From positions 868,001 to 932,000 of the forward strand of contig NZ_CP048829.1 in assembly GCF_019355395.1 (NCBI RefSeq): 64,000 nucleotides of DNA, given 5' to 3'. Position numbers and translations under genes: made by a program. Shown here in pieces: positions 1 to 64,000 of this stretch. How positions within the stretch are numbered: the stretch's first letter is position 1; each line of letters opens with the position of its first letter. The notes below the pieces were generated by a model. The model searched no databases, was not told the origin of the DNA, and worked only from the letters and a program-made list of their open reading frames with translations. The DNA comes from Chordicoccus furentiruminis. Lineage in GTDB: Bacteria; Bacillota; Clostridia; Lachnospirales; Lachnospiraceae.

Positions 1-258
1 ACCTGCCTCATTTATTCCCGCTGATTCCGTGTAGTTACTGGGCTTCGGCTTGTCTCGCAGTCTTACCCTCAGCGAAAACCTTATATGAGATTTCTGTTCG
101 TCAGGCCGGAGGTTTGCCCTCGGGTTAGTATGTTCCCCGAATCCGGCTTCCTTCAGATTCCACCTCGCGATGGACACCCTTGCCTTCGACTGTCTCCTTC
201 CCACTACCGGGCGGATTCCGGACTTACACCGGTTAGAAACGTGCGCCGCCGGGCGCAC
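1..258 (-). mobile_element. Group II intron, 5' portion (continues outside the window)
   Basis: Read on the minus strand, the element begins at position 258 with GTGCG, the conserved group II intron 5' end. It continues with a GC-rich hairpin, a segment like GTGTAAGTCCGG, and further sequence resembling intron domain I as seen in clostridial group II introns. No intron-encoded reverse transcriptase lies inside the window; it would be expected to the left of position 1. The intron starts only a few bases after the T-tract of a strong terminator, an insertion preference known for group IIC introns. The subclass is inferred from that position, not from an alignment. Confidence 0.75.
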
Positions 259-261
259 GAG

Positions 262-298
262 AAAAAGACCGCCTGCACCATCGGGTGCGGCAGTCTTT
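262..298 (-). terminator. Rho-independent terminator of the surface protein gene
   Basis: On the minus strand a long GC-rich stem (arms 284-298 and 264-279, one bulged base) closes a four-base loop and is followed by five T. It lies about 40 bases after the stop codon of the surface protein gene. The group II intron starts immediately after it. Confidence 0.85.
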
Positions 299-338
299 CT
301 CTCCATATCTTCCGTCCGTCACGGACGGATACAGTCCG

Positions 339-3300
339 TTATTTCTTCTTTCTCCGTCCGGCGATCAGAAGAATCACCACGACCGCCAGAGCCGCCACGG
401 CGACGCCCACATAGAGCCCGATCGGCGATGTGTCGCCGGTCTTCGCCGCATTGACCTTCGTTCCGTAGGTATTCGTGATCACCATGCCGTCAATGCTCTT
501 GCTGTATCCCTGAACCGCCGCTTCGTCAACGGTCCACGAGATTTCCTTTTCATCCTCGTACTTCGGAAGCGCCGGGAGCGTATAAGTCCAGGTGTCCGCC
601 GTCTTGGTCGGAGCCTTGCAGGTGAAGGTCTCATACTTCGTTCCGTTCTTATAGAGCGTCACGGAGATAGAGGAGGGTCTCGCCTTGGCAGCGTTGCCGG
701 AATCCACCCATTTCTTGACGATCTTCAGCGTGACCTTCTCGTTCGGGTCGATGTTCTTCCTGCAGGTCCAGGTACCGGTGAACGTGATGTCCGAATCGCC
801 GACCGTCTTTTTGCTCTGATCGTAGCCGGCGAACGTCCAGATCCAGCTTCCTACCGTCAGCGTTGTCTCCGCAGGACTGATCGCTCTGACCTCCTGACCG
901 CTTTCGTACTCATTGCCGTCCGACGGGAGCAGCGCCGCCACATCGTCCGGAATCCCGAAGCCTTCGGTTCCCGAAACAAAGGTGTAGTGGACGTTGTACG
1001 TCTTCACTTCCTTCTTCTCAAAGGACCAGGTTCCGGTGAAGGTAATGTCGGAATCCTCGACTACCGCGCTGTCCTGATCATATCCCCGGAAATTCCAGGT
1101 GCCGTCCGATACGGACACTTTGAATGCCGCCGGCTTTCTGGCCGTCACGGTGGACCCGGCGGTGTACTCGTTTCCGTCACCCGGAATCAGCTCCATCACC
1201 GCATCCGGCAGCTTGTACTGATCGTTGTCCGATACGAACTGGTACTTCACCTCGTAGGTTTCAGCCGATTTGAACGTCCAGATGCCGTAGAACGTGTTGT
1301 CTCCGTCGGCCGTAACCGTCAGCGAGGAGTGGTCATATCCCGCAAATGTCCAGGTGCCTTCCGGCTCCTCAACTGTCGTCCTGGCCGGCGCCTGCGCCGT
1401 CACCTTCGTGCCGGCCTTGTATTTCGTGCCGTCCTTCGGAAGCTGATCCATGACATCCACCGGAAGCTCTGTGCCGTCCTGAGCGGAGAAGTCATAGAAT
1501 ACTGAGTAAAGCTCGGATACCGTGTCCGCCTCCGGGGAAGACGATCCGGATTTCGAAGAATCCGTTCCGGATGAAGCCGTGTCCGACGAAGCCGTCTCGG
1601 ATGAGGCTGTCTCCGACGAAACCGTCTCGGACGAAGCCGTCTCGGACGAAGCCGTCTCGGACGAAGCCGTCTCGGATGAGGCTGTCTCCGACGAAGCCGT
1701 CTCGGACGAAGCCGCCTCGGACGAAGCCGTCTCGGATGAGGCTGTCTCCGACGAAGCCGTCTCGGACGAAGCCGTCTCGGACGAAGCGTTTCCTGATGTG
1801 GTCTCTGTGCCTGATGCCTTCGGGGCGAACACCCATGTGCCGGTGAAGACCATACCGCCGTCCGCCATCCGTTTTTGATCCGCGTCATAAGACCGGAACG
1901 TCCAGGTTCCGTCCTCTGTCTCCACAGACTGCTTCTCCGGCGCCTGCGCCGTCACTTCCGTGCCGCTCGTGTACTGACCGTCGTCAGCGGGCAGAAGCGC
2001 CGTCACCGACTCAGGCAGTTCCTTTCCTTCCGTACCGGAAACAAATTCATACCGGACACCGTACGTCGCGGCCTGCGCCTCGGAAGAGTCCGTATCGGAC
2101 GGCAGAAGCTGATTCGACGCGGCTGAGGAAGACGCGGACGACGCGCTCTCAGACGCAGAGGCCGCGGAAGATGCCGTGTCCCCGATTTCCGACGCCGCAG
2201 AAGACACCGTGCTCCCGGTTTCCGGTTCCGCGGAAGAAACCGTGCTCTCCGTCAGGACCGAAGAAGCCGTGCTCTCCGCCTTCGGAATGAACTGCCATGT
2301 GCCGGTGAACGTCACATCGCCGTCCGCCACTGTTGCGGAAGTGAAGTCATACGACTCAAAGATCCAGCTGCCTTCCTCCGTCTCGACCGATGTCTTCTCC
2401 GGCGCCTGCGCCGTCACTTCCGTGCCGCTCGTGTAGCTGCCGTCATCGGAAGGCAGAAGCTCTGTCACCGATTCGGGAAGCTCCCTCCCCTCGGTTCCGG
2501 AAACAAACTCATAGCGTACGCCGTATGTCGCGGCCTGCGCCCCGGAAGAATCTGCATCGGATGGAAGAAGCTGGTTCTCCTCATCCCGGCTGACGTCCGT
2601 GCTGTCCGAACCGGAAAGCGCGCCCTCCGGTTCTGAAACAGCCGGCGAAACCTGACTGTCCGGTGCGGGCTCGTTCTCCGCGGCGGAAGAGGTTTCCTCC
2701 GGCTCCGTGAGAGACGTCCCGTCCGACGACGGCTGTTCTTCCTCCGCCTCGCCGGCGCTCACCGGCGCGCTCGATCCGCTGAACGAATAAGTCACCGTTC
2801 CCGCTCCTGCCGTCAGCGTGATGCCCGTATCCGGCGTCGCGGCGCTGACAGCGCCTTCAAGAGAGGCAAACGACGTGCCGCTGCCGACATCGCCGCTCAT
2901 CGGGATCGTGATGACGTCCGCCCGGACCGTGCCCACGCCGTCATCCGCCGTCTTCGTGGTGCCTTCCGCCCCGCTGCCGAGATCCGTCTGATCCGCCTCA
3001 TAATGGCTGAGGAACGAAGCCGCATCCGAATCCTTCACCACGAACGAGACTGTGGCCGTTTTCGTGCTGTCATCCGTCTTCACGTCCGCACGCACACTGG
3101 CGAGGTCATCCGTCGCGGATGCCGCCCCGAGTGTCACGTAATCAGGGAAATGAAGAACCGCTGTGACCGCATTCTCCGACGCCCCGTCGGGATTGCCGAT
3201 CGTCACGCCGTCCGCTCCGGAATCCGAAAGGAGTCCAGCCAGCGGAGAGAGGATATCGGCCGCGTCAAATGCGATCGTGAGATTCCCGTCGAAGGCTCCC

Positions 3301-3554
3301 GACTGGCCCGTCACAGTGCTGTCATCCGCCGCCGTGCGGACAGAAGGCAGCCCTGTGATCAGATCCGTGAGGCTGACGGAGGCCGTCACCTCCTGCGCTG
3401 CGGCCGCCGTATCTTCGCCTGAACTGACAACATCAGCGGCCACGCTGTCTGCCGCGCCATCTATATCGTCCGCGCAGATCACCGATGGCATCATCCCGGT
3501 CAGCATCGCCGCTGAGACGACTGCCGTAAGCAGTCTGGATACATTCTTTTTCAT
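339..3554 (-). CDS. Large cell-wall surface protein with SHIRT repeats, Cna-B domain and sortase-type C-terminus
   Basis: 1071 residues. A signal peptide (about 1-28) leads into an N-terminal region of unknown fold to about residue 260. Five copies of a roughly 80-residue module follow, with pattern Y-x-V-x-Y-x-F-V-S ... LP-x-x-V ... GTW-F-x-x-YD ... FTGTW, which I recognise as SHIRT domains. Between copies 2 and 3 lies a Ser/Thr/Glu-rich tandem repeat (about 585-675). A Cna-B-like domain (VTLKIVKKWVDSGN onward) precedes the C-terminus. That end reads AAKTGD, then a hydrophobic helix, then GRRKKK, as in sortase substrates with a non-LPXTG motif. SHIRT proteins are elongated adhesin stalks. 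The start has a good site (GGAGGTGAAT). Ligand unknown. Confidence 0.85.
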   Translation of the reverse strand: MKKNVSRLLTAVVSAAMLTGMMPSVICADDIDGAADSVAADVVSSGEDTAAAAQEVTASVSLTDLITGLPSVRTAADDSTVTGQSGAFDGNLTIAFDAADILSPLAGLLSDSGADGVTIGNPDGASENAVTAVLHFPDYVTLGAASATDDLASVRADVKTDDSTKTATVSFVVKDSDAASFLSHYEADQTDLGSGAEGTTKTADDGVGTVRADVITIPMSGDVGSGTSFASLEGAVSAATPDTGITLTAGAGTVTYSFSGSSAPVSAGEAEEEQPSSDGTSLTEPEETSSAAENEPAPDSQVSPAVSEPEGALSGSDSTDVSRDEENQLLPSDADSSGAQAATYGVRYEFVSGTEGRELPESVTELLPSDDGSYTSGTEVTAQAPEKTSVETEEGSWIFESYDFTSATVADGDVTFTGTWQFIPKAESTASSVLTESTVSSAEPETGSTVSSAASEIGDTASSAASASESASSASSSAASNQLLPSDTDSSEAQAATYGVRYEFVSGTEGKELPESVTALLPADDGQYTSGTEVTAQAPEKQSVETEDGTWTFRSYDADQKRMADGGMVFTGTWVFAPKASGTETTSGNASSETASSETASSETASSETASSEAASSETASSETASSETASSETASSETASSETVSSETASSETASSDTASSGTDSSKSGSSSPEADTVSELYSVFYDFSAQDGTELPVDVMDQLPKDGTKYKAGTKVTAQAPARTTVEEPEGTWTFAGYDHSSLTVTADGDNTFYGIWTFKSAETYEVKYQFVSDNDQYKLPDAVMELIPGDGNEYTAGSTVTARKPAAFKVSVSDGTWNFRGYDQDSAVVEDSDITFTGTWSFEKKEVKTYNVHYTFVSGTEGFGIPDDVAALLPSDGNEYESGQEVRAISPAETTLTVGSWIWTFAGYDQSKKTVGDSDITFTGTWTCRKNIDPNEKVTLKIVKKWVDSGNAAKARPSSISVTLYKNGTKYETFTCKAPTKTADTWTYTLPALPKYEDEKEISWTVDEAAVQGYSKSIDGMVITNTYGTKVNAAKTGDTSPIGLYVGVAVAALAVVVILLIAGRRKKK
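1564..1794 (-). repeat. 15-bp tandem repeat encoding the ASSET stalk
   Basis: About fifteen copies of a 15-bp unit (plus strand GACGAAGCCGTCTCG with T/G variants) encode repeated Ala-Ser-Ser-Glu-Thr in the surface protein. Units are nearly identical at DNA level, and two slightly different units alternate in blocks. This points to recent slippage or unequal exchange. The array stays in frame. Confidence 0.9.
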
Positions 3555-3577
3555 AACGATTCACCTCCAGTATCTTC

Positions 3578-3668
3578 ACTATAGCACATTTTACTGAATA
3601 GGCAAATTGTTACAGTTGTGAAACAAATGTGTCGATAATGTGAAATCGTGAAACACTGCTGTAACAAT
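3578..3668 (-). promoter_or_regulatory. Promoter and candidate operator of the surface protein gene
   Basis: Minus strand: a TTGCCT-like -35 (3600-3605), 16 bases, then TATAGT (3578-3583) with an upstream TG, about 24 bases before the start codon. Just upstream lies a perfect 10-bp inverted repeat (ATTGTTACAG at 3606-3615 and CTGTAACAAT at 3659-3668). Between its arms are three direct GTGAAAC/T copies (3618, 3640, 3648). These look like regulator sites; the regulator is not identified. Confidence 0.55.
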
Positions 3669-3669
3669 A

Positions 3670-4330
3670 TCAACTGTCGGTTCCATAATGCGTCAGCGCG
3701 TTCCGTACCTTCTGCTGCACGCTGCGAAGCTCTACGTCAAGATCCGCATCCTGCGCTCCGTACAGCTGCTTCAGTTCGGCATCCGCCAGCGCCATTGCAC
3801 TCTGGTACGCCTCAAACACCGGTTCGCTCCTTCCGTTTTCGATCACATCGGATACCAAAGCGGAATCCAGCGAGCCCGCCTCGTCATTTCCGCCCCGAAG
3901 CACATCCGAGGCGTCATCCGCCTCCAGCACCTTCTTCAGCACCGGGACGGTCGGCATAGTATGGAAAAATTCCGTCTGCAGCGCTTCATCGGATGACAGA
4001 AATTTCAGGAACGCCCACGCCAGATCCGGATGCCGGCTCCGGATGCTGATGCCGGCCAGCAGAGAGTCCACCCTGGACTGGTTCTCCCCGCCGCCTCCCC
4101 GCGGCATCTCGATGCAGTCCCATTGAAAGCTGGAATATTTCTTGAACGCAGATGCGGTACAGATCCTCAAAGGTATAGCCGGTGGAAGGTACGTCGATCC
4201 CTTCCTTCTGGAGAAGCGACTTATTCACAAACATCAGATTCGGCATGGTCTCGATCGGAAGGCAGTACTGACGCCCTGACAGACGGCCCATCCTCAGCGC
4301 CGTCTGAAACAGTGCTCCGGTATATCACCT
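3670..4330 (-). pseudogene. Degraded ABC-transporter sugar-binding protein
   Basis: The C-terminal part (3670 to about 4150) reads as an extracellular solute-binding protein tail, including PDLAWAFLKFLSS, FFHTMPTVPVLKKVLEA and a C-terminal helix. A second frame (about 4150-4330) reads CLPIETMPNLMFVNKSLLQ and GYTFEDLYRIC, which belongs nearer the N-terminus of the same family. The frames meet near 4155. Compared with a usual length near 420 residues, the N-terminus and a middle block of very roughly 150 residues are missing. There is no signal peptide or start region. It is dead by deletion and frameshift. Confidence 0.8.
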
Positions 4331-4384
4331 GCTTTTCAACATGACGGATCCCGCCAGTAAGGATCATCGTCTTATCCGAAGCCC

Positions 4385-4436
4385 GAAAGGAGGCACTCAC
4401 CGCATCCCTTTCCGAGATGAGGGAGTGCCTCCTTTC
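4385..4436. terminator. Strong hairpin terminator between the two broken binding-protein genes
   Basis: A perfect 14-bp stem (4385-4398 with 4423-4436; GAAAGGAGGCACTC and its complement) and a 24-base loop. It lies just after the stop of the 4480-5001 gene on the minus strand. T/A-rich stem ends could serve both directions. Confidence 0.7.
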
Positions 4437-4479
4437 CCGGCCGCCGCGTCCGGAACGTCCGCTTCCGGACCGCCGGCCG

Positions 4480-5001
4480 TCAGGCGCCTTTTACTGCCAT
4501 CCGTCCGTACTGATCGACGTTGTCCGCCGTGATCAGGAATGTGTCGACCGGATAGGTATCTTCCAGTTTCTCGCCGTTTAAGTATCTGTACATCAGAGAA
4601 ACCGCCTTGTCCGCCTTCGCCTCGTCCAGTGCCGGAAGGATTCCCTTGGCATCGACCGGATTGACGAAGAGGCCGTCCAGATTCTGAGAAAGCATATCCT
4701 CAACCTGAGAGATCTGCTTGGAGCTGTCGTTGCCCGGATCGGTGATGACCAGCGTGTCGCCGTTCGCCTCGATCTTCTCCTTCATCTCGTTCTGAATCGT
4801 GACGAAGAACGGGTTCGTTCCATCCATGCAGGTATAGCCGAACTTGAAATGCTTGCCCGTATGGTTGGTCGTGTCGATCGCTTCCTCAGCCGACTCGGCC
4901 CCGGAAGCCGCCGACTCGACAGCAGAGTCAGCGTACACGCCGGTTCCCATCACCGCGATCATGGAAGCTGCCAGAATCGTTGCCATCAACTTTCTTTTCA
5001 T
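4480..5001 (-). pseudogene. Periplasmic-binding (RbsB-like) protein with internal deletion
   Basis: 173 residues against about 330-370 for the family. The N-terminus is intact: lipoprotein-like or signal helix MKRKLMATILAASMIAVMG, then GYTCMDGTNPFFVTIQNEM and LDGLFVNPVDAKGI, typical of type I sugar-binding proteins. After about residue 128 (PALDEAKAD) it jumps to a family C-terminus (YRYLNGEKLEDTYPVDTFLI), so the middle of the protein is lost in frame. The start at 5001 is set by an AGGAGGT site. Together with the other broken binding gene it suggests decay of a sugar uptake system next to an intact aldolase and kinase. Confidence 0.75.
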
Positions 5002-5128
5002 ACATTTTACCTCCTGTGCGTGGCACCATCGCCGCAATCTGTTAGCAGAATATATGAATTAGAAAGTTTCAGCACGTATATTTTGTAACATTTATCAAAT
5101 GACATTTGTCAATTGACCCGGCACGTCT

Positions 5129-5992
5129 TCACTTCAGTCTCGAGAACACGCGGATCGTTTTCATATAGGTCTCCTTCATCGACTCCATCCCCCACGCGGC
5201 GATGTCGTGGAAGAAGACGTTGCCGTCCGTTCCGCCGATCTTTTCTCTCACATAGTCGCCGGCGTATTTGGCCGCGTAGGTGTAGAAGTTGATCTTCCGC
5301 ACGCCCTGCTCGATGCAGCGGATGAAGTCTTCGTCGCTGATGCCGGAGCCGCCGTGCATTACCACCGGCACGCCGCTCTTCTCCCGGATCCGTCCAATCC
5401 GCTCAAAATCCAGCTTCGGCGCCCTGAGGTAAATCCCGTGCACCGTTCCGAAGGAGCAGGCAAGGCAGTCCACGCCCGTCTCCTGCACGAAGCGGGCCGC
5501 CTGGTCCGGATCCGTGTAGCAGCTCTCGATTTCCTTCTCCTCTCCGGTACCGCCGGCCGAGCCGAATTCCTCCCGTCCCATCGCGCCGATCTCCGCTTCA
5601 ACGGAGACGCCGCTGCTCTCCGCCATCTCGACGACCGCACGGGTATTGGCTGCATTTTCCTCATACGGAAGCACGGAGCCGTCATACATCACGCCTGTGA
5701 ACCCGAGCTCGATGGCCTCCCGGACCTCCTCGAAACTCGCGCCGTGGTCCAGGTGAACGCAGACAGGCACCTTAGCCAGGTCCGCATACATCATCATCAC
5801 CGGACCGATTTCCCGCATCGGGATCAGGCTCCCGTGGGCTGCGTTGGCAAACTGCATGATCACCGGCTGATCCAGTTCCTCCGCCGCTGCGATCAGCGCC
5901 CGGATCCCCTCCAGCGTGGTCACGTTGAATGCGCCGACGGCCATTTTTCTGGACTCCGCCAGGTCAAGTATCGTACTGAGTGAAACAAGCAT
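5129..5992 (-). CDS. Class II fructose-bisphosphate/ketose-bisphosphate aldolase family protein
   Basis: 287 residues, full length for the family. It should cleave a ketose bisphosphate into dihydroxyacetone phosphate and an aldehyde using Zn. Zn-ligand motifs are visible: HLDHGAS near residue 80, GTVHGIY near 177 and VMHGGSG near 207, with the KINFYT segment afterwards. The start at 5992 is chosen by GGGAGGATGGAAAT upstream. The gene lies 32 bases after the PfkB-type kinase on the same strand, so the pair probably phosphorylates and then splits a sugar phosphate. The actual sugar (fructose, tagatose or sulfo-sugar) cannot be read from sequence. Confidence 0.85.
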   Translation of the reverse strand: MLVSLSTILDLAESRKMAVGAFNVTTLEGIRALIAAAEELDQPVIMQFANAAHGSLIPMREIGPVMMMYADLAKVPVCVHLDHGASFEEVREAIELGFTGVMYDGSVLPYEENAANTRAVVEMAESSGVSVEAEIGAMGREEFGSAGGTGEEKEIESCYTDPDQAARFVQETGVDCLACSFGTVHGIYLRAPKLDFERIGRIREKSGVPVVMHGGSGISDEDFIRCIEQGVRKINFYTYAAKYAGDYVREKIGGTDGNVFFHDIAAWGMESMKETYMKTIRVFSRLK

Positions 5993-6024
5993 ATTTCCAT
6001 CCTCCCTTATGATTGTGAATGAAT

Positions 6025-7161
6025 TTACGGCCGGATCAGATGCTGCCGTTCCCATCCCCCGTCGATCCTGCGCCGGAGCGCCTCGATCGGCAGAAGCCCG
6101 GACAGCGAGTCATACTCTGTGAGGTTCATGGCGCCGGTGGCCGCGGCGTTCTCCAGACAGACCGCAGGCTTCATATGGTGCATGATACTGTAAAGGAAGG
6201 CGGCGATCGCCGTATCGCCGGCGCCGGTTCCCGACGCGATCCGGTCCGGACGATAGCTGTCCGCGAAGAGCCGGAGATCTCCCCACGCCGGATCCGCGAA
6301 CTGCTCGCCCAGCCCCGCCATCTTCCCGAACGGGGACGTCGCGAGAAAAATCCCCGCCGCCCCGCACTTCAGGAGCACGGCGTGGGCGCCCAGACCGAGC
6401 AGCCGCTCAGCCAGCGGCTCCACATCCTCCCGAAGGCTCAGATGCAGGCAGACATCCTCCCCTCCCGTCCGCGCAAGCAGCATCTGATAATGGTCGGGCC
6501 AGATCAGCGCGCACATCTCCTCGTAGCTCGGCGTGAAGAAGTCCACATAGGGCAGAAGATGCTGAAGCGCCGACGGCCAGTCCTCCTTCGCGGCCGGGGA
6601 TGAAGGATCCACCATCGTCATATCGAGACTCGTCACGACGCCGAGACGCTTCACCTCTTTGAAGAGCCGGACGGTGTCCGCGGCTCCATTCTCATAAAAC
6701 CGCTTCATGAGCGTCGGATAGCCGAAATGAAAATAGCCGGCTCCTCCTATGATTTTCAGATCGATTTCTTCAAATCGATAGGTATGATTGGCTCCCGGAT
6801 CGGCGAAGAAAACACGGTCGCAGCCCGGCGGCGCGATCGCGAGCGTGTAGGATGTCTCTGTGTCCGGCGAGACGACGAAATCGGCCTTCGCGCCGCGCGC
6901 CGCATAGGACTCCCGGAGAGTCCGCCCGAAGGCATCGTCCCCGATCTTCGCCATCAGAACCGTATCGGCCCCGAAGAACTGAAGCGCGAGCCCCGTATTC
7001 GTGACGCAGCCTCCCGGCGCGATCGTGGCTTTCCCAACTTCGACCAGCGCGCCCGGACGGATATAGTCGGACAGCCGGCCGCTCTTCTCTCCCTGTCCTT
7101 CAAATGAAGGGGTGATATCGCAGGACACATAGCCCGCGACGACGATTCTGGCTGGACGCAT
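6025..7161 (-). CDS. PfkB-family carbohydrate kinase
   Basis: 378 residues. An N-terminal Rossmann-like strand (RIVVAGYVSCDITP) is followed by the family GGCVTNTG motif near residue 50. The catalytic C-terminal motif GTGAGDTAIAAFL lies near residue 315 and carries the catalytic Asp. The protein is somewhat longer than typical ribokinases (about 310). The start at 7161 has a GGAGGTGAAGC site; an upstream in-frame ATG has none. It is the first gene of the kinase-aldolase pair and carries its own promoter. Substrate unknown. Confidence 0.85.
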   Translation of the reverse strand: MRPARIVVAGYVSCDITPSFEGQGEKSGRLSDYIRPGALVEVGKATIAPGGCVTNTGLALQFFGADTVLMAKIGDDAFGRTLRESYAARGAKADFVVSPDTETSYTLAIAPPGCDRVFFADPGANHTYRFEEIDLKIIGGAGYFHFGYPTLMKRFYENGAADTVRLFKEVKRLGVVTSLDMTMVDPSSPAAKEDWPSALQHLLPYVDFFTPSYEEMCALIWPDHYQMLLARTGGEDVCLHLSLREDVEPLAERLLGLGAHAVLLKCGAAGIFLATSPFGKMAGLGEQFADPAWGDLRLFADSYRPDRIASGTGAGDTAIAAFLYSIMHHMKPAVCLENAAATGAMNLTEYDSLSGLLPIEALRRRIDGGWERQHLIRP

Positions 7162-7190
7162 ATGCTTCACCTCCATGATCAGATAGACGC

Positions 7191-7219
7191 ATTTTACCAT
7201 TTTGCACATGCATTGTCAG
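7191..7219 (-). promoter_or_regulatory. Promoter of the kinase-aldolase operon
   Basis: Minus strand CTGACA (7214-7219), a 17-base spacer, then TAAAAT (7191-7196), 30 bases upstream of the kinase start. This is a good sigma-70/sigma-A match. Confidence 0.7.
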
Positions 7220-7295
7220 GTGAGATATGTCACTTTCATGCATTTTGGCGGACGGAGAGTGCACTCGCGGACTTTTTCACCGTCGAAACAGCCTG

Positions 7296-7307
7296 CACCC
7301 CGGGGTG
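7296..7307. promoter_or_regulatory. 12-bp GC palindrome between divergent genes
   Basis: A perfect palindrome CACCCCGGGGTG lies between the divergent kinase and LCP genes. It may be an operator half-way between the two promoters. Nothing else in 7220-7455 could be assigned. Confidence 0.25.
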
Positions 7308-7455
7308 TACAGCCTCCAGTATGTTTATACGCCCGCTTGCCTTTTTTTATGTGCTGTGATAAATATAGAAAGTTCCAGCAGGCTGTCACGCGGCCTGCCT
7401 TCATACGGTAAAATGCAGACGGACCGGATGTCCGTCTCGGAAAAGGAGGTCATTC

Positions 7456-8520
7456 TTGGCAAAATACCGGTCGCCGAAAAAAAAGAAAAACAAGGGTCTG
7501 ATCGCGGCCTGCATCATTCTGGGCGTTTTTCTTGCGCTTCTCTGCGCCGCGTACGCATTCTTCCGCAACTATTACGGGCTTTCGAACTATGTGAGCGACA
7601 GCGAAGCCGCTGCGAAGGCGCAGCAGGCGCGAGCCTCGCTGGATGCGGACACGCTCTCCCAGATTGAGAAAACAGGGCTGACAGACTCCGAGGAGCAGGC
7701 GCTCAAGTCCGCTCAGAACACATCCGGCATCGACTTGTACCACAGCAGCTCGATCTACAACCTGCTCCTGATCGGAGTGGACCGGCGGGACGCAAGCTGG
7801 AACGGCAATTCCGATTCCATGATCCTCCTGTCGATCAACAACAAGACGAAAAAAATCCACATGATGTCCCTGATGCGCGACATGTACGCCGACATCGAGG
7901 GCTACGGCGTCCGCAAGCTGAACGCGGCCTGCGCCATCGGCGGTCCCACGCTGCTGGTCAGCACCATCGAATCAAACTACAAGATTGACATCGACAACTA
8001 TGCCTGCGTGGACTTCGTCTCGATGGCGAACATCATCGACGCGGTCGGCGGTGTCGAGATCACAGTCTCAGACGCGGAGGCGGAGATGGCGAACGGTCTG
8101 ATCACCGACATGTGCGGGCTCGCCGGCGTGGATCCCGGTCCCCATCTCTACAGCGGCGCGGGAACGTGGAACGCAGACGGCTGGATGGCCGTGGGCTACG
8201 CCCGGATCCGTCATATCGGGAACGCGGACTATCAGCGGACCGAGCGACAGCGCACGGTCCTTACCGGCATGATGTCCAAAATCCGCTCGATGTCCACCAC
8301 GGAGCTGAACTCCTTTGTCCGGGAGGTGCTGCCTTATGTCACGCACAACATCACCAGCTCCACGATGCTGCAGCTCGTCGCTTCCGTACCTTCCTATCTG
8401 AGCTACGATGTGGAACAGAGCCGGGTGCCGTTCGACAATCTGTATACCAGCCAGGGCGAGATTCTGGTTCCGACCCAGCCGGATACGATCGATAAGATTC
8501 AGGAAATCCTGAACAGCTGA
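7456..8520 (+). CDS. LytR-CpsA-Psr (LCP) family cell-wall ligase
   Basis: 354 residues. A basic cytoplasmic N-terminus (AKYRSPKKKKNK) and one membrane helix (about 14-36) precede the extracellular LCP domain. Domain motifs seen are NLLLIGVDRRD, SDSMILLSINN, MSLMRDMYADI and GYARIRHIGNADYQRTERQR; the Arg and Asp residues bind pyrophosphate. LCP enzymes attach wall teichoic acid or capsule polymers from lipid carriers to peptidoglycan. It starts at TTG 7456 behind AAAAGGAGGT. The next gene begins 17 bases downstream, so the two are probably co-transcribed. Confidence 0.92.
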   Translation: MAKYRSPKKKKNKGLIAACIILGVFLALLCAAYAFFRNYYGLSNYVSDSEAAAKAQQARASLDADTLSQIEKTGLTDSEEQALKSAQNTSGIDLYHSSSIYNLLLIGVDRRDASWNGNSDSMILLSINNKTKKIHMMSLMRDMYADIEGYGVRKLNAACAIGGPTLLVSTIESNYKIDIDNYACVDFVSMANIIDAVGGVEITVSDAEAEMANGLITDMCGLAGVDPGPHLYSGAGTWNADGWMAVGYARIRHIGNADYQRTERQRTVLTGMMSKIRSMSTTELNSFVREVLPYVTHNITSSTMLQLVASVPSYLSYDVEQSRVPFDNLYTSQGEILVPTQPDTIDKIQEILNS

Positions 8521-8536
8521 TCCGGAGGCATAACGC

Positions 8537-9334
8537 ATGCGTGTTACGGGCATGACCTCATATCTGATGCATTATCTTGACCTGCGGGGACTGATTCTGA
8601 TGCTTCTGGTCGCCTCCTGCGCGATCGGAGCGTCGCTGGTCCTGATCTATCTCCGGACCGTCCGCCTCTCGAAGCGCTACACGCCGGATACGCGGGGCGC
8701 GTTCATCCGTGATGAATTCGCCTCGCTGTCCGAGCGGTTCTATGAGCTGATCTTTTCGAGCACATCCATCCTTCTTTTTGTCGGGATTTACTTCACGATC
8801 GATTATTTCGGCATCGCCGTCAGCTACCGGAATATCTGGGCGAAGTACAGCAGCTTCCTTCTGCTCGGCTTTATTCTCGCATCGGTCATTCTCAACTCCT
8901 TCATCGACAGCAAGGTGGTGCCGCTCGTCAACGTACGCCCCGGCGAACGAAGCGCGATGCGGCTGCTGGGCATGATCTACATGCTCTTCATCTTCGTCTA
9001 CATCAAGTTCATCTACCAGGACGACAATTACGACACGATCATTCTTTACTTTCTGACTCTGGTCATCGGACGCTTCGTCTACTTCGACACATCCCTTGAA
9101 TCCTTCAGCAAGGCGATGCAGGACGCGCTCCGCAACACGCCCCTTTTGATCCTCGCCCTGCTCTGCACCGGCATCATGGCGTTCTGCGGCTTTCACGCCG
9201 GCTACCTGATGAAGGCGAACGGCGTCGTGCTCAGCCTTTTCATCGCCCATCTCTTCCTCGTGACGGTCATCACGGTTGTGCACCGGAGCGGCATGCTGAA
9301 CGGAGTCGGGAAGGAGAAACATCTCACATCGTAA
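8537..9334 (+). CDS. Polytopic membrane protein of unknown function
   Basis: 265 residues with about seven predicted transmembrane helices: near 16-37, 70-90, 105-125, 143-160, 165-180, 202-220 and 228-247. An acidic loop lies between the first two. I recognise no family motif. The GGAGG site precedes the ATG at 8537, and the gene follows the LCP ligase by 17 bases. A role in envelope biology is possible from context only. Confidence 0.75.
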   Translation: MRVTGMTSYLMHYLDLRGLILMLLVASCAIGASLVLIYLRTVRLSKRYTPDTRGAFIRDEFASLSERFYELIFSSTSILLFVGIYFTIDYFGIAVSYRNIWAKYSSFLLLGFILASVILNSFIDSKVVPLVNVRPGERSAMRLLGMIYMLFIFVYIKFIYQDDNYDTIILYFLTLVIGRFVYFDTSLESFSKAMQDALRNTPLLILALLCTGIMAFCGFHAGYLMKANGVVLSLFIAHLFLVTVITVVHRSGMLNGVGKEKHLTS

Positions 9335-9368
9335 CGGCCGCCTTGATACACGTCCGGAATTGAAGTCC

Positions 9369-9412
9369 GCTCTTGCCTGATTCGCTCCCTGAGCAGGTAA
9401 GGGCGGCTTTCG
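9369..9412 (+). terminator. Probable terminator after the LCP operon
   Basis: An 11-bp stem (9369-9379 with 9394-9404, including G-U pairs) is followed by GGCTTTCG. The T-run is short, so this is a moderate call. Confidence 0.5.
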
Positions 9413-9523
9413 TCTCCTCCGGATCGTCCTTCCCTCCCTCTCACGCCTCCCGGACTGCCATCCCCGCCAGAGGCTCCGGGATCAGTTCCAGACAAGGCAC
9501 CCCCCTCCTTCTTCCGGACATAC

Positions 9524-11227
9524 TCACCACAAAAGACCCCTGCACCGGTTGAGGGCCGCGGCCAGCTCCTCTTTTCTCGGTTTCGCCATATTGCCGGAGA
9601 CGCTGCTGCCTGCCTTTTCATAAAGCCCGAACCCTTCCCTCTCGAAGGATCTTTCCCAGTCTCCGACCAGCGAGGCGACACTGTTGTGCCCGTTCATCCG
9701 GCTTTGCGCCATCAGGACAAATGTCTCCGCAAGGCACTCGCTCTGCTCCCCGTCCACCAGCTGTTCCACAAGTCTTAAATCCGTCTCGCCCCGTCCGATC
9801 ACAAAGCCCTCCTTTCCGAGGTTCTTGTGCTTGACGCGTCCTTTGTATTCCTCGAAGTCGCGTCCCGGCCGCGGGCAGCGGTTCCGGGCGTCCGGCATCC
9901 GGAGCACGGTCTTTTCCCTGCCTGCAGCCGAAGCAAGTTCTCTTACGCGCACCGTGACATCCTTCGGTTCGTAGCGGTCCATCTGGATCACCGTGTCCGC
10001 CTCGCCGAAGAACGCGCCTGAGCTCCCCGCCACAAGGATCGTGCTGACCCCTGCCTGTGTGAACAGAGCGCGCATGCGGCCGGAAAACGGCGTGATCGGC
10101 TCTTCCTCTGCGGATACAATCCGCTGCATCCGTTCGTCGCGTACCATGAAGTTCGTCGCGCAGGTATCCTCATCCATCAGAAGCGTCTTCGCGCCGCACT
10201 CCAGCGCCTCGACGACAGCTGCGGCCTGAGACGTGCTGCCGCTCGCGTTCTCCGTCGAGAAGTCTCTCGTATCCTTTCCATTCGGAAGATGATTGATAAA
10301 AAGGGAAATGTCATCCCGGCTGACACACCGGCCGTCCTCCGCCCGCACCTTGACGGCCGATTCATCCGTCACGACCAGTTCACGTCCGTCCCCGGCGATG
10401 TGGTTGTAGACGCCCCGTTCCAGTGCTTTCAGAAGCGTCGACTTTCCGTGGTAGCCGCCCCCGATGATCAGCGTGACACCCCGGCGGATTCCCATGCCCG
10501 TGACGTCTCCGCGGTGCGGCAGTCCGATGGTCACACGGTCCTCATCGGGCGACCGGAACGGAACGGAATCCCGGAGCGGACTCTGGGAGATGCCGCTCTC
10601 CCTGGGAAGAACCACGCCGTCGGCGACAAACGCGCAGAGGTTCCGCCGTTTCAGTTCCTCTCGCAGAAAGGCCTGATCCTCCGCCAGATCGGTCACACGC
10701 CGCACCGCCTCTTCCGGATACGCCGAAAAAACAGCCGACGACTCGACGCATCCCGGAAGATAGTCAAAAAGCATTTTCTCCAGCTCGCCGGCCAGTACCG
10801 TTCTCCCCGCGGCTGGAAAACCGGCAAAAAACCGCAGCGTCACATCGCCTTTTGCGCTGATCTGGCAGGCGCTGCGGTCCAGGATCTCCTGACCCGGGCG
10901 GCTCGCGCTCAGCCGTCCGCTCTTTCCCGATCCTCTCGCCCTGCCGGATACGTCGTCCAGCTTCCTCCCGAAGCGCCGCAGAATCATATCCTGCAGCGCG
11001 ACGCGATTCTCATATCTTCCGCAGTCCGCTGCCGGCCATCCGGCGCGATCCGCCCTCACCGTCACCTTCAGATCCGAGGGCGCCGCGAACGGATCACCCT
11101 GGACATGCACGATGTGAAGCACATAGCTGCCGAAATCGTAGCTGCCGCGCAGCGACTTGTAGGCCGGATAACCTCTGTGGTCGATGCTCCGCATCGCCCT
11201 GAGCAGTTCCTGTTTTGTCTGTATCAT
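9524..11227 (-). CDS. ABC-class predicted ATPase (ABC_ATPase/COG3044 family)
   Basis: 567 residues, standard for this family of soluble, single-chain ABC-class ATPases. Visible motifs are the P-loop GGGYHGKSTLLKALE near residue 252, a signature-like STSQAAAVVEAL, and Walker B TLLMDEDTCATNFM near 345, with AGVSTILVAGSSGAFF after it. The N-terminal 220 residues are family specific. No membrane partner is adjacent. The cellular role of the family is not established; links to nucleotide or RNA metabolism are conjecture. It is followed at 11366 by an exonuclease on the same strand. Confidence 0.88.
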   Translation of the reverse strand: MIQTKQELLRAMRSIDHRGYPAYKSLRGSYDFGSYVLHIVHVQGDPFAAPSDLKVTVRADRAGWPAADCGRYENRVALQDMILRRFGRKLDDVSGRARGSGKSGRLSASRPGQEILDRSACQISAKGDVTLRFFAGFPAAGRTVLAGELEKMLFDYLPGCVESSAVFSAYPEEAVRRVTDLAEDQAFLREELKRRNLCAFVADGVVLPRESGISQSPLRDSVPFRSPDEDRVTIGLPHRGDVTGMGIRRGVTLIIGGGYHGKSTLLKALERGVYNHIAGDGRELVVTDESAVKVRAEDGRCVSRDDISLFINHLPNGKDTRDFSTENASGSTSQAAAVVEALECGAKTLLMDEDTCATNFMVRDERMQRIVSAEEEPITPFSGRMRALFTQAGVSTILVAGSSGAFFGEADTVIQMDRYEPKDVTVRVRELASAAGREKTVLRMPDARNRCPRPGRDFEEYKGRVKHKNLGKEGFVIGRGETDLRLVEQLVDGEQSECLAETFVLMAQSRMNGHNSVASLVGDWERSFEREGFGLYEKAGSSVSGNMAKPRKEELAAALNRCRGLLW

Positions 11228-11365
11228 GGATCCTCATCCTCCCGTTTGTCATTCATTCGAAAAGCCTTCGCGGTCGGAATACGGTCAGCTCCGTACGCCG
11301 CGTCACTTAAAAGGCGCGCTGCGCCATCCTCTGCTGCGGCACCGTATTCCCGCCGGCGCTCATCA

Positions 11366-11896
11366 TCAAAGCCTGTACATCCTGATAAAGGATCCGGCGT
11401 CGGCTCCGTCCCGGATGTACCGCAGCAGAATTTCCGCGCATGCCCGGCTGTCGCTGTCCGCATGGTGATGATCGAGTCCGATCCCGTAGTAGCCGCACAG
11501 ACTGTTCAGGCTGTGACTGACACCGGGGAGCACGCGCCGCCCCATCTGTACTGTGCAGAGATAGCGGACAGACGATTTCCATCTGATCCCGTAGGCGTTC
11601 AGACATTTTTTCAGAACGCCCATATCGAACACGGCGTTATGCGCCACCAGCAGGCCGCTGGACATCACCGGTTCGATCCTCCGCCATATCTCCGGAAAAG
11701 CCGGTGCTTTCCCGGCCTCCTCCGCACTGATCCCCGTGAGATTCACATTGAAAGAGTCAAAATACGTCTCCGGATTGACCAGAGAATAGAACTCATCCGT
11801 CACAGAGCCGTCTTCAACGACCGTGATGCCGATCGCACTCATCCGATGGTTCATCCGGTTTGGCGTCTCCACATCAAACGCTATATATCGAGACAT
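11366..11896 (-). CDS. DEDDh 3'-5' exonuclease (DNA polymerase III epsilon-like)
   Basis: 176 residues. Exo I motif AFDVETPN (Asp and Glu metal ligands) lies near residue 7, Exo II LLVAHNAVFDMGVLKK near 83, and Exo III HHHADSDSRACAEILL near 143 with the catalytic His-Asp. It is a stand-alone domain without a polymerase. A GGAGG site sits 7 bases before the start. It likely trims single-stranded DNA or RNA ends. Confidence 0.88.
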   Translation of the reverse strand: MSRYIAFDVETPNRMNHRMSAIGITVVEDGSVTDEFYSLVNPETYFDSFNVNLTGISAEEAGKAPAFPEIWRRIEPVMSSGLLVAHNAVFDMGVLKKCLNAYGIRWKSSVRYLCTVQMGRRVLPGVSHSLNSLCGYYGIGLDHHHADSDSRACAEILLRYIRDGADAGSFIRMYRL

Positions 11897-12021
11897 CGCT
11901 TCCTCCCGTTTTTCCCAGACCGCCTGCGGGTTTTCGCTCCGAAGGCGTCAGTTCCATTAAACGGTTTCATCATCCGAAATGTCAACCTCGGACAGAAACA
12001 TTCTCCGCCGGGATCGACACG

Positions 12022-12046
12022 AAAAAAAGAGCTGCGGCGGCAGCTC
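12022..12046 (-). terminator. Terminator of the eut operon
   Basis: A perfect 7-bp stem (GAGCTGC / GCAGCTC) with a four-base loop is followed on the minus strand by seven T. It lies 54 bases after the last eut gene and closes the operon. Confidence 0.9.
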
Positions 12047-12099
12047 CTTCTGTCTGAATCTTCTGTCCTGTTACAGCGGCATGAAACGGCGCGGAGCGG

Positions 12100-12624
12100 T
12101 CACAGGCCGGCGTTCTGTTCCTCCCCGGAACGAGGCTGCCAGTCCGGAAGCCCGAGATGCTGTCTCTCCTTTGCCTCCTCAAGCGAGATCCGCTCCGGTT
12201 CATCGGCCAGATAGGCCTTCAGCTCATCGATGCCCTCCCCGGTCACATTGTTGACATAAAAAATCCGTTCGCAGTTGGAATTCTGAAGCCAGCGTGTCAC
12301 CATGGGAAGATTGGCGTAGGGCGAATCGATCTTGGTGATGATGCCGATCAGCGGCCGGTTCAGAAAACAGTTGCAGTTCGGCTCAAACAGGCTGAACGGC
12401 TCGTCGGCGGCGCAGACGATCGCCACCACGTCCGCCTCAAAAGAAAAACAGGCCAGCCCGACGCCTACCTGCTTGGATTCCGAGTACTCGCCCGGCGTAT
12501 CGATGGTTTCTCCGCCGGCATATGTATACTGTGTCTTATGGTAATGGAGTTTTTCTCCCTTCAGTGCCTGCGTGAGAGAGGTCTTCCCCGCCTCACTCCG
12601 GCCCATCAGAAACATTCTCTTCAT
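12100..12624 (-). CDS. eutP: EutP/PduV-type small GTPase-like protein, distal copy
   Basis: 174 residues. The P-loop is GRSEAGKTSL near residue 9; switch-like TIDTPGEY follows near 41 and ITKIDSP (NKxD equivalent) near 97. EutP has been reported as an acetate kinase-like or GTPase-like factor; PduV is linked to microcompartment positioning. This copy ends the operon and differs from the copy at 29086. It has a C-terminal extension after DELKAYLADEP that the other copy lacks. The start at 12624 follows AAGGGATC. Confidence 0.88.
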   Translation of the reverse strand: MKRMFLMGRSEAGKTSLTQALKGEKLHYHKTQYTYAGGETIDTPGEYSESKQVGVGLACFSFEADVVAIVCAADEPFSLFEPNCNCFLNRPLIGIITKIDSPYANLPMVTRWLQNSNCERIFYVNNVTGEGIDELKAYLADEPERISLEEAKERQHLGLPDWQPRSGEEQNAGL

Positions 12625-12647
12625 CGCGATCCCTTATCGACCTGCCG

Positions 12648-13079
12648 TCAGCTCTCCGTAATCTCGCATACCGTGAAATGCAGCACATCCCGGACAAAGG
12701 AGGATACCCCCTCCAGCGCCGCCCGCACCTCGGAACGCTGACCCGTAAGAATCAGCGCGCCGCCGAAGCGGTCCATGAACGCGATCTCGACGCCGCCGGA
12801 CTTCAGTGCGATATCCGCCGCGACGACCGTCAGCTCCCAGGGAGTGAACTTCATAAGGCCGATGCTGTCCCCCGTATGATCCTCTCCTTCGTGAACGCCG
12901 ATATGGAGTCCGAGATTGTGATACACCTCGGTCTGGGAGACGCCGATCAGATGGGCAAGGCTCATCTCCCGTCCGGGCACTCTCACACGCACCTCGCGGA
13001 GCTTCTTTGTCTGTCCCGGAACGTAATGATCCCGGAACAGCTCCTTCAGCAGTTCGTCTTTCGTCAGTTTCCGGCTCAA
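12648..13079 (-). CDS. EutS-like circularly permuted BMC shell protein with N-terminal extension
   Basis: 143 residues, about 30 longer than EutS. The extra N-terminus (MSRKLTKDELLKELFRDHYV) looks like an amphipathic helix. The rest matches the permuted BMC fold: EMSLAHLIG, SIGLMKFTPWELTVVAADIA, AFMDRFGGALILTG and SFVRDVLHFTVCEI. EutS/PduU proteins form hexamers in the shell facets or edges, with a beta-barrel cap. The start is TTG at 13079 behind AGGAGGCGC. It is the third EutS-type gene of the locus. Confidence 0.88.
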   Translation of the reverse strand: MSRKLTKDELLKELFRDHYVPGQTKKLREVRVRVPGREMSLAHLIGVSQTEVYHNLGLHIGVHEGEDHTGDSIGLMKFTPWELTVVAADIALKSGGVEIAFMDRFGGALILTGQRSEVRAALEGVSSFVRDVLHFTVCEITES

Positions 13080-13089
13080 ACAGCGCCTC

Positions 13090-13452
13090 CTATCGTCTCG
13101 TGACGGGGCAGACTACATAGCCGAGCACGTCACGGAAATAGTTCACCACCTCGGTGATGGCCGAGGTCACGTCCGCGATCTCTCCCGAGATGATCAGCGT
13201 GCCTGTGAAGCGGTCCGCGAAACCGAGATAGACGTCCCCGCTCTTGACCGCGATGTCGGAGGCGATCACCGCCGACTCCGGCGGCGTCATGTTCATGATC
13301 CCGATCGCTGAGGACCCGTAGTCGATCGCCGGGTTCATGCCCAGCTTCTGGTAGATGATGGGAGACGGGCCGCCCATGACATGGGCCAGTGTGATCTCCT
13401 TTCCTGCCACCGTCTCCTGCACGATGCGGATCTGATCATGACTGTCCTGCAT
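13090..13452 (-). CDS. eutS: EutS microcompartment shell protein (second copy)
   Basis: 120 residues. It has the permuted BMC domain with EITLAHVMG, SSAIGIMNMTPPESAVIASDIA and GFADRFTGTLIISGE. The start at 13452 is set by AGGAGGAAGAAA; a longer upstream frame lacks a site. It is intermediate in length between the 117-residue copy at 29546 and the extended copy at 12648. The three are distinct enough to build mixed shells. Confidence 0.9.
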   Translation of the reverse strand: MQDSHDQIRIVQETVAGKEITLAHVMGGPSPIIYQKLGMNPAIDYGSSAIGIMNMTPPESAVIASDIAVKSGDVYLGFADRFTGTLIISGEIADVTSAITEVVNYFRDVLGYVVCPVTRR

Positions 13453-13565
13453 TTTCTTCCTCCTGAATATGTCCCGGAACGGTCTCGCCGGGGCGAGCCC
13501 GCTGATAACCGTCCGGGACATTTTAATCCTGCACTGAAAGCACTCGCACGCTTTCTTTCTGTTCC

Positions 13566-13581
13566 GGCGGCGCCTTCGCCG
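13566..13581 (-). other. Intercistronic GC hairpin between eutQ and eutS
   Basis: A perfect 6-bp GC stem (GCGGCG/CGCCGC) with a four-base loop and no T-tract. It lies in the 160-base gap between eutQ and the second eutS. It could be an mRNA processing or stabilising element. Confidence 0.35.
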
Positions 13582-13612
13582 CAGCTCAGGTCACCGCCGT
13601 ATTCCTGACTTC

Positions 13613-14062
13613 TCAGGCGAGATCAGCCCAGTTCGCCGGATAGACGAAGTAAGCGTATCTGCACTTGTCCGGAGTCTGGAAATGAATGTGGCTGTTCTTC
13701 GGAATGTAGATGATGTCGCCCGCCTGGCCCGAGACGATCCGGCCGTCGATCTCAATCTCCAGATTGCCTTCCAGCACCAGATCATACTCGTCGTAGGTCA
13801 GCGTCCACTCGAAGCTGGTATGATCGAGCTCCATGATGCCGCAGCCCATCCGCGGCGCCTCGTCCAGAGTCGTCACATCCTTCAGCGCGACGCCGTCCTG
13901 CTGGAACCTCTCGCACTTCACCGTCGAGGTCTTGATTCCGATGATGCCGCTCGGATCCACCGTCTTCTCGAACCCGCAGTCCTCTTCCCTGCTGTCCGGC
14001 TTGACGGACTGCTCAATCACCTTCGTGATAATCTCACGAATCATCTCTTCGCTGATATTCAT
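13613..14062 (-). CDS. eutQ: EutQ cupin-fold protein
   Basis: 149 residues. The N-terminal helix (MNISEEMIREIITKVIEQ) resembles a microcompartment encapsulation peptide. A linker follows, then a cupin barrel with ELDHTSFEWTLTYDEYDLVL, GQAGDIIYIPKNSHIHF and YAYFVYPANW. In Salmonella, EutQ is reported to have acetate kinase activity, making ATP from acetyl phosphate. It lies between eutH and the eutS copy. Confidence 0.9.
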   Translation of the reverse strand: MNISEEMIREIITKVIEQSVKPDSREEDCGFEKTVDPSGIIGIKTSTVKCERFQQDGVALKDVTTLDEAPRMGCGIMELDHTSFEWTLTYDEYDLVLEGNLEIEIDGRIVSGQAGDIIYIPKNSHIHFQTPDKCRYAYFVYPANWADLA

Positions 14063-14092
14063 ATGCCGTTCCTTTCATCAGCGACCCTCAGA

Positions 14093-15289
14093 TCACTCGG
14101 TCGCCGTTGCCTTAACCTTTTCAAGAAGCTTCGGAGACAGGATGTTCGCCACGATGAGGGCGGTGATGCCTGCCGTCAGCTTGCCGATGATAACCGGAGT
14201 GACCATCGTCTGATTCACGCCGGCCGTGAAGCCGAGGTGATCGCCGAACACGAATGCCGCGGACACAGCGAACGCCACGTTGAGCAGCTTGCCCTTGGGA
14301 TCCATGCCGCTGAAGATATTGAACATCGCGATATTGTTCGCAAGGTTGGCCACCATACCGGCGGATGCCGTCTCATTGATGCCGAGAGCGCTGCCGAGCT
14401 TCTTCAGCGCACCGCCGAAGGTACGGGTAATCCACTCCACCATCGGGAAGGCGCCGATCAGCACGATACCGATCTGACCGCATGTCAGAAGACCGGAATC
14501 AAGCGGTGACAGTCCTGTCGTCGCGTCCTTGGTCGCCATCTGGTCGAACAGCGGGAACATAATGCCGGTGATCTGCTCGAATACCGCAATCGCCGTCAGG
14601 GCGGTGATGACAACCGTCACGCCCGTGCCGAACTTGTTGAAGCCGTTGATCATCTTCGCCGGTGCGACCCAGAGGCCGAACACGATGAGACCCGCGATGA
14701 TGATGACGGGGATCAGGTTCTGAAGGATCCGGACGATGGAGAGCTTGTACGGGGTCATCGCCGTCATCGCGATGCCGCCGATTACGCAGCCGATGGGGAT
14801 CGTGATCATACCCGCGAGAACGCCGGCGCCCAGATAGCCTCTGTCCTTCTTGTCGATGATGCCGAGCGCGACAGGAATCGTGAAGACGATGGTCGGTCCC
14901 ATCATGGTGCCGAGGATCAGTCCGGCGAAATTCCCGATCGCCTGGTCACCGGCCAGCTGCATGGCCAGCGGGTAACCACCCATGTCGCAGGCCAGAAGCG
15001 TGGTGGCGAACATGGACGGATCAGCGCCGAAAACCGTGTAGATCGGCTTGATGATCGGTCCGAGCACCTGTGCCAGCACCGGCGCAGCCGCCACAACGCC
15101 CGCCATAGACAGCGCCAGCGGTCCGATCGCGTTGAAGCCTTCCTCAAACTTCTCACCGTATCCCTTTTTGTTGCCGCGGATCTTGTCGACCGCGCCGACA
15201 ATCATGAAAATCATCATGATCATCATGATGACGGAGTTGATCGACAGATTGTGTACCCAGTTCGATACACTTGATGTAAACTCACCCAT
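14093..15289 (-). CDS. eutH: EutH ethanolamine transporter
   Basis: 398 residues, normal for the family. It is strongly hydrophobic with about ten or eleven helices, beginning INSVIMMIMMIFMIVGAVDKIRGNKKGYGEKFEEG. The conserved segments ALSMAGVVAAAPVLAQVLGP and DPSMFATTLLACDMGGY are present. EutH imports ethanolamine, especially at low external pH. The start at 15289 follows GAGAGGAGCTGC. Confidence 0.95.
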   Translation of the reverse strand: MGEFTSSVSNWVHNLSINSVIMMIMMIFMIVGAVDKIRGNKKGYGEKFEEGFNAIGPLALSMAGVVAAAPVLAQVLGPIIKPIYTVFGADPSMFATTLLACDMGGYPLAMQLAGDQAIGNFAGLILGTMMGPTIVFTIPVALGIIDKKDRGYLGAGVLAGMITIPIGCVIGGIAMTAMTPYKLSIVRILQNLIPVIIIAGLIVFGLWVAPAKMINGFNKFGTGVTVVITALTAIAVFEQITGIMFPLFDQMATKDATTGLSPLDSGLLTCGQIGIVLIGAFPMVEWITRTFGGALKKLGSALGINETASAGMVANLANNIAMFNIFSGMDPKGKLLNVAFAVSAAFVFGDHLGFTAGVNQTMVTPVIIGKLTAGITALIVANILSPKLLEKVKATATE

Positions 15290-15468
15290 TGCAGCTCCTC
15301 TCCATTATATTCCCTTTTTGTCACATCCGTTATCCGGAGCTCCGCTTCTTTTCAAGTCTCTTCCTGCTGTCAGCCAAGCCGCGGGCTTCCGGTTTCCGCT
15401 GCTCCGGAGAATCGGCTGATCCTCCGTTTTCTGATGTAACCCGTACGTTTTTCACGAAACCGCCCGGG

Positions 15469-16008
15469 TCACGCCAGCCGTTTCAGTAACTCCTTCGAGG
15501 GATGCGGAATCACAGCCGTACCGATCAGGCGGTCCGTGCTGTTCTTCGCCCTCTCGACAGCGGCCTCAACCGATCCCACCTCCCCGGTCAGCGTCACATA
15601 TCCCTTCCCGCCGATGGCGTAGCCGATATGCACCCTGATCAGGACAATGTTCGCCGCTTTCGCGGCCGCGTCCGCCGCTGTCACCGCCGCGGCGACAGTG
15701 CGGGTTTCCAGTACACCGAGCGCTCCGTAAGCGGAGGGCTGCGTCTTTCCCCTGACCGCCGGGATAACCGCCGGATGGACGTTGGGAAGCAAAAGGGAGT
15801 CCACGACATTCCCGCCTCCCCGGCTGATTCCCTCCGCCACCGCGGTTTTCACATCTCCGGTTTCTCCTCCGATCAGGATCAGATACTTGCCCGGACAGGT
15901 CGTGGCGGACCGGAGCAGCTCGACCCGTGCGGATTTCACCATATAGTCGCAGGTCTCTATGCCTTTGGCAATGCTGTTCAGTTCAACCATCCCGATGGCG
16001 AGCTTCAT
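15469..16008 (-). CDS. PduT-like tandem BMC shell protein with Fe-S-type cysteine
   Basis: 179 residues containing two BMC domains (about 1-90 and 96-175), so it should form a trimeric pseudohexamer. Domain 1 carries TTCPGKYLILIGGETGDV. Its Cys38 sits at the same position and in the same CPGK context as the PduT cysteine that binds a [4Fe-4S] cluster at the trimer axis. Domain 2 has YGALGVLETRTVAAAVTAAD. In PduT the cluster is thought to move electrons across the shell. The 180-base gap to eutH shows no clear terminator. Confidence 0.88.
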   Translation of the reverse strand: MKLAIGMVELNSIAKGIETCDYMVKSARVELLRSATTCPGKYLILIGGETGDVKTAVAEGISRGGGNVVDSLLLPNVHPAVIPAVRGKTQPSAYGALGVLETRTVAAAVTAADAAAKAANIVLIRVHIGYAIGGKGYVTLTGEVGSVEAAVERAKNSTDRLIGTAVIPHPSKELLKRLA

Positions 16009-16054
16009 GCTCCGCTCCTTCCCGCTCCGCTCCCGGCCTGATCCGGCCGGCCGC

Positions 16055-16327
16055 TTATTTCACAATCTCAAGATCGTCAACGATTCCGACCACAGTGGCA
16101 TCGACGGGAATTTTCATGTCATCGACAGCGCTCCGCGCGGAACTGCCTCCGACGACGATAACCGTCTCACCCACGCCCGCGCCGATGATATCCGCGGCAA
16201 CGATCGGCGTACTTTCCGTTTCTCCGTTCCGGACATCGATCGGCTGAACCAGCAGCAGTTTCAGTCCGGCCAGCTTCTCATCCTTCCGGGTTGCCCAGAT
16301 ATTCCCGATGACCTTTGCTACCCTCAT
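16055..16327 (-). CDS. eutN: EutN/CcmL-type pentameric vertex protein
   Basis: 90 residues. It begins MRVAKVIGNIWATRKDEKLAG, the standard BMC-P start, and later has DIIGAGVGETVIVVGGSSAR. These pentamers cap the vertices of the icosahedral shell. It follows the Cys-rich gene by 20 bases with an AGGAGG site. Confidence 0.95.
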   Translation of the reverse strand: MRVAKVIGNIWATRKDEKLAGLKLLLVQPIDVRNGETESTPIVAADIIGAGVGETVIVVGGSSARSAVDDMKIPVDATVVGIVDDLEIVK

Positions 16328-16347
16328 TTCACATCCTCCTGTGGCCT

Positions 16348-17202
16348 TTACTCATTGACCAGACGAATATTGCGCTTCGATGCCGCGTCCTTCGCCAGAT
16401 CGGTCAGGATATTTCCCTTCCGCAGGTGAATGCATGTGACCTTTTCTCTGTCCGCCTCGATGATATCACGCTCCGTGATCACCTTCTTCGTGATCCGGAT
16501 CTCCTTTTCCGCCTTCTGCGGCTTTTCGCCGCAGCAGCCGACCTTTTCACCGGTATCACAGGAGGCGGTCACGCCGCATTCTGAAGAAGCACACGCTTCT
16601 CCCTGCTTCCCGCATCCGCAGCCGGAAACAAGTCCCAGCACGCAGTCCTCGATCTGTTCTCTTTCACAGACGGCCAGCCCTGATTTCACAAGAAGATCCA
16701 GCTTCCGGCTCATCATCTCATAATAGGGCGCGGGAGCCGTTCCGCGATAGCGGAACAGTTCGACCTGATCCTTCAGCACATAGAGCTTCTTCCCGCCGAG
16801 CAGAGCCCGGATTGCCAGCGACGTATAAGGCGTATCTCCTTCACCTGAGGCGATCTTCGCCATCGCGTCAACGGTCAGATTGAACAGAATGACCGACTGG
16901 ATCCGGTCAAGATCAACCGCATACTCTTCCGCCAGCGCGCATTCCGTCCGGAAATGCTCCTTAAGCCGGCTGCTTTCAAGCAGTTCATGACAAACGGTGC
17001 CGTGTTCCTGTGTCAGAATCAGCAGCCCGGGCCGGTCATCATCTGAATCCGCCCCGGATCCGCCCGCGCACGATGCGCTGCACGCATCACAGCCTGCGGA
17101 ACCGCCGCCGAGACACGCGGCGACGTCTTCAGCCGTCACGTTCCGACCGATCTTCTCCTTGACGCGGGCGACGATCTGATCGATCAGTTCCTGTCTCTCC
17201 AA
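16348..17202 (-). CDS. Cys-rich eut-operon protein of the TIGR02536-like family
   Basis: 284 residues from a TTG start at 17202, which sits behind AAAGGAGG; the longer frame has no such site. The N-terminal helix ERQELIDQIVARVKEKIG resembles an encapsulation peptide. It is followed by a Cys cluster (C30, C38, C41, C45). The core (about 57-190) resembles a flavoprotein-like fold known from clostridial eut operons. A second cluster (C195, C197, C204, C209, C215, C223, C224) interrupts the protein before the conserved C-terminal part KKVITERDIIEADREK. Function of the family is unknown. The two Cys blocks look like metal or Fe-S binding insertions. Confidence 0.75.
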   Translation of the reverse strand: MERQELIDQIVARVKEKIGRNVTAEDVAACLGGGSAGCDACSASCAGGSGADSDDDRPGLLILTQEHGTVCHELLESSRLKEHFRTECALAEEYAVDLDRIQSVILFNLTVDAMAKIASGEGDTPYTSLAIRALLGGKKLYVLKDQVELFRYRGTAPAPYYEMMSRKLDLLVKSGLAVCEREQIEDCVLGLVSGCGCGKQGEACASSECGVTASCDTGEKVGCCGEKPQKAEKEIRITKKVITERDIIEADREKVTCIHLRKGNILTDLAKDAASKRNIRLVNE

Positions 17203-17253
17203 AGTACCTCCTTTCCTCTGGTTTTTTCCAGAAAGGCATATCACGCCGGCTCG

Positions 17254-18072
17254 TTACGGCAGGACGCAGTTGATCGCGATCCCCGCCGGCGTGACCAGAA
17301 AAGGATCCGCCGGCTTCACCGTATGGATGCCCGTCACCTTTTCAAACACAGCCTCAATTCCTGTAAGACAGCAGGTACCGCCGCACAGATAGATCGTGTC
17401 CGCCTCCTCAGGCTTCACATATTTCGTGACGATCGTGGCCATCTTCTCCACGACCGGACGGACGACCGGCATAATCTCCTTGTGCCTGCTGTAATCCTGC
17501 TTGATCTTCTCCGCTTCCTCAAAGGAAATATGATAATTGCCTGCCAGCACCAGAGAAAGATGGGTTCCGCCCGTCGGTTCATCCTCTGTCTGGACTACTT
17601 TTCCGTCCCGGAACACAGCCAGTCCCGTCGTACCGCCGCCGATATCTACCACCACGCCGTCCCGGATCCGGTAGATCGAGTTGGCAGCCGTGGGCTCGTC
17701 CAGCACGTTCGTGACCTCGAAGCCCGCTCCTTCCGCCACATACTGGTGGGTCCGGACGCTGGACTCTGTGCCCGCCGGCATCGCGATGGCGCACTCGGTC
17801 AGCTCTCTGCCAAGCCTTTCCTCCAGTTTTGCCTTCAGCTCCCTGACGATCCGGCTGGCACCGGTATAATCCACCACCACGCCGTCCCGCAGCACGCTCG
17901 CCGCCTGCTTCTCACAGGCGACAGGCTCGTTATTCTCATCCAGCACCACCAGAACGATGTAGGCCGTTCCCAGGTCCAGCCCCGTCTTCAGCCGGCCTTT
18001 GGCCGGAAAGACGGTCTGCTGTGATCCGGAGACTTTGGCCATATAGTCATCGATTCGCTTGACATCCAACAT
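17254..18072 (-). CDS. eutJ: EutJ Hsp70/actin-like ATPase
   Basis: 272 residues. Actin/Hsp70 nucleotide-binding motifs are clear: KTGLDLGTAYIVLVVLD near residue 26, NVLDEPTAANSIY near 137 and GVVVDIGGGTTGLAVF near 153. EutJ is a chaperone-like factor of the eut operon with no proven substrate. The start at 18072 follows GGAGCGGACGG. It lies downstream of pduL. Confidence 0.93.
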   Translation of the reverse strand: MLDVKRIDDYMAKVSGSQQTVFPAKGRLKTGLDLGTAYIVLVVLDENNEPVACEKQAASVLRDGVVVDYTGASRIVRELKAKLEERLGRELTECAIAMPAGTESSVRTHQYVAEGAGFEVTNVLDEPTAANSIYRIRDGVVVDIGGGTTGLAVFRDGKVVQTEDEPTGGTHLSLVLAGNYHISFEEAEKIKQDYSRHKEIMPVVRPVVEKMATIVTKYVKPEEADTIYLCGGTCCLTGIEAVFEKVTGIHTVKPADPFLVTPAGIAINCVLP

Positions 18073-18159
18073 GAACCGTCCGCTCCTTAGCGATTATTTA
18101 TTTTCGATTTATCCTTCGTTGTCCGCAATCCGCACCCGATGCGGAGCCGCTTTCCTTAT

Positions 18160-18810
18160 TCACCAGCTGCGGCTTCTGCCGATGCCCTCTTTGCTGATCT
18201 TCCGGATGATGCGGCCCATCGTGAATCCGTGGACAAAGGCCGCATTCGCCTCATCGAAATCGATGTGCATCTTGCAGCTGAATTTCGGGCTCACCCGGAT
18301 GATCACGTCCTCAAAGATCACGGGTCTGTCACTGAGCACCTCGACCGCTACCCGGTCCTTATCCTTCAGATCCAGCAGCAGCGAATCCCTCTGCGTCACA
18401 TGGATGTGGTTGTGGGCAATGATGACCCCTTCCCTGATGTCCAGGCTTCCGCAGGGTCCCTCGATGGTGATCGCGCCCGAGCCGGCGACATCGCCGGATT
18501 CCCTGAGCGGCGCGTCCACGCCGAGCGCCACGCAGTCGCTCTTCGAGAGCTCAACCTGTGTCGCGGCACGGCACGGACCGAGCACGGCGACCCGTTCCAT
18601 CCTCTTCTTCGGTCCGACCAGCGTCACCCGCTGCTGGGACAGGAACTGTCCCGGCTGGGACAACGGCCTCGCCGGCTCCAGCACAGCGCCTTTGCCGAAG
18701 AGCACCTCCACGTCCTCCTTCGTCAGGTGAACATGTTTCGCGGACACCTCAATTTCCACAAGTCCGGCCATATGGATCGAATCCATTACCGCCGATACCA
18801 GATCTTTCAT
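18160..18810 (-). CDS. pduL: PduL-type phosphate acyltransferase
   Basis: 216 residues. It converts acetyl-CoA and phosphate to acetyl phosphate and CoA, recycling CoA inside the shell; in this operon it replaces EutD. Zn-binding and family motifs are VEIEVSAKHVHLTKED near residue 18, IIAHNHIHVTQRD near 129 and the C-terminal SCKMHIDFDEANA. Its start overlaps the eutT stop by 4 bases, showing translational coupling. Confidence 0.93.
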   Translation of the reverse strand: MKDLVSAVMDSIHMAGLVEIEVSAKHVHLTKEDVEVLFGKGAVLEPARPLSQPGQFLSQQRVTLVGPKKRMERVAVLGPCRAATQVELSKSDCVALGVDAPLRESGDVAGSGAITIEGPCGSLDIREGVIIAHNHIHVTQRDSLLLDLKDKDRVAVEVLSDRPVIFEDVIIRVSPKFSCKMHIDFDEANAAFVHGFTMGRIIRKISKEGIGRSRSW

Positions 18811-19637
18811 CGACTGCCTCCCTCGTCATACTGTCCGGCCAGATACTTGCACATCATGATATGCAGAGCGCTGGACAGACGGTTCAGTTCTTCGATGATG
18901 TCGCTCCGGGTGTACTTGCTTCCTTCCCGGAAGGCACTGCAGGCGGCCACCTCCGTCTCACGGATCGAGGAACGCAGCTGATTCAGCAGCGCGTATTCCG
19001 TCCCCATGGAGTAATCGGGCAGCACCATCTGCTTGATGTTGTAGAACTTCATCGGATTGTGGGAGTGCTCCCTCAGCTCCTCGTGTGTCAGTCCGATTGT
19101 CGTCCGGCTGACCAGAGGCTCATCCAGCACATCACACCGCATCAGCTCCCGCAGATGCTTCAGAATATCGCCGAGATCCTGAACCAGCGCGCCGCAGCCC
19201 GAAGAGGCGCAGATCAGCGCCTGATCCAGAACCACCAGCGACTGGAGAGAGTCAAGCTTTCCCCGGAAAAGAATCCTCGGATGATCCTTCGTCACCAGCT
19301 TGTTGCCGAAGAGCTGCGTCATATGCTCCGGTTTCTCATAGTAAAAGGCCCCGGTCTCATAATCCTCATACTTCGGCTTTTCCGGCTGCTGGACGACAAC
19401 CTTCACCGGCTCGCTTTCCGGCACCGGGGTCGCCACGATCTTCGGCTTCTCCGTTTTCTCAGGCTCCGCCGTTTTTCTGATTTCCTGAAAACTGCCTTCT
19501 CTCTGGAAGCGGATCTTGCGCTGCTGCAGGTACTCTCTGGCGGCAGGTGTGAGGATCTTCCCTTCCGGAATCACATAGACTTCCGGCTGTGAATTTCTCA
19601 GTTCATAACGAAGGATTTCTTCAGTGATTGCTTTCAT
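18807..19637 (-). CDS. eutT: EutT corrinoid adenosyltransferase
   Basis: 276 residues. It makes AdoCbl, the EutBC cofactor, from cobalamin and ATP. The N-terminus (VIPEGKILTPAAREYLQQRKIRF) and the C-terminal helical bundle (RETEVAACSAFREG and RLSSALHIMMCKYLAGQ) fit EutT. The enterobacterial metal motif H-x11-CC-x2-C is absent, as also reported for Listeria-type EutT. This predicts a metal-independent enzyme. It overlaps pduL by 4 bases. Confidence 0.9.
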   Translation of the reverse strand: MKAITEEILRYELRNSQPEVYVIPEGKILTPAAREYLQQRKIRFQREGSFQEIRKTAEPEKTEKPKIVATPVPESEPVKVVVQQPEKPKYEDYETGAFYYEKPEHMTQLFGNKLVTKDHPRILFRGKLDSLQSLVVLDQALICASSGCGALVQDLGDILKHLRELMRCDVLDEPLVSRTTIGLTHEELREHSHNPMKFYNIKQMVLPDYSMGTEYALLNQLRSSIRETEVAACSAFREGSKYTRSDIIEELNRLSSALHIMMCKYLAGQYDEGGSR

Positions 19638-19666
19638 GCACCTTCACTCCTCCCGTTATCGTATCG

Positions 19667-19693
19667 GGGAGCCTTCCGTTTCGGAAGGCTCCC
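19667..19693 (-). other. Perfect 12-bp hairpin between eutM and eutT
   Basis: Minus strand GGGAGCCTTCCG, an AAA loop, then the exact complement. No T-tract follows, so it is not a simple terminator. It lies directly after the second of two eutM genes. It could protect the 3' end of the abundant shell-protein mRNA and lower expression of eutT and later genes. Confidence 0.6.
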
Positions 19694-19700
19694 GGGAAAC

Positions 19701-19988
19701 TCACTCTCCCAGCTTCGGCAGAATGAACTCCACCTCCTGATGCGGTCTCGGGATGACATGCACGCTGACCAGCTCGCCGACTCTCTCCGCCGCTGCCGCG
19801 CCTGCGTCGGTCGCTGCCTTGACGGCGCCGACATCGCCTCTCACCATCACGGTCACAAGGCCGCCGCCCACATGGACCTTGCCGATCAGACGGACGTTCG
19901 CCGCCTTGACCATCGCATCAGCCGCCTCAATGGAGGCAACCAGGCCCTTCGTTTCGATCATTCCAAGTGCTTCCGTCATATTCGCCAT
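19701..19988 (-). CDS. eutM: EutM major hexameric shell protein (copy 2)
   Basis: 95 residues, a single BMC domain: [20 protein letters not shown], then [19 protein letters not shown] and [15 protein letters not shown]-type end. EutM tiles the shell facets. It is nearly identical to the neighbouring copy at 19995-20282, with differences mainly at the two ends (N-terminus MANMTE against MAVVQ; last residues LPKLGE against LPSLKKE). The pair lies 6 bases apart. Confidence 0.96.
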
Positions 19989-19994
19989 GATTCT

Positions 19995-20282
19995 TTACTC
20001 CTTCTTCAGAGAGGGAAGAATGTACTCCACCTCTTCATGCGGTCTCGGGATGACATGGACGCTGATCAGCTCGCCGACTCTCTCCGCTGCCGCGGCGCCC
20101 GCGTCAGTCGCTGCCTTGACGGCGCCGACATCGCCTCTCACCATCACGGTCACAAGACCGCCGCCCACATGCTCCTTGCCGATCAGGGTGACGTTCGCCG
20201 CCTTGACCATCGCATCAGCCGCCTCGATCGAAGCGACAAGACCTTTTGTCTCAATCATTCCCAGTGCCTGCACAACTGCCAT
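19995..20282 (-). CDS. eutM: EutM major hexameric shell protein (copy 1)
   Basis: 95 residues with the same BMC domain as the next gene ([36 protein letters not shown]). It has an AAAGGAGAG ribosome site. The tandem duplication is recent, judging by DNA-level similarity across most of the two genes. Doubling the gene should raise the dose of the main shell tile. Confidence 0.96.
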
Positions 20283-20324
20283 AATCCGTTACTCTCCTTT
20301 CTCTGACCGCCGGTACGCTTCAGC

Positions 20325-21803
20325 TCAAAGAGCCTTCAGCTTGGCGATTACACTCTTCACAATTTCGTCGATGTCCACATTGCTGAGATCCGGTGTGCTG
20401 TCCACGCCGTCAATGCAGTCCGCGATTTCCTGCTTGATGTCCTCCAGCTCCTTCTGGCCGTAGGCAACATAGCGCTTGTTCAGCAGCTGCATCGGGCCGA
20501 CGTTCTCGCTGGTTGCGCTTCCGCCGACCGCGCCGCAGCCCAGCGTAAGAGCCGGCTGAAGGTTCGTGGTGGCGCCGATGCCGCCCAGCGTGCTCGGCGT
20601 GTTGACGATGATTCTGGACGCCGGCACACGCTTCGCGAAATAGTCAACCATCTCGTCGTTCTTGGTGTGCATGGAGAATGTGTGGCCCGCGCCTTCATAG
20701 TAGAGAATCTCGCAGACCTTGTCGCAGACATCCACATAGTCGGTTCCGGTGTAGAAGCCCATGATCGGTCCGAGCTTCTCGTTGGAGTACGGATGGCCGC
20801 GGCCTACGCCGGTCTCCCGCGCGATGAGGACTCTCGCGTCGGCCGGGACCTTGTCGAGATGCGCCAGCTCCGCAATCGTCGCGACGCTCTTGCCTACGAT
20901 CTCAGGGTTCATGGTTCCGTTCGCGCGGAGGATGAACTTGCCCAGTTTCTCGCGCTCTTCCTCATCCAGGAAGTAAGCGCCCTGACGCTCGAACTCGGCC
21001 TGAACCGCCGGCACCATATCCTCGTCGCAGATGATGGACTGCTCGGAGGCGCAGATCGTGCCGTTGTCGAACGTCTCGGAGTCGAGAATCCGCTTGACCG
21101 CCAGAGGCAGGTCGCATGTCTTCTCAAGATAGGCCGGTCCGTTGCCCGGTCCGACGCCGATCGCCGGCGTGCCGGAGGAATAAGCCGCGCGTACCATCGC
21201 AGAGCCGCCGGTCGCAAGGATCAGCGATACATCCCTGTGATGCATCAGGGTGGTCGTCGCCTCCATCGTCGGAATGCTGATGCAGGAAACCAGGTTCTCG
21301 TTGGCGCCCGCCTCGGCGATCGCCTGACGGATGACCTTCACCGCCTCCATGATGCTGCGAAGCGCGGTGGGGTGCGGCGAGAAAACGATGGCATTCCCGG
21401 ACTTGATTGAAATCTCAGACTTGTAGAATGCCGTGGATGTCGGGTTTGTGGACGGAATCAGACCGGCGATCACGCCGACCGGAACCGCGATGACACGCAG
21501 TCCCTTCTCATCGTCGCGCTCAAGCTCGCCGATGGTCTTCATATCCTTGATGTGCTCATAGACACCCCGGCTTGCAAATACGTTTTTGATCACCTTGTCG
21601 TCGACCTTGCCGAAGCCGGTGTCTTCCTGCGCCATCTTGGCCAGACGCTTCGCGTTGCGCACGCCGGCGTCCGCAATGCAGCGGACGATGTGATCAACCT
21701 GCGCCTGATTCATACGGGCCAGTTCGCGCTGGGCTTCCTTCGCGGATTCCACCAGCTCTCTGACCTCCTGAACAGACATCAGATCCTTATCAATCAGTTT
21801 CAT
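20325..21803 (-). CDS. eutE: EutE CoA-acylating acetaldehyde dehydrogenase
   Basis: 492 residues. It oxidises acetaldehyde with CoA and NAD to acetyl-CoA. The catalytic Cys is in FDNGTICASEQS near residue 243; the cofactor region is LATGGSAMVRAAY and GVGPGNGPAYLE. A C-terminal tail after ELEDIKQEIADC is flexible and ends in a short amphipathic helix, NVDIDEIVKSVIAKLKAL, which looks like an encapsulation peptide placed at the C-terminus. The start follows AGGAGTG. Confidence 0.95.
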   Translation of the reverse strand: MKLIDKDLMSVQEVRELVESAKEAQRELARMNQAQVDHIVRCIADAGVRNAKRLAKMAQEDTGFGKVDDKVIKNVFASRGVYEHIKDMKTIGELERDDEKGLRVIAVPVGVIAGLIPSTNPTSTAFYKSEISIKSGNAIVFSPHPTALRSIMEAVKVIRQAIAEAGANENLVSCISIPTMEATTTLMHHRDVSLILATGGSAMVRAAYSSGTPAIGVGPGNGPAYLEKTCDLPLAVKRILDSETFDNGTICASEQSIICDEDMVPAVQAEFERQGAYFLDEEEREKLGKFILRANGTMNPEIVGKSVATIAELAHLDKVPADARVLIARETGVGRGHPYSNEKLGPIMGFYTGTDYVDVCDKVCEILYYEGAGHTFSMHTKNDEMVDYFAKRVPASRIIVNTPSTLGGIGATTNLQPALTLGCGAVGGSATSENVGPMQLLNKRYVAYGQKELEDIKQEIADCIDGVDSTPDLSNVDIDEIVKSVIAKLKAL

Positions 21804-21826
21804 ATGAGAACACTCCTATTTTTCTT

Positions 21827-22507
21827 TCATTCCCGGGCAATCTGTCTGCTCAGGAACTCTGTGATCTTCTCCACCAGCTCTTCCTTCTTGGCGAAGCGGA
21901 TCTCCTGTCTCGTCATGTTGTCGATGCCCAGCTGTCTCGCAATGTCTCTCAGACGGACGACTCTGAGGCTCTGAAGCGCCTCGGGCGTGTATCTGAGTCC
22001 GGCCGGGTCTTCCTTTGCAGTGCCGGAGACGGCGGATTCGGGCTCGGCGGATTTCTCCTGAACCGGAGGATTCTCCGCCGGACGCTCCGGGCTCTGCTCC
22101 GCCTCGTCCTTCACCGTCGGCTGTTCCGGCTCCTCCGGTTCAGCCGCCGTTCCGGACGGATCCGGCCCGGAAGGAGCGCCGGACGCCGGTCCGTCCGTTC
22201 CGTCCGGTCCCTCGGGATCCGTCGGACCGCAGGGCTTTTTCAAAGTATCGAGGATGCCCTCCGTCTCGGGATGCGGCCGGGGAATCACATGCACGCTGAT
22301 CAGCTCTCCCACTCTCTCGGCCGCCGCCGCGCCGGCGTCTGTCGCCGCCTTTACGGCGCCCACGTCTCCGCGCACCATCACGGTGACCAGCCCGCCGCCG
22401 ATGTGCGTCTTGCACTGAAGCGATACATTGGCAGCTTTCAGCATGGCGTCAGCAGCCTCGATCGAAGGAACCAGGCCGCGGGTTTCGATCATGCCTAGCG
22501 CTTGCAT
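21827..22507 (-). CDS. EutK-like shell protein: BMC domain plus Rho-N/SAP-like tail
   Basis: 226 residues. The N-terminal BMC domain (1 to about 90; [20 protein letters not shown]) is close to EutM. A Pro/Glu/Gly-rich linker (about 95-165) leads to a compact basic C-terminal domain. That domain, [20 protein letters not shown] then [13 protein letters not shown], resembles the Rho N-terminal/SAP helical fold. E. coli EutK also joins a BMC domain to a putative nucleic-acid-binding tail, but of a different helix-turn-helix type. The tail may bind nucleic acid or anchor cargo. Confidence 0.85.
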
Positions 22508-22529
22508 CGTACCTCCCTTTCTCCGTCAG

Positions 22530-23180
22530 TCATTCCTTCGGACGGTCGGCAACCGATTCCACCGCTGCCGCGAACGCGTCGCACGCGGACTTGCAGGCGG
22601 ACTGGCTTCCGGTCAGAAGGGCGCCGCCGAAGTTGGTCTCTGAAGGCGGTGCATAGAGGACGCAGCACTTCACGTCGGCTGCCTTCAGCGCCGCATCCAC
22701 GCCGTACATGGATTCCAGCGGAGGCGCGATCAGATACGCGATCGCCTCGCCCTCGGCGATGCCGCAGGAAGCGGACAGGTAGGAGCCTGTGCGGGAAATG
22801 CAGTGCGCATAGTAGCAGATCGAGTCGTCATCATTGGCGGACACAAAGTGGCAGACATTCTCGATCATATCGATGCAGGCGTCGAGGCCGGCCTTTGCCT
22901 CGGCCGGATTCGGAGCCGCGAGGATGCCGATGATTTCACCGGCCAGCTTCGTGTTGGCGTTGGCGCTTCCGGCATACATACTCTTCGCGTAGACCACTTC
23001 GCAGTCAGCCTTCTTGGTCGCCTCGTCGAGAGCGGTGTAGGTGACATCATCGATGTCAGCCGTGATCAGCGCCAGCGATTTCTGATCCGGTCTCAGCTCC
23101 AGCTTGGCCGCCAGATCAGGGGAGACGTTGGGGATCAGTCTGGTTGCGAGAACCTTCGCGCAAATAGGGTCTCTTTTCAT
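22530..23180 (-). CDS. eutL: EutL trimeric tandem-BMC shell protein
   Basis: 216 residues, full length. It contains two permuted BMC domains (about 1-105 and 110-210), with ATRLIPNVSPDLAAKLELRP at the start and SQSACKSACDAFAAAVESV at the end. EutL forms trimers with a large gated pore for substrates or cofactors, and ethanolamine binds at the pore. A GTGGAGGT site precedes the start. Confidence 0.95.
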   Translation of the reverse strand: MKRDPICAKVLATRLIPNVSPDLAAKLELRPDQKSLALITADIDDVTYTALDEATKKADCEVVYAKSMYAGSANANTKLAGEIIGILAAPNPAEAKAGLDACIDMIENVCHFVSANDDDSICYYAHCISRTGSYLSASCGIAEGEAIAYLIAPPLESMYGVDAALKAADVKCCVLYAPPSETNFGGALLTGSQSACKSACDAFAAAVESVADRPKE

Positions 23181-23201
23181 TTTCTATTACCTCCACATGG
23201 A

Positions 23202-24158
23202 TTACAGTTTCAGGTCAGTGCCGCTGGCTTTCTTCTCCAGCATGATCTTGATGATTTCCGCAATGTGCGCGCCTGCTTCCGCCGGATTGGTTCCTGCGCT
23301 GTGAATGTTGGAAACGACGGTTCTTCTCGCTTCCGGCATCCCGACGGTCGCCTTGTAAGCGATGTAAGCCGACATCGAGGTCGCGGTGATGAGGCCCGGG
23401 CGCTCGCCGATCAGGGTACAGACCACATCGGCTCCGGTCAGCTCGCAGATCTCGTCCTCAACGGCGACGCGGCCGTACTTGACGAAGAACGGAGTGCCTA
23501 CATCAATATGATAGCTCTGAAGTCCCTGCATGATCGCCGGAAGAAGGTCGGCTGTGTTGGCCGCCACGGCTGCTGAGGAAAGTCCGTCGGAGACATAGAT
23601 CTGAACCGTCGGGTTCTTCTTGCATTTCTCCTTGATGGTCTCCACCGCCTCCGGGCTCAGCTTACGGCCGAGGTCCGGTCTGGTAAGGTAGGTATCCTTG
23701 CTGTCGCACTGCGTCTGAACGATGAAGAGGCCCTGGCTCTTGACAAAGTCCTCATCCACGTCGTTGAAGACGGCGTCCTGAGCCGCGGAATGAGCCGCGC
23801 GGAACTCCAGCTGCGGCAGCGTCTTGTATCTGGCTCCCGCCTTGCCGATGCCGAGACGGCAGGGTGCCGCCTTCTTCTGCTCGGCATACGCTTCGCCGTT
23901 CACAGGGTTGTCAACAAGGTACTGGGTGCGGATGTCGATCTTTGTGATATCCGGAAGCTCTCCGTCCTCGACGACAGAGGGCTCAAGCTTAACCCCCTTG
24001 GATGGGATGCAGAGGCCTTCGCCGGCGGCTGCCGCTGCGGGCGCCTTGGCCGCGCAGGTCTCCTTCTGCGGCTCACCTGTCACCGCCGCGCTCCCTGTGC
24101 CCAGATTCATTTCCTTCAGTACTTCCTCAATGATTGATTTTAAATCCTTGTTTTCCAT
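23202..24158 (-). CDS. eutC: EutC ethanolamine ammonia-lyase small subunit
   Basis: 318 residues. The first helix [19 protein letters not shown] and the Ala-rich linker (about 20-50) fit the known encapsulation signal of EutC. The core begins [19 protein letters not shown]; AdoCbl-contact regions include [20 protein letters not shown] and [18 protein letters not shown]. With EutB it forms the AdoCbl-dependent lyase (EutBC). It lies 20 bases after eutB with an AGGAGGTGAC site. Confidence 0.97.
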
Positions 24159-24178
24159 TTACTCTGTCACCTCCTCTC

Positions 24179-25549
24179 TTATTTCGTCATGAACACGGAC
24201 GCGTCGCCGGCGAGCTTGGTCAGCTTGCCGTTCTCAGAGAATCCCATCTTCTCCAGCCACATATCGAACTCATGGATCGGGCGGAGGCCGTAGATCTCAC
24301 GCAGAGAAGCCGCTTCATGATATCCGGTGCACTGATACATCAGCATGCAGTCGTCGCCTTCCGGAACGCCCATGATGTAGTTGCAGCCGGCGGAAACCAG
24401 CAGAGCCGCAAGGTTCTCGATGTCGTTCTGGTCCGCTTTCATGTGGTTCGTGTAGCAGGCGTCGCAGCCCATCGGGATGCCCGTCAGCTTGCCCATGAAA
24501 TGGTCCTCAAGGCCGGCGCGGGTAACCTGCTTGGAATCGTACAGGTACTCCGGTCCGATGAAGCCGACAACCGTGTTGACAAGGAACGGCTGGAAGCGCT
24601 TCGCAAAGCCGTAGCATCTTGCCTCCATCGTCACCTGATCCCATCCGTTGTGCGCGTTGGACGAAAGCTCCGAGCCCTGGCCTGTCTCGAAGTACATGAC
24701 GTTCGGACCGGTCGCCGTGGAGTTGGTGAGCATCGTCTGACGGCCTTCCTCCAGCATCTCGGCGGTAAGACCGAATGCCTCGTTGCCCTTCTGGGAACCG
24801 GCGATGGACTGGAACATCAGGTCGAGCGGAGCGCCGAACTTCTTCGCCGCCTCCGTCTGAGTGGTCACGTGAGCGAGCACGCAGATCTGGGTCGGAACCT
24901 CCCACTTGTTCTTGAACTCATCAAACATCTTCAGGATACGAGCTACACTCTCAACCGAATCGTCAACCGGGTTGAGGCCGATGACCGCATCGCCGCATCC
25001 GAGGGAAAGACCTTCCATCACGGACGCGATGATGCCCTTGGGATCGTCTGTGGTGTGGTTCGGCTGAAGTCTGGACGAGAACGTGCCCGGAAGACCGATC
25101 GTGGTATTGCAGTGCGCGCTGACACGCATTTTCCTAGCTGCGTAGATCAGGTCGAGGTTGCTCATCAGCTTGCAGACGCCGGCGACCATCTCGCTGGTCA
25201 GTCCGCGGGATACGCGGCGGATCATCTCGGTCGTCGTGTTGATGTCCAGCAGCCACTCTCTGAACTCGGACACAGTCCAGTTCTTGATCTCGTTGAAGAT
25301 CTTCTCGTTGACGTCATCCTGGATGATGCGGGTCACTTCGTCTTCTTCGTAGGGAACCGCCGGGTTGTTACGCAGGTCATTCAGTGTCAGATTGGCGAGG
25401 ACGTACTTGGCCGCCACTCTCTCCTCTGCTGTCTCGGCGGCGATGCCTGCCAGTTTGTCGCCGGACTTCTCCTCGTTCGCCTTGGCCATAACCTCTCTCA
25501 CGGATTTGAACTCGTAAGTATGGCCAAACAGTCTTGTCTTAAGGATCAC
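24179..25549 (-). CDS. eutB: EutB ethanolamine ammonia-lyase large subunit
   Basis: 456 residues, full length. It is the catalytic TIM-barrel subunit that cleaves ethanolamine to acetaldehyde and ammonia by a radical route. Residues equivalent to the known active site are present: Arg and Gln in SSRLQPNH, Glu in VMYFETGQGSELS and Asp in MGCDACYTNHMKAD. The start is GTG at 25549 with GAGGTGAT upstream. It follows eutA by 15 bases. Confidence 0.97.
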   Translation of the reverse strand: MILKTRLFGHTYEFKSVREVMAKANEEKSGDKLAGIAAETAEERVAAKYVLANLTLNDLRNNPAVPYEEDEVTRIIQDDVNEKIFNEIKNWTVSEFREWLLDINTTTEMIRRVSRGLTSEMVAGVCKLMSNLDLIYAARKMRVSAHCNTTIGLPGTFSSRLQPNHTTDDPKGIIASVMEGLSLGCGDAVIGLNPVDDSVESVARILKMFDEFKNKWEVPTQICVLAHVTTQTEAAKKFGAPLDLMFQSIAGSQKGNEAFGLTAEMLEEGRQTMLTNSTATGPNVMYFETGQGSELSSNAHNGWDQVTMEARCYGFAKRFQPFLVNTVVGFIGPEYLYDSKQVTRAGLEDHFMGKLTGIPMGCDACYTNHMKADQNDIENLAALLVSAGCNYIMGVPEGDDCMLMYQCTGYHEAASLREIYGLRPIHEFDMWLEKMGFSENGKLTKLAGDASVFMTK

Positions 25550-25564
25550 TTTGTATCACCTCTC

Positions 25565-26998
25565 TCATGTATTAAAAACGAGTGTCTTGTTCACAACTGG
25601 TAAAACCGTGCCTCCGGCAAGAGGCTCGCCGATATCGATGTAGTCGCCGCCGGCCGTATGAATCCGGTCGATGCAGATAATGGGCTTCTTGAATTCAAGC
25701 TGTACATTGAGTGCGTTGCCCAGCACCTTGCCGATATCGTTCTCTACCACTACAATCAAAGGATAGTCGCTGTCGATCACCTCCCTGGCCCCTTTTATGA
25801 TTGACGCTGCCAGCTCCTGAACCTCCTTGAAGCTGGAGCGGTTCTCACCTGAAAATGCAATTGCAATCTGCTCGATCCTGCCCTCGCTGCGGAACAGCGG
25901 GATCTGGCTCTCGATGGAATGAATGAAGGACTCGGTCGTCTCCTCGTCCGCCTTCGACACCTTGAGCACCGGAATGTTCTTAAGCGGCAGCTTCGAACGG
26001 TCATACCGGATCGTGCTGCCCGAAACATCCGTTGCGTGCGTGCCGGCGCCCACCACGGTGGCCCGGATGGTCTCCTTCGCGCGGAACAGCTTCAGCGAGC
26101 CGAGCAGAGGATTCTCGCTGATCGCCCTTCCGAGCAGGACGCCGATGTCTCCGTACCGAAAGACATCCGTCTCGTTCGTGTTATACACACAGTCCGCGAC
26201 ACCGCCGGAATAAGTCACCGCGGCAATCCGCGGTTCTTCCGGGAGCATATGCCCGTCGTTGGTGTAAAGGGAGCGGTGTTCCGCATCCGCCTCCTCCAGA
26301 TGGAGCGCCTTGGCGAGCTCCCCGGCCATCAGCCGGCAGAGCTTCATCAGCTTCTCCGGATCGGCCCGCTCGCCCGCCTCGATCGAGATGCCGTGGCTGG
26401 CGGCAAGATCCTTCGTCTTGTGGAAGATGTAGGAAATCTTCCCGTTTTCCACCTTGATCAGCCGGCCTCCGATATCAAGGCAGCAGACGCCGCGCAGCGA
26501 TCCGTTCTGATAGACCGCAATATTCGTGGTGCCGCCTCCCACATCGAGGTTGGCCACCACGGTACGGTTTTCCTCCGACAGCACGTCCGCTCCGGCGCCC
26601 CTCGCCGCCAGTACCGACTCCAGATCCGGTCCGGCTGTGGCGACCACGAAGTCGCCGGCCAGGTCCGACAGCGCCTCGAGCACGTCGTTGGCATTCTTCT
26701 TTCTCGCCGTCTCGCCGGTGATGATCACCGCTCCGGTGGAGAGATCCTCCGGCTTCATGCCGGCGGCCTCATATTCCTTCCGGACAATCCGTTTGATTGC
26801 GTCCGCATCGATCTCCGTACCGGAGCGGAGCGGCGTGAAGTAGATCTGGCTCCGGTAGATGACCTCCTTCTCGACTATACTGACCCGCGGGACCGTATAG
26901 CTTCCGGCGACATTTTCGATGACCAGCCTGCTGAAAACCAGCTGGGTGGTCGATGTACCGATGTCGATGCCGACGCTTTTGATTACCTGTTTCGTCAT
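25565..26998 (-). CDS. eutA: EutA ethanolamine ammonia-lyase reactivase
   Basis: 477 residues with an Hsp70/actin-like ATPase fold: [19 protein letters not shown] at the N-terminus, [20 protein letters not shown] near 148 and [20 protein letters not shown] near 258. EutA exchanges damaged cobalamin on EutBC for fresh AdoCbl at the cost of ATP. Length and motifs are normal. Confidence 0.95.
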
Positions 26999-27026
26999 TT
27001 CCTGCCCTTTCCGAACTCCGGCCGCT

Positions 27027-28454
27027 TCATTCCACCGGCTTCATCAGCCTGTTCAAAAAATGAAAACGGATCCGGGTTCCGCGGCTGTCTGACCTGATGT
27101 CAATATCGCCCTGCAGTTTATCCTTCACCATCGTCCTGACGATGGAAATCCCGAGATGGGCGCTGTCCGGGTCATCCGCCCGGAAGCCTTCGCCGTCATC
27201 CTCCACAATGATCTGGGAATAAAGTGCGCCTCTCGTCACCAGGATGCGGACGTGTCCGTCGTCGCCCTCATGAAACGCGTATTTCAGCGCGTTCTGGAGA
27301 AGCTCATTGACGACCAGCGCCACCGAAGTGGCCGTATCCGAATCCACCTTGAAGTCATCGCCCTCGATGGTGATGCTTACGGTGTAGTTCTGGGGAATGT
27401 ATGCCCTCAGCGCCGTCTCCCTCAGGTTCTTGAGCACCTCGCCGAGCATCACGTCGTCCGCCACCTCATGAGCCAGCAGCTGATGCGTGTTGGCGATGGA
27501 GAGGATTCTCGTCATGCTCTCCGAGAGCACCTCCCTGACCTCCGGGCTGTCCGAGCGGCGGATCTGGATGCGGAGAAGGCTCGCAACGGTCTGGAGACTG
27601 TTCTTGATCCTGTGATGCATCTCGCGGATCGCGACGGACTTGAGCACCAGCTCTTTTTCCTGCTCCTTCTGCTTGGTGATGTCCCGCATGAGCACAGCGA
27701 ACGAAATGTCCTCCGAGTCAAGCGGAACCCGCTTGATGCTGAGCACCCGGTTTCCGACAGCCGCCTCCTCATAGGAGTAATCCCGATCCGCCGGTTTTGA
27801 TCCGTCACCGGTCATCTCCAGCTGGACGTTGGCGTACGGCTGGCCGATGATGTCCTCGACATACCCGACCTTCTGGTACAGCTTCCGGGCCAGCGAATTG
27901 CTGAATACGATGACGCCCTTCCGGTTAACCAGCAGCAGCGCCTCATCGATGCACTCCGTCAGCCAGTTGTTCTCCGGGCTGATCCGGGAAAGCGAGCTGG
28001 CAATGGCTTCATATCCTTTGCCAGAGAGGTGGAACTTCTCGTTGAGCTGAATATCCTCGTTGGTCCGCTTCTCGCGGATCAGCACGCCGATCACCCGTTC
28101 GCCTCTGCGGATCGGTTCGACCGTCTGGATCGTCACCCCGTTTTCCTGCGTCGTGGCCTTCATCTGTCTGGTGCCGATTCCCAGCCGGAACGTCCTTGCC
28201 ACCGCAGGTTCGTTCTCCTGCTTGGCGAACATGCCCGCCACTGCGGTCTTGTAGGAGGACGGAACCTTGGTCGGCTTCGCCTCCGCGATCACCAGCGCGT
28301 CGCCGCCGATCATCGGACAGTCGATGAACATATCCGCTTCCTCGATATCCGCCATCGGCTGCAGAAGACTTGACATATTCAGCAGCTCTGTAATCTCCTC
28401 ATCGGTCAGATCCGTATACTGGCGGCAGAGAGCACGGATCTCCTCCTTCTCCAT
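27027..28454 (-). CDS. eutW: EutW sensor histidine kinase
   Basis: 475 residues, cytosolic (no membrane helix). The N-terminal sensor (about 1-155) is followed by a PAS-like domain ([17 protein letters not shown]). A HisKA_2 dimerisation domain carries the phospho-acceptor His in [18 protein letters not shown], and the ATPase domain has [12 protein letters not shown] and [12 protein letters not shown]. In Enterococcus, EutW senses ethanolamine and phosphorylates EutV. It overlaps neither neighbour and lies 3 bases after eutV. Confidence 0.95.
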
Positions 28455-28457
28455 CGC

Positions 28458-29045
28458 TCAGTCACCCCTGACCATGATCATCTCAGCCACCTTCCGCATC
28501 GACAGATGCTTTACCTGACTGATATTTCGCAGATATTCGTAGGCCTCCTGCTCGCTCTTGCCTTCCTTGAGCATGATCTGGCCCTTTGCTTTCTCGACGA
28601 CTACACGGCTTTCCAGCCGTTCCTGCGTCTTGGCGACCTCCTTTTTGAGCGCCCTCAGATCCCGGCTCCGGCTGACAGCCAGCTCGATGCTGGGGACCAG
28701 CGACTTTTCATCAATCGGCTTGACCAGATACCCGCCTACTCCGCACTCCTTCGCCTGATTGACAAATTCCATATCGGTATAGGCAGTGAGCAGGACAATC
28801 GCGTCCGCCAGATCCTCGTCAAAAATGATCTTGGCCGCCGAAAGGCCGTCCAGATAAGGCATCCGGATATCAAGAAGTGCCAGATCCGGCCGTTCCCGCC
28901 GGCAGGCCTCGACCGCGTCAAAGCCGTCCGCCACATCTCCGGTCACTTCATATCCGGCCTCAATCAGCATCTCCTTCAGGTCCATCTTCGTCAGCGGCTC
29001 GTCGTCTGCAATCAGGATCTTCAGCTTCTTTTCCGTCTTTTCCAT
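28458..29045 (-). CDS. eutV: EutV response regulator with ANTAR RNA-binding domain
   Basis: 195 residues. The receiver domain has KILIADDEPLTKMDLKEM, the phospho-acceptor Asp in DLALLDIRMPYLDG near residue 58, and LLTAYTD and GYLVKPID. A coiled-coil leads to the ANTAR domain (about 130-190: KGQIMLKEGKSEQEAYEYLR). Phosphorylated EutV dimers bind paired hairpins in eut leaders and block terminator formation. The start at 29045 is set by GGCGGTGAT. The two leaders at 30046 and 31600 are the expected targets. Confidence 0.95.
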   Translation of the reverse strand: MEKTEKKLKILIADDEPLTKMDLKEMLIEAGYEVTGDVADGFDAVEACRRERPDLALLDIRMPYLDGLSAAKIIFDEDLADAIVLLTAYTDMEFVNQAKECGVGGYLVKPIDEKSLVPSIELAVSRSRDLRALKKEVAKTQERLESRVVVEKAKGQIMLKEGKSEQEAYEYLRNISQVKHLSMRKVAEMIMVRGD

Positions 29046-29085
29046 ATCACCGCCATTGCTCCGCATCCCGGACAGACCGCCTCAA

Positions 29086-29532
29086 TCAGGCTTCCAGCTC
29101 CTCCGCCAGCGCTTTCACGCCCTCCCCGGTCACACTGCTGATCCGGAAGATCCGTCCCGCGCCGGCCGCCCGGAGAAACGCCTCCGCATCCGCGATCTGC
29201 TGCGGCGTGGCGATGTCGATCTTCGAGACCACCCCCACGCAGGGCTTCGCGAACATGGTTCCGAACTGGGGCGGAAACATCGTTCCGTTCTCAGTCGCGT
29301 CCTGCACAAAGATAATCAGGTCCGCTTCCGTGGAGGAAACCATCAGCGCACCCCGGAATCCCCTCCGTTCCAGATATTCTCCCGGCGTATCGATCATATT
29401 CCGGTTGATGATCTGAACCGTCTGGGTCTTGCAGTAATTCAGTTCCTCATGATTCAGCCGCTGGCACAGCGTTGTTTTTCCCGCTGTTGAACGGCCGATC
29501 AGAATAATCCGTTTCTTTTTTCGCTCTTCCAT
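29086..29532 (-). CDS. eutP: EutP/PduV-type small GTPase-like protein, proximal copy
   Basis: 148 residues. P-loop GRSTAGKTTLCQRL lies near residue 13, MIDTPGEYLERRGFRG near 46 and GVVSKIDIATPQQI near 100. It is close to the standard EutP length. It lies between eutS and eutV and differs from the 174-residue copy at the end of the operon, including in its basic N-terminus EERKKKRI. Confidence 0.92.
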   Translation of the reverse strand: MEERKKKRIILIGRSTAGKTTLCQRLNHEELNYCKTQTVQIINRNMIDTPGEYLERRGFRGALMVSSTEADLIIFVQDATENGTMFPPQFGTMFAKPCVGVVSKIDIATPQQIADAEAFLRAAGAGRIFRISSVTGEGVKALAEELEA

Positions 29533-29545
29533 CAGGGCTCCCGTC

Positions 29546-29899
29546 TCAGGTCTTCGTGAGACGGGCAGGAGCGAAACCCATCATGTCGCAAAGAACACTC
29601 ATTACATTCTTCAGGGCCACTTCCACCGCGGCCACATCGCCCGTGATCACCAGCGAACCGTTGAAGCGGTCCACAAAGCCGACATTCACGTCAGCTGCCT
29701 TGGAGGCCACATCCGCGGCGATCATCGCGCCTTCGCTCGGTGTGATCGTCATGATGCCGATCGCGCCTTCCGCGTCCACGAGCCCCAGCTTGCCGTAAAG
29801 ATTCCTGTCCGGGTTCGCGATCACATGGGCAAGGGTCACCTGCTTGCCCGGAACAAATTCCTGAATGATTCGTTCCTTGCCGTCACTGAATTCCGACAT
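29546..29899 (-). CDS. eutS: EutS microcompartment shell protein (first copy)
   Basis: 117 residues with the permuted BMC fold: [40 protein letters not shown] and [20 protein letters not shown]. It is the first shell gene behind the leader. The start has GAGGGAGGAGC. Its start codon lies inside the end of a short leader frame (29883-30026), so the two may be translationally coupled. Confidence 0.93.
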
Positions 29900-30026
29900 G
29901 CTCCTCCCTCTGGCTCCTCAGGCACCGGCGCCCACGCTCAAACGTTCGCCGGAAGTCCGGCCCGGATTGCATGAGCACGAGCGCACAGCATATGTTTCCG
30001 GTTTCTTCGCAGTCCATATTCTTCAC
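29883..30026 (-). CDS. Possible 47-residue leader ORF overlapping the eutS start
   Basis: A GTG at 30026 sits behind AAAGGAGATCC, 20 bases downstream of the leader terminator. The frame encodes a short peptide ([20 protein letters not shown] onward), Arg-rich at the end, and stops 16 bases inside eutS. The ribosome site is strong; the peptide matches nothing I know. It could couple antitermination to eutS translation, or simply be spurious. Confidence 0.35.
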
Positions 30027-30045
30027 GGATCTCCTTTCTTCCTCG

Positions 30046-30097
30046 AAAAGAGTAAAACAGCCCCATGAGATTTTGCAGTCAGCAAAATTCATGGAGC
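30046..30097 (-). terminator. Leader terminator upstream of eutS (EutV-regulated)
   Basis: Minus strand: a 10-bp outer stem (AGCTCCATGA with TCATGGGGCT), a small bulge, a 6-bp inner stem (TTTTGC/GCAAAA) and a five-base loop, followed by TTTTACTCTTTT. Its 5' arm (30090-30097) is the same sequence used as the 3' arm of hairpin P2, so the two structures exclude each other. Confidence 0.85.
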
Positions 30098-30153
30098 TAC
30101 GTCGCCCATCCGAATTACAAAACACATTGTGCTACAGCGCACTCTTGTGTTTT
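30091..30153 (-). promoter_or_regulatory. Dual-hairpin ANTAR antiterminator element of the eut operon
   Basis: P1 (30119-30153): a perfect 8-bp outer stem AAAACACA/TGTGTTTT, an internal loop, then GTGC/GCAC closing a hexaloop GCTGTA. P2 (30091-30109): ATGGGC pairs with GC(T)CCAT, closing hexaloop GACGTA. P2 overlaps the terminator. This is the layout of EutV target RNAs. Both loops have G at position 4, as known for ANTAR targets, but G rather than A at position 1. Confidence 0.8.
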
Positions 30154-30191
30154 CGCCAAAAAATGGAATATGAAACTGTCAGATTTATATA

Positions 30192-30220
30192 ATTCTACCG
30201 AAGGCCGGACGGGATGTCAA
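30192..30220 (-). promoter_or_regulatory. Promoter of the eut operon
   Basis: Consensus TTGACA (30215-30220), exactly 17 bases, then TAGAAT (30192-30197). The start of transcription should fall near 30185, about 30 bases before P1. The strong constitutive-looking promoter fits control by antitermination. Confidence 0.88.
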
Positions 30221-30313
30221 CCGGTACTGAGCACATATTTTTTTTTGCCTCACCGTTCCCGTTCCATCCGGTTCTTCGCCCGCGGACGCGCAGCGCTCCC
30301 GCTGAAGAAGTGC

Positions 30314-31450
30314 TCAGAGAAGCTTTCCTCTGTATGCCCTGCGGTAAATATCCTTGATCTGCTCAAGCGACACTTCCCTCGGGTTGGACGCGGTGCAGCG
30401 GTCCGCAAGTGCGGCGGCCGCCATATCGTCCAGCTGCTTCTCGAAATCCTCCTCGCTCACGCCTGCCGCGGCGATCGTGGACGGCATATTCATCCGCTCG
30501 ATATATCTCTTTCCCATCCGGATCAGCGTCAGCGCGCTCTGGCGGACGTTCGTATCCTCCACATGGAGGCACCGGGAAATCAGGGCGTACCGCTTCGCCG
30601 CCGGCGTGAGCTGATCCATGCAGCCCGCGTTGAAGCTCATCACATAAGGGAGCAGGATGCCGTTGGCACGGCCGTGCGGGATATGGAAGTGAGCACCGAG
30701 CGCATGCGCCATGCCGTGATTCAGACCGAGTCCGGAGTTGGCGAACGCGATGCCGGCCATGCAGGAAGCGTGATGCATCTTCTGCCTTGCCTCCAGATTC
30801 TGCGGATCCCTGTACACGGTCAGAAGGTTCTCACCGACCAGCGTCAGCGCTTTCTCCGCCATCGCGTCGGAGAAGTCGTTGTGCTCCTTTGAAACGAACG
30901 CCTCGACCGCATGCGTGAACACATCGACGCCTGTATCAGCCGTCACGGAAGGCGGCGCACTGACAACAAGCTGAGCATCCAGAATCGCGATGTCCGGAAG
31001 AAGGCTGGCATCGATCAGCGGATACTTCGTCTCTGTGGACTTGTCCATGATCACGGCGAAATTGCTCACCTCGGAGCCGGTTCCGCTCGTGGTGGGAATC
31101 GCGATGAAGCAGATCTTCTTAAACTTCTCGTCGATCCGGCGTGCGATGAAGACAATCGCCTTCGCCGCGTCGATGGACGCGCCGCCGCCGAGGCAGATCA
31201 CCGTATCCGGCACGAAGGCAACAAGCTTCTCCACGCCCCCGGTCACCACGCCGAGATCCGGCTCCGCCGCCACCTCGGAGTATACCTCATACTCCTTTCC
31301 CGCGCGGTCCAGTCTGTCGGTGACGTACTTCACCTTGCCGCTGACCGCCATGAAGTGATCCGTGACGACGAATACCTTGTTCATATTCCCGGTAAACTCG
31401 TCCAGACCGTCTCCCAGCACAATGTTGGTTCTTACTGCGAATCGTTCCAT
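30314..31450 (-). CDS. eutG: EutG-type iron-containing alcohol dehydrogenase
   Basis: 378 residues. It reduces acetaldehyde to ethanol, regenerating NAD for EutE. NAD-binding GGGASIDAAKAI lies near residue 88 and the TTSGTGSEVSNFAVI motif near 126. Metal ligands sit in TADTGVDVFTHAVEAFVS and GLNHGMAHALGAHFHIPHGR. The start follows AAAGGGGGAC. It is transcribed from its own promoter and leader, upstream of the main operon. No clear terminator separates it from the eutS promoter. Confidence 0.93.
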   Translation of the reverse strand: MERFAVRTNIVLGDGLDEFTGNMNKVFVVTDHFMAVSGKVKYVTDRLDRAGKEYEVYSEVAAEPDLGVVTGGVEKLVAFVPDTVICLGGGASIDAAKAIVFIARRIDEKFKKICFIAIPTTSGTGSEVSNFAVIMDKSTETKYPLIDASLLPDIAILDAQLVVSAPPSVTADTGVDVFTHAVEAFVSKEHNDFSDAMAEKALTLVGENLLTVYRDPQNLEARQKMHHASCMAGIAFANSGLGLNHGMAHALGAHFHIPHGRANGILLPYVMSFNAGCMDQLTPAAKRYALISRCLHVEDTNVRQSALTLIRMGKRYIERMNMPSTIAAAGVSEEDFEKQLDDMAAAALADRCTASNPREVSLEQIKDIYRRAYRGKLL

Positions 31451-31599
31451 GTCTGTCCCCCTTTGTCGGTTTTTCTGAAGCCCAGCCGGATCTGCCCGGC
31501 CGTCGGAGCACGCCCGGAGTTACCCCCGCCGGCCCGGTTATCATCCGGCCCGTCCGGCGTCTCTTAAACCAGATGCGTATGCGCCGCTTCTCATCGCGT

Positions 31600-31643
31600 A
31601 AAAAAAGCGTCTTAAACAGGCTGATCCGCTCGTTCAAAACGCT
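31600..31643 (-). terminator. Leader terminator upstream of eutG (EutV-regulated)
   Basis: Minus strand: a 12-bp stem (AGCGTTTTGAAC with GTTTAAGACGCT, two G-U pairs) and a 14-base loop, then seven T. The 5' arm begins inside the 3' arm of P2, so antiterminator and terminator compete. Confidence 0.88.
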
Positions 31644-31699
31644 GCATCGCATTCAAAAACTGTACAATAAAACTGAAATCGCTACGTCGCTTTTCAGTT
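31638..31699 (-). promoter_or_regulatory. Dual-hairpin ANTAR antiterminator element of eutG
   Basis: P1 (31671-31699): a perfect 8-bp outer stem AACTGAAA/TTTCAGTT, an internal loop, GC/GC, hexaloop GACGTA. P2 (31638-31653): AATGC/GCGTT with hexaloop GATGCA. Architecture and loop pattern G-N-N-G-N-A match the eutS leader, while the stems differ in sequence. Independent stems with conserved loops argue that the loops are what the regulator reads. Confidence 0.82.
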
Positions 31700-31715
31700 A
31701 TATTAACTTATAAAA

Positions 31716-31745
31716 ACGATACATCCGACGGAACCATTGTGTCAA
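31716..31745 (-). promoter_or_regulatory. Promoter of eutG
   Basis: TTGACA (31740-31745), an 18-base spacer, then TATCGT (31716-31721). A TG lies two bases upstream of the -10. Weaker than the eutS promoter. P1 begins about 10 bases after the expected start. Confidence 0.6.
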
Positions 31746-31794
31746 GCCGAATCTCATGATTTCCGCAAATTCTGTCGGATACGCCCCGCACCCG

Positions 31795-32346
31795 TCAGCT
31801 GTGCACCAGAGACGCGATCGCGACATGGTACTCCGGGAGGCCCCCCTTCTGCCAGAGCAGCGGCATATTGAGCACCTCCGAGGCCACGCCCACCAGATTG
31901 AAGCCGAGGCCGCTGTAGGAGTACCTCAGCTTCTCCGGAAAGCGGCAGGGTTTTCCCTCCGGTCTCGTGCAGCGGTCGCAGACCTCGCATCGTCCTGCCA
32001 TGATCGCGACAGAATCCGGGAAGAGCGTTTCCAGCGCAAGCAGCGCTTCCAGAAGCTTTCGCTTCGCTCTTCCGTAGTTCAGCTGGCAGAGTCTGTCCGC
32101 AAGCTCCGGCGAAAGAGCAGCCTTCCGGCGCGTCTCTCCGTCATAGATTACCTTCACCCCGATGATTTCCACGGTCTTCCGGTCTCCGACCAGCGTCTCC
32201 GCCTTCGGCGCGCCCGGCGGACAGGACCATCTGTTTCCGTACTCCGGGCACTCTCTGCATGCGGGGATAAACCGATCCGGGTCACAGTAGCGGCTCATCC
32301 ACTCGCTGACCGGCATCGTCACCACCCTGACTTCTGTCTCATACAT
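31795..32346 (-). CDS. DUF2284 predicted metal-binding protein
   Basis: 183 residues from the ATG at 32346, chosen because GGAGG sits 9 bases upstream; the earlier ATG overlaps that site. Cysteine motifs are C-x2-C-x5-RWSCPPG near residue 31 and MAGRCEVCDRCTRPEGKPCR near 120, as in the family. These likely bind an Fe-S cluster or metal. It is convergent with nothing and lies upstream of eutG. Whether it is linked to ethanolamine use is unknown. Confidence 0.82.
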   Translation of the reverse strand: MYETEVRVVTMPVSEWMSRYCDPDRFIPACRECPEYGNRWSCPPGAPKAETLVGDRKTVEIIGVKVIYDGETRRKAALSPELADRLCQLNYGRAKRKLLEALLALETLFPDSVAIMAGRCEVCDRCTRPEGKPCRFPEKLRYSYSGLGFNLVGVASEVLNMPLLWQKGGLPEYHVAIASLVHS

Positions 32347-32438
32347 CGCAAGCATCCTCCGGTCTTCTTACTCTTCTCCGATTGTATCACAATTCCCGCA
32401 TTCCGGCGAGATCCCGCAAGGGCCGGCGTTCTCTCCCG

Positions 32439-33350
32439 TCACTCGCCCCAGGCGTCGTAGTAGTAGTCCTCCGCCTCCTCGTAGTCGTCGAACAGGTCCT
32501 CATTGTCATAGTAGAAGTCTTCCGGATCATCGTAATCGTAGACATCATACGGATCGTTGTCATCATAATCGGGGAGGCTGCGCGGAGAATCGAAACCGGC
32601 GGCCGGAGCGCGGCCTCTGCCGGAGCTGCTCGAAGGCTGCTCGTCCGAATAATACACCGGACCGGGTGTCACCTTCGGCTCGTCCTCCTCGCCATCCGGC
32701 GGGCCGGCGTAAAACCTTGTCCCGTTCCGGTAGTAGGAGTACGCCTGCCACGCGTCCCGGTACTCATACTTCTTCGTCTTCAGACAGAAATGCTCCGGTC
32801 CCTTCACCGCTTCTTCCTGAAACCCCACATACCACATATCTCCAACGACGCTGTCCTCTTTCACCCGTTCCATGTCATCCGACAGCCTTGCCTTAAATAC
32901 CGACTCCTCCGTCTCCGCCAGCTGCGCCTGCACGGCCGCCATCAGATCATAGATATCCCGCCGGGACATCCGGTCGAGCGCATCATCCGCCTCAATCGTC
33001 ACCTCACACTCCGGCGGCCAGTACAGATCACAGTTCCCGCCGCTTTCCGTCTTCAGCTTCTCCTCCGACGGAATCTTATCCGCCTCAGGGTACTCCACCC
33101 GGATGGACGAAAGATCCAGCTTATCGGACCCGTGAAGATGCTTCAGGTCCTTCGCCAGCTGCTCCGGGTAATCCTTCTTCATCACCTCGTCCGTCCGCTC
33201 CGTCAGATCCGCGTAATAGGCTCTGTTTCTTCTGTCCCGCACGCCGCTCCGGATATCGCTGATCAGCTCCGGGACGAGCCTCACAAGCAGCATCAGCGCC
33301 AGCACCGCCAGCAGGCCGATTCCGATCCGACGCTTCCAATCCTCTGACAT
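32439..33350 (-). CDS. Single-pass membrane protein with Asp/Tyr-rich C-terminal tail
   Basis: 303 residues. One membrane helix (about 9-27) is followed by a mostly charged domain to about 225. A linker with SSSSGRGRAP follows, then a tail of about 55 residues made almost wholly of Asp, Glu and Tyr (for example DYDDPEDFYYDNEDLFDDYE). No family recognised. The tail could bind cations or basic surfaces or sit outside the cell. GGGAGGCGGCG precedes the ATG. Confidence 0.75.
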   Translation of the reverse strand: MSEDWKRRIGIGLLAVLALMLLVRLVPELISDIRSGVRDRRNRAYYADLTERTDEVMKKDYPEQLAKDLKHLHGSDKLDLSSIRVEYPEADKIPSEEKLKTESGGNCDLYWPPECEVTIEADDALDRMSRRDIYDLMAAVQAQLAETEESVFKARLSDDMERVKEDSVVGDMWYVGFQEEAVKGPEHFCLKTKKYEYRDAWQAYSYYRNGTRFYAGPPDGEEDEPKVTPGPVYYSDEQPSSSSGRGRAPAAGFDSPRSLPDYDDNDPYDVYDYDDPEDFYYDNEDLFDDYEEAEDYYYDAWGE

Positions 33351-33720
33351 TTACGCCGCCTCCCTCATGCAACGCCGCGATGGGCAGCCCCTGATAAACC
33401 GGATGAAGCATCCGCCGCCCTTTCCGGATCCGTCCTTTGCGGACACCGATAGGAAAAGAAACGGTCACGCTTCCGCTGCAATAAGCCGCAGATCCGCAAA
33501 ATAGTCCTGAAGCTGTCCCGCGTACTTCGATTCCGCTATGGCCTTTGCGCGGGATTTCATCCGGTTCTCCGCTTCCTTCGTCATCCTCCACCATGTGGAT
33601 ACAAGACACTTTCCTGCTGCACTGAACCGGCGTCAGCAGCAGTTCATACTCGCTTCGGTTTCCGCTTTCTATCCTGCTCTCCATCCTGACTGAGTCTTCC
33701 ATTTCAATGTTCTTCTGTTC
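33351..33720 (-). other. Gene-poor gap with a possible short coding remnant
   Basis: No complete gene is apparent. On the minus strand a short frame (about 33466-33585) reads MTKEAENRMKSRAKAIAESK and continues YAGQLQDYFADLRLIAAEA to a stop. It looks protein-like but has no good ribosome site. It may be the C-terminus of a lost gene. The long overlapping frame into 33121 looks like a shadow. Confidence 0.3.
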
Positions 33721-34635
33721 TTAACTATCATTGGACCGTGTCATCGGCGTTCGGTTCATCTCTTCCAAATATTCTTGCAAAGCGAATTGAACGCTCCTCA
33801 ATGTCTCACTTCTGGTCGAAACAAGAACGGCGGAGCCTGGCCTGGGCGCTTCTCTCCCATATGAAGATCCGTCAACCGGCCGAAGTGAAACCGGAACATC
33901 CATCAAATGAAAGTATAAAGCTGCAGCCTCATACCAGCTCATCGGATCTGCATTAACAAAATGATAAATTCCGCTAAACATTTCATCCTCAAAAGACGCA
34001 GCTAAGGCGCGTGCCACATCTTTTGTGTACGCAAAACAGCCTCTTTCATCTGCCACAACGTTCAAAGCACCATTCTTCTTTGCTGCCTTGCTGATCGCTT
34101 CAAAAAAGCTCGGTTTTGAATTTCTGCTCATCCCACAGGGGCCAAACAAGTTGGATACCCTAATGACACAGCCGTTTAATCCATCTTTCATTCGTTCAAT
34201 AATCGATTCTTCTCCGAGCTGTTTCGTCAAGCCATAAAAATTAATCGGAGATGGTTGATCATATTCCGTGTAATACTTTTTTGTTCCCGAAAACACATAG
34301 TTTGTTAAAAAATGTATGAGCTTTATTTTGGATTCCTGGCACAGCCGAGCCAGACAGTCCACCAGCCTTACATTGAGCATAATGGCCTTTTTTTGCTCAC
34401 TTATGCGGTGTTCACAGGCATCCACGTCATTGTATGCCGCAGTATTGATGATCACCGTCGGGGGCAGATCTGCTATTTTCGTCTCCAGACGATTCAAATC
34501 CGTCAGATCACAGTCTGCTCTTGTCCAGGGATACAATTCACCGGCACCATTTATCTTTAATTCACGAACAATCTGACTTCCAAGGTTGCCGTGCGATCCC
34601 AGCACCAATATTCTTGATCCCGAATGATTTTGCAT
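33721..34635 (-). CDS. RmlD-like sugar-nucleotide reductase (SDR family)
   Basis: 304 residues. NAD(P)-binding motif ILVLGSHGNLGSQIV is at the start, NTAAYNDVDACE near residue 65, and the catalytic Tyr-Lys pair in NFYGLTKQLGEESI near 132. The family includes dTDP-4-dehydrorhamnose reductase and MAT2B-like proteins. No rml partners are adjacent, so the exact substrate is open. The start at 34635 follows GGGAGGGGGAA. Base composition is visibly more AT-rich than the eut operon, hinting at separate origin. Confidence 0.82.
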   Translation of the reverse strand: MQNHSGSRILVLGSHGNLGSQIVRELKINGAGELYPWTRADCDLTDLNRLETKIADLPPTVIINTAAYNDVDACEHRISEQKKAIMLNVRLVDCLARLCQESKIKLIHFLTNYVFSGTKKYYTEYDQPSPINFYGLTKQLGEESIIERMKDGLNGCVIRVSNLFGPCGMSRNSKPSFFEAISKAAKKNGALNVVADERGCFAYTKDVARALAASFEDEMFSGIYHFVNADPMSWYEAAALYFHLMDVPVSLRPVDGSSYGREAPRPGSAVLVSTRSETLRSVQFALQEYLEEMNRTPMTRSNDS

Positions 34636-34796
34636 TTCCCCCTCCCATCCTGCCGCGCCCGGGGATTTCCCCTGCGACAGTATCTGCATCATGCATGTTG
34701 GTTTCCTCACCTCATACCATACGCTGCATCATTCTCCCTTGCTCTTTACAAAATCGTTGAAATTAGGGGCACAGAATCTTTTCCAAACGAAGAGGC

Positions 34797-35564
34797 TTAC
34801 AGGAGTTTCACCGCCTCCATGCACAGCTGCAAAGCGATTTCTCTGGAACCATCTCCGGAGCCGCGTTCATCATACTGGTTTACGTTGGCGAGTGTATCCC
34901 CGGCATACAGCAGTTCGCCCCACTCTGCGCCTCTCATCTGAGCGCAGGCAGCCAGCGCAGAGCACTCCATCTCCACGACAGAACAGCCTTCCTTCTTCCG
35001 GTACAGCACCTTTTCACGCGTCTCACGGAAAAATCCGTCCGTTGACCATGTCATGACTTCAGTGAAAGAAAATTCATACGCCGTGAGGATCTTCTCAATG
35101 GCTTTGCTGACACGATCCGAAACATGCACAAAACGAGATGGCGGCAGATAATGATAGGAGGTCCCTTCATCCCGGAGGGCCTTCACGGGAATCAGGAATT
35201 TTCCTTCGTCTATATCTTCAAGAACGCCGCAGGAGCCGGTACTGACGATCTTCTTTACACCATATCCGATCATCCAGTCAAGGATCTGCACAGCGGCCGG
35301 CGCTCCGACTGGCGCCTGCATCAGACACACCTGCACGCCGTTCAGATCAAGCACATACACCGGATACGGCTTTGTCGCTGAGACAAAATGGCTGACTGTT
35401 TTCGCATGATGCTTTTCCGCGTACCGGTCTACCGTATCTTCCAGAAAGGCAAACACCGCTCTTTCAGGAAGGTTCATGTCGAGACGCTCATGATCCGGCA
35501 TCAGAACAGAGAAAGGATAATCATCATATTCCAGAATGGGGATGGGATTTTTCACTAATGCCAC
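34797..35564 (-). CDS. Nucleoside phosphorylase family protein
   Basis: 255 residues. Motifs of the PNP/UDP phosphorylase family are KIVSTGSCGVLEDIDEGKFL near residue 95, and VVEMECSALAACAQMRG near 200, where the Glu contacts ribose. It should split a nucleoside with phosphate, most like uridine phosphorylase by overall pattern. The start is GTG at 35564 with AGGAAACACAGA upstream. Stand-alone gene. Confidence 0.87.
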   Translation of the reverse strand: MALVKNPIPILEYDDYPFSVLMPDHERLDMNLPERAVFAFLEDTVDRYAEKHHAKTVSHFVSATKPYPVYVLDLNGVQVCLMQAPVGAPAAVQILDWMIGYGVKKIVSTGSCGVLEDIDEGKFLIPVKALRDEGTSYHYLPPSRFVHVSDRVSKAIEKILTAYEFSFTEVMTWSTDGFFRETREKVLYRKKEGCSVVEMECSALAACAQMRGAEWGELLYAGDTLANVNQYDERGSGDGSREIALQLCMEAVKLL

Positions 35565-35708
35565 TCTGTGTTTCCTCCGTTAGCCTGCATCAGGCCAGTA
35601 AAACGCCCGGTTGACGGCCTGCTTGATCATAGGTATCCCGCCGGAGCATCCGATCGAACGCATCAGCCGCCTCCACTCCGATGGTTCGAACATCATAAAA
35701 CCGGGCTG

Positions 35709-35746
35709 AACAAAACAGGCAGCCGCAAAGAGTACGGCTGCCTGTT
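35709..35746 (-). terminator. Terminator of the secreted hydrolase gene
   Basis: A perfect 12-bp stem (AACAGGCAGCCG and complement), a nine-base loop, then TTTTGTT on the minus strand, starting 10 bases after the stop. Confidence 0.9.
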
Positions 35747-35755
35747 CCTCTCCAT

Positions 35756-36745
35756 TTATGCCAGCGGTTCAGCGGCACCTGACGCGGACGAATCAGTTCC
35801 GGACTCGCCCAGCGTGGCCGCAAGGAACGTTCCTGTCTCTTGGATGGCATCTTTCAGACTGTGCCGGTCGTCTTCCGAAAACACGTTAAAGGTATGATCC
35901 ATGCCCTCGATCGGATAAAGAACCGACGCCTTGTTCTGATTCGTCTCGCAGATTCGCTTGGACCAGACCGGATCAACATCCTTGTCCTCTGTCCCGTAAA
36001 TCGCGCAGACAGGTCCTTCAAAAGCAGAAAACACCTTCAGAACATCCGTGTTCTTCACGTCCTCGCACCACTGAAGCGATACTTCCGACGGATCGCGGAA
36101 ATCATATTCCATGGTGAAATACCCGTTCTGCTTTGCTTCCGCATAGTTCTCATCGCTGAGCATGTCAGACAGATCCGGCGCGCCGGCCCATGTCACTACG
36201 CTCTCCCAGTCGTCCGGATGCTCACCTGCCGCCAGCAGGGCATCTGTACCGCCCTGAGACCATCCCATGACAGCAAAATCGCGGATGCCGTACTGATCCG
36301 CAAGATACTGCCTCGCAGTCATCGCGTCACTCACAGCAGACGTGAAGTCATACAGCTTGTCGTCAGCCTTGGAATCGCCATAACCGGGGAAATCGATGCG
36401 GACTGTCGCGACGCCGAACTGTTCCGCGAGGATCGGAGCGGCTGTCTTATATCCGTCTCCGGCCTCATTCTTCGTGGACCCCGTGCCGTGAAGCATCACA
36501 ACCGCACCCCTCACATCTCCCTTCGGCATACCGATGATCGCCGGAATCTCATATTTTTCCGACGGAATCATCACATACGATTCCTCATAATCGGCGGTCG
36601 ACGGGTTCAGTTCGTCACTGATGCCGGATTCCGTGCTCTCGGTCGCTTCCGCACTCTCCGCCGCAGAATCATCCGCCCAGGCGGATACGTTCATCGTCAC
36701 GGCAAGGCCTGCTGCCAGCGCAAAGCAAATCACTTTTTTCATCAT
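35756..36745 (-). CDS. Secreted alpha/beta hydrolase
   Basis: 329 residues. The signal peptide MMKKVICFALAAGLAVTMNV ends near SAWA, followed by a Ser/Glu-rich spacer to about residue 45. The hydrolase domain has the oxyanion region VVMLHGTGSTKNEAG, the nucleophile elbow VMGWSQGGTDALL near 170, an Asp in IYGTEDKDVDP and the catalytic His in EGMDHTFNVF. It resembles acylaminopeptidase/esterase-type enzymes; substrate unknown. The start is set by AGGAGGGACAGG. It has its own promoter and terminator. Confidence 0.87.
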   Translation of the reverse strand: MMKKVICFALAAGLAVTMNVSAWADDSAAESAEATESTESGISDELNPSTADYEESYVMIPSEKYEIPAIIGMPKGDVRGAVVMLHGTGSTKNEAGDGYKTAAPILAEQFGVATVRIDFPGYGDSKADDKLYDFTSAVSDAMTARQYLADQYGIRDFAVMGWSQGGTDALLAAGEHPDDWESVVTWAGAPDLSDMLSDENYAEAKQNGYFTMEYDFRDPSEVSLQWCEDVKNTDVLKVFSAFEGPVCAIYGTEDKDVDPVWSKRICETNQNKASVLYPIEGMDHTFNVFSEDDRHSLKDAIQETGTFLAATLGESGTDSSASGAAEPLA

Positions 36746-36759
36746 CCTGTCCCTCCTTT

Positions 36760-36894
36760 GCATGAGATCCGGCGCCGGGCATCGCTTCTGTTCCGCGCCC
36801 TTGGCTGTGTCGTATCGTTTTTATTATACACGTGTACAGACAAGCATGAAAATCACTTTCATACAAACATCGGACCGGAGATATCAAAGTGCCC
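36760..36894 (-). promoter_or_regulatory. Promoter region of the hydrolase, duplicated at 50940-51080
   Basis: Minus strand carries GTATAAT (-10 near 36820-36830) and, upstream, an inverted repeat ATGAAAGTGATTTTCAT (36845-36865 region). About 150 bases are closely similar to 50940-51080, including the ribosome-site region. Upstream both copies run into the end of a DUF2200-type gene. Confidence 0.55.
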
Positions 36895-37008
36895 TCACGG
36901 TCTTCTACTCATGATCTTCTCAGTCCATCTGCCCTTTCTCTCCGCTTTCTTCACGAGCAGATCGTAGATCTTCGCAAACTTCATAGCAAAAACCTTTTCA
37001 TTTTCCAT
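36895..37008 (-). pseudogene. DUF2200-family gene with internal deletion
   Basis: A 37-residue frame starts MENEKVFAMKFAKIYDLLVK and ends TEKIMSRRP. The first 28 residues match the N-terminus of DUF2200 proteins (about 115 residues) and the last 9 match their C-terminus, so the middle has been lost in frame. The 3' end is shared with the fragment at 51081. Confidence 0.6.
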
Positions 37009-37028
37009 GGCTCATTCTTTCTCCGCCG

Positions 37029-37511
37029 TCATTTTTCATGAACCCGCTTTCCCGTCATCCGGTCGATGGTCATCACAAGAACATTTGCCTTCTCTCCGGA
37101 CTTCACGACCTCTTCCTCCGCCTCTTCCGCAGTCGGATAAAACTTCAGGGCGAGCTTCCGGCAGATATCCAGCGCCCTGCCGCGATCCTCAACTGCCTCA
37201 ATGCGGCCCAGACAAACGACGCTCCGAATCGTCAGCGCCCAGTCTCCTTCTCTTCTGTACCCTTCATCCATCGCCGTGAAGCAGACCTGATTGCTGCTCT
37301 TCATCAGATCGATTTTCAGTCCCTGCTTCGCGCCATGGAAATACAGCCGGCCGTCCTCCTCGTTGTAGAGCTGGTTCAGAGGAATTGCGTAAGGATATCC
37401 GTTTTCGCCATGAAACGCGAGGATGCCTCTCGGCGCCTTTTTCAATATGTCAATGCATTCCGACTCGGTTATTTCCTGTTTGAATCTTCTCATCCTGCGA
37501 AATTCATCCAT
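37029..37511 (-). CDS. Pyridoxamine 5'-phosphate oxidase-like (FMN-binding) protein
   Basis: 160 residues from ATG 37511. Typical family features are the start MRRFKQEITESECIDILKKA, GILAFHGENGYPYAIPLNQL, the strand RLYFHGAKQGLKIDL, and SNQVCFTAMDEG. Such proteins bind FMN or heme and often sit next to nitroimidazole-resistance functions. Real substrate unknown. The upstream ATG at 37532 is less likely since the purine-rich site GGAGAG lies between. Confidence 0.85.
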   Translation of the reverse strand: MDEFRRMRRFKQEITESECIDILKKAPRGILAFHGENGYPYAIPLNQLYNEEDGRLYFHGAKQGLKIDLMKSSNQVCFTAMDEGYRREGDWALTIRSVVCLGRIEAVEDRGRALDICRKLALKFYPTAEEAEEEVVKSGEKANVLVMTIDRMTGKRVHEK

Positions 37512-37560
37512 CTCAAAATCTCTCCTTTTCATCGTTCAGTCAGCTGTATCAGGTCACGGA

Positions 37561-38107
37561 TCAGTTTCTTTTATCAATCGCAGCACCATTCCCATGTAGC
37601 CAAGAACCGGATACATGAAACTGATCAGCTTTTTGAATCCTCCGAAACTGCAAAGATATCCTGCAGCCGTTACGGAGATCATCATCACTCTCATTCTCTT
37701 TCTGTTTCCTCCGGAAAACCTTCTTGCTATGGCAATAATAAAGGGAAAAAGCCGTATTGAAAATCAAGGCAAAAATCGTAAGTGCATAAACGAACGCCAG
37801 TGCAGGGTGAATATCATTTACGACCGCAAGCATCGGCATATCCGAATCTTTGACCGCCTCAATGTGCGCGAACAGAGAAAACGATGCAGCAAGAACAATC
37901 ATTCCAATCATGAGTCCGCCAAGAAGCCCGCCCATTATCCATATGATAAGCGCAAAGCTCTGCAATCCAAGCAGCGTACCTGTTCATGGAAAAAACCGAT
38001 GCGATACCTCCGTCGACAGCGGCTTCTGGCATCTTACGGGCAAAGCTCTCCCCTTCTTCCTCAAAATATTTTAGCATCTTTGCCGCAAAGAAGAAACCTG
38101 TCTGCAA
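37561..38107 (-). pseudogene. YkvI-like membrane transporter remnant, frameshifted
   Basis: Three frames join. Upstream (about 37970-38107) reads FAAKMLKYFEEEGESFARKM. The middle (37700-37965) has hydrophobic helices and DIHPALAFVYALTIFALIF. A third frame at 37561-37690 reads MMISVTAAGYLCSFGGFKKL then ISFMYPVLGYMGMVLRLIKE, a plausible transporter end. The N-terminal half is missing. I assign it to the YkvI-type membrane family with moderate confidence. Confidence 0.5.
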
Positions 38108-38190
38108 ATGTCGGCACGAATCCGTCTGTCGTATAGTGAATCGTGGTTCCCGTTTCTGACGTCACAGTAAGATTCTTATTTTCCCGGACG
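38059..38190 (-). pseudogene. Fragment of a chitobiase-C-like (CHB_HEX_C) domain
   Basis: A short minus-strand frame reads LTVTSETGTTIHYTTDGFVP, matching the repeated domain ITYTTDGxxPT of surface glycosidases. It begins just after a stop and ends in the YkvI-like remnant. It is a leftover piece with no start. Confidence 0.4.
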
Positions 38191-38519
38191 GAGTCTTCGT
38201 GTGCCAGAATCTGTTATCAGTTCTATCATTTCCAGCTCTATATCTGCCTCTGTCCGGCAGAGTCAAAAGACACATTGTTCACATGCTCATTCTCTGAAGC
38301 AGACGTCAACAAGCGCCCTCCCGCCAAGCTGCAAAAGCGCCTTCCGTTTTCAGACAATCGGGGTTATGCTATCGTAAAGAGCGGAAAAAACATAAGACGA
38401 AGCGTAACACCGTATGGTTCGGCGCAGCCATGCACCTCGCGAAAAGAAGAGGAAAGAATCAGACTGCATCGGCGGACGAAAATAGCCGCTCTTAAATAAA
38501 ACAGCAGAGGGGTATTGCG
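38191..38519. other. Intergenic region upstream of the GPH transporter
   Basis: No gene supported on either strand. A CAGAGGGG ribosome site lies at the right end for the transporter. No clear promoter was found. Confidence 0.4.
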
Positions 38520-40121
38520 ATGAACAGAAAGACGTATCCGGTTCCGGCTCCGATGACGGAGGAAGAGCATCAAAAGGCAATGAAGCGCAACCTCCGGGCC
38601 TATCCCGTCGGAACGGTCGGGCGGGATATGATCTACCAGCTCTTCACGAACTACATTCTGACGTTCGCACTCTTTACGCGCGAGCTCTCCGCCTCCCAGC
38701 TCGCCGCGATCACCGGCATCATGATCGGCGCCCGGATCTTCGACGCATTCAACGATCCGATCATGGGAAATATCATCGAGAGTACGCGCACCCGCTGGGG
38801 CAAGTTCAAGCCCTGGCTGCTCGCCGGGATTCTCTCGACCTCGCTGGTCGTCATGTACATCTTCAACACAGAGCTTACCGGATGGCCGTTCATCGCCGCC
38901 TTCGGCATCTGCTATTTTCTCTATAGCATCACCTACACGATGCACGACATCTCCTACTGGGGCATGGCGCCCTCACTCGGCCGCGACGCCGACTCCCGGA
39001 ATCAGTTCACGGCGCGCGCGACCTTCTTCGCCGGCATCGGCGCGACGCTGGCAACCGTTGCCATACCCGCTCTGACCGCCGGCAGCGGCACCATCGGCGG
39101 CAATGCCCAGACAGCCTACGGCATCCTGGCCATCGCCGTCTGCGTGTTTGCGCCGCTCTGCCTGTGCGTGACCATCTTCGGCGTAAAGGAGGATCTGTCC
39201 TATCAGGCGGAGGAGCGCCCGAAGGTGAGCTTCCGCACGATCCTCACGACGATCTTCGGCAACCGCCAGCTCGTAATCGCGGCCCTCATCTTCCTGCTCC
39301 AGCAAATCGGCAGCCAGATCATAATGGGCGGCGTCGGCTCGACCTATATCTATTTTGAATTCGGCTACAACGGCGGACTTTATTCTGTCTTCACCATCGT
39401 CGGCATGGCCGCGACCGCCGTTCTGATGATCGGCTATCCCGCCATCTCCCGCAAAATCGACCGCAAGCCGCTGATGGCCGTCATGATGATCGTCTCCTCC
39501 GTCGGATACGTCCTGCTGCTCGTATCCGGTCTTTTCCTGCCCGCGGCGTCGACCGCCAAATTTGCCGGCATCACCGTCGGATACATGCTCTCGAATTTCG
39601 GCTCCTACTGCTTCTATCTCGTGATGATGATCTCGATCTTCAACACGGTCGAATACAATGAGCTGACACGCGGCTTCCGCGGTGAGGGTATCATCACGTC
39701 ACTGAGACCTTTCATCACCAAGGTGGCGTCGGCTGTCATCGCCGGCATCACAACACTCACCTACGTCTCATGCGGCGTGCTGCATTACACGAACCGGATT
39801 TCCGCCTGCGAGCAGCAGGCCAATCAGGGTAAAATCGGCGTCGCCGCGAAGACCGCCTCCATCGACGCGGTGATCCGCGAGGTCGGAAGCGGACAGAAAA
39901 CCGGTCTGCTGCTGGTGATGTCCGTCGTACCGTTCCTCTTTATGCTGCTCGCCTGTGTGCTTTATGAAAAGAAATACCGCCTCGACGAGGCGACCTACCG
40001 CCAGATCTGCGATGTCATCGAAAAACGCAGGGCAGGAGCGGAAGCGGAGGGCCTGACAGAGGCGGAATACATCAGAAAATACGGAAACGGAGCGGAACAA
40101 ATCCCGGGGCTGCGGCCGTGA
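38520..40121 (+). CDS. GPH-family (MFS) sugar:cation symporter
   Basis: 533 residues, about twelve helices. Family marks are RAYPVGTVGRDMIYQLFTNY at the start, MIGARIFDAFNDPIMGNIIE with RTRWGKFKPWLL (the glycoside-pentoside-hexuronide signature) near 80, and an internal NTVEYNELTRGFRGEGIITS. It likely co-imports a glycoside, pentoside or hexuronide with a cation. The family often carries a C-terminal cytosolic tail as seen here. Substrate cannot be inferred; no glycosidase is adjacent. Confidence 0.9.
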   Translation: MNRKTYPVPAPMTEEEHQKAMKRNLRAYPVGTVGRDMIYQLFTNYILTFALFTRELSASQLAAITGIMIGARIFDAFNDPIMGNIIESTRTRWGKFKPWLLAGILSTSLVVMYIFNTELTGWPFIAAFGICYFLYSITYTMHDISYWGMAPSLGRDADSRNQFTARATFFAGIGATLATVAIPALTAGSGTIGGNAQTAYGILAIAVCVFAPLCLCVTIFGVKEDLSYQAEERPKVSFRTILTTIFGNRQLVIAALIFLLQQIGSQIIMGGVGSTYIYFEFGYNGGLYSVFTIVGMAATAVLMIGYPAISRKIDRKPLMAVMMIVSSVGYVLLLVSGLFLPAASTAKFAGITVGYMLSNFGSYCFYLVMMISIFNTVEYNELTRGFRGEGIITSLRPFITKVASAVIAGITTLTYVSCGVLHYTNRISACEQQANQGKIGVAAKTASIDAVIREVGSGQKTGLLLVMSVVPFLFMLLACVLYEKKYRLDEATYRQICDVIEKRRAGAEAEGLTEAEYIRKYGNGAEQIPGLRP

Positions 40122-40128
40122 CCCGAAC

Positions 40129-40162
40129 TGCGCGGCCGTCACCTCCCCGTCACGGCCGCGCA
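40129..40162. terminator. Bidirectional hairpin between convergent genes
   Basis: An 11-bp GC stem (TGCGCGGCCGT and complement) with a 12-base loop lies between the ends of the transporter and GNAT genes. No T-run follows on either side, so efficiency is uncertain. Confidence 0.5.
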
Positions 40163-40166
40163 TCAT

Positions 40167-40643
40167 TCACTTCAGGATATACTCCATCCGCCGTTCCTTG
40201 GTCTTCATTCCCATCTTCTCATAGAACTTTTCCGCGGCCGTATTGCCTTCCCACACATTGAGCTGCACCTCATAGCAGCCCAGACGCTTCGCCTCTTCCT
40301 TCACAAAGGCGAAAAGGCTCTCCCCGACATGCTGCCCCCTTGTTTTCTCATCGACACACAGGTCATCGATGAACAGCGACCGGAACGGCACCATGTTGTT
40401 GGAAAATGGCTGCTCCCGCAGCTGGCAGAACGCGTACCCCACGCACACATCCCTTTCATCCGCCGCGACATAGATCGGATTTTCATCATCCCGGACCATC
40501 TCCCGGAGCTCATCGTCCGTGTACTTTGTCGTCCCGGGAATAAAAATATCCGGCCGGATCCCCGCATGAATCTGCAGCACCTGCTCCAGCAGTACATGCA
40601 GCCGCGGAATATCCTTCTCTGATGCTCTTCTGATCTGTATCAT
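40167..40643 (-). CDS. GNAT-family N-acetyltransferase
   Basis: 158 residues. Acetyl-CoA-binding motif A is LCVDEKTRGQHVGESLFAFV (Q/R-x2-G-x-G/S type) near residue 94, and the C-terminal motif is NVWEGNTAAEKFYEKMGMK. The N-terminus IQIRRASEKDIPRLHVLLEQ is typical. Target unknown. AGGAGAATCGGG precedes the start. Confidence 0.88.
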   Translation of the reverse strand: MIQIRRASEKDIPRLHVLLEQVLQIHAGIRPDIFIPGTTKYTDDELREMVRDDENPIYVAADERDVCVGYAFCQLREQPFSNNMVPFRSLFIDDLCVDEKTRGQHVGESLFAFVKEEAKRLGCYEVQLNVWEGNTAAEKFYEKMGMKTKERRMEYILK

Positions 40644-40688
40644 CCCGATTCTCCTCTCCTGTTCTGTGCGTCTTTGATACGCTGCAGA

Positions 40689-41711
40689 TCACTCGCTGAT
40701 CAGCCCTTCTTCCAGTACGCTGACAAACCGTTCAAGCCCTTCACGGTCTGCGCTGCGGAACCGGTTCAGCACCGGACTGTCAACATCCAGTACGCCATAC
40801 AATCGGCCGTCCAAATGGACTGGAATAACAATCTCGGACCGTGAATCACGATCACAGGCAATATGTCCCGCGAATTCATGAATATTCTCCACAACGACTG
40901 TCCGGTCTTTCTCCGCCGCCGCTCCGCACACGCCCCTTCCGCGCGGAATCCGGACACAGGCCGTTTTTCCCTGGAACGGCCCGAGCATCAGCTCGTCTCC
41001 ACTGGCCATATAGAAACCGGCCCAGTTGAGCTTCGGCAGTGTCTGATACAGAAGCGCAGACGCATTGGAGAGGATCGTCACATCCGAAGCGACGCCTTCC
41101 ATCAGACTCTGAAGCCGTCGGCAGAGCAGATCATAATCCGCTCGGCAGTCCGGAACAATCCCATCAAACTGATACTCCACGACTTCCGCATTCTTAATGC
41201 CAAAGGCCGCGAACTCTTCATTGCTCATGTCCCGGAAATACGACTCGATCATGCGGCTGATGCCATTGTGCGCGACCAGCAGATAAGTCTTCTCCGGTTC
41301 TTTCCGTATATCATCGATCAGGTTGTAAATCCGCTGCGCCAGCCTCATCATGGATTCTCCGCCGCCATAAGAATCAACGAAGTTCTCCTTGGCTTTGGCA
41401 AATTCCGCGCCATTCCTCGCCGTTCCCTCCCATTTACCGAAGTTCTGCTCCGTGAGGCGCGGCTCGGCTTGTACCGGCACTTGGATGATCCTGGAAATCT
41501 CCACAGCGGTATCATAAGCACGGGACAATGGAGAGGTGAGGATCTCATCGATATGGATTTCCCCGTGATCGATCTTATCCCTGAGAATCCGTCCGGTCAC
41601 TCTTGCCTGTTCATGTCCCTTGTCAGTCAGCGGGCTGTCTGTCGCTCCGCATATTTTATTTTCCACGTTCCAGACGGTCTGCCCGTGCCGGACAAAATAA
41701 AAGTGAGACAT
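40689..41711 (-). CDS. Fusion: histidine phosphatase plus free-methionine-R-sulfoxide reductase (GAF)
   Basis: 340 residues. The N-terminal half (1 to about 185) is a phosphoglycerate-mutase-like phosphatase with FVRHGQTVWN, EQNFGKWEG and VAHNGISRM. The C-terminal half (about 190-340) is an fRMsr-type GAF domain with LNWAGFYMASGDELMLGPFQ, the catalytic cysteines in ACVRIPRGRGVCGAAA and HIACDRDSRSEIV, and VLDVDSP. fRMsr reduces free Met-R-sulfoxide. The two enzymes are normally separate. The start at 41711 follows GAGGTGAAT. Part of the GAF region is duplicated at about 51297-51448. Confidence 0.87.
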   Translation of the reverse strand: MSHFYFVRHGQTVWNVENKICGATDSPLTDKGHEQARVTGRILRDKIDHGEIHIDEILTSPLSRAYDTAVEISRIIQVPVQAEPRLTEQNFGKWEGTARNGAEFAKAKENFVDSYGGGESMMRLAQRIYNLIDDIRKEPEKTYLLVAHNGISRMIESYFRDMSNEEFAAFGIKNAEVVEYQFDGIVPDCRADYDLLCRRLQSLMEGVASDVTILSNASALLYQTLPKLNWAGFYMASGDELMLGPFQGKTACVRIPRGRGVCGAAAEKDRTVVVENIHEFAGHIACDRDSRSEIVIPVHLDGRLYGVLDVDSPVLNRFRSADREGLERFVSVLEEGLISE

Positions 41712-41836
41712 ATTCACCTCATTTCCTCTCTTCGCCTCTCCCGGAGCGGATCGGTTTGGCATTTCATCATGCCTCCTGCGGATGCCTCTCCAGTCACTCC
41801 ATACTATCCAGACTTTCGTGCAGCGGCTTTCCGTCA

Positions 41837-42270
41837 CGGTGATCACTTCGTTTGTGTCTGAGATATGTCATATTATTGCTCACCCACTGTGATAATTGTC
41901 TTACCTTTGGACTTCCCCTGCTTCACCTTGGTAAGCGCCTTGTTGATCTCCTCTAAATCATAAACGGTATCAATCGATGTTTCCAGTGGATGTTCCTTAT
42001 CAAACAGCCTGCCGATCCTGTCTAACTGGCTGCCATCCTCGTGCACGAACAGGAAGTCATAGGTCTGTTTTTTCGCTGCCGCCATACGGTCATATTGACT
42101 GCCTGCCAGCTGGAAGAGAAGCCGCTTGAATAGCGGCATGCCGTTTCTTCTGGCGAATCGTCCGTTCGGCAGTCCGCGCAGGGAAACCAGGTTTCCGCCT
42201 TCTTTCAGCACCCTGAATTCATTCGGAAGCTCGCGATCGCCCAGCGTATCCAGGACATGATCCACATCAG
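41837..42270. repeat. Duplicated segment A (partner 51571-52005)
   Basis: About 434 bases are nearly identical to 51571-52005, with only a few substitutions. The copy covers a short upstream region and the last 130 or so codons of a quinone oxidoreductase gene. It stops abruptly at ...CACATCAGAG, after which the sequences diverge. Confidence 0.9.
41873..42270 (-). pseudogene. C-terminal fragment of a zinc-type alcohol dehydrogenase/quinone oxidoreductase
   Basis: The frame reads DVDHVLDTLGDRELPNEFRV to KQGKSKGKTIITVGEQ, identical in frame to the end of the gene at 51609. The N-terminal two thirds are missing. At 42270 it abuts a radical-SAM remnant in the opposite direction, so it is a duplicated fragment and not functional. 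Confidence 0.9.
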
Positions 42271-42276
42271 AGCCAC

Positions 42277-42507
42277 GTGGAGGTGACAACACTCATCATC
42301 CCGGGGAAAAATGATACGGATGAGGAAATCGGAAAGATCGCCAGGTGGCTTGCTTCTCTTCCGTCGAAGGAGCCGATCGCGCTTCATATCACCCGGTATT
42401 TTCCGAGATGGAAGCTCAAGACGCCTGCTACGGATGTGCAGAAGGTTTACCACCTTGCGGATGTAGCGCGTGCGTATCTTCCCCATGTCTTCGTCGGGAA
42501 CTGCTGA
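42277..42507 (+). pseudogene. C-terminal fragment of an AmmeMemoRadiSam-type radical SAM enzyme
   Basis: 76 codons. EVTTLIIPGKNDTDEEIGKI, then SKEPIALHITRYFPRWKL and the end YLPHVFVGNC, match the last part of pyruvate-formate-lyase-activase-like radical SAM enzymes. The Fe-S-binding N-terminus is absent. The truncation is at the junction with duplicated segment A. Confidence 0.7.
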
Positions 42508-42632
42508 GGGAGATGATCTCAGAACGAACGGATCAGACCTCCGATTCCTTTTTCTTCAAAAATCTGTTTGTAAGGATCCGCCTCCTCACGGATCAGGTTG
42601 TCCAGTTCCCGCATGCCGAGAAGTTCGTTCAT

Positions 42633-42645
42633 GGTGCCTGGCACC
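42633..42645. repeat. GGTGCC-GGCACC palindrome (copy 1)
   Basis: Palindrome GGTGCCTGGCACC lies at the end of the DUF234 ATPase gene. A second copy, GGTGCCAGGCACC, lies at 50883-50895. Both sit at rearrangement edges. Confidence 0.5.
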
Positions 42646-44040
42646 TTATTTCCACGAGCAGATGGCAGCCATATCCACGAGCAGACAGTCAGAAGCCTTT
42701 TTCTTCACAGTATCAGTAAAGCCGGCTTTCGAAAAAAGCGCATAATGCGGCTTTCTTTTTCCCTGTATGATCGTGCATCTGTATTTCAGGGTTTCATATA
42801 CATCGTACGTAATCGGATCCGTCTTCCACTTACATTCTCCGGCCAGAATCTCGTTGTCATTCATAAACACAACATCGATATCCGTCTGTTCTTTTCTTTC
42901 CGGATCTGTGCCCCACCATTTTCCAAATTCTGTATAGAGTTCTTTAATGGTGCCATTCACCATCATACGCTCAATATACTGCAAGCTCACGGTTTCAAAC
43001 ACCTGCCCGAAAAAATCAGACAGATGCGGCTCGATAATGGAATCATATGCCCGCTCGCCCATTCCCATCTCAATCAGCGACAGTGTTTTCGGAATGAAAA
43101 GGAACCAGAAGCGGTACAAATTGTCCTTGAGTCTGTATGTCACTTTGCGCGTTGAACGTTCTCCGACCGGATGACATTTTTCGATCACATCGAGAGAGCT
43201 CAGATTAGAAAGATAGTTTGCCAGCATATTTCTCTCTTTCCCGACTTTATCCGCAATCTCATTCTGTCTTCCGGCGCCGCCTGCAATAGCAGCAATGATA
43301 TCATAATAGGCTGATGGATCCCTGAGTTCCTGCTTCAGAAGGTTCTGCGGCTCTTCCCGAAGATGTCCCCCGGGAGTCATAAACTCCGAAATGACGGCAT
43401 CGCGGAGACTGGTGAATTTTGAAAAGAAGTACAAGTATTGTGGTACCCCGCCGCAGACACCATATGCCAGAAGTTTTTCCTCATCTGACCATGACGGGAA
43501 AAACTGTATGCTCTCGTAATAGGAGAGTTCCTTCAATTTAAACTGGCATGTCCTTCTGCCATAAAGCGGACTCTGGTACCCCAGAACCTGCTTCTCCATA
43601 AAACTCATGGAAGAACCGCATAAAATCAAAAACAACTGAGAATCCTTCCATTTGCCATCTATAACTTTTTGAATGACAGAAGAGATCTCCGGCATTTTTT
43701 TTGCCAGATACGGATATTCGTCAATAACAAAAATGAACCTTTCCTCTGAGGCAGAGCCAATATAATCAAAAAGTGTTTCCCACGAAGGAAAAACAGCTCC
43801 CTTGGGCATTCCCGTATACTTCGTAACATCAAGGACTATTTTTGAGCATGCCTTCAGCTGCTCCTCAGGATTCTGCTCCGTAGCCATATAATAAGCAGCC
43901 CTTTTATCCCGGATGAACTGCCGGATCAAAGTTGTCTTGCCGATTCTGCGTCTCCCGTAAATAACCGGAAACTGAAAGCCGTTCATCGAATAATACCTGT
44001 TCAGATCCGCAAGCTCTCGTTCTCTTCCGATAAAATGCAT
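42646..44040 (-). CDS. Archaeal-type AAA ATPase with C-terminal DUF234 (PD-(D/E)xK-like) domain
   Basis: 464 residues from ATG 44040, chosen because GGAGG sits 8 bases upstream. MHFIGRERELADLNRYY precedes the Walker A PVIYGRRRIGKTTLIRQF near residue 30; Walker B is RFIFVIDEYPYLAKKM near 108, and a sensor is LFLILCGSSMSFM. A winged helix follows (NEIADKVGKERNMLANYLSN). The C-terminal DUF234 has DIDVVFMNDNEILAGECKWK, a PD-(D/E)xK nuclease pattern. Such proteins are scattered, horizontally moved genes of unknown role. AT-rich relative to the eut operon. Confidence 0.88.
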   Translation of the reverse strand: MHFIGRERELADLNRYYSMNGFQFPVIYGRRRIGKTTLIRQFIRDKRAAYYMATEQNPEEQLKACSKIVLDVTKYTGMPKGAVFPSWETLFDYIGSASEERFIFVIDEYPYLAKKMPEISSVIQKVIDGKWKDSQLFLILCGSSMSFMEKQVLGYQSPLYGRRTCQFKLKELSYYESIQFFPSWSDEEKLLAYGVCGGVPQYLYFFSKFTSLRDAVISEFMTPGGHLREEPQNLLKQELRDPSAYYDIIAAIAGGAGRQNEIADKVGKERNMLANYLSNLSSLDVIEKCHPVGERSTRKVTYRLKDNLYRFWFLFIPKTLSLIEMGMGERAYDSIIEPHLSDFFGQVFETVSLQYIERMMVNGTIKELYTEFGKWWGTDPERKEQTDIDVVFMNDNEILAGECKWKTDPITYDVYETLKYRCTIIQGKRKPHYALFSKAGFTDTVKKKASDCLLVDMAAICSWK

Positions 44041-44247
44041 CTGCCAATCCTCCATCCGAGCACAATAGTCAGTTTGTAAAATGTCTTTTTTAAAAATGAC
44101 ACATTACAAACTGACTCAATGATACCTCTGACAAACAAATTCAGCAATACTGACAACTCTCTTTTGTATTCTTTAAAAAGCGGAAAAGTGCAATAATGTC
44201 AGTAACAGCGATCGTGTCATCATATAGTCACAAAGCGAGGCTCTTTC

Positions 44248-45312
44248 ATGAAACCAAATACAAACACTTTCCTGACAAAAAAGCGAAACGCTACTGTCCG
44301 TTTCACATTTCTCTCATTTCTGACCGTCATCCTGATTTCATTTCTAGCGATACCGGTCCATACAAGGGCAGATGCATCTTCTGAAGACTCCTCTCCCGCC
44401 GCCCTGACCGCCCACGGCGCACTCTCCATCAGGGGCGGAAAGATTGTCGACCAGAACGGAGAGCCCTTCCAGCTGAAAGGCGTCAGCACACACGGCATCG
44501 CCTGGTTCCCGCAGTATGTGAATGAAAATGCATTCCACTTCATGCGGGACAACTGGGGCATCAATCTGGTGCGTCTTGCCATGTATACCGATGAAAACGG
44601 CGGCTACTGCACCGACGGGAATAAAGACGAACTGGAGTCGGTCATCGACAGGGGCGTTCAGGCGGCGACTGATCTCGGCATCTACTGCATCATCGACTGG
44701 CATGTGCTCCACGATCTCACGCCGGTAAAATACCAGTCGCAGGCTGAGGATTTCTTCGGCCGCATATCGCAGAAATATAAGGACAATGAAAACGTTCTCT
44801 ACGAGATCTGCAATGAACCGAACGGCGGGACCACCTGGCAGGAGGTGAAGTCATATGCAGAAGACATCATCCCCATCATCCGGAGAAATGCCCCTGACGC
44901 GCTGATTCTTGTCGGGACGCCGAACTGGTCGCAGAACGTGGACGAAGCGGCCGCCGATCCTCTCACTGATGTCACGAACGTCGCCTATACAATGCATTTC
45001 TACGCCGCGACGCACAAGGACGATCAGCGCCAGAAACTTGAAAATGCCGTGAGCGCCGGTCTTCCTGTCTTCATCTCCGAATTCAGCACCTGCGAAGCCT
45101 CCGGGGACGGAAAGGTCGACACCGAGTCGGCGGATGCCTGGAAAGATCTGATCAATCAATACAACCTGTCTTATGCGGACTGGAACCTCTCCAATAAGGA
45201 CGAAAGTTCTTCCATCCTGCTGCCTTCCTGCACGGGCACGGACGGGGGATGGACGGATGCAGATCTGTCCCAGACGGGACTTTATCTGAGGAGCATGCTT
45301 GCAGGAAAATAA
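44248..45312 (+). CDS. Secreted GH5-family endoglucanase (cellulase)
   Basis: 354 residues. A long N-terminal signal region (FTFLSFLTVILISFLAIPVH) leads to a GH5 barrel beginning GALSIRGGKIVDQNGEPFQL and KGVSTHGIAWFP. The acid/base Glu is in NVLYEICNEPNGG near residue 192, and the nucleophile Glu in GLPVFISEFSTCE near 277. Other family marks are CIIDWHVL and MHFYAATHK. It should cleave beta-1,4-glucan outside the cell. There is no carbohydrate-binding or anchoring module. Confidence 0.92.
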   Translation: MKPNTNTFLTKKRNATVRFTFLSFLTVILISFLAIPVHTRADASSEDSSPAALTAHGALSIRGGKIVDQNGEPFQLKGVSTHGIAWFPQYVNENAFHFMRDNWGINLVRLAMYTDENGGYCTDGNKDELESVIDRGVQAATDLGIYCIIDWHVLHDLTPVKYQSQAEDFFGRISQKYKDNENVLYEICNEPNGGTTWQEVKSYAEDIIPIIRRNAPDALILVGTPNWSQNVDEAAADPLTDVTNVAYTMHFYAATHKDDQRQKLENAVSAGLPVFISEFSTCEASGDGKVDTESADAWKDLINQYNLSYADWNLSNKDESSSILLPSCTGTDGGWTDADLSQTGLYLRSMLAGK

Positions 45313-45324
45313 AAAATCGGGACT

Positions 45325-45447
45325 TCATCTCCTGGTGATCTGTTCCCTTAATTCATCTGAGGAATACTTATGACCAGGATCATTCAGGACCCGAGATACA
45401 GTAGCAATGGAAACGCCGGCTTCATTTGCAATTTCTTTCAGAGACAT
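45325..45447 (-). pseudogene. LacI-family regulator reduced to its DNA-binding headpiece
   Basis: A 40-residue frame reads MSLKEIANEAGVSIATVSRV then LNDPGHKYSSDELREQITRR and stop. This is a complete LacI helix-turn-helix and hinge start with an AAGGATGTGAT ribosome site, but the whole ligand-binding domain is missing. It is convergent with the cellulase and probably a remnant of its local regulator. Confidence 0.65.
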
Positions 45448-45792
45448 AAGATCACATCCTTTTACAGCCATTTTCTGCATGCTATCTATGGGCTTGATAA
45501 AATTAGTTTCTCTCTGTCAGGTTCTATTCATATATTTCCTATTAATTTAGTATTAATTTCGGTGAATTATACATCTTTACGAACCGAATTGCAAGATATT
45601 GAGCGCCGACAGTTTTGAGATTCATCTCTCAATCCAATTGATCACCGCCCTGTTTGTTCATCGCGATGTGATGCTCTGTGGAATTTCACCATAATGGCAG
45701 CACTTTTTGCGATCTGAATTGTTCGTATTGCATTCTTCGATCTCTGGAAATATGATGAAAATATCAGGATACAAAAGAGGGGGAAATTTGTG
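45448..45792. other. AT-rich intergenic region before the EamA gene
   Basis: This stretch is markedly AT-rich and lacks a convincing reading frame. It probably contains promoters for the EamA transporter (rightward) and the LacI fragment (leftward). A GAGGGGG site lies just before the EamA start. Confidence 0.4.
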
Positions 45793-46656
45793 ATGTGGGT
45801 TCTGTTTGCATTCGGTTCCGCGCTGTTCGCCGGACTGACGTCGATTCTGGCCAAATGCGGGATTAAGGAAACGGATTCGGATGTCACGACGGCGATCCGC
45901 ACGATCATCGTGCTGATTTTTTCCTGGCTTATGGTCGGGATCGTCGGATCTGCACCGGGCATTTCAAATCTCAACACAAAGACATGGGTCTTTCTGGTTC
46001 TCTCCGGCCTTGCCACAGGCGCATCATGGTTATGTGATTTCCGCGCTCTGCAGCTCGGAGACGTGAACAAGGTTGTGCCCGTCGACAAATCCAGCATCAT
46101 CCTGACCATCCTGCTGGCGCTGATCTTTCTGGGTGAACCGGTTTCATGGATCAAGGGAGCGGCCATCGTCCTGATCGGCGCCGGTACATTTCTCATGATC
46201 GAGAAAAAGGTCGTCTCCGGCAAGAAACAGGAAAAGAAGAGCTGGTTCCTTTATGCCGCTCTCTCCGCTGTGTTCGCATCGCTGACATCCATACTCGGAA
46301 AAATCGGCATTGAGGGAGTCGAATCCAACCTCGGCACCTCGATCCGCACCGGTGTCGTGCTGGTGATGGCGTGGCTCATTGTCATCATCAGAGGGAAGCA
46401 GAAAGCGCTGAAGTCCATCCCGAAAAATGAACTCGGTTTCATCTGTCTTTCGGGCCTGGCTACCGGGAGTTCCTGGCTCTGCTACTACAAGGCGCTGCAG
46501 GAAGGCCCTGCCAGCGTGGTTGTTCCGATCGACAAGCTGAGTATCCTGGTGTCGATCGCCTTCTCAGCGATTGTCTTCAAGGAGCGTCTGTCGAAAAAGG
46601 CAGCTTTCGGCCTTGTGCTGATCGTTGTCGGAACGCTGATGATGCTGATCAAATAA
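45793..46656 (+). CDS. EamA/DMT-family transporter
   Basis: 287 residues from ATG 45793; a GTG just upstream is possible. Ten helices in two repeats: SALFAGLTSILAKCGIKETD in repeat 1 and SAVFASLTSILGKIGIEGVE in repeat 2, with paired ASWLCDFRALQLGD and SSWLCYYKALQEGP. The internal duplication typical of drug/metabolite transporters is clear. Substrate unknown. Confidence 0.9.
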   Translation: MWVLFAFGSALFAGLTSILAKCGIKETDSDVTTAIRTIIVLIFSWLMVGIVGSAPGISNLNTKTWVFLVLSGLATGASWLCDFRALQLGDVNKVVPVDKSSIILTILLALIFLGEPVSWIKGAAIVLIGAGTFLMIEKKVVSGKKQEKKSWFLYAALSAVFASLTSILGKIGIEGVESNLGTSIRTGVVLVMAWLIVIIRGKQKALKSIPKNELGFICLSGLATGSSWLCYYKALQEGPASVVVPIDKLSILVSIAFSAIVFKERLSKKAAFGLVLIVVGTLMMLIK

Positions 46657-46671
46657 CAATAAATACGGTAC

Positions 46672-46919
46672 CGACAGAGATTCTCCGATCGGCTTTCCTG
46701 TTTTCCGTTCGAAAGTGTCGTCAGTTTCCCGACATCGTAGCCGGACGGGATCGTATGGCTCCGGTTGACGAGAATCAGCTTCCAGTCAGAATCCGAACTT
46801 ACGGAACCTGTATCGGAACTTTTCAGGTTCACGGTCCATCTGCTCGCAGCAACCGCGATCACAATCAGAAAAACAGCCATGAGACCACGAAGAGAACGAT
46901 GTTTCTTTCCTGTCCTCAT
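46672..46919 (-). pseudogene. N-terminal fragment of a VanY-type D-alanyl-D-alanine carboxypeptidase
   Basis: The start at 46919 follows GGGAGGAATGC. A membrane helix (GLMAVFLIVIAVAASRW) is followed by DWKLILVNRSHTIPSGYDVG and LTTLSNGKQ, the start of VanY-family catalytic domains. The frame is lost about 15 codons later at the junction with the EamA gene end, so the metal-binding catalytic core is missing. Confidence 0.7.
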
Positions 46920-47243
46920 AAAATGCATTCCTCCCAATCCACCATTGTGTGTGATGCATGGACATACGTTCTGCCTGTGACTTAGGCTCAGCGTCGTACC
47001 CCGCCTGATGCCCTTCACAACAGATGTCATTGTATATGTCCATCAAACAGATACTTCATCACCGGAATCGGTTCAAATAATTTTCGAAAGATCGTCATGT
47101 GCCTGAAAAAAGTCAATGTTCCTTCCTTTACCGGCTTCCTGTTGATTTTCTCCTGCACGTTTTGGACTGTACTTTCTGTCGTTTCAATGTAAGATGGTAG
47201 AAGTCGTACAGAATCAAACAGCCTTATTTTTACGAGGGACAAA
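46920..47243. other. Gap between the VanY fragment and mazG
   Basis: No supported gene. A minus-strand 71-codon frame (47027-47242) contains a protein-like stretch, REGTLTFFRHMTIF-type, but no ribosome site and no family match. It may be another gene remnant. Confidence 0.3.
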
Positions 47244-47741
47244 ATGAAATTATCAGGAACAGAAGAACTGATTGAAGTCGTGAAAAAGCTCCGCAGCGCG
47301 GACGGCTGCCCCTGGGACCACGCCCAGACTCATGAAAGCCTGAAGCCAACGTGCATCGAAGAAGCCGCCGAAGTAATCGGCGGCATCGATATTCTCAGTG
47401 CGACAGGAGACCCGGCAAATCTCAAGGAAGAACTTGGTGACCTTCTTCTGCAGGTCGTCTTCCATGCATCTCTGGCCGAGGATGAAGGTCTCTTCACCTT
47501 TGATGAGGTGGCTCGCGCCGCAGCCGAGAAGATGATCCGCCGGCACCCGAATGTTTTTGGGAAACCAACGCTGGATGAAGAAGGAAGACCGGTTACCGAA
47601 TGGGCGGAAATCAAGAAGCTCGAAAAGAAGGGTCGGGAGTGGGAGGCCGATTATCTGCCGGATGCCTTCCGGGAAGCAAAAGAGCTGATCGATAAGGCGT
47701 GCAGGCGGAAGGAGATCCGGACAGGCAAGTCGAACGAATAA
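47244..47741 (+). CDS. mazG: MazG-family nucleoside triphosphate pyrophosphohydrolase
   Basis: 165 residues, one MazG domain. Motifs are RSADGCPWDHAQTHESLKP, EEAAEVIGGI, the metal-binding LKEELGDLLLQVVFHASLAE and KMIRRHPNVFGK. It hydrolyses NTPs to NMPs and pyrophosphate, clearing damaged nucleotides. E. coli MazG has two domains; this is the shorter single-domain type. Start follows GAGGGACAAA. Confidence 0.9.
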   Translation: MKLSGTEELIEVVKKLRSADGCPWDHAQTHESLKPTCIEEAAEVIGGIDILSATGDPANLKEELGDLLLQVVFHASLAEDEGLFTFDEVARAAAEKMIRRHPNVFGKPTLDEEGRPVTEWAEIKKLEKKGREWEADYLPDAFREAKELIDKACRRKEIRTGKSNE

Positions 47742-47769
47742 TGAAAGTCGCTCGTCCGGATCAGCTGAT

Positions 47770-48035
47770 TCAGCGATTTGTCATCACGACCGATGTGATA
47801 CCCGCCTCATTGATCATCGGAATCTTCTCGAGTGTTTCCCGGAAGGATCCCGGTTTTCTGAACCAGTCATGCATCTTCTCCATCCCGTCGATTGAAAGCT
47901 GGTACTTGTCGCAGCCGCCTTCCTTCAGGCGTTTCAGATTTTCTCTTGTCAGATGAAACGGGTTTCCGAGAATTGTAAAGGGAATCTAAAAGTTCCATCA
48001 GTTTCCAGAAATCCGGATGGATGCGCAGGCCTGCC
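47770..48035 (-). pseudogene. Radical SAM enzyme remnant
   Basis: The frame ending at 47770 reads IPFTILGNPFHLTRENLKRL, then CDKYQLSIDGMEKMHDWFRK and EAGITSVVMTNR, the middle of radical SAM/SPASM-type enzymes. A shift near 47988 joins it to HPDFWKLMELLDS in another frame. The N-terminal CxxxCxxC part and the C-terminus are absent. Confidence 0.6.
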
Positions 48036-48115
48036 GGGACAAGAATTATCTGTCCGGAAATTCATTGATCACGCCCGCGTATCAAGCTCCGGAGAATGAA
48101 TAGCAGGATCACACC

Positions 48116-48436
48116 TTATTGATCCGTTCCAAGATGCAGACACCGCATATAATCGCTGGCAGCAAACAGCACTCTGTCAACCAGCATTCTGTCTTCCTCT
48201 ACTCGATAAAATGCCATGTACGCCTTAAATACAACAAAATAATACCCGGTAAACAGATCCTCATAATAAAGCGGCGTACCGGATTTCGGACAATCTGACT
48301 TTGCCTCGACTTTATCCATCAGATCATCCAGATATTTCTGTGTTGTGTCATAGTCTTTTGAAGCTTCAAAGACTTCGTTCCAGATCCGATCAAGATCCCG
48401 GATCGCGGTCGCAGAATACTCCACCTGATATTTCAT
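48116..48436 (-). CDS. ParE/RelE-superfamily toxin
   Basis: 106 residues. The fold pattern is YQVEYSATAIRDLDRIWNEV at the start, then PLYYEDLFTGYYFVVFKAYM and MLVDRVLFAASDYMRCL. Such toxins block gyrase (ParE) or cleave mRNA (RelE). Its start overlaps the antitoxin stop by 4 bases. The type of target cannot be told from sequence. Confidence 0.87.
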   Translation of the reverse strand: MKYQVEYSATAIRDLDRIWNEVFEASKDYDTTQKYLDDLMDKVEAKSDCPKSGTPLYYEDLFTGYYFVVFKAYMAFYRVEEDRMLVDRVLFAASDYMRCLHLGTDQ

Positions 48437-48696
48437 GCGCGCTTACCATGGAAATACGCCCTGACATCTGCCTGAGACATATATCCTTCTTCCTCACCGG
48501 AGCGTCTGCCCTCATTCAGTTCACACATCAGGCGAAGCATCGCCTTCGTCTTCTCGAACTCGTCGTCCTCAGCTATATCACGGATCGTATATCTGCCTCT
48601 CCCGTTGACGGTAAGATATACAGGTGAACCATACGATACATTTTCAAGAACGGAATTGTAATTTCGAAGATCTGAAACCGGACTGATTTTTGCCAT
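48433..48696 (-). CDS. Phd/YefM-like antitoxin
   Basis: 87 residues. The N-terminus KISPVSDLRNYNSVLENVSY matches the Phd/YefM DNA-binding fold. The acidic C-terminus, SGEEEGYMSQADVRAYFHG, should wrap the toxin. It is translated first, as usual for such pairs, with an AAAGGATGAGAG site. Confidence 0.85.
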   Translation of the reverse strand: MAKISPVSDLRNYNSVLENVSYGSPVYLTVNGRGRYTIRDIAEDDEFEKTKAMLRLMCELNEGRRSGEEEGYMSQADVRAYFHGKRA

Positions 48697-48837
48697 AATC
48701 TCTCATCCTTTCGAATCTTATTCTGATCATTATCTTACCATTCTGCGATGATGTTCTCAATATTTTACGAATTATTTTACGCAGAATATAGCGAAAGCAG
48801 ATTGCAATATCCATATTCGGCATCATATCGGTTTTGA

Positions 48838-49404
48838 TCAGATTCTGTTCAGTGACGTCGCAATCCTGGCCATCTCCTCTGGCGTCTCCCGCATATCGTG
48901 CGAAATCCAAAGAAGAAGGGACGCATAAATACCGCCGATCCGGAATGCATCGCGGTACATCTTTTCTGTTTCTTCCTGACGCGGCCAGTCACGCAGACTT
49001 CCATCGAAATGAAAATAATCCTTCAGAACATCCAGCAGTTCTCCGGACAGTCCGGCGCGGCTCAGCATCAGGATCTGCTGCTTATGTTTTGAAAAGGATC
49101 TGAAGATTGGCATGATATAAGAGTAAAAATCCTCCTGTCCGCCCCGAAACCATTCACGCGGGTTCTTCTCTTCTGCATCACTTCCGGATCTGCCATCTGT
49201 TCCGTCCAGAAGGCCTGCCAGGCAGCACCGGACCACCTCTTCTTTTGACCGGAAATGCCGGTAAAAGGTCGCGCGATGCAGGCTCGCCTCTTCCGCGATA
49301 TCAGAAACCGTAATGTCTTTGTATTCTTTCGTCTTGAGTAATGCAAGAAGCGCCTGACAGATCAGGCTTTGGATCATGACATCGTCCAGATTTTTTCTTC
49401 GCAT
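48838..49404 (-). CDS. TetR-family repressor
   Basis: 188 residues from ATG 49404. The N-terminal HTH is typical: SLICQALLALLKTKEYKDIT, VSDIAEEASLHRATFYRHFR and SKEEVVRCC. The C-terminal ligand domain is less conserved. It is divergent from the membrane methyltransferase-like gene at 49538. Three GCGACAT motifs lie between them, so autoregulation and control of that gene are likely. Confidence 0.88.
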   Translation of the reverse strand: MRRKNLDDVMIQSLICQALLALLKTKEYKDITVSDIAEEASLHRATFYRHFRSKEEVVRCCLAGLLDGTDGRSGSDAEEKNPREWFRGGQEDFYSYIMPIFRSFSKHKQQILMLSRAGLSGELLDVLKDYFHFDGSLRDWPRQEETEKMYRDAFRIGGIYASLLLWISHDMRETPEEMARIATSLNRI

Positions 49405-49424
49405 ACATTCGTCAGCTCCAAAAA

Positions 49425-49491
49425 GCGACATCTTCCAATACATGTCGCATCTTTTCCTACTATATCACAAGAAAGTTGTAAACAGCGACAT
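49425..49491. promoter_or_regulatory. Candidate TetR operator cluster
   Basis: GCGACAT at 49425-49431 is inverted against ATGTCGC at 49442-49448 (10 bases between), and GCGACAT recurs at 49485-49491. The motifs sit in the divergent promoter region of the TetR gene and the 49538 gene. Confidence 0.6.
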
Positions 49492-49537
49492 CTGTAGCTA
49501 AAATATTCATGATTGAATTTTATCGGAGGTGATGGCT

Positions 49538-50326
49538 TTGAAATTCCTGATACTTCTGCTTCTGGCCCTGATCGCCAGTTCCTGCGGTTTCAAGAAATAC
49601 GTCTACTTTATTTCCATCGGATACGGTGCGGCCGTCGCCCTGATCGGAGCTGGCCTTCTGGTCATGTTCCGGGACGGGCTTACCATCGGAACAATCCTGC
49701 AGTCCGCTCTTTTCATCGCCTATGGCTGCCGCCTCGCCGGATATCTCACATTCAGGGAAGTGAAGACAAACTACAATCGGCGAATGAAAGGGGAAATCAA
49801 ATCCGGCAAGGACATCTCTCTTGGAGGCAAGCTTGGCATCTGGATTTCAGCCGCCTGCCTTTATGTTCTGGAAACGTCACCGGTTCTGTACCGGCTGATG
49901 AACGGGAGCGGAACAGACGTACTCTGCATCGTCGGCTTTTGCATCTCTCTTGCGGGGCTTGTGCTGGAGACCACCGCTGATCTTCAGAAAAATGCAGCCA
50001 AAAAGGTCAACCCTCGCCGTTTTGTCGACACAGGTCTTTTCCGCCTTGTCCGCTGCCCGAACTATTTTGGCGAGATGACGTTCTGGACCGGAGTGTTCAT
50101 CTCCGGCGTCTGCATTTATCAGAATCCCGTGCAGTGGATTTCGGCCATTCTGGGTTATGCCGGCATCATCTATGTCATGTTCGGCGGTGCGCGCCGGCTT
50201 GAAATCCGGCAGGACAAAAATTACGGATCGGATCCGGAATATCAGAAGTACAAGGCGAAGACGCCCATCATGATCCCCTTTATCCCTCTTTACTCGGTGA
50301 AGGAGCACAAATGGCTCGTCGCATAA
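49538..50326 (+). CDS. DUF1295/isoprenylcysteine methyltransferase-like membrane protein
   Basis: 262 residues. The TTG at 49538 is preferred: GGAGGTGATGGC sits 7 bases before it, while the GTG and ATG at 49529-49532 overlap the site. About seven helices. The family C-terminal motif is FVDTGLFRLVRCPNYFGEM then FWTGVFISGV, with GGARRLEIRQDKNYGSDPEY. These proteins use NADPH or S-adenosylmethionine on lipid-like substrates. It overlaps the next gene by 16 bases. Confidence 0.85.
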   Translation: MKFLILLLLALIASSCGFKKYVYFISIGYGAAVALIGAGLLVMFRDGLTIGTILQSALFIAYGCRLAGYLTFREVKTNYNRRMKGEIKSGKDISLGGKLGIWISAACLYVLETSPVLYRLMNGSGTDVLCIVGFCISLAGLVLETTADLQKNAAKKVNPRRFVDTGLFRLVRCPNYFGEMTFWTGVFISGVCIYQNPVQWISAILGYAGIIYVMFGGARRLEIRQDKNYGSDPEYQKYKAKTPIMIPFIPLYSVKEHKWLVA

Positions 50327-50817
50327 AGAAAGACAGCTCCAGGGTGCCGGAAGGTTTCACGCTTTCCATGGCTGTCCTGGACTGCCTCCCCGTCCTGTTT
50401 TTCAGTATCAGCGCCTTCCGTCTTGCCATGGGCTTTCAGAGCGTCCTCTTCCGGATCGGTATCTTCTTCATCATCCTGGCCGGTGCGCTGAAAGTTTCAT
50501 GGAAGATGGTCATCGCGCTTGCGAAAAAGAACATCCCCATCCTGAGCAGACAGATGCGCATCGTCATGCCGTTCGGATTTATCTTAAGTCTCCTGGCCCT
50601 CTTTCTTTCCCGCGCTGAATGGTCATTTCATTCCATCCTGGACCATTTCACCCGCCTGCCCTCGCTTTTTTTCTTCATCATGGGGATCGCCGGCATCTTT
50701 GTGATGGTCCGGTTCGCCGCGACAAAAGACCGCCTCGATGCCAGGTCAAACTGGAATGAGCAGGCCGTCAACGGCATCACCCAGTTCTGCATCATGGTCG
50801 GGATTCTGCTTTCATGA
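50311..50817 (+). CDS. Small membrane protein coupled to the DUF1295 gene
   Basis: 168 residues with about four to five helices (VLDCLPVLFFSISAFRLAM, LFRIGIFFIILAGALKVS and later segments). Its start lies 16 bases inside the end of the preceding gene, so it is translationally coupled and probably a partner. No family recognised. Confidence 0.7.
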   Translation: MARRIKKDSSRVPEGFTLSMAVLDCLPVLFFSISAFRLAMGFQSVLFRIGIFFIILAGALKVSWKMVIALAKKNIPILSRQMRIVMPFGFILSLLALFLSRAEWSFHSILDHFTRLPSLFFFIMGIAGIFVMVRFAATKDRLDARSNWNEQAVNGITQFCIMVGILLS

Positions 50818-51080
50818 CATCTTGCGTTTTTTGATTGAGAAATGCATACTGAAAGTTTCAGCTTCCTTGCTGAGATGCACGAGGTGCCAGGCACCGTGCC
50901 CACACGTCCCCGCACCGCTGAAGCGATACTGACCTCCTCTGCAGGAGATCCGGCGCCTGGCTTCGGCTTTCCGTCCCGCGCCCCTGGCTGTATCGTATCG
51001 CTTTCATTATATACACGCACGGACAAGCATGATAATCACTTTCATACAAACATTCAACAGGCTGAAATGTCAAAGTGCCC
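50818..51080 (-). promoter_or_regulatory. Orphan copy of the hydrolase promoter region
   Basis: Positions 50940-51080 repeat the promoter block found at 36760-36894, including TATAAT, an ATGAAAGTGATTATCAT-type inverted repeat and an AGAGGAGGT site. Downstream no gene follows: the sequence ends in the GGTGCCAGGCACC palindrome and the convergent 50311 gene. It is a promoter left without its gene. Confidence 0.6.
50883..50895. repeat. GGTGCC-GGCACC palindrome (copy 2)
   Basis: GGTGCCAGGCACC, the counterpart of 42633-42645, at the edge of the orphan promoter block. Confidence 0.5.
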
Positions 51081-51569
51081 TCACGGTCTTCTGTTCATGA
51101 TCTTCTCAAGCGGTCTGCCTTTGGCAAGTTCGTCGATGACCTTATCAAGGCAGCGGATCCTCCGCATCGTCGGGTCCTCAATCTCCTCAATCTTCACACC
51201 GCAGATCTTTCCGGTAATATACCGGCTGTCCGGATTCCATGAAGGAGCTTCATCCAGAAACGTCCTGTAGCTCACGTCCCGTTCCAGCTGATTCCGGATA
51301 CAGGCCGTTTTTCCCTGGAACGGCCCGAGCATCAGCTCGTCTCCACTGGCTATATAGAAACCGGCCCAGTTGAGCTTCGGCAGTGTCTGATACAGAAGCG
51401 CAGACGCATTGGAGAGGATCGTCACATCCGAAGCGACGCCTTCCATCAGCTGCTGCCGGACTGCATCACTCTTATGAATGTCGTGAAGTTCTATATCCGT
51501 CCGACAGGATTCCTTTCTATACTTCAGCACACGCCTGCAATGCGGACAGGATTCTTCACCCTTCCTCAT
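51081..51569 (-). pseudogene. Mosaic ORF: zinc-ribbon piece, fRMsr piece, DUF2200 piece
   Basis: An open 162-codon frame made of three unrelated parts. Residues 1-40 have a CPHC motif (SCPHCRRVLKYRKESCRTD). Residues 41-90 repeat the phosphatase-fRMsr gene (LMEGVASDVTILSNASALLY, LNWAGFYIASGDEL) but stop before the catalytic GVCG. Residues 91-162 match the C-terminus of DUF2200 (SRYITGKICGVKIEEIEDPT, DKVIDELAKGRPLEKIM). It is open but probably non-functional, born by recombination. Confidence 0.75.
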
Positions 51570-51570
51570 T

Positions 51571-52005
51571 TACGGTGATCGCTTCGTTTGTGTCTGAGAT
51601 ATGTCATATTATTGCTCACCCACTGTGATAATTGTCTTACCTTTGGACTTCCCCTGCTTCACCTTGGTAAGCGCCTTGTTGATCTCCTCTAAATCATAAA
51701 CGGTATCAATCGATGTTTCCAGTGGGTGTTCCTTATCAAACAGCCTGCCGATCCTGTCTAACTGGCTGCCATCCTCGTGCACGAACAGGAAGTCATAGGT
51801 CTGTTTTTTCGCTGCCGCCATACGGGCATATTGACTGCCTGCCAGCTGGAAGAGAAGCCGCTTGAATAACGGCATGCCGTTTCTTCTGGCGAATCGTCCG
51901 TTCGGCAGTCCGCGCAGGGAAACCAGGTTTCCGCCTTCTTTCAGCACCCTGAATTCATTCGGAAGCTCGCGATCGCCCAGCGTATCCAGGACATGATCCA
52001 CATCA
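51571..52005. repeat. Duplicated segment B (partner 41837-42270)
   Basis: Nearly identical to segment A. Here the oxidoreductase reading continues leftwards to a full-length gene, so B is the parent arrangement and A the fragment. A separate shorter repeat links 51297-51448 with the GAF part of the fusion gene at 40970-41115. Confidence 0.88.
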
Positions 52006-52620
52006 GAGAGAACATCCGCATAGTTTTCTTTCCTGTAGTCGATGAATCTTTCCGCCCCCCACTTTTCTGACGCGCTCTTCATTATCACCGCTGCCATTGG
52101 TGTAAACGTGCAGGCCAAGGCTCTTTGCCACCGGAATCGCCATAGCACCAAGACTTCCGGTCCCTCCGGAAACAAAGACAGATTCTCCGGCATGCACATC
52201 CATAACCTCAAACGCCTGCATCGCAGTCAGCGCTGTCAGGGGAACCGTCGCCGCTTCCTCGAAGGAGAGATACTCCGGAATAACAGCCAGTGCCGTCTCT
52301 TTCACCGCAGCATACTCAGCGAAGGCTCCGATCTTCTTCAGCGGCATTCTCCCATACACGCGGTCCCCCGGCTTAAAGCCGGCAACGTTCTTCCCGGTTT
52401 TTTCCACAACGCCGGCAAATTCATTGCCCATCACGAGTGGCATCTCATAGGGAACAATGAGCTTTACCTTCCCGCGGATGATCATGTTATCCAGGGGGTT
52501 GACCCCCGCTGTCATAATCTTCACCAGAACTTCATCCTCTTCTGGAATCGGTGTCGAAATCTCCCGGATATCCAGCTCTGTTCCTTTTTTATCATAATGT
52601 GTCAATACTGCCGCCTTCAT
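51609..52620 (-). pseudogene. Zinc-type alcohol dehydrogenase/quinone oxidoreductase with one-base frameshift
   Basis: From ATG 52620, MKAAVLTHYDKKGTELDIRE runs through PLDNMIIRGKV, NEFAGVVEKTGKNVAGFKPG and the Rossmann motif VFVSGGTGSLGAMAI. The frame breaks at a run of six G (plus strand C at 52054-52059). One base fewer restores VGAERFIDYRKENYADVLSD and the conserved end. Total length is then about 336 residues, normal for the MDR family. It could be a real phase-variable or dead gene, or an error. It is the last gene of a nitroreductase-Rrf2 operon. Confidence 0.85.
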
Positions 52621-53072
52621 TTTATCTTTTCCTCCGATTCTTCCTTGCTGTGCTCCACAATGTATCTGCCCATGTCCGTAATGCAGTCCGCAAGCGTCAT
52701 GCTCTGCAGCCGGTTCTCTATATCCATCTCCATGTCCCGGAACATTCTGCCCAGAACCGGACGGATGTTGTGCCCGACAATGCATGTATCATTGGGATTC
52801 TGATGAAGATCAAACAAATGAAGTGAATCTGTTTCCATTACCGCCCTGTACACAGCGAACAGAGAGATCTGCTCCGGTTTCTGCAAAAGATGAAAGCCAC
52901 TGACTCCAGGATGCCCTTCAATGATTCCAGCCTTGCTGAGCCTCGTCGTCAACTTTCTTATATAACTAGGATTGGTCCCGACACTCGCTGCGATCTGGTC
53001 CGAATTCATCGGCGTTTCAGATTCCGAGATCAGGATCAGTGCATGGATCGCGGATGAAAGTTTGGTGTCCAT
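52617..53072 (-). CDS. Rrf2-family transcriptional regulator
   Basis: 151 residues. The N-terminal winged helix is typical: KLSSAIHALILISESETPMN, SDQIAASVGTNPSYIRKLTT and SKAGIIEGHPG. No three-Cys Fe-S motif is visible; only one Cys in the loop region (NDTCIVG). It resembles YwnA/YwgB-type redox or quinone sensors. It overlaps the stop of the nitroreductase gene and the start of the oxidoreductase gene, so all three form one operon and it probably represses it. Confidence 0.88.
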   Translation of the reverse strand: MDTKLSSAIHALILISESETPMNSDQIAASVGTNPSYIRKLTTRLSKAGIIEGHPGVSGFHLLQKPEQISLFAVYRAVMETDSLHLFDLHQNPNDTCIVGHNIRPVLGRMFRDMEMDIENRLQSMTLADCITDMGRYIVEHSKEESEEKIK

Positions 53073-53887
53073 CACTTTTTCTCCCCTGCGTAAGTGGCAA
53101 TATATTCTGTGCCTTCTGCGGTAGTGATTCCCGGTTCGGTCTGCATAAATCCTCCTCGAATTCCGGCTTCTTCTGCCGCAATCTCGAAATGACAGAGTGC
53201 TATCCCTAAGTCGACTTTTTGAATATCACCGGTCGCTTCCTTGGCATAGCCTTTGGTTTTTACTTCGTAGAAATGAACTCTGTTCCCCTCTATCACCGCT
53301 CTCCACGGCTGCTTATTCGTCGCGGAAGGAGCAAGGCGTACCATGGCAAGAGGGCTTGCCCATTCACCCGCGTTCTCTTCCTGGATCGGATGCTGGAAGT
53401 CACCCTCAAAGAAAAGTTTTTCAAACGGCAGGCGCTGGTCTGATTTCATTCCCTTTCTCATCAGATTCTCCCGCACGGAGCGCTTCTGTGCAGCATACCC
53501 CAGAGGCGTTACCGCTGGCATCACTTCATCTTCTCCGAGATTTACCGCTTTTTCAAATGCCTTACGATCAATCGTCGCAGCCAGCCATACTGTTCCGAGT
53601 CCTAAGGATGTCGCATAGAGAATAAACTTCTCAAAAGAATAGCCAAACGCGATCTCAGCATTTTTCTGCTTCTGATATTTCCCTGCCACATAGGTATGTG
53701 CCCCCAGGATCACCGGGCTGCTGACTCCATCCTTATCCGCGTCAAGAATTGAAAATGTAATCGGAACCCCGAACGGATTGTCATCCCGGTTCAGGAATTC
53801 CCGTATCTGCCGCATCGTCTGTTCCGGTATCTGCTGCTCCTCATAAGTTCTTACGCTTTTTCTGGCTTTGATTGTTTCTGTATTCAT
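53072..53887 (-). CDS. Nitroreductase-family flavoprotein
   Basis: 271 residues from ATG 53887 behind GGAAGGAAAATC. The start TIKARKSVRTYEEQQIPEQT is typical; FMN-contact segments are YATSLGLGTVWLAATID and PLAMVRLAPSATNKQPWRAV. It is longer than usual nitroreductases and carries the doubled architecture of the TM1586-like group. It likely reduces nitro-compounds or quinones with NAD(P)H. First gene of the Rrf2 operon. Confidence 0.87.
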   Translation of the reverse strand: MNTETIKARKSVRTYEEQQIPEQTMRQIREFLNRDDNPFGVPITFSILDADKDGVSSPVILGAHTYVAGKYQKQKNAEIAFGYSFEKFILYATSLGLGTVWLAATIDRKAFEKAVNLGEDEVMPAVTPLGYAAQKRSVRENLMRKGMKSDQRLPFEKLFFEGDFQHPIQEENAGEWASPLAMVRLAPSATNKQPWRAVIEGNRVHFYEVKTKGYAKEATGDIQKVDLGIALCHFEIAAEEAGIRGGFMQTEPGITTAEGTEYIATYAGEKK

Positions 53888-54024
53888 GATTTTCCTTCCT
53901 GTCTCTACATATTCCTGAAGAGCACTGTCCCTGTAAATCTGTATTTGTATCAGTCTCAGATACATTATCATGGCTTTCAGCGCCTGTCAACAAGAATTCG
54001 CATCATCCCTTAACTGGTAAATTC

Positions 54025-55114
54025 CCAACCAGTGAGACTAGATCGACAATGACATAGTCTCAGATGGATGTTTTCTTCATCGACCTGTCGGGTCACGTTG
54101 ATGGTTCTGGCGGAGCTGCCTTCGGCTTATTTTTGCTACCCAGCAGTCTGCCACGTTTACGCTTTACCGGCTGTTCCGTCTGATCGGATGGTGCCTCAGC
54201 CTTTGGACGATTCTTGCTTCCTCTGGGCCTGCCAGGTTTCTTTTTCGGTGGTTCTTCTGGCTTCGGAATGAGATCCGGCTTTTGAAGGATTTCCAGGTGA
54301 GATGGATTCGTCCGTACAAGCTGCCAGTTTTCGCTTCCGACACATGCTTTCTTCGCCCGGATTAGTACGGAGAGGATCTTTCTGTAGGTGTAATCCTCAA
54401 GAAGGCCTGCTTTGTCAAAAGCATCGATCAGGCGAAAAGTCAGGAGCGTTGAAAGGAAATCGCAAAACTCACTACCGATCACAGCGTAATCATCCTGCAC
54501 GCGGGTCTCATCGAATTCACAGGCGGATTTGTAATACCGCATGACGAGCTCGATCTCCCAGCGCTTGTCATAAGCTTTGTAGGCAATCTCCGGAGGAAGA
54601 TCCAGATCACACCGCCCTGGATGCTTTTAAACAATCGGTCACAGAGGACGACACTGGCCCAATCCTTCAGATCAATCGTTAAAAGAGAAACGCCCTGCGG
54701 AGCACTCTTTGCGATTGGAACATAGGCACCATCAACGATGTGACCGATCGTAGGACCGTTCACCGGAAGGTGACGGCCACCTACGTTTCTGCAGCCGACA
54801 CGCTGCCGGACAGCGTATAGCCTTTTGTCGCGCCCATAAGCAATGACAACTGTGTTCTTTGGGCGTGGGACATTCAGAATCTCACGTGGAATCGGCATAA
54901 CAGGCCTCCTTTTGTATAGTCTGATAACAGTACATATTAGACTATATTTCAAGATTGGCATGCCTGAAATGTCGACATGATTCAAGGTGCTTAGTGTCGA
55001 AAAGAGAGATTTTTGTCACTATATCTGGCTGAAACGGGCCAGCCAGGAACGAAAATATAGGAATCAACCAAAAAACTGGTTTCGTATAGGCTGTTATATA
55101 GTCTCATCGGTTGG
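54025..55114 (-). mobile_element. Degenerate insertion sequence with 16-bp terminal inverted repeats
   Basis: Left end CCAACCAGTGAGACTA (54025-54040) and right end TAGTCTCATCGGTTGG (55099-55114) are inverted repeats matching at 14 of 16 positions. The transposase inside is broken. At about 1.09 kb the element is shorter than its relatives and looks internally deleted. No clear target-site duplication was seen. Confidence 0.75.
54093..54898 (-). pseudogene. IS transposase, internally deleted and frameshifted
   Basis: The N-terminal frame starts PIPREILNVPRPKNTVVIAY and runs through VNGPTIGHIVDGAYVP. It then jumps to a late portion, LLTIDLKDWASVVLCDRLFK. A frameshift near 54600 leads to MRYYKSACEFDETRVQDDYA and the C-terminal tail with two AT-hook-like motifs (KKPGRPRGSKNR and KRGRLLGSKNK). 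The DDE core is mostly missing. The family looks IS4-like; exact type uncertain. Confidence 0.75.
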
Positions 55115-55164
55115 AAAAGTATTATTTAACTCCCTTCTGGTATTCAGTTCAGAATCTACAATCT

Positions 55165-55845
55165 TTATTTCCTGCACTGAAAGACAGCAATGCTTTGCAC
55201 ATGACTTACCTTAGCTTCACTGTACATTCCGGAAAGCCTCTTCTGAAGGCTGTTTACTGTTTCAAATGGCGGTGTAAAAAATCCGGCTCGGATATAAAAG
55301 CGACGGATCATGTTGTCCGTATGCCTGTTCGCCTGCTCAACATAAAAGCACCCCGTAAAGATGCCGCCGGGCTTCAGGACGCGATACATTTCCCTGTAAG
55401 CCGCCTCTTTATCCGGGAAGGCATGAAAGCCGTTTAACGATACAACCACGTCAAAGGATTCATCCGGAAACGGCAGTGCCCCGACATCTCCCTGTTGAAA
55501 TGTTATGTTGATAATCCGCATTGTCTCTGCCCGCTGTTTTGCCGCCGCCATCATCTTCTCAGAATAATCCAGGCAGGTTATATCGGCATTCCGCAGTGTT
55601 TTGAAAACCGGTATGGAAATAACGCCTGTACCTACCGGCACCTCGAGAAGCCTGCCCGAAAAGCCGGCGGGGATCGCTTCAAAAGACCTGGCCTCATACT
55701 CCAGAGCATCCTCTTTTGTCATCCTCCAGACATGCCTCAGCATCCATCTTCCAATACAGGTAGTCCCAAGCATCTGTCCGTCATAAAAGCTGTGCGCTTT
55801 TCCTAAATCCTTATAGGCTGATTTGATTTCATCTTTCCTGCTCAT
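55165..55845 (-). CDS. Class I SAM-dependent methyltransferase
   Basis: 226 residues from ATG 55845. SAM motif I is GRLLEVPVGTGVISIPVF near residue 65, and the acidic post-I Asp is in ITCLDYSEKMMAAAKQR; motif IV is LPFPDESFDVVVSLNGFHAF. It resembles the UbiE/Methyltransf_11 group. Substrate unknown. It lies immediately beside the right end of the broken IS. Confidence 0.85.
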   Translation of the reverse strand: MSRKDEIKSAYKDLGKAHSFYDGQMLGTTCIGRWMLRHVWRMTKEDALEYEARSFEAIPAGFSGRLLEVPVGTGVISIPVFKTLRNADITCLDYSEKMMAAAKQRAETMRIINITFQQGDVGALPFPDESFDVVVSLNGFHAFPDKEAAYREMYRVLKPGGIFTGCFYVEQANRHTDNMIRRFYIRAGFFTPPFETVNSLQKRLSGMYSEAKVSHVQSIAVFQCRK

Positions 55846-56077
55846 AGCATCATGTCTCCTTGTATTGATATCTTCGAATTGGCGCCCTTTGTGCGTCACG
55901 GATGTTGGCGTAATCATCCGTCTGCAGGCAGGCTACAAGCATCTGGCAAAAGCAATCCGTAAAAAGTGTAAACGACTCACAATGTCTCATTCTGGCATTT
56001 TCCTGTATCTTCGCCCAGGGAAGGTTCTTCCTACCGCATCAACCGTAAGCCATAATATCCGAGATCACATTCGCCCT

Positions 56078-56992
56078 TTACCACTTTCTGATTTCATCCG
56101 CTAACAGAGTGTCAAGCCGCTTTCTGGCTTCTTTGCATCCTTTGCCATTCTTTCTGCCTGAGCGGAACAGTTTAACAGCGAGGGCAGCGATATCAAAAGG
56201 GCCGATTCTCCCGGCGCTGTACGGAAGCAGCAGGTGGGTGCCATATGGATAGATCACAGCTTTGGCTTCAGATGGATGGGGAAGAGATGCAAGTCTTTGC
56301 TCCATGCGCCTGGCATATTTGTCCGATTCCCACATGGAATCATCTGCTGCCGCAATGACAAGCAATCTGCCGTGAATTCGTTCAATTGGGATAAAACAAT
56401 TCTCCGGAACCTCCTGTTTTTCCGCATGCTGAAATAACTCTCTGGAGCGCAGTTCATGGTGCTTCTTACAGCTTTTCACAATCCTGTCATAATACTGATG
56501 TTCTGTAAGCCCGTAGGGCAGGTATGGCAAGGCCTCTCCCCGGAAAGTAAATGTGGATTTGCCGCAGCACCATTCACTCATGCCTTCCTTTTTCCCTTCT
56601 TCGAAGCCTTCCATGACGATATCAATTGCTTCACAGACAACGGTGAACGTAATATCAGAATATAAGGAAGCAGCCATCAATGCCATATTGCCGCCAAAGG
56701 AAATTCCATAAACACCGATTTTTTCACTTCCTTTATTCTTTAACCAATCAATCGCTTTCTCAAAATATTCGAGCGGCCATTCGTGCAGGCCGTCACGTTG
56801 CGCATGATCCTGCCATTTTCCGAGACCGAGAGAACAGCAGCCATGTTTGCCAAACCACCTGGCGAGGGCTTTGTTCACGATATTATTTCCCTCTGAATCA
56901 ACCAGTGTGATAACACAGCGATCAGAATCCCCAGATGAGAAAAACCAACCTTCAAAACCATCTGTTTCCAATTCCATATGGATTGATTTCAT
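56078..56992 (-). CDS. Acyl-CoA thioesterase/BAAT C-terminal-like alpha/beta hydrolase
   Basis: 304 residues from ATG 56992 behind GGAGGCAGGCAAT. It has CVITLVDSEGNNIVNKALAR, the nucleophile elbow KIGVYGISFGGNMALMAASL, LLVIAAADDSMWESDKYARR (acid residue) and the catalytic His in IYPYGTHLLLP. This matches the BAAT C-terminal/DLH-like hydrolases, here without the N-terminal thioesterase domain. Substrate unknown. Confidence 0.82.
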   Translation of the reverse strand: MKSIHMELETDGFEGWFFSSGDSDRCVITLVDSEGNNIVNKALARWFGKHGCCSLGLGKWQDHAQRDGLHEWPLEYFEKAIDWLKNKGSEKIGVYGISFGGNMALMAASLYSDITFTVVCEAIDIVMEGFEEGKKEGMSEWCCGKSTFTFRGEALPYLPYGLTEHQYYDRIVKSCKKHHELRSRELFQHAEKQEVPENCFIPIERIHGRLLVIAAADDSMWESDKYARRMEQRLASLPHPSEAKAVIYPYGTHLLLPYSAGRIGPFDIAALAVKLFRSGRKNGKGCKEARKRLDTLLADEIRKW

Positions 56993-57064
56993 ATTGCCTG
57001 CCTCCATTCCTGTAAACAGAAGACAAAATAAAAGCAGCTCCAAAGTATTATCCCGTGCCTCCTC

Positions 57065-57696
57065 CTACCGCGGATTGTCAATCTTATCGCCCACGATCCA
57101 GTAGTCGCAGGCCGCATCGCCGCCTGCAATTGTATGCTCCCGGTGTAATTTCCCGTGCTGATACTCAAACATCACAGGATCGGTTGCGCACAGGGCAGGC
57201 ATGATCTCTCCCATTCCCTTGCCGGTCAGATAGCTGCAAATCGGGCAAGCGGAAAAGTAATAGAAGCTGCCGTCCCGGTGAATGCCCTCATCGAAATGGA
57301 CTTTCCAGGTTGTGGGGTACTTTTCGCCGTTTCCGGCATCGTACCATTTCTCGTATTTTTTCATGTCACGATACCACTTTTCGGGTGTCCTGTTCATGTC
57401 GGTCATGCTGAAAAAGAACCTGACCCTTTTCAGCACATCGGTCATGACGAGTCCCATATCCTCCGGCGTGAGCTTTTTCTCCGTACCGAGCCACGCGCCC
57501 ACAAAGACGTAGGCGAAATAGGCGTTGGATGCCATCGGGTTACCGCATCCTAACTCCGGCGCTTCGGCGACAAGTGTGCGGTACTCCGCCTTGCCTCTAT
57601 GAATAGCCTGATCCGCAAGTCCTGCGCCGAAACGCTTTTTATGCTGTTCTTGATCATGGGTGCAAAGAGCGACCAGTAAAAATTGTTTTGTTTCAT
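57065..57696 (-). pseudogene. L-2-amino-thiazoline-4-carboxylate hydrolase-like protein, frameshifted
   Basis: The start at 57696 reads MKQNNFYWSLFAPMIKNSIK. A short A-run (plus strand T at 57636-57640) then shifts frame; restoring one base gives KKRFGAGLADQAIHRGKAEY and the conserved remainder: NAYFAYVFVGAWLGTEKKLT, ACPICSYLTGKGMGEIMPAL, and REHTIAGGDAACDYWIVGDK. Cys residues match the ATC-hydrolase family. It overlaps no gene but follows the methyltransferase stop by 9 bases. Confidence 0.8.
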
Positions 57697-57705
57697 GGCA
57701 CTTGC

Positions 57706-58329
57706 TCACTTTCTTGCCAGGACCGTGATCCACGGTTTGTTCGGATGATGGTCGGTAGCGACCTCCGAAAAGCCTGCCGTTTTCAGTGCATCCTCGATCT
57801 GCCCCAGGGTATAACAGGTCATGCCGTCGATGATGCCCTCGAACTTCTTGCCAGCGGCATCTTTGCCGTCCGATTCGTTGCAGATAAGGAAGTATCCGCC
57901 CGGTTTTAAAATCTTCGCCACCTGCACAAAACATCTTTCAAGCCCCGGCCAGAAGTAAATTGTTTCAAAGGCGGTGGCAAGGTCATACCGATTTTCTTCG
58001 AGTTGCAAGTCCGACACGTCGCCCTGCTGCACCCTGCAGCGTCCGCTGCCTATCATTGCCTTGTTATATTCCGCCGCTTTTCCAACGGAAAGCGGTGAGT
58101 AGTCGATCGCTGTCAGCTTGGCGGCCGGATAACGTTTCAGCAGTTCTCCAGCGTTACGTCCCGCACCGCAGCCAAGCTCAATGATTTCCTTCGGTGAGAT
58201 TTCGGACAAATGTCCCATCCCCCAGTCCGCCAGCTTCGCGTGACCGGAATTCATAGTGCTGAGCATGATTTTGCCCGGCAAACCTTCCGGCTTACGCGTT
58301 TGACTGAAATATTTCTTCAAAAATCCCAT
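57706..58329 (-). CDS. Class I SAM-dependent methyltransferase
   Basis: 207 residues. Motif I is EIIELGCGAGRNAGELLKRY near residue 48, post-I LTAIDYSPLSVGKAAEYNKA, and motif IV YDLATAFETIYFWPGLERCF. The start has AAAGGAGGATAACGAC. It forms an operon with the ATC-hydrolase-like gene downstream. A role in modifying a small thiol or thiazoline compound is conceivable but not shown. Confidence 0.88.
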   Translation of the reverse strand: MGFLKKYFSQTRKPEGLPGKIMLSTMNSGHAKLADWGMGHLSEISPKEIIELGCGAGRNAGELLKRYPAAKLTAIDYSPLSVGKAAEYNKAMIGSGRCRVQQGDVSDLQLEENRYDLATAFETIYFWPGLERCFVQVAKILKPGGYFLICNESDGKDAAGKKFEGIIDGMTCYTLGQIEDALKTAGFSEVATDHHPNKPWITVLARK

Positions 58330-58642
58330 TTGTCGTTATCCTCCTTTAGAGAACGCTGCCGCCATACAGAGTCTTCCAATACATTTAAGTCCATTTTCTT
58401 TGCGTGCAAATAGAATAAGCGGAGAACAGGTCTTCCTGCGCTCCGCTCATGCAAAACTTGTTTGATGAGCAACGCTCTGCTCATCAAAATAATACCATCG
58501 TTTGTTTTATCTAACAATAATTAGATTCGTATAATTTCTCATTTCAACCGTCTTTTCCTGCCACTGGAATGTGAACTTCCAGATATTTTGCAACTAAAAC
58601 TCATATAACGGTCTTCTTTGCAGTCTCTGGATTTTACCTGTT
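58330..58642. other. Intergenic region, AT-rich
   Basis: No gene supported. It should hold the promoter for the 57706 methyltransferase operon. A near-palindromic stretch lies around 58455-58490 (GATGAGCAACGCTCTGCTCATC), which could be an operator or hairpin. Confidence 0.4.
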
Positions 58643-58833
58643 TCATTCTTCGTCTTTCAACGGATCACCCTTGATGTATCGGAGGATGTCCTCATAGCTT
58701 CGTGAGCTTTCAGCGATTGCCTTCATCAGCTCTTCGCTATGCAGCGCTTTCTTCTTGTGGATGCGATCATACTTCGTGACAATCCGGCATCCCGAAGCTC
58801 CATGATGAGCTTCACATTGATTTTTCTGGCCAT
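58643..58833 (-). pseudogene. Probable IS21 istA 5' fragment joined to an unknown C-terminus
   Basis: From ATG 58833 the frame reads ARKINVKLIMELRDAGLSRS then MIASTR, which resembles the helix-turn-helix start of IstA proteins. The frame then stops early. The other frame, IVTKYDRIHKKKALHSEELM then KAIAESSRSYEDILRYIKGD, ends at 58643 and belongs to an unrecognised small protein. The two appear fused by recombination. Confidence 0.4.
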
Positions 58834-59124
58834 TTTTCTGGCCTCCCTTCGTTGGTTTTGGAGCTGCGCTCCACTTGTAATTCTAACGAAGGAACAAACA
58901 AAAGGACGAACCTTTGCGGCTGTGCTGATCAGCGGCCAGCATGGGCTGAATTGCGGATTGCATCAAATGGGCTGAAGCGCGGCAGGGCTGCACTGAACTG
59001 CGACCAGGATGGGCCGGGAGTCCGGAATAATCAAACGCGAGGACATCTCCCTTCACATCTTTGACAGGCGACTTGTCCGCCACCATTTCGTTTGTGATGC
59101 CAGTCAGGCTGGTGATGAATCCGT

Positions 59125-59544
59125 CTATTGCATACTTCGGTACTTCAGTTTGCAGTAATCTTCCTCAGATACGGCTTCCAGCCATTCCGCACTGGTTGCT
59201 TCACCGGCCACCTCGACAGACAGGTGCGAAAACCAGGAGTCGGGAGCCGCACCATGCCAGTGCTTCACATTTGCCGGGATGTTGATCACGGTACCAGGCG
59301 TCATTTCTACTGGATCCTTACCCCACTCCTGGTAATATCCCTGCCGCTGACACAAATCGGCATCTGTCCGCCACCGTTCTTTGTATGATGGATATGCCAG
59401 TTGTTGCGGCATCCCGGCTCAAAGGTCACGTTGAATACAGGAACCTGCTCGGTGGAGACCGGTGCCAGATAGCTCTGACCGATAAAATACTGCGCATAGG
59501 CATCGTTCGGGGCACCGATCGGGAAGAAGATGGTGTTCTGGTAG
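59125..59544 (-). pseudogene. Cupin-domain protein fragment, frameshifted
   Basis: Upstream frame: IYQNTIFFPIGAPNDAYAQY, APVSTEQVPVFNVTFEPGC and the metal-binding WHIHHTKNGGGQMPICVSG. A one-base loss in a G-run near 59340 moves to GYYQEWGKDPVEMTPGTVIN, IPANVKHWHGAAPDSWFSHL and the end LEAVSEEDYCKLK. These are the two cupin motifs. The N-terminus is replaced by a phage gene piece at about 59545. Confidence 0.7.
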
Positions 59545-59652
59545 ATCGATGACAGTTGCCTGCTGTCCTTCCGCTATTCTGTCGGCCAGTGCCTTTCTTT
59601 TCCGTCCGGCACCGGCCCGCGCTCCTCCGCGCCGTGTGCCGTCCTTCGCCAT
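59545..59652 (-). pseudogene. N-terminal fragment of a phage P27-type small terminase subunit
   Basis: From ATG 59652: AKDGTRRGGARAGAGRKRKA then LADRIAEGQQATVIDLPE. The RGGARxGAGRK start is typical of P27 small terminases. After DLPE it runs into the cupin fragment. A remnant of a prophage packaging module. Confidence 0.6.
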
Positions 59653-59810
59653 ATTCCCGCCTCCAGGGCCATATACCCCAAATGAAATCGATTTTTCGTG
59701 TAAATGACTGCACGCCGGTCTTGGAGCGGACACCTCACAGAGATTTCCCACGCCCCTCCCCGTTTGTTCACGCGCGTGTTCATTCGCACGAGGAAAAATG
59801 CATCCTCGAA

Positions 59811-60182
59811 TCAGTAACGATATTCGGGGTGACTGTCGTATCTGCCCGTCTTCTCGTCGTGGCATTTCTTGCAGAGTGCCTGCCAGTTCGACTCGTCCCA
59901 GAACAGCTTCGGATCCCCACGATGCGGAACCTTGTGATCGACCACGGTCGCCTTCACATACCGGCCGTGCTTCAGGCAGTTCTGACAGAGCGGATGAACG
60001 GCCAGGAATCTCTTCCTTGCCTTCTGCCACTTCGCGTCATATCCGCGCTGTGCTGCCGTCTGCCTGTCATCGTTCGCATGCAATGCCGCATGTTCATCGC
60101 AGTATTTCTTTCCATGAGGTACGAGCCTCGGGCATCCCGGCTCAGCGCAGGGATGTTTCGGAAATCCAGGCAATGATGTCAC
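59811..60182 (-). CDS. Phage-type HNH endonuclease
   Basis: 123 residues with GTG at 60182 as the best start. Zinc-binding pairs (HPCAEPGCPRL and KKYCDEH; PLCQNCLKHG and ALCKKCHDEK) frame the HNH motif in TVVDHKVPHRGDPKLFWDES with NWQALC. Such genes sit beside terminases in prophages, and this one lies directly upstream of the terminase fragment. Appears intact; whether expressed is unknown. Confidence 0.82.
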   Translation of the reverse strand: MTSLPGFPKHPCAEPGCPRLVPHGKKYCDEHAALHANDDRQTAAQRGYDAKWQKARKRFLAVHPLCQNCLKHGRYVKATVVDHKVPHRGDPKLFWDESNWQALCKKCHDEKTGRYDSHPEYRY

Positions 60183-60195
60183 CGTCCTGTTCCAC

Positions 60196-60230
60196 GAAAA
60201 AAGCCCGGGGAACTGTCCCTGGGCTTTCTG
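60196..60230 (-). terminator. Terminator after the helicase fragment
   Basis: Minus strand AAAGCCCAGGGAC pairs with GTTCCCCGGGCTTT (small mismatches) and is followed by T. It lies just beyond the helicase stop codon. Confidence 0.7.
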
Positions 60231-60232
60231 CT

Positions 60233-60836
60233 TTAGATTCGATCGATGGTCTGGGTATAGAGTTCCAGGCTCCACGGGATTCCGAACCAGACGATGCAGT
60301 TTCCGTCTTTTGCCCCTTGCAGGTTCAGCCCGTGTCCCGCGCTTGCCGGATGGATGAGCCCGACAGCGATCTTCCCATCGTTCCACCTGCGGATGCTTTC
60401 GTCCGAGTCGATCCGCTCGAACGGGATCTTCCGTTCTGAAAGCCTCCGCTCAATCCTTTCCAGATCGTGCCGGAACCAGTAGGCCGTGAGAAGCGGTTTC
60501 CCGTTTCTTGCTTCGATGATGTCCTCCAGGGCATCCAGCTTACGGTCATGAAGGACCGTGACCTCGCCCGTGTCGGTATAGACAGCCCCGTTCGCAAGCT
60601 GGCTCAGCTTCCCGGTCAGAGCCGCCGCATTCGCGGCTGTGACCTCTCCGTCCTTCATCTGAACAGCAAGGTCCCGTTTCATCGCCTCATATGTTTTTCT
60701 CTCGGAATCCGACATGGAAACCTTCCACTGTGAGGAGACAAGTTCCGGCATCCTCAGGTGATCCTCCGCCCGCATTGAGATTGTGATGTCAGAGATCTTC
60801 TCGTAGATTTTTTCCTCCGCGCCAGACAGGGGCTTG
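60233..60836 (-). pseudogene. C-terminal part of a phage SNF2-type helicase
   Basis: About 200 residues: IPYKPLSGAEEKIYEKISDI, LTGKLSQLANGAVYTDTGEV, KPLLTAYWFRHDLERIERRL (helicase motif region) and LIHPASAGHGLNLQGAKDGN with WFGIPWSLELYTQTIDRI. These are the helicase C-domain motifs V-VI of phage DEAD/SNF2 proteins. The ATP-binding N-terminal half is missing: the gene is cut at about 60836 where an IS21 remnant begins on the other strand. Confidence 0.8.
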
Positions 60837-60929
60837 TATGGTATTGATACTCCTCCGGAGTCAGGACCATCTTTAGAAGTGTATGATAGGGCGTTTTTGG
60901 GTCCAGGAAGGGAGGATGAGGCATCATGA
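60837..60929 (+). pseudogene. IS21 istA 3' remnant
   Basis: Thirty codons reading YGIDTPPESGPSLEVYDRAF end at 60929 and match the C-terminus of the istA gene at 62760 (YGIDTPPEPGPSLVVYDQAF). The stop overlaps the istB start as ATGA, the same arrangement as in the other element. The rest of istA is gone. Confidence 0.85.
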
Positions 60930-61705
60930 TGACAGCAAAGGAACAGACCGGGATACTCGACGACATCAACGGTTACTGCAAAAAACTGTTTTTCACGGCA
61001 GCAATCCCAGAAATGTGCCAGACGGATGGTACCCCTAAGCAGATCGAGTATCTGCGCGATGCCCTCAAAAAGGAAATCGAAAATCGGGAGATCAATCACA
61101 TCCACCGGCTGATCAAACGAGCCTGCTTCCCCGTTTATAAAACCTTTGATGGCTATGACTTTTGCCAAACCAAACTGCCTCCAGCTCTGGCAAAAGAGGA
61201 TCTGTTAAATGTCTCTTTCATCGAAAAGAAGCAGAACCTGGTTCTCTATGGACCAGTGGGGCTTGGGAAGACACACATGGCAATCGCCGCAGGCGTACTG
61301 GCCTGCAAAAAAGGCTATAAGGTGCGTTTCTATACGGTGACTGAATTGGTTCTGAAACTCGCCGAGGCGCGAAAAAACGGTACGCTGGAGCGCCTGAGAA
61401 CAACTCTTAACCAACAGGACCTGCTGATCCTCGATGAGTGGGGGTATGTGCCGGTAGATCGGGATGGATCCGAGCTGCTTTTTCAGGTGATATCGGACAG
61501 CTACGAAAGCAGGAGTCTGATTCTGACCACAAATATCGAATTTTCAAAATGGGGAGGCATCTTTACGGATGAACAGATGGCTGCCGCGATGATTGACCGT
61601 CTCGTCCATCATGGACACTTAATCATGTTCGACGGGAAAAGTTATCGGATGCAGCATGCATTGATGCGCCAGACAGTACCCCGGAATGAAGAAATCGTGT
61701 CCTGA
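60926..61705 (+). CDS. istB: IstB ATP-binding protein of an IS21-family element (istA lost)
   Basis: 259 residues. Walker A LYGPVGLGKTHMAIAAGVLA lies near residue 110 and Walker B DLLILDEWGYVPVDRDGSEL near 168, with the sensor SLILTTNIEFSKW. IstB assists the IstA transposase in target capture. The gene looks intact, but its partner is reduced to 30 codons, so the element cannot move by itself. It could be helped by the neighbouring element. Confidence 0.93.
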   Translation: MMTAKEQTGILDDINGYCKKLFFTAAIPEMCQTDGTPKQIEYLRDALKKEIENREINHIHRLIKRACFPVYKTFDGYDFCQTKLPPALAKEDLLNVSFIEKKQNLVLYGPVGLGKTHMAIAAGVLACKKGYKVRFYTVTELVLKLAEARKNGTLERLRTTLNQQDLLILDEWGYVPVDRDGSELLFQVISDSYESRSLILTTNIEFSKWGGIFTDEQMAAAMIDRLVHHGHLIMFDGKSYRMQHALMRQTVPRNEEIVS

Positions 61706-61962
61706 CAACAACAAGGAATTCCCTTTCCAAAAACAGGGAATTTTGATGACAATTTTGAGGATTACCTATTGACAATATACATCCCCAAAATCGGAAGGAA
61801 AATTCCCCAGTTTCGTATTGGGAATTCCTCAGTTTCGGAAAGTGGCATGATTTCTCCTCATCTGGGTTCCGCCGAGGCCTGCCCATCGTCGGGCAGAGAA
61901 TGGAACTGTTTTCCGCGGCTGAGGATTTTCTGTGCCTCTTTTTCAGGGACTGCCCGGCCGCT

Positions 61963-62763
61963 TCACGTCAAGCGGTCTGTCCCCTTGACAACGCCCGCTC
62001 CAGGCTGGCGTGCCGTCTGCTTCATCAGCGCATGCTCCATACGGTAGCTGTTTCCTTCGAAGAGGAGCAGATGCCCGTGATGGACAAGACGGTCAATCAT
62101 CGCCGCGGCCATCTGGTCATCAGTAAATATGCTGCCCCATTTAGAGAATTCCAGATTGGTAGTAAGAATGAGGCTTTTGCTCTCATAACTGTCTGATATT
62201 ACGCGGAACAGGAGCTGGGATCCGTCACGGTCTACCGGGACATATCCCCACTCATCCAGAATTAGCAGATCAAGGGAGTTCAGATCACTGCGGAGCCTCT
62301 CGAGCGTTCCATTCTTCCTGGCCTCTGCCAGTTTCAGGACAAGTTCCGTCACTGTATAAAAGCGCACCTTGTATCCTTTCCGGCAGGCATTCACGCCGGC
62401 GGCGATCGCCATATGGGTCTTGCCAACACCTACGGGCCCATAAAGGACAAGGTTATGCTTATGCTCTATGAAACGGACAGCTTCCAGATCTTCTTTGGAT
62501 AGCGCCGGCGGAAGTTTTACACAGCGGTATTCATATCCGTCGAACGTTTTATAAACCGGGAACCGGGCGCGTTTGACCAGACGTTCGCGCTTGTTCTCGT
62601 CCCTGCGGACAACTTCTTTTCGGAGGGCAGCCGCAAGATATTCGATCTGCTTCGGCGTGCCGTCTTCCTTGATGAACTCCGGGATCGCGGAAGTAAGAAA
62701 CAGGGACTTGCAACAGGCTTGTATGCTTTCTTCCATCTCAGTTCTGGCGATTGCCGTGATCAT
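61963..62763 (-). CDS. istB: IstB ATP-binding protein of the second IS21-family element
   Basis: 266 residues. Walker A LYGPVGVGKTHMAIAAGVNA, Walker B DLLILDEWGYVPVDRDGSQL and sensor SLILTTNLEFSKW. It is clearly related to the IstB at 60926 but differs at many positions, so the two are different elements, not a recent duplicate. Its start overlaps the istA stop by 4 bases. The two istB genes converge on 61706-61962. Confidence 0.95.
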   Translation of the reverse strand: MITAIARTEMEESIQACCKSLFLTSAIPEFIKEDGTPKQIEYLAAALRKEVVRRDENKRERLVKRARFPVYKTFDGYEYRCVKLPPALSKEDLEAVRFIEHKHNLVLYGPVGVGKTHMAIAAGVNACRKGYKVRFYTVTELVLKLAEARKNGTLERLRSDLNSLDLLILDEWGYVPVDRDGSQLLFRVISDSYESKSLILTTNLEFSKWGSIFTDDQMAAAMIDRLVHHGHLLLFEGNSYRMEHALMKQTARQPGAGVVKGTDRLT

Positions 62764-64000
62764 GATGCCGCCTCCTTGTCTGTGGCCTGGTTGGGCAGAA
62801 AGGCCTGGTCATAAACAACAAGTGACGGGCCGGGTTCCGGCGGAGTATCAATGCCGTATCCGGTGATACGCGCCGCGAGAATGGCGGTATCCGACTTGTT
62901 GACACTGTTGCCTTTGATGGCGAGCTCCAGCGCGTTTACAGCTGCCTCATAGCCGTACTGTTTTGACAGGCTGCTTAGCATCCGGATACAGGATTTGCGC
63001 CCTGCACGGGGCTGGCTGTCAACGTACTCCCGGATCAGTTCCGGTGCGTCCTTCCGAAATCCGCTGTTCGGCCAGGCACCGATATTCTTTGAGAGCATCT
63101 CAAGCGATGTACTGTAATCCGTAAGATCGGTACGTTTTTCCCCATATTGACGCCTGTGGCGGACCAGAAGACCGCCGTTTGGTTCCAGGATGTCTATGTA
63201 ATGGGCGCGGATGCCGACCATGACCTTCTGGTTGTGGTTTTCGGGCTTGGTGGAGTAAAAATGTCTGCCATCAAGGCAGATCTTTCCATATCCGTCGGCC
63301 TTGCAGGTCTCATACCGGCATACATTGAACGGTTTTGCCGGAAGCGGGAGGAAATGCTTCTTATCTTCTTCAAAGAGCTCTGATATCGTAGTGCCCTTCT
63401 TATAGTGGGCTTCTGCCGCTTTCTTTGCATGCTGGCCAAGAAGGCCGCGGTTGAACTCTTCGATGTCGTGGTATGTGGGAACAGGAACAAACAGGTTCCG
63501 CCGGCTTGTACCTACTTTATTCTCGACGTTGCCCTTCTCGTATCCGGCATGCGGATTGCAGAACCGGATACGGAACCCGTAATGGGCACGGAACCGGGCA
63601 AACAGCTCGGTCTCATGGATCTTATCCATGACCCTGCGGCCAACGCCGGTTGCGTTGTCGAACACAAGAAGCGAAGGGACACCCCCAATGTAGTTGAAGA
63701 TATCCTGAAGCCCCTGGCAGACGCATTCGGCAGTTTCGCCCCGAAATACCTGGTTATATCCGTCGTTGCTGAATGGGAAGGATACGGTAAGGTATTTCCG
63801 GCGGACGCATTCGGTATCCTCATTGAAATCCGCCTCTCCGAAGTCAACCTGTGCGCAGCCGGGCTCCCAGACGAGTTCTTGTGTTCCTTTGGTTTGGATA
63901 TCGGTCCGGATTCTGTGCACGAATTTCTGGACAGAATCATAGCTTCCGGTAAAACCGTATTCCTCCTGCAGGCGTTCGTGGATGCGCTTGGCAGTATGCC
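62760..64000 (-). CDS. istA: IstA transposase of the second IS21-family element (5' end outside window)
   Basis: 413 residues visible. DDE catalytic residues are seen in GCAQVDFGEADFNEDT (Asp), SLLVFDNATGVG (Asp) and PHAGYEKGNVENKVGTSRRN (Glu). The frame remains open to the right edge (HTAKRIHERLQEEYGFTGSY), so the HTH N-terminus lies beyond 64000. It appears intact with istB, so this element may be active. Confidence 0.93.
   Translation of the reverse strand, partial: HTAKRIHERLQEEYGFTGSYDSVQKFVHRIRTDIQTKGTQELVWEPGCAQVDFGEADFNEDTECVRRKYLTVSFPFSNDGYNQVFRGETAECVCQGLQDIFNYIGGVPSLLVFDNATGVGRRVMDKIHETELFARFRAHYGFRIRFCNPHAGYEKGNVENKVGTSRRNLFVPVPTYHDIEEFNRGLLGQHAKKAAEAHYKKGTTISELFEEDKKHFLPLPAKPFNVCRYETCKADGYGKICLDGRHFYSTKPENHNQKVMVGIRAHYIDILEPNGGLLVRHRRQYGEKRTDLTDYSTSLEMLSKNIGAWPNSGFRKDAPELIREYVDSQPRAGRKSCIRMLSSLSKQYGYEAAVNALELAIKGNSVNKSDTAILAARITGYGIDTPPEPGPSLVVYDQAFLPNQATDKEAAS

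Follow-up and report, generated by a model that had tools for sequence, protein, structure and literature searches.

G1-N-N-G4-N-A6 hexaloops mark the eut leaders of a probable second class of EutV antitermination switches

The eut cluster of Chordicoccus furentiruminis, which lies in a 64,000-nucleotide stretch of contig NZ_CP048829.1 (the window), has two leaders that look like targets of the antiterminator EutV, with hexaloops that begin with G instead of A. Does this departure reflect a recognition code matched to the EutV encoded beside them, as the original prediction proposed, or a variation without consequence? In Enterococcus faecalis (E. faecalis), loop residues A1 and G4 matter for both induction and binding, and all eut seed elements, as well as nasF and amiE, carry A1 and G4 (PMC3369931); in the published position-1 reporter mutants, A was replaced by U and not by G. 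In the EutV-RNA complex, G4 is stacked on Tyr164 and held by Arg142, Lys149, and Glu160, whilst the loop is plugged by Met172 and its backbone is touched by Asn173, Arg175, and Arg177 (PMC8934654). The authors of that structure saw no specific contact to A1 and proposed a role for it in loop folding (6WW6; PMC8934654). Both the M172A substitution and a triple mutant abolished RNA binding (PMC8934654). In addition, SELEX with NasR from random RNA preferred loops with A1 and G4 that are closed by a C:G pair (PMC7496416), and actinobacterial ANTAR targets show A1 and G4 at more than 50% (PMC8164766). The rule cited in the original prediction, A1 and G4, is the one given in PMC3369931 and PMC8934654.

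Sequence and folding agree with the architecture first described for this locus and place it on the minus strand: two leaders, each with two hexaloop hairpins (P1 and P2) and a terminator that overlaps P2. The features are as follows:

30192..30220, minus: sigma70-like promoter of leader 1 (TTGACA-17-TAGAAT; consensus scan, 11/12)
30153-30046, minus: leader 1 (sequence and fold)
30119..30153, minus: leader 1 P1 hairpin, with an 8-bp outer stem, a 3x2 internal loop, and a 4-bp inner stem (sequence, fold)
30138-30133, minus: leader 1 P1 hexaloop, GCUGUA (sequence, fold)
30092..30109, minus: leader 1 P2 hairpin, with hexaloop GACGUA at 30103-30098 (sequence, fold)
30046..30099, minus: leader 1 terminator, with its stem at 30099-30058 followed by UUUUACUCUUUU (fold)
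31716..31745, minus: sigma70-like promoter of leader 2 (TTGACA-18-TATCGT; consensus scan, 10/12)
31705-31602, minus: leader 2 (sequence and fold)
31665..31705, minus: leader 2 P1 hairpin, with outer 5-bp and 8-bp stems, a 1x2 internal loop, and a 2-bp inner stem
31688-31683, minus: leader 2 P1 hexaloop, GACGUA (sequence, fold)
31635..31656, minus: leader 2 P2 hairpin, with hexaloop GAUGCA at 31648-31643 (sequence, fold)
31602..31643, minus: leader 2 terminator, stem 31643-31606, then a U run (fold)

All four loops, which read as originally reported, lie within GC-N6-GC with a C:G closing pair, and all have G4 and A6. Because G1 occupies the first position in 4/4, contrary to the A1 rule, we filed the leaders as variant. 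The 8-bp outer stems of P1 were also borne out: 30153-30146 pairs with 30126-30119 in leader 1 (AAAACACA/UGUGUUUU) and 31699-31692 with 31678-31671 in leader 2 (AACUGAAA/UUUCAGUU), each accompanied by an internal loop and with stem sequences unrelated between the leaders. In both, the 3′ arm of P2 is common to the 5′ arm of the terminator, which as an isolated segment folds at -24.0 kcal/mol in leader 1 and -18.9 kcal/mol in leader 2; the A6 of P2 also belongs to the terminator stem, and that of P1 does not. The linkers measure 21 nt and about 26 nt from inner stem to inner stem, and shrink to about 10 nt in both leaders when the P1 outer stems form (16 nt in leader 2 if the 8-bp stem alone forms); those of the E. 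faecalis leaders are 5-12 nt.

The letters of the motif are hardly informative by themselves. The bare 10-mer GCGNNGNAGC occurs 24 times in the window, compared with 14.9 +/- 3.8 in shuffles, and its paired form is found at 19 places genome-wide, both leaders included, compared with 15 for a reversed-pattern control. The evidence for the leaders is therefore pairing, terminator overlap, and position. Neither leader matched an Rfam family at gathering score, and with E up to 10 there were just two weak plus-strand matches of snoRNA type. We also considered a regulon extending beyond eut, and dropped it for this genome, given that none of the four places fetched, out of the 17 other paired 10-mers, had a dual-hairpin leader.

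Leader 1 precedes a run of BMC-eutP-eutV-eutW-eutA-eutB genes, and leader 2 a gene for an iron alcohol dehydrogenase. Domains were called with Pfam on eight proteins from the cluster; gene names that go beyond these calls are putative.

24179..26998, minus: EutA and EutB genes, downstream (Pfam EutA, EutB)
27027..28454, minus: EutW-type sensor kinase (Pfam PdtaS GAF, HisKA_2, HATPase)
28458..29066, minus: EutV, REC-ANTAR response regulator (Pfam, PDB sequence match 6wsh/6ww6, residue map, model)
29086..29532, minus: EutP (Pfam PduV-EutP)
29546..29899, minus: BMC shell protein, encoded first after leader 1 (Pfam BMC)
30314..31450, minus: iron alcohol dehydrogenase behind leader 2 (Pfam Fe-ADH), presumably eutG-like

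A gene for a DUF2284 putative metal-binding protein (31795-32355, minus) immediately precedes the promoter of leader 2, and a Group II intron D1-D4-3 match (1-174, minus) is interrupted by the window edge. An ungapped alignment of EutV to the PDB chain showed that, in E. faecalis numbering, R142, K149, E160, Y164, and R168 are kept, while Q172, V173, H175, and S177 stand in place of M172, N173, R175, and R177. The phospho-acceptor Asp54 is present, and the AlphaFold2 model (mean pLDDT 88.6) has 6ww6_B and 6wsh_A as its best Foldseek matches.

EutV-like loci were collected by searching genomes at the ranks of genus, family, order, class, and phylum, from which 53 stretches, a subset of the matches, were fetched, and by a scan of genome contigs (best 80 of 177 relatives). 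Dropping 13 identical sequences left 121 of 134 hits. On the EutV strand, a leader was defined by a pair of hexaloops, each closed by C:G and carrying G4, the second of which overlapped a terminator; loop positions 1, 2, 3, 5, and 6 were left free. With thresholds chosen after inspection of the first loci, this scanner found 107 leaders at 75 of the 121 distinct proteins, in 2.14 Mb; the reverse strand yielded 2, and five shuffled sets gave 0.6 on average. The other 46 EutVs, 21 of them of variant type at 172, had no leader above the thresholds. The counts include a few P1 picks that are likely wrong (L025 CGGGAC, L034 CCAGCC, L040 TCGGAG, and L021 GGCGAT) and exclude sub-threshold leads such as L053 GGCGTA/GAAGTA, L043 GCGGAA/GGCGTA, L010 AACGAA/GAAGAA, L077 ATCGGA/AAAGAA, L084 AACGGT/GATGAA, L113 AACGGA/AATGGA, L114 ACTGGA/AATGGA, and L056. 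The last is a Synergistaceae EutV with Q172 and S175, and its weak candidate leader (GATGGT/GACGAA) is a possible further case outside the Firmicutes. A scanner match with loops CGTGCT/GATGTG and a terminator at L018:13720-13757 (plus strand), just upstream of an ORF at 13828 that we take to be asparagine-synthase-like, may be due to chance.

The most similar EutV among the best 80 of 177 relatives (L020, 83%) is on a sequence that ends before the leaders. In the closest surveyed relatives with a detected leader, L003 (GATGAA/GACGCA) and L021 (GGCGAT/GGCGCA), three of the four loops have the G-N-N-G-N-A pattern; the fourth, read as GGCGAT, may be GATGTA in another register.

Position 1 of the loop differed between EutV classes. 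The 36 EutVs with Met172 and Arg175 had A1 in 98/112 loops and G1 in 14/112 (P1, 53 A and 3 G; P2, 45 A and 11 G). The 31 EutVs lacking both residues, the present one included, had G1 in 74/80 loops, 71 of these with A6 (G1 in 36/40 P1 and 38/40 P2). Seven Met172 EutVs with neither R nor Q at 175 were intermediate (G1 in 12/20 loops; P1, 5 A and 5 G; P2, 3 A and 7 G), and the single Met172/Gln175 protein had A1 in P1 and P2. When neither G4 nor the closing pair was imposed, G1 appeared in 58/76, G4 in 60/76, and A6 in 60/76 loops of the variant class, and A1 in 92/138 and G4 in 104/138 loops of Met172 EutVs. The G4 pocket (R142, K149, E160, and Y164) was kept in 31/31 variant EutVs with leaders. 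GC drift was rejected as a cause of G1: within each class, G1 did not clearly depend on the GC content of the locus, and at 35-45% GC, G1 was found in 14/14 variant loops and 7/44 canonical ones. We also set aside loss of all four contacts (172, 173, 175, and 177) as a signature, and dropped 173 and 177 because both vary within canonical EutVs. The idea of a variant code is thus supported in part, and it marks a class of 31 EutVs in the survey and not a single odd operon.

When EutV columns were scored by their correlation with G1, 175 ranked first (phi 0.85) and 172 second (0.84), followed by 181 (0.73) and then 161 and 138 (0.70). Both 172 and 175 contact the RNA in the complex solved for E. 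faecalis, which argues against the best-surviving alternative. In that alternative, position 1 is simply a purine, and the ancestor of a single EutV clade acquired G1 and A6 and passed them on with no matched code, so that both EutV classes would bind A1 and G1 loops alike. Most variant EutVs do form one clade, and independent changes are few: on a EutV tree built without columns 170-178, parsimony counted six changes at 175, two at 172, and seven for G1 in P1. An independent-pairs sign test was discarded, as it offered just two independent pairs on well-supported branches, which is too few. A two-trait likelihood-ratio test of dependent evolution with P1-G1 gave p = 6e-5 for 175 and for 172, and among comparison columns drawn from the top of the correlation ranking, not at random, 0.002 for T77, 0.006 for Q161, and 0.06 for 181. 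With all loops pooled, the values were 1e-4 for 175, a weaker 0.02 for 172, 0.03 for Q161, 0.16 for T77, and 0.55 for 181. T77 and Q161 are not among the listed RNA contacts, yet they are nominally significant for P1-G1, and therefore shared ancestry has not been fully removed from these statistics. Simple inheritance is likewise favored by the G1 already present in canonical loops and by the use of A-to-U changes in the E. faecalis reporter mutants. However, the stems and linkers listed for the variant class are very diverse while G1 and A6 persist, and the SELEX with NasR selected A1 from random RNA. G1 is also raised in other lineages without Arg175 (L110/L111, L013-L015, and L011), although L111 and L011 are mixed and L010, L016, and L122 have mostly A1 despite the absence of Arg175. 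On balance, we consider inheritance without a matched code rather improbable, though it carries far more weight than the alternatives below.

Compared with the original prediction, then, the match between loop and EutV held up to the extent that position 1 co-varies with EutV across 75 loci and that its best predictors are contact residues, at which this EutV has Q172 and H175. It needs to be amended in that the trait belongs to a class of EutVs and not to this one alone, that G1 also accompanies canonical EutVs, that independent changes are few, and that two columns outside the listed RNA contacts also reach nominal significance.

The last position of the loop follows the same gradient, with A6 in 73/80 variant, 14/20 intermediate, and 54/112 canonical loops; in P1, it is found in 34/40 variant leaders. 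Within Met172 EutVs, A6 accompanied G1 in 20/26 loops, as opposed to 49/108 loops without G1 (p = 0.004). Such an association in the presence of Met172 is what one would expect if G1.A6 were an RNA-only stabilizer that makes up for inner stems as weak as the 2-bp one in leader 2 P1 and acts independently of EutV. Energy modeling is compatible with this, since closing the loop with a G.A mismatch gains about 0.8 kcal/mol in stability over A.N. The model favors G.G as much as G.A. However, G1 and A6 are found on long perfect stems too (e.g., in L049, where GAAGTA caps a P1 stem of 10 bp), and in the Arg175 class alone their link was not significant (10/14 vs. 44/98, p = 0.087). We therefore regard stabilization alone as a very improbable explanation.

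The genome encodes a second ANTAR protein (L018:9746-10282; G000:C1:2750748-2751281), directly downstream of glnA and with ANTAR as its sole Pfam hit; a relative at E <= 1e-15 is found in 81/120 family genomes, and the glnA-ANTAR order on one strand in 21/21 loci examined. The presence of this protein is the one point in favor of the notion that the leaders serve another regulator, or are plain attenuators, which we find scarcely credible given that they lie within the cluster encoding EutV and EutW, that such leaders occur at 75/121 EutV-like loci, and that none of the 21 glnA-linked loci showed a dual-hexaloop leader on the strand of the ANTAR gene. The glnA-linked ANTARs have Met172, with G at 175 in 19/21 and S in 2/21. 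Around the glnA start, 8/21 loci (L152, L159, L145, L150, L144, L160, L147, and L157) have C:G-closed A1/G4 hexaloops, mostly AAGGGY and five of them overlapping a terminator, which are candidate single-hexaloop ANTAR targets. Their A1 loops beside Met172 and mostly G175 weaken the case for Arg175 alone as the determinant. In the present genome, the glnA leader has G1 (GAGGGT) and the ANTAR has S175.

The reading we prefer, and which we hold to be probable from sequence comparison, is that the two leaders are EutV antitermination switches of a second class, in which EutVs without Met172 and Arg175 go with G1-N-N-G4-N-A6 loops, the canonical counterpart being EutVs with Met172 and Arg175 that go with A1-N-N-G4-N-N. 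By analogy with E. faecalis EutV, the nascent RNA would fold the terminator without ethanolamine; with it, EutW would phosphorylate EutV, and dimeric EutV would bind the hexaloop of P1 and then that of P2, blocking the terminator by holding P2. The retained pocket of R142, K149, E160, and Y164 probably continues to read G4. A cross-loop G1.A6 mismatch pair would shape the loop and flip G4 out, and so take over, on the RNA side, the role that the Met172 plug of the protein has in canonical EutVs. Such a pair is supported by the link between G1 and A6 within Met172 EutVs and by the modeled advantage of G.A over A.N closure, though G.G fares equally well in that model. More tentatively, and with somewhat less than even confidence, we suggest that protein-RNA co-evolution gave rise to two ANTAR antiterminator classes, one in which the Met plug and Arg175 shape an A1 loop, and one, seen across Lachnospiraceae, Oscillospiraceae, and their relatives, in which the plug was lost and a G1.A6 cross-loop pair took over. 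The two may be orthogonal, each EutV acting poorly on the loops of the other.

A natural class in which A1 and Met172 are lost together bears on why A1 is conserved and why Met is essential for EutV-RNA binding. To take in this class, the published search rule would have to be broadened, since its A1/G4 seeds may let such leaders escape; the class could also supply orthogonal antitermination parts.

Among known systems, the actinobacterial ANTAR-target RNAs share dual stem-loops and hexaloops under looser loop rules, with A1 and G4 at more than 50%; the passages on them in PMC8164766 mention no G1/A6 subclass. The titles and abstracts found in literature searches described neither a G1/A6 class nor a class of EutVs lacking Met172, and published supplementary hit tables may hold such leaders unremarked. 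The nasF and amiE leaders, recognized by the ANTAR domains of NasR and AmiR, are also two-hexaloop antiterminators, and the C:G closing pair and G4 preferred by NasR (PMC7496416) are those seen here. They differ in having A1 (PMC3369931), the residue that NasR also preferred, and NasR and AmiR differ in their sensor domains and in the genes they regulate. Closest are the EutV and eut leaders of E. faecalis (6WSH, 6WW6; PMC3369931, PMC8934654), which share with the present system the REC-ANTAR protein, its fold and G4 pocket, the dual hexaloop hairpins, the overlap of P2 with the terminator, and the linkage to eut genes. Relative to them, the leaders described here have G1 and A6 instead of following the A1 rule, their P1 is extended by an outer stem compared with the short one described for E. 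faecalis, and in their EutV the residues M172 and R175 are replaced by Q172 and H175.
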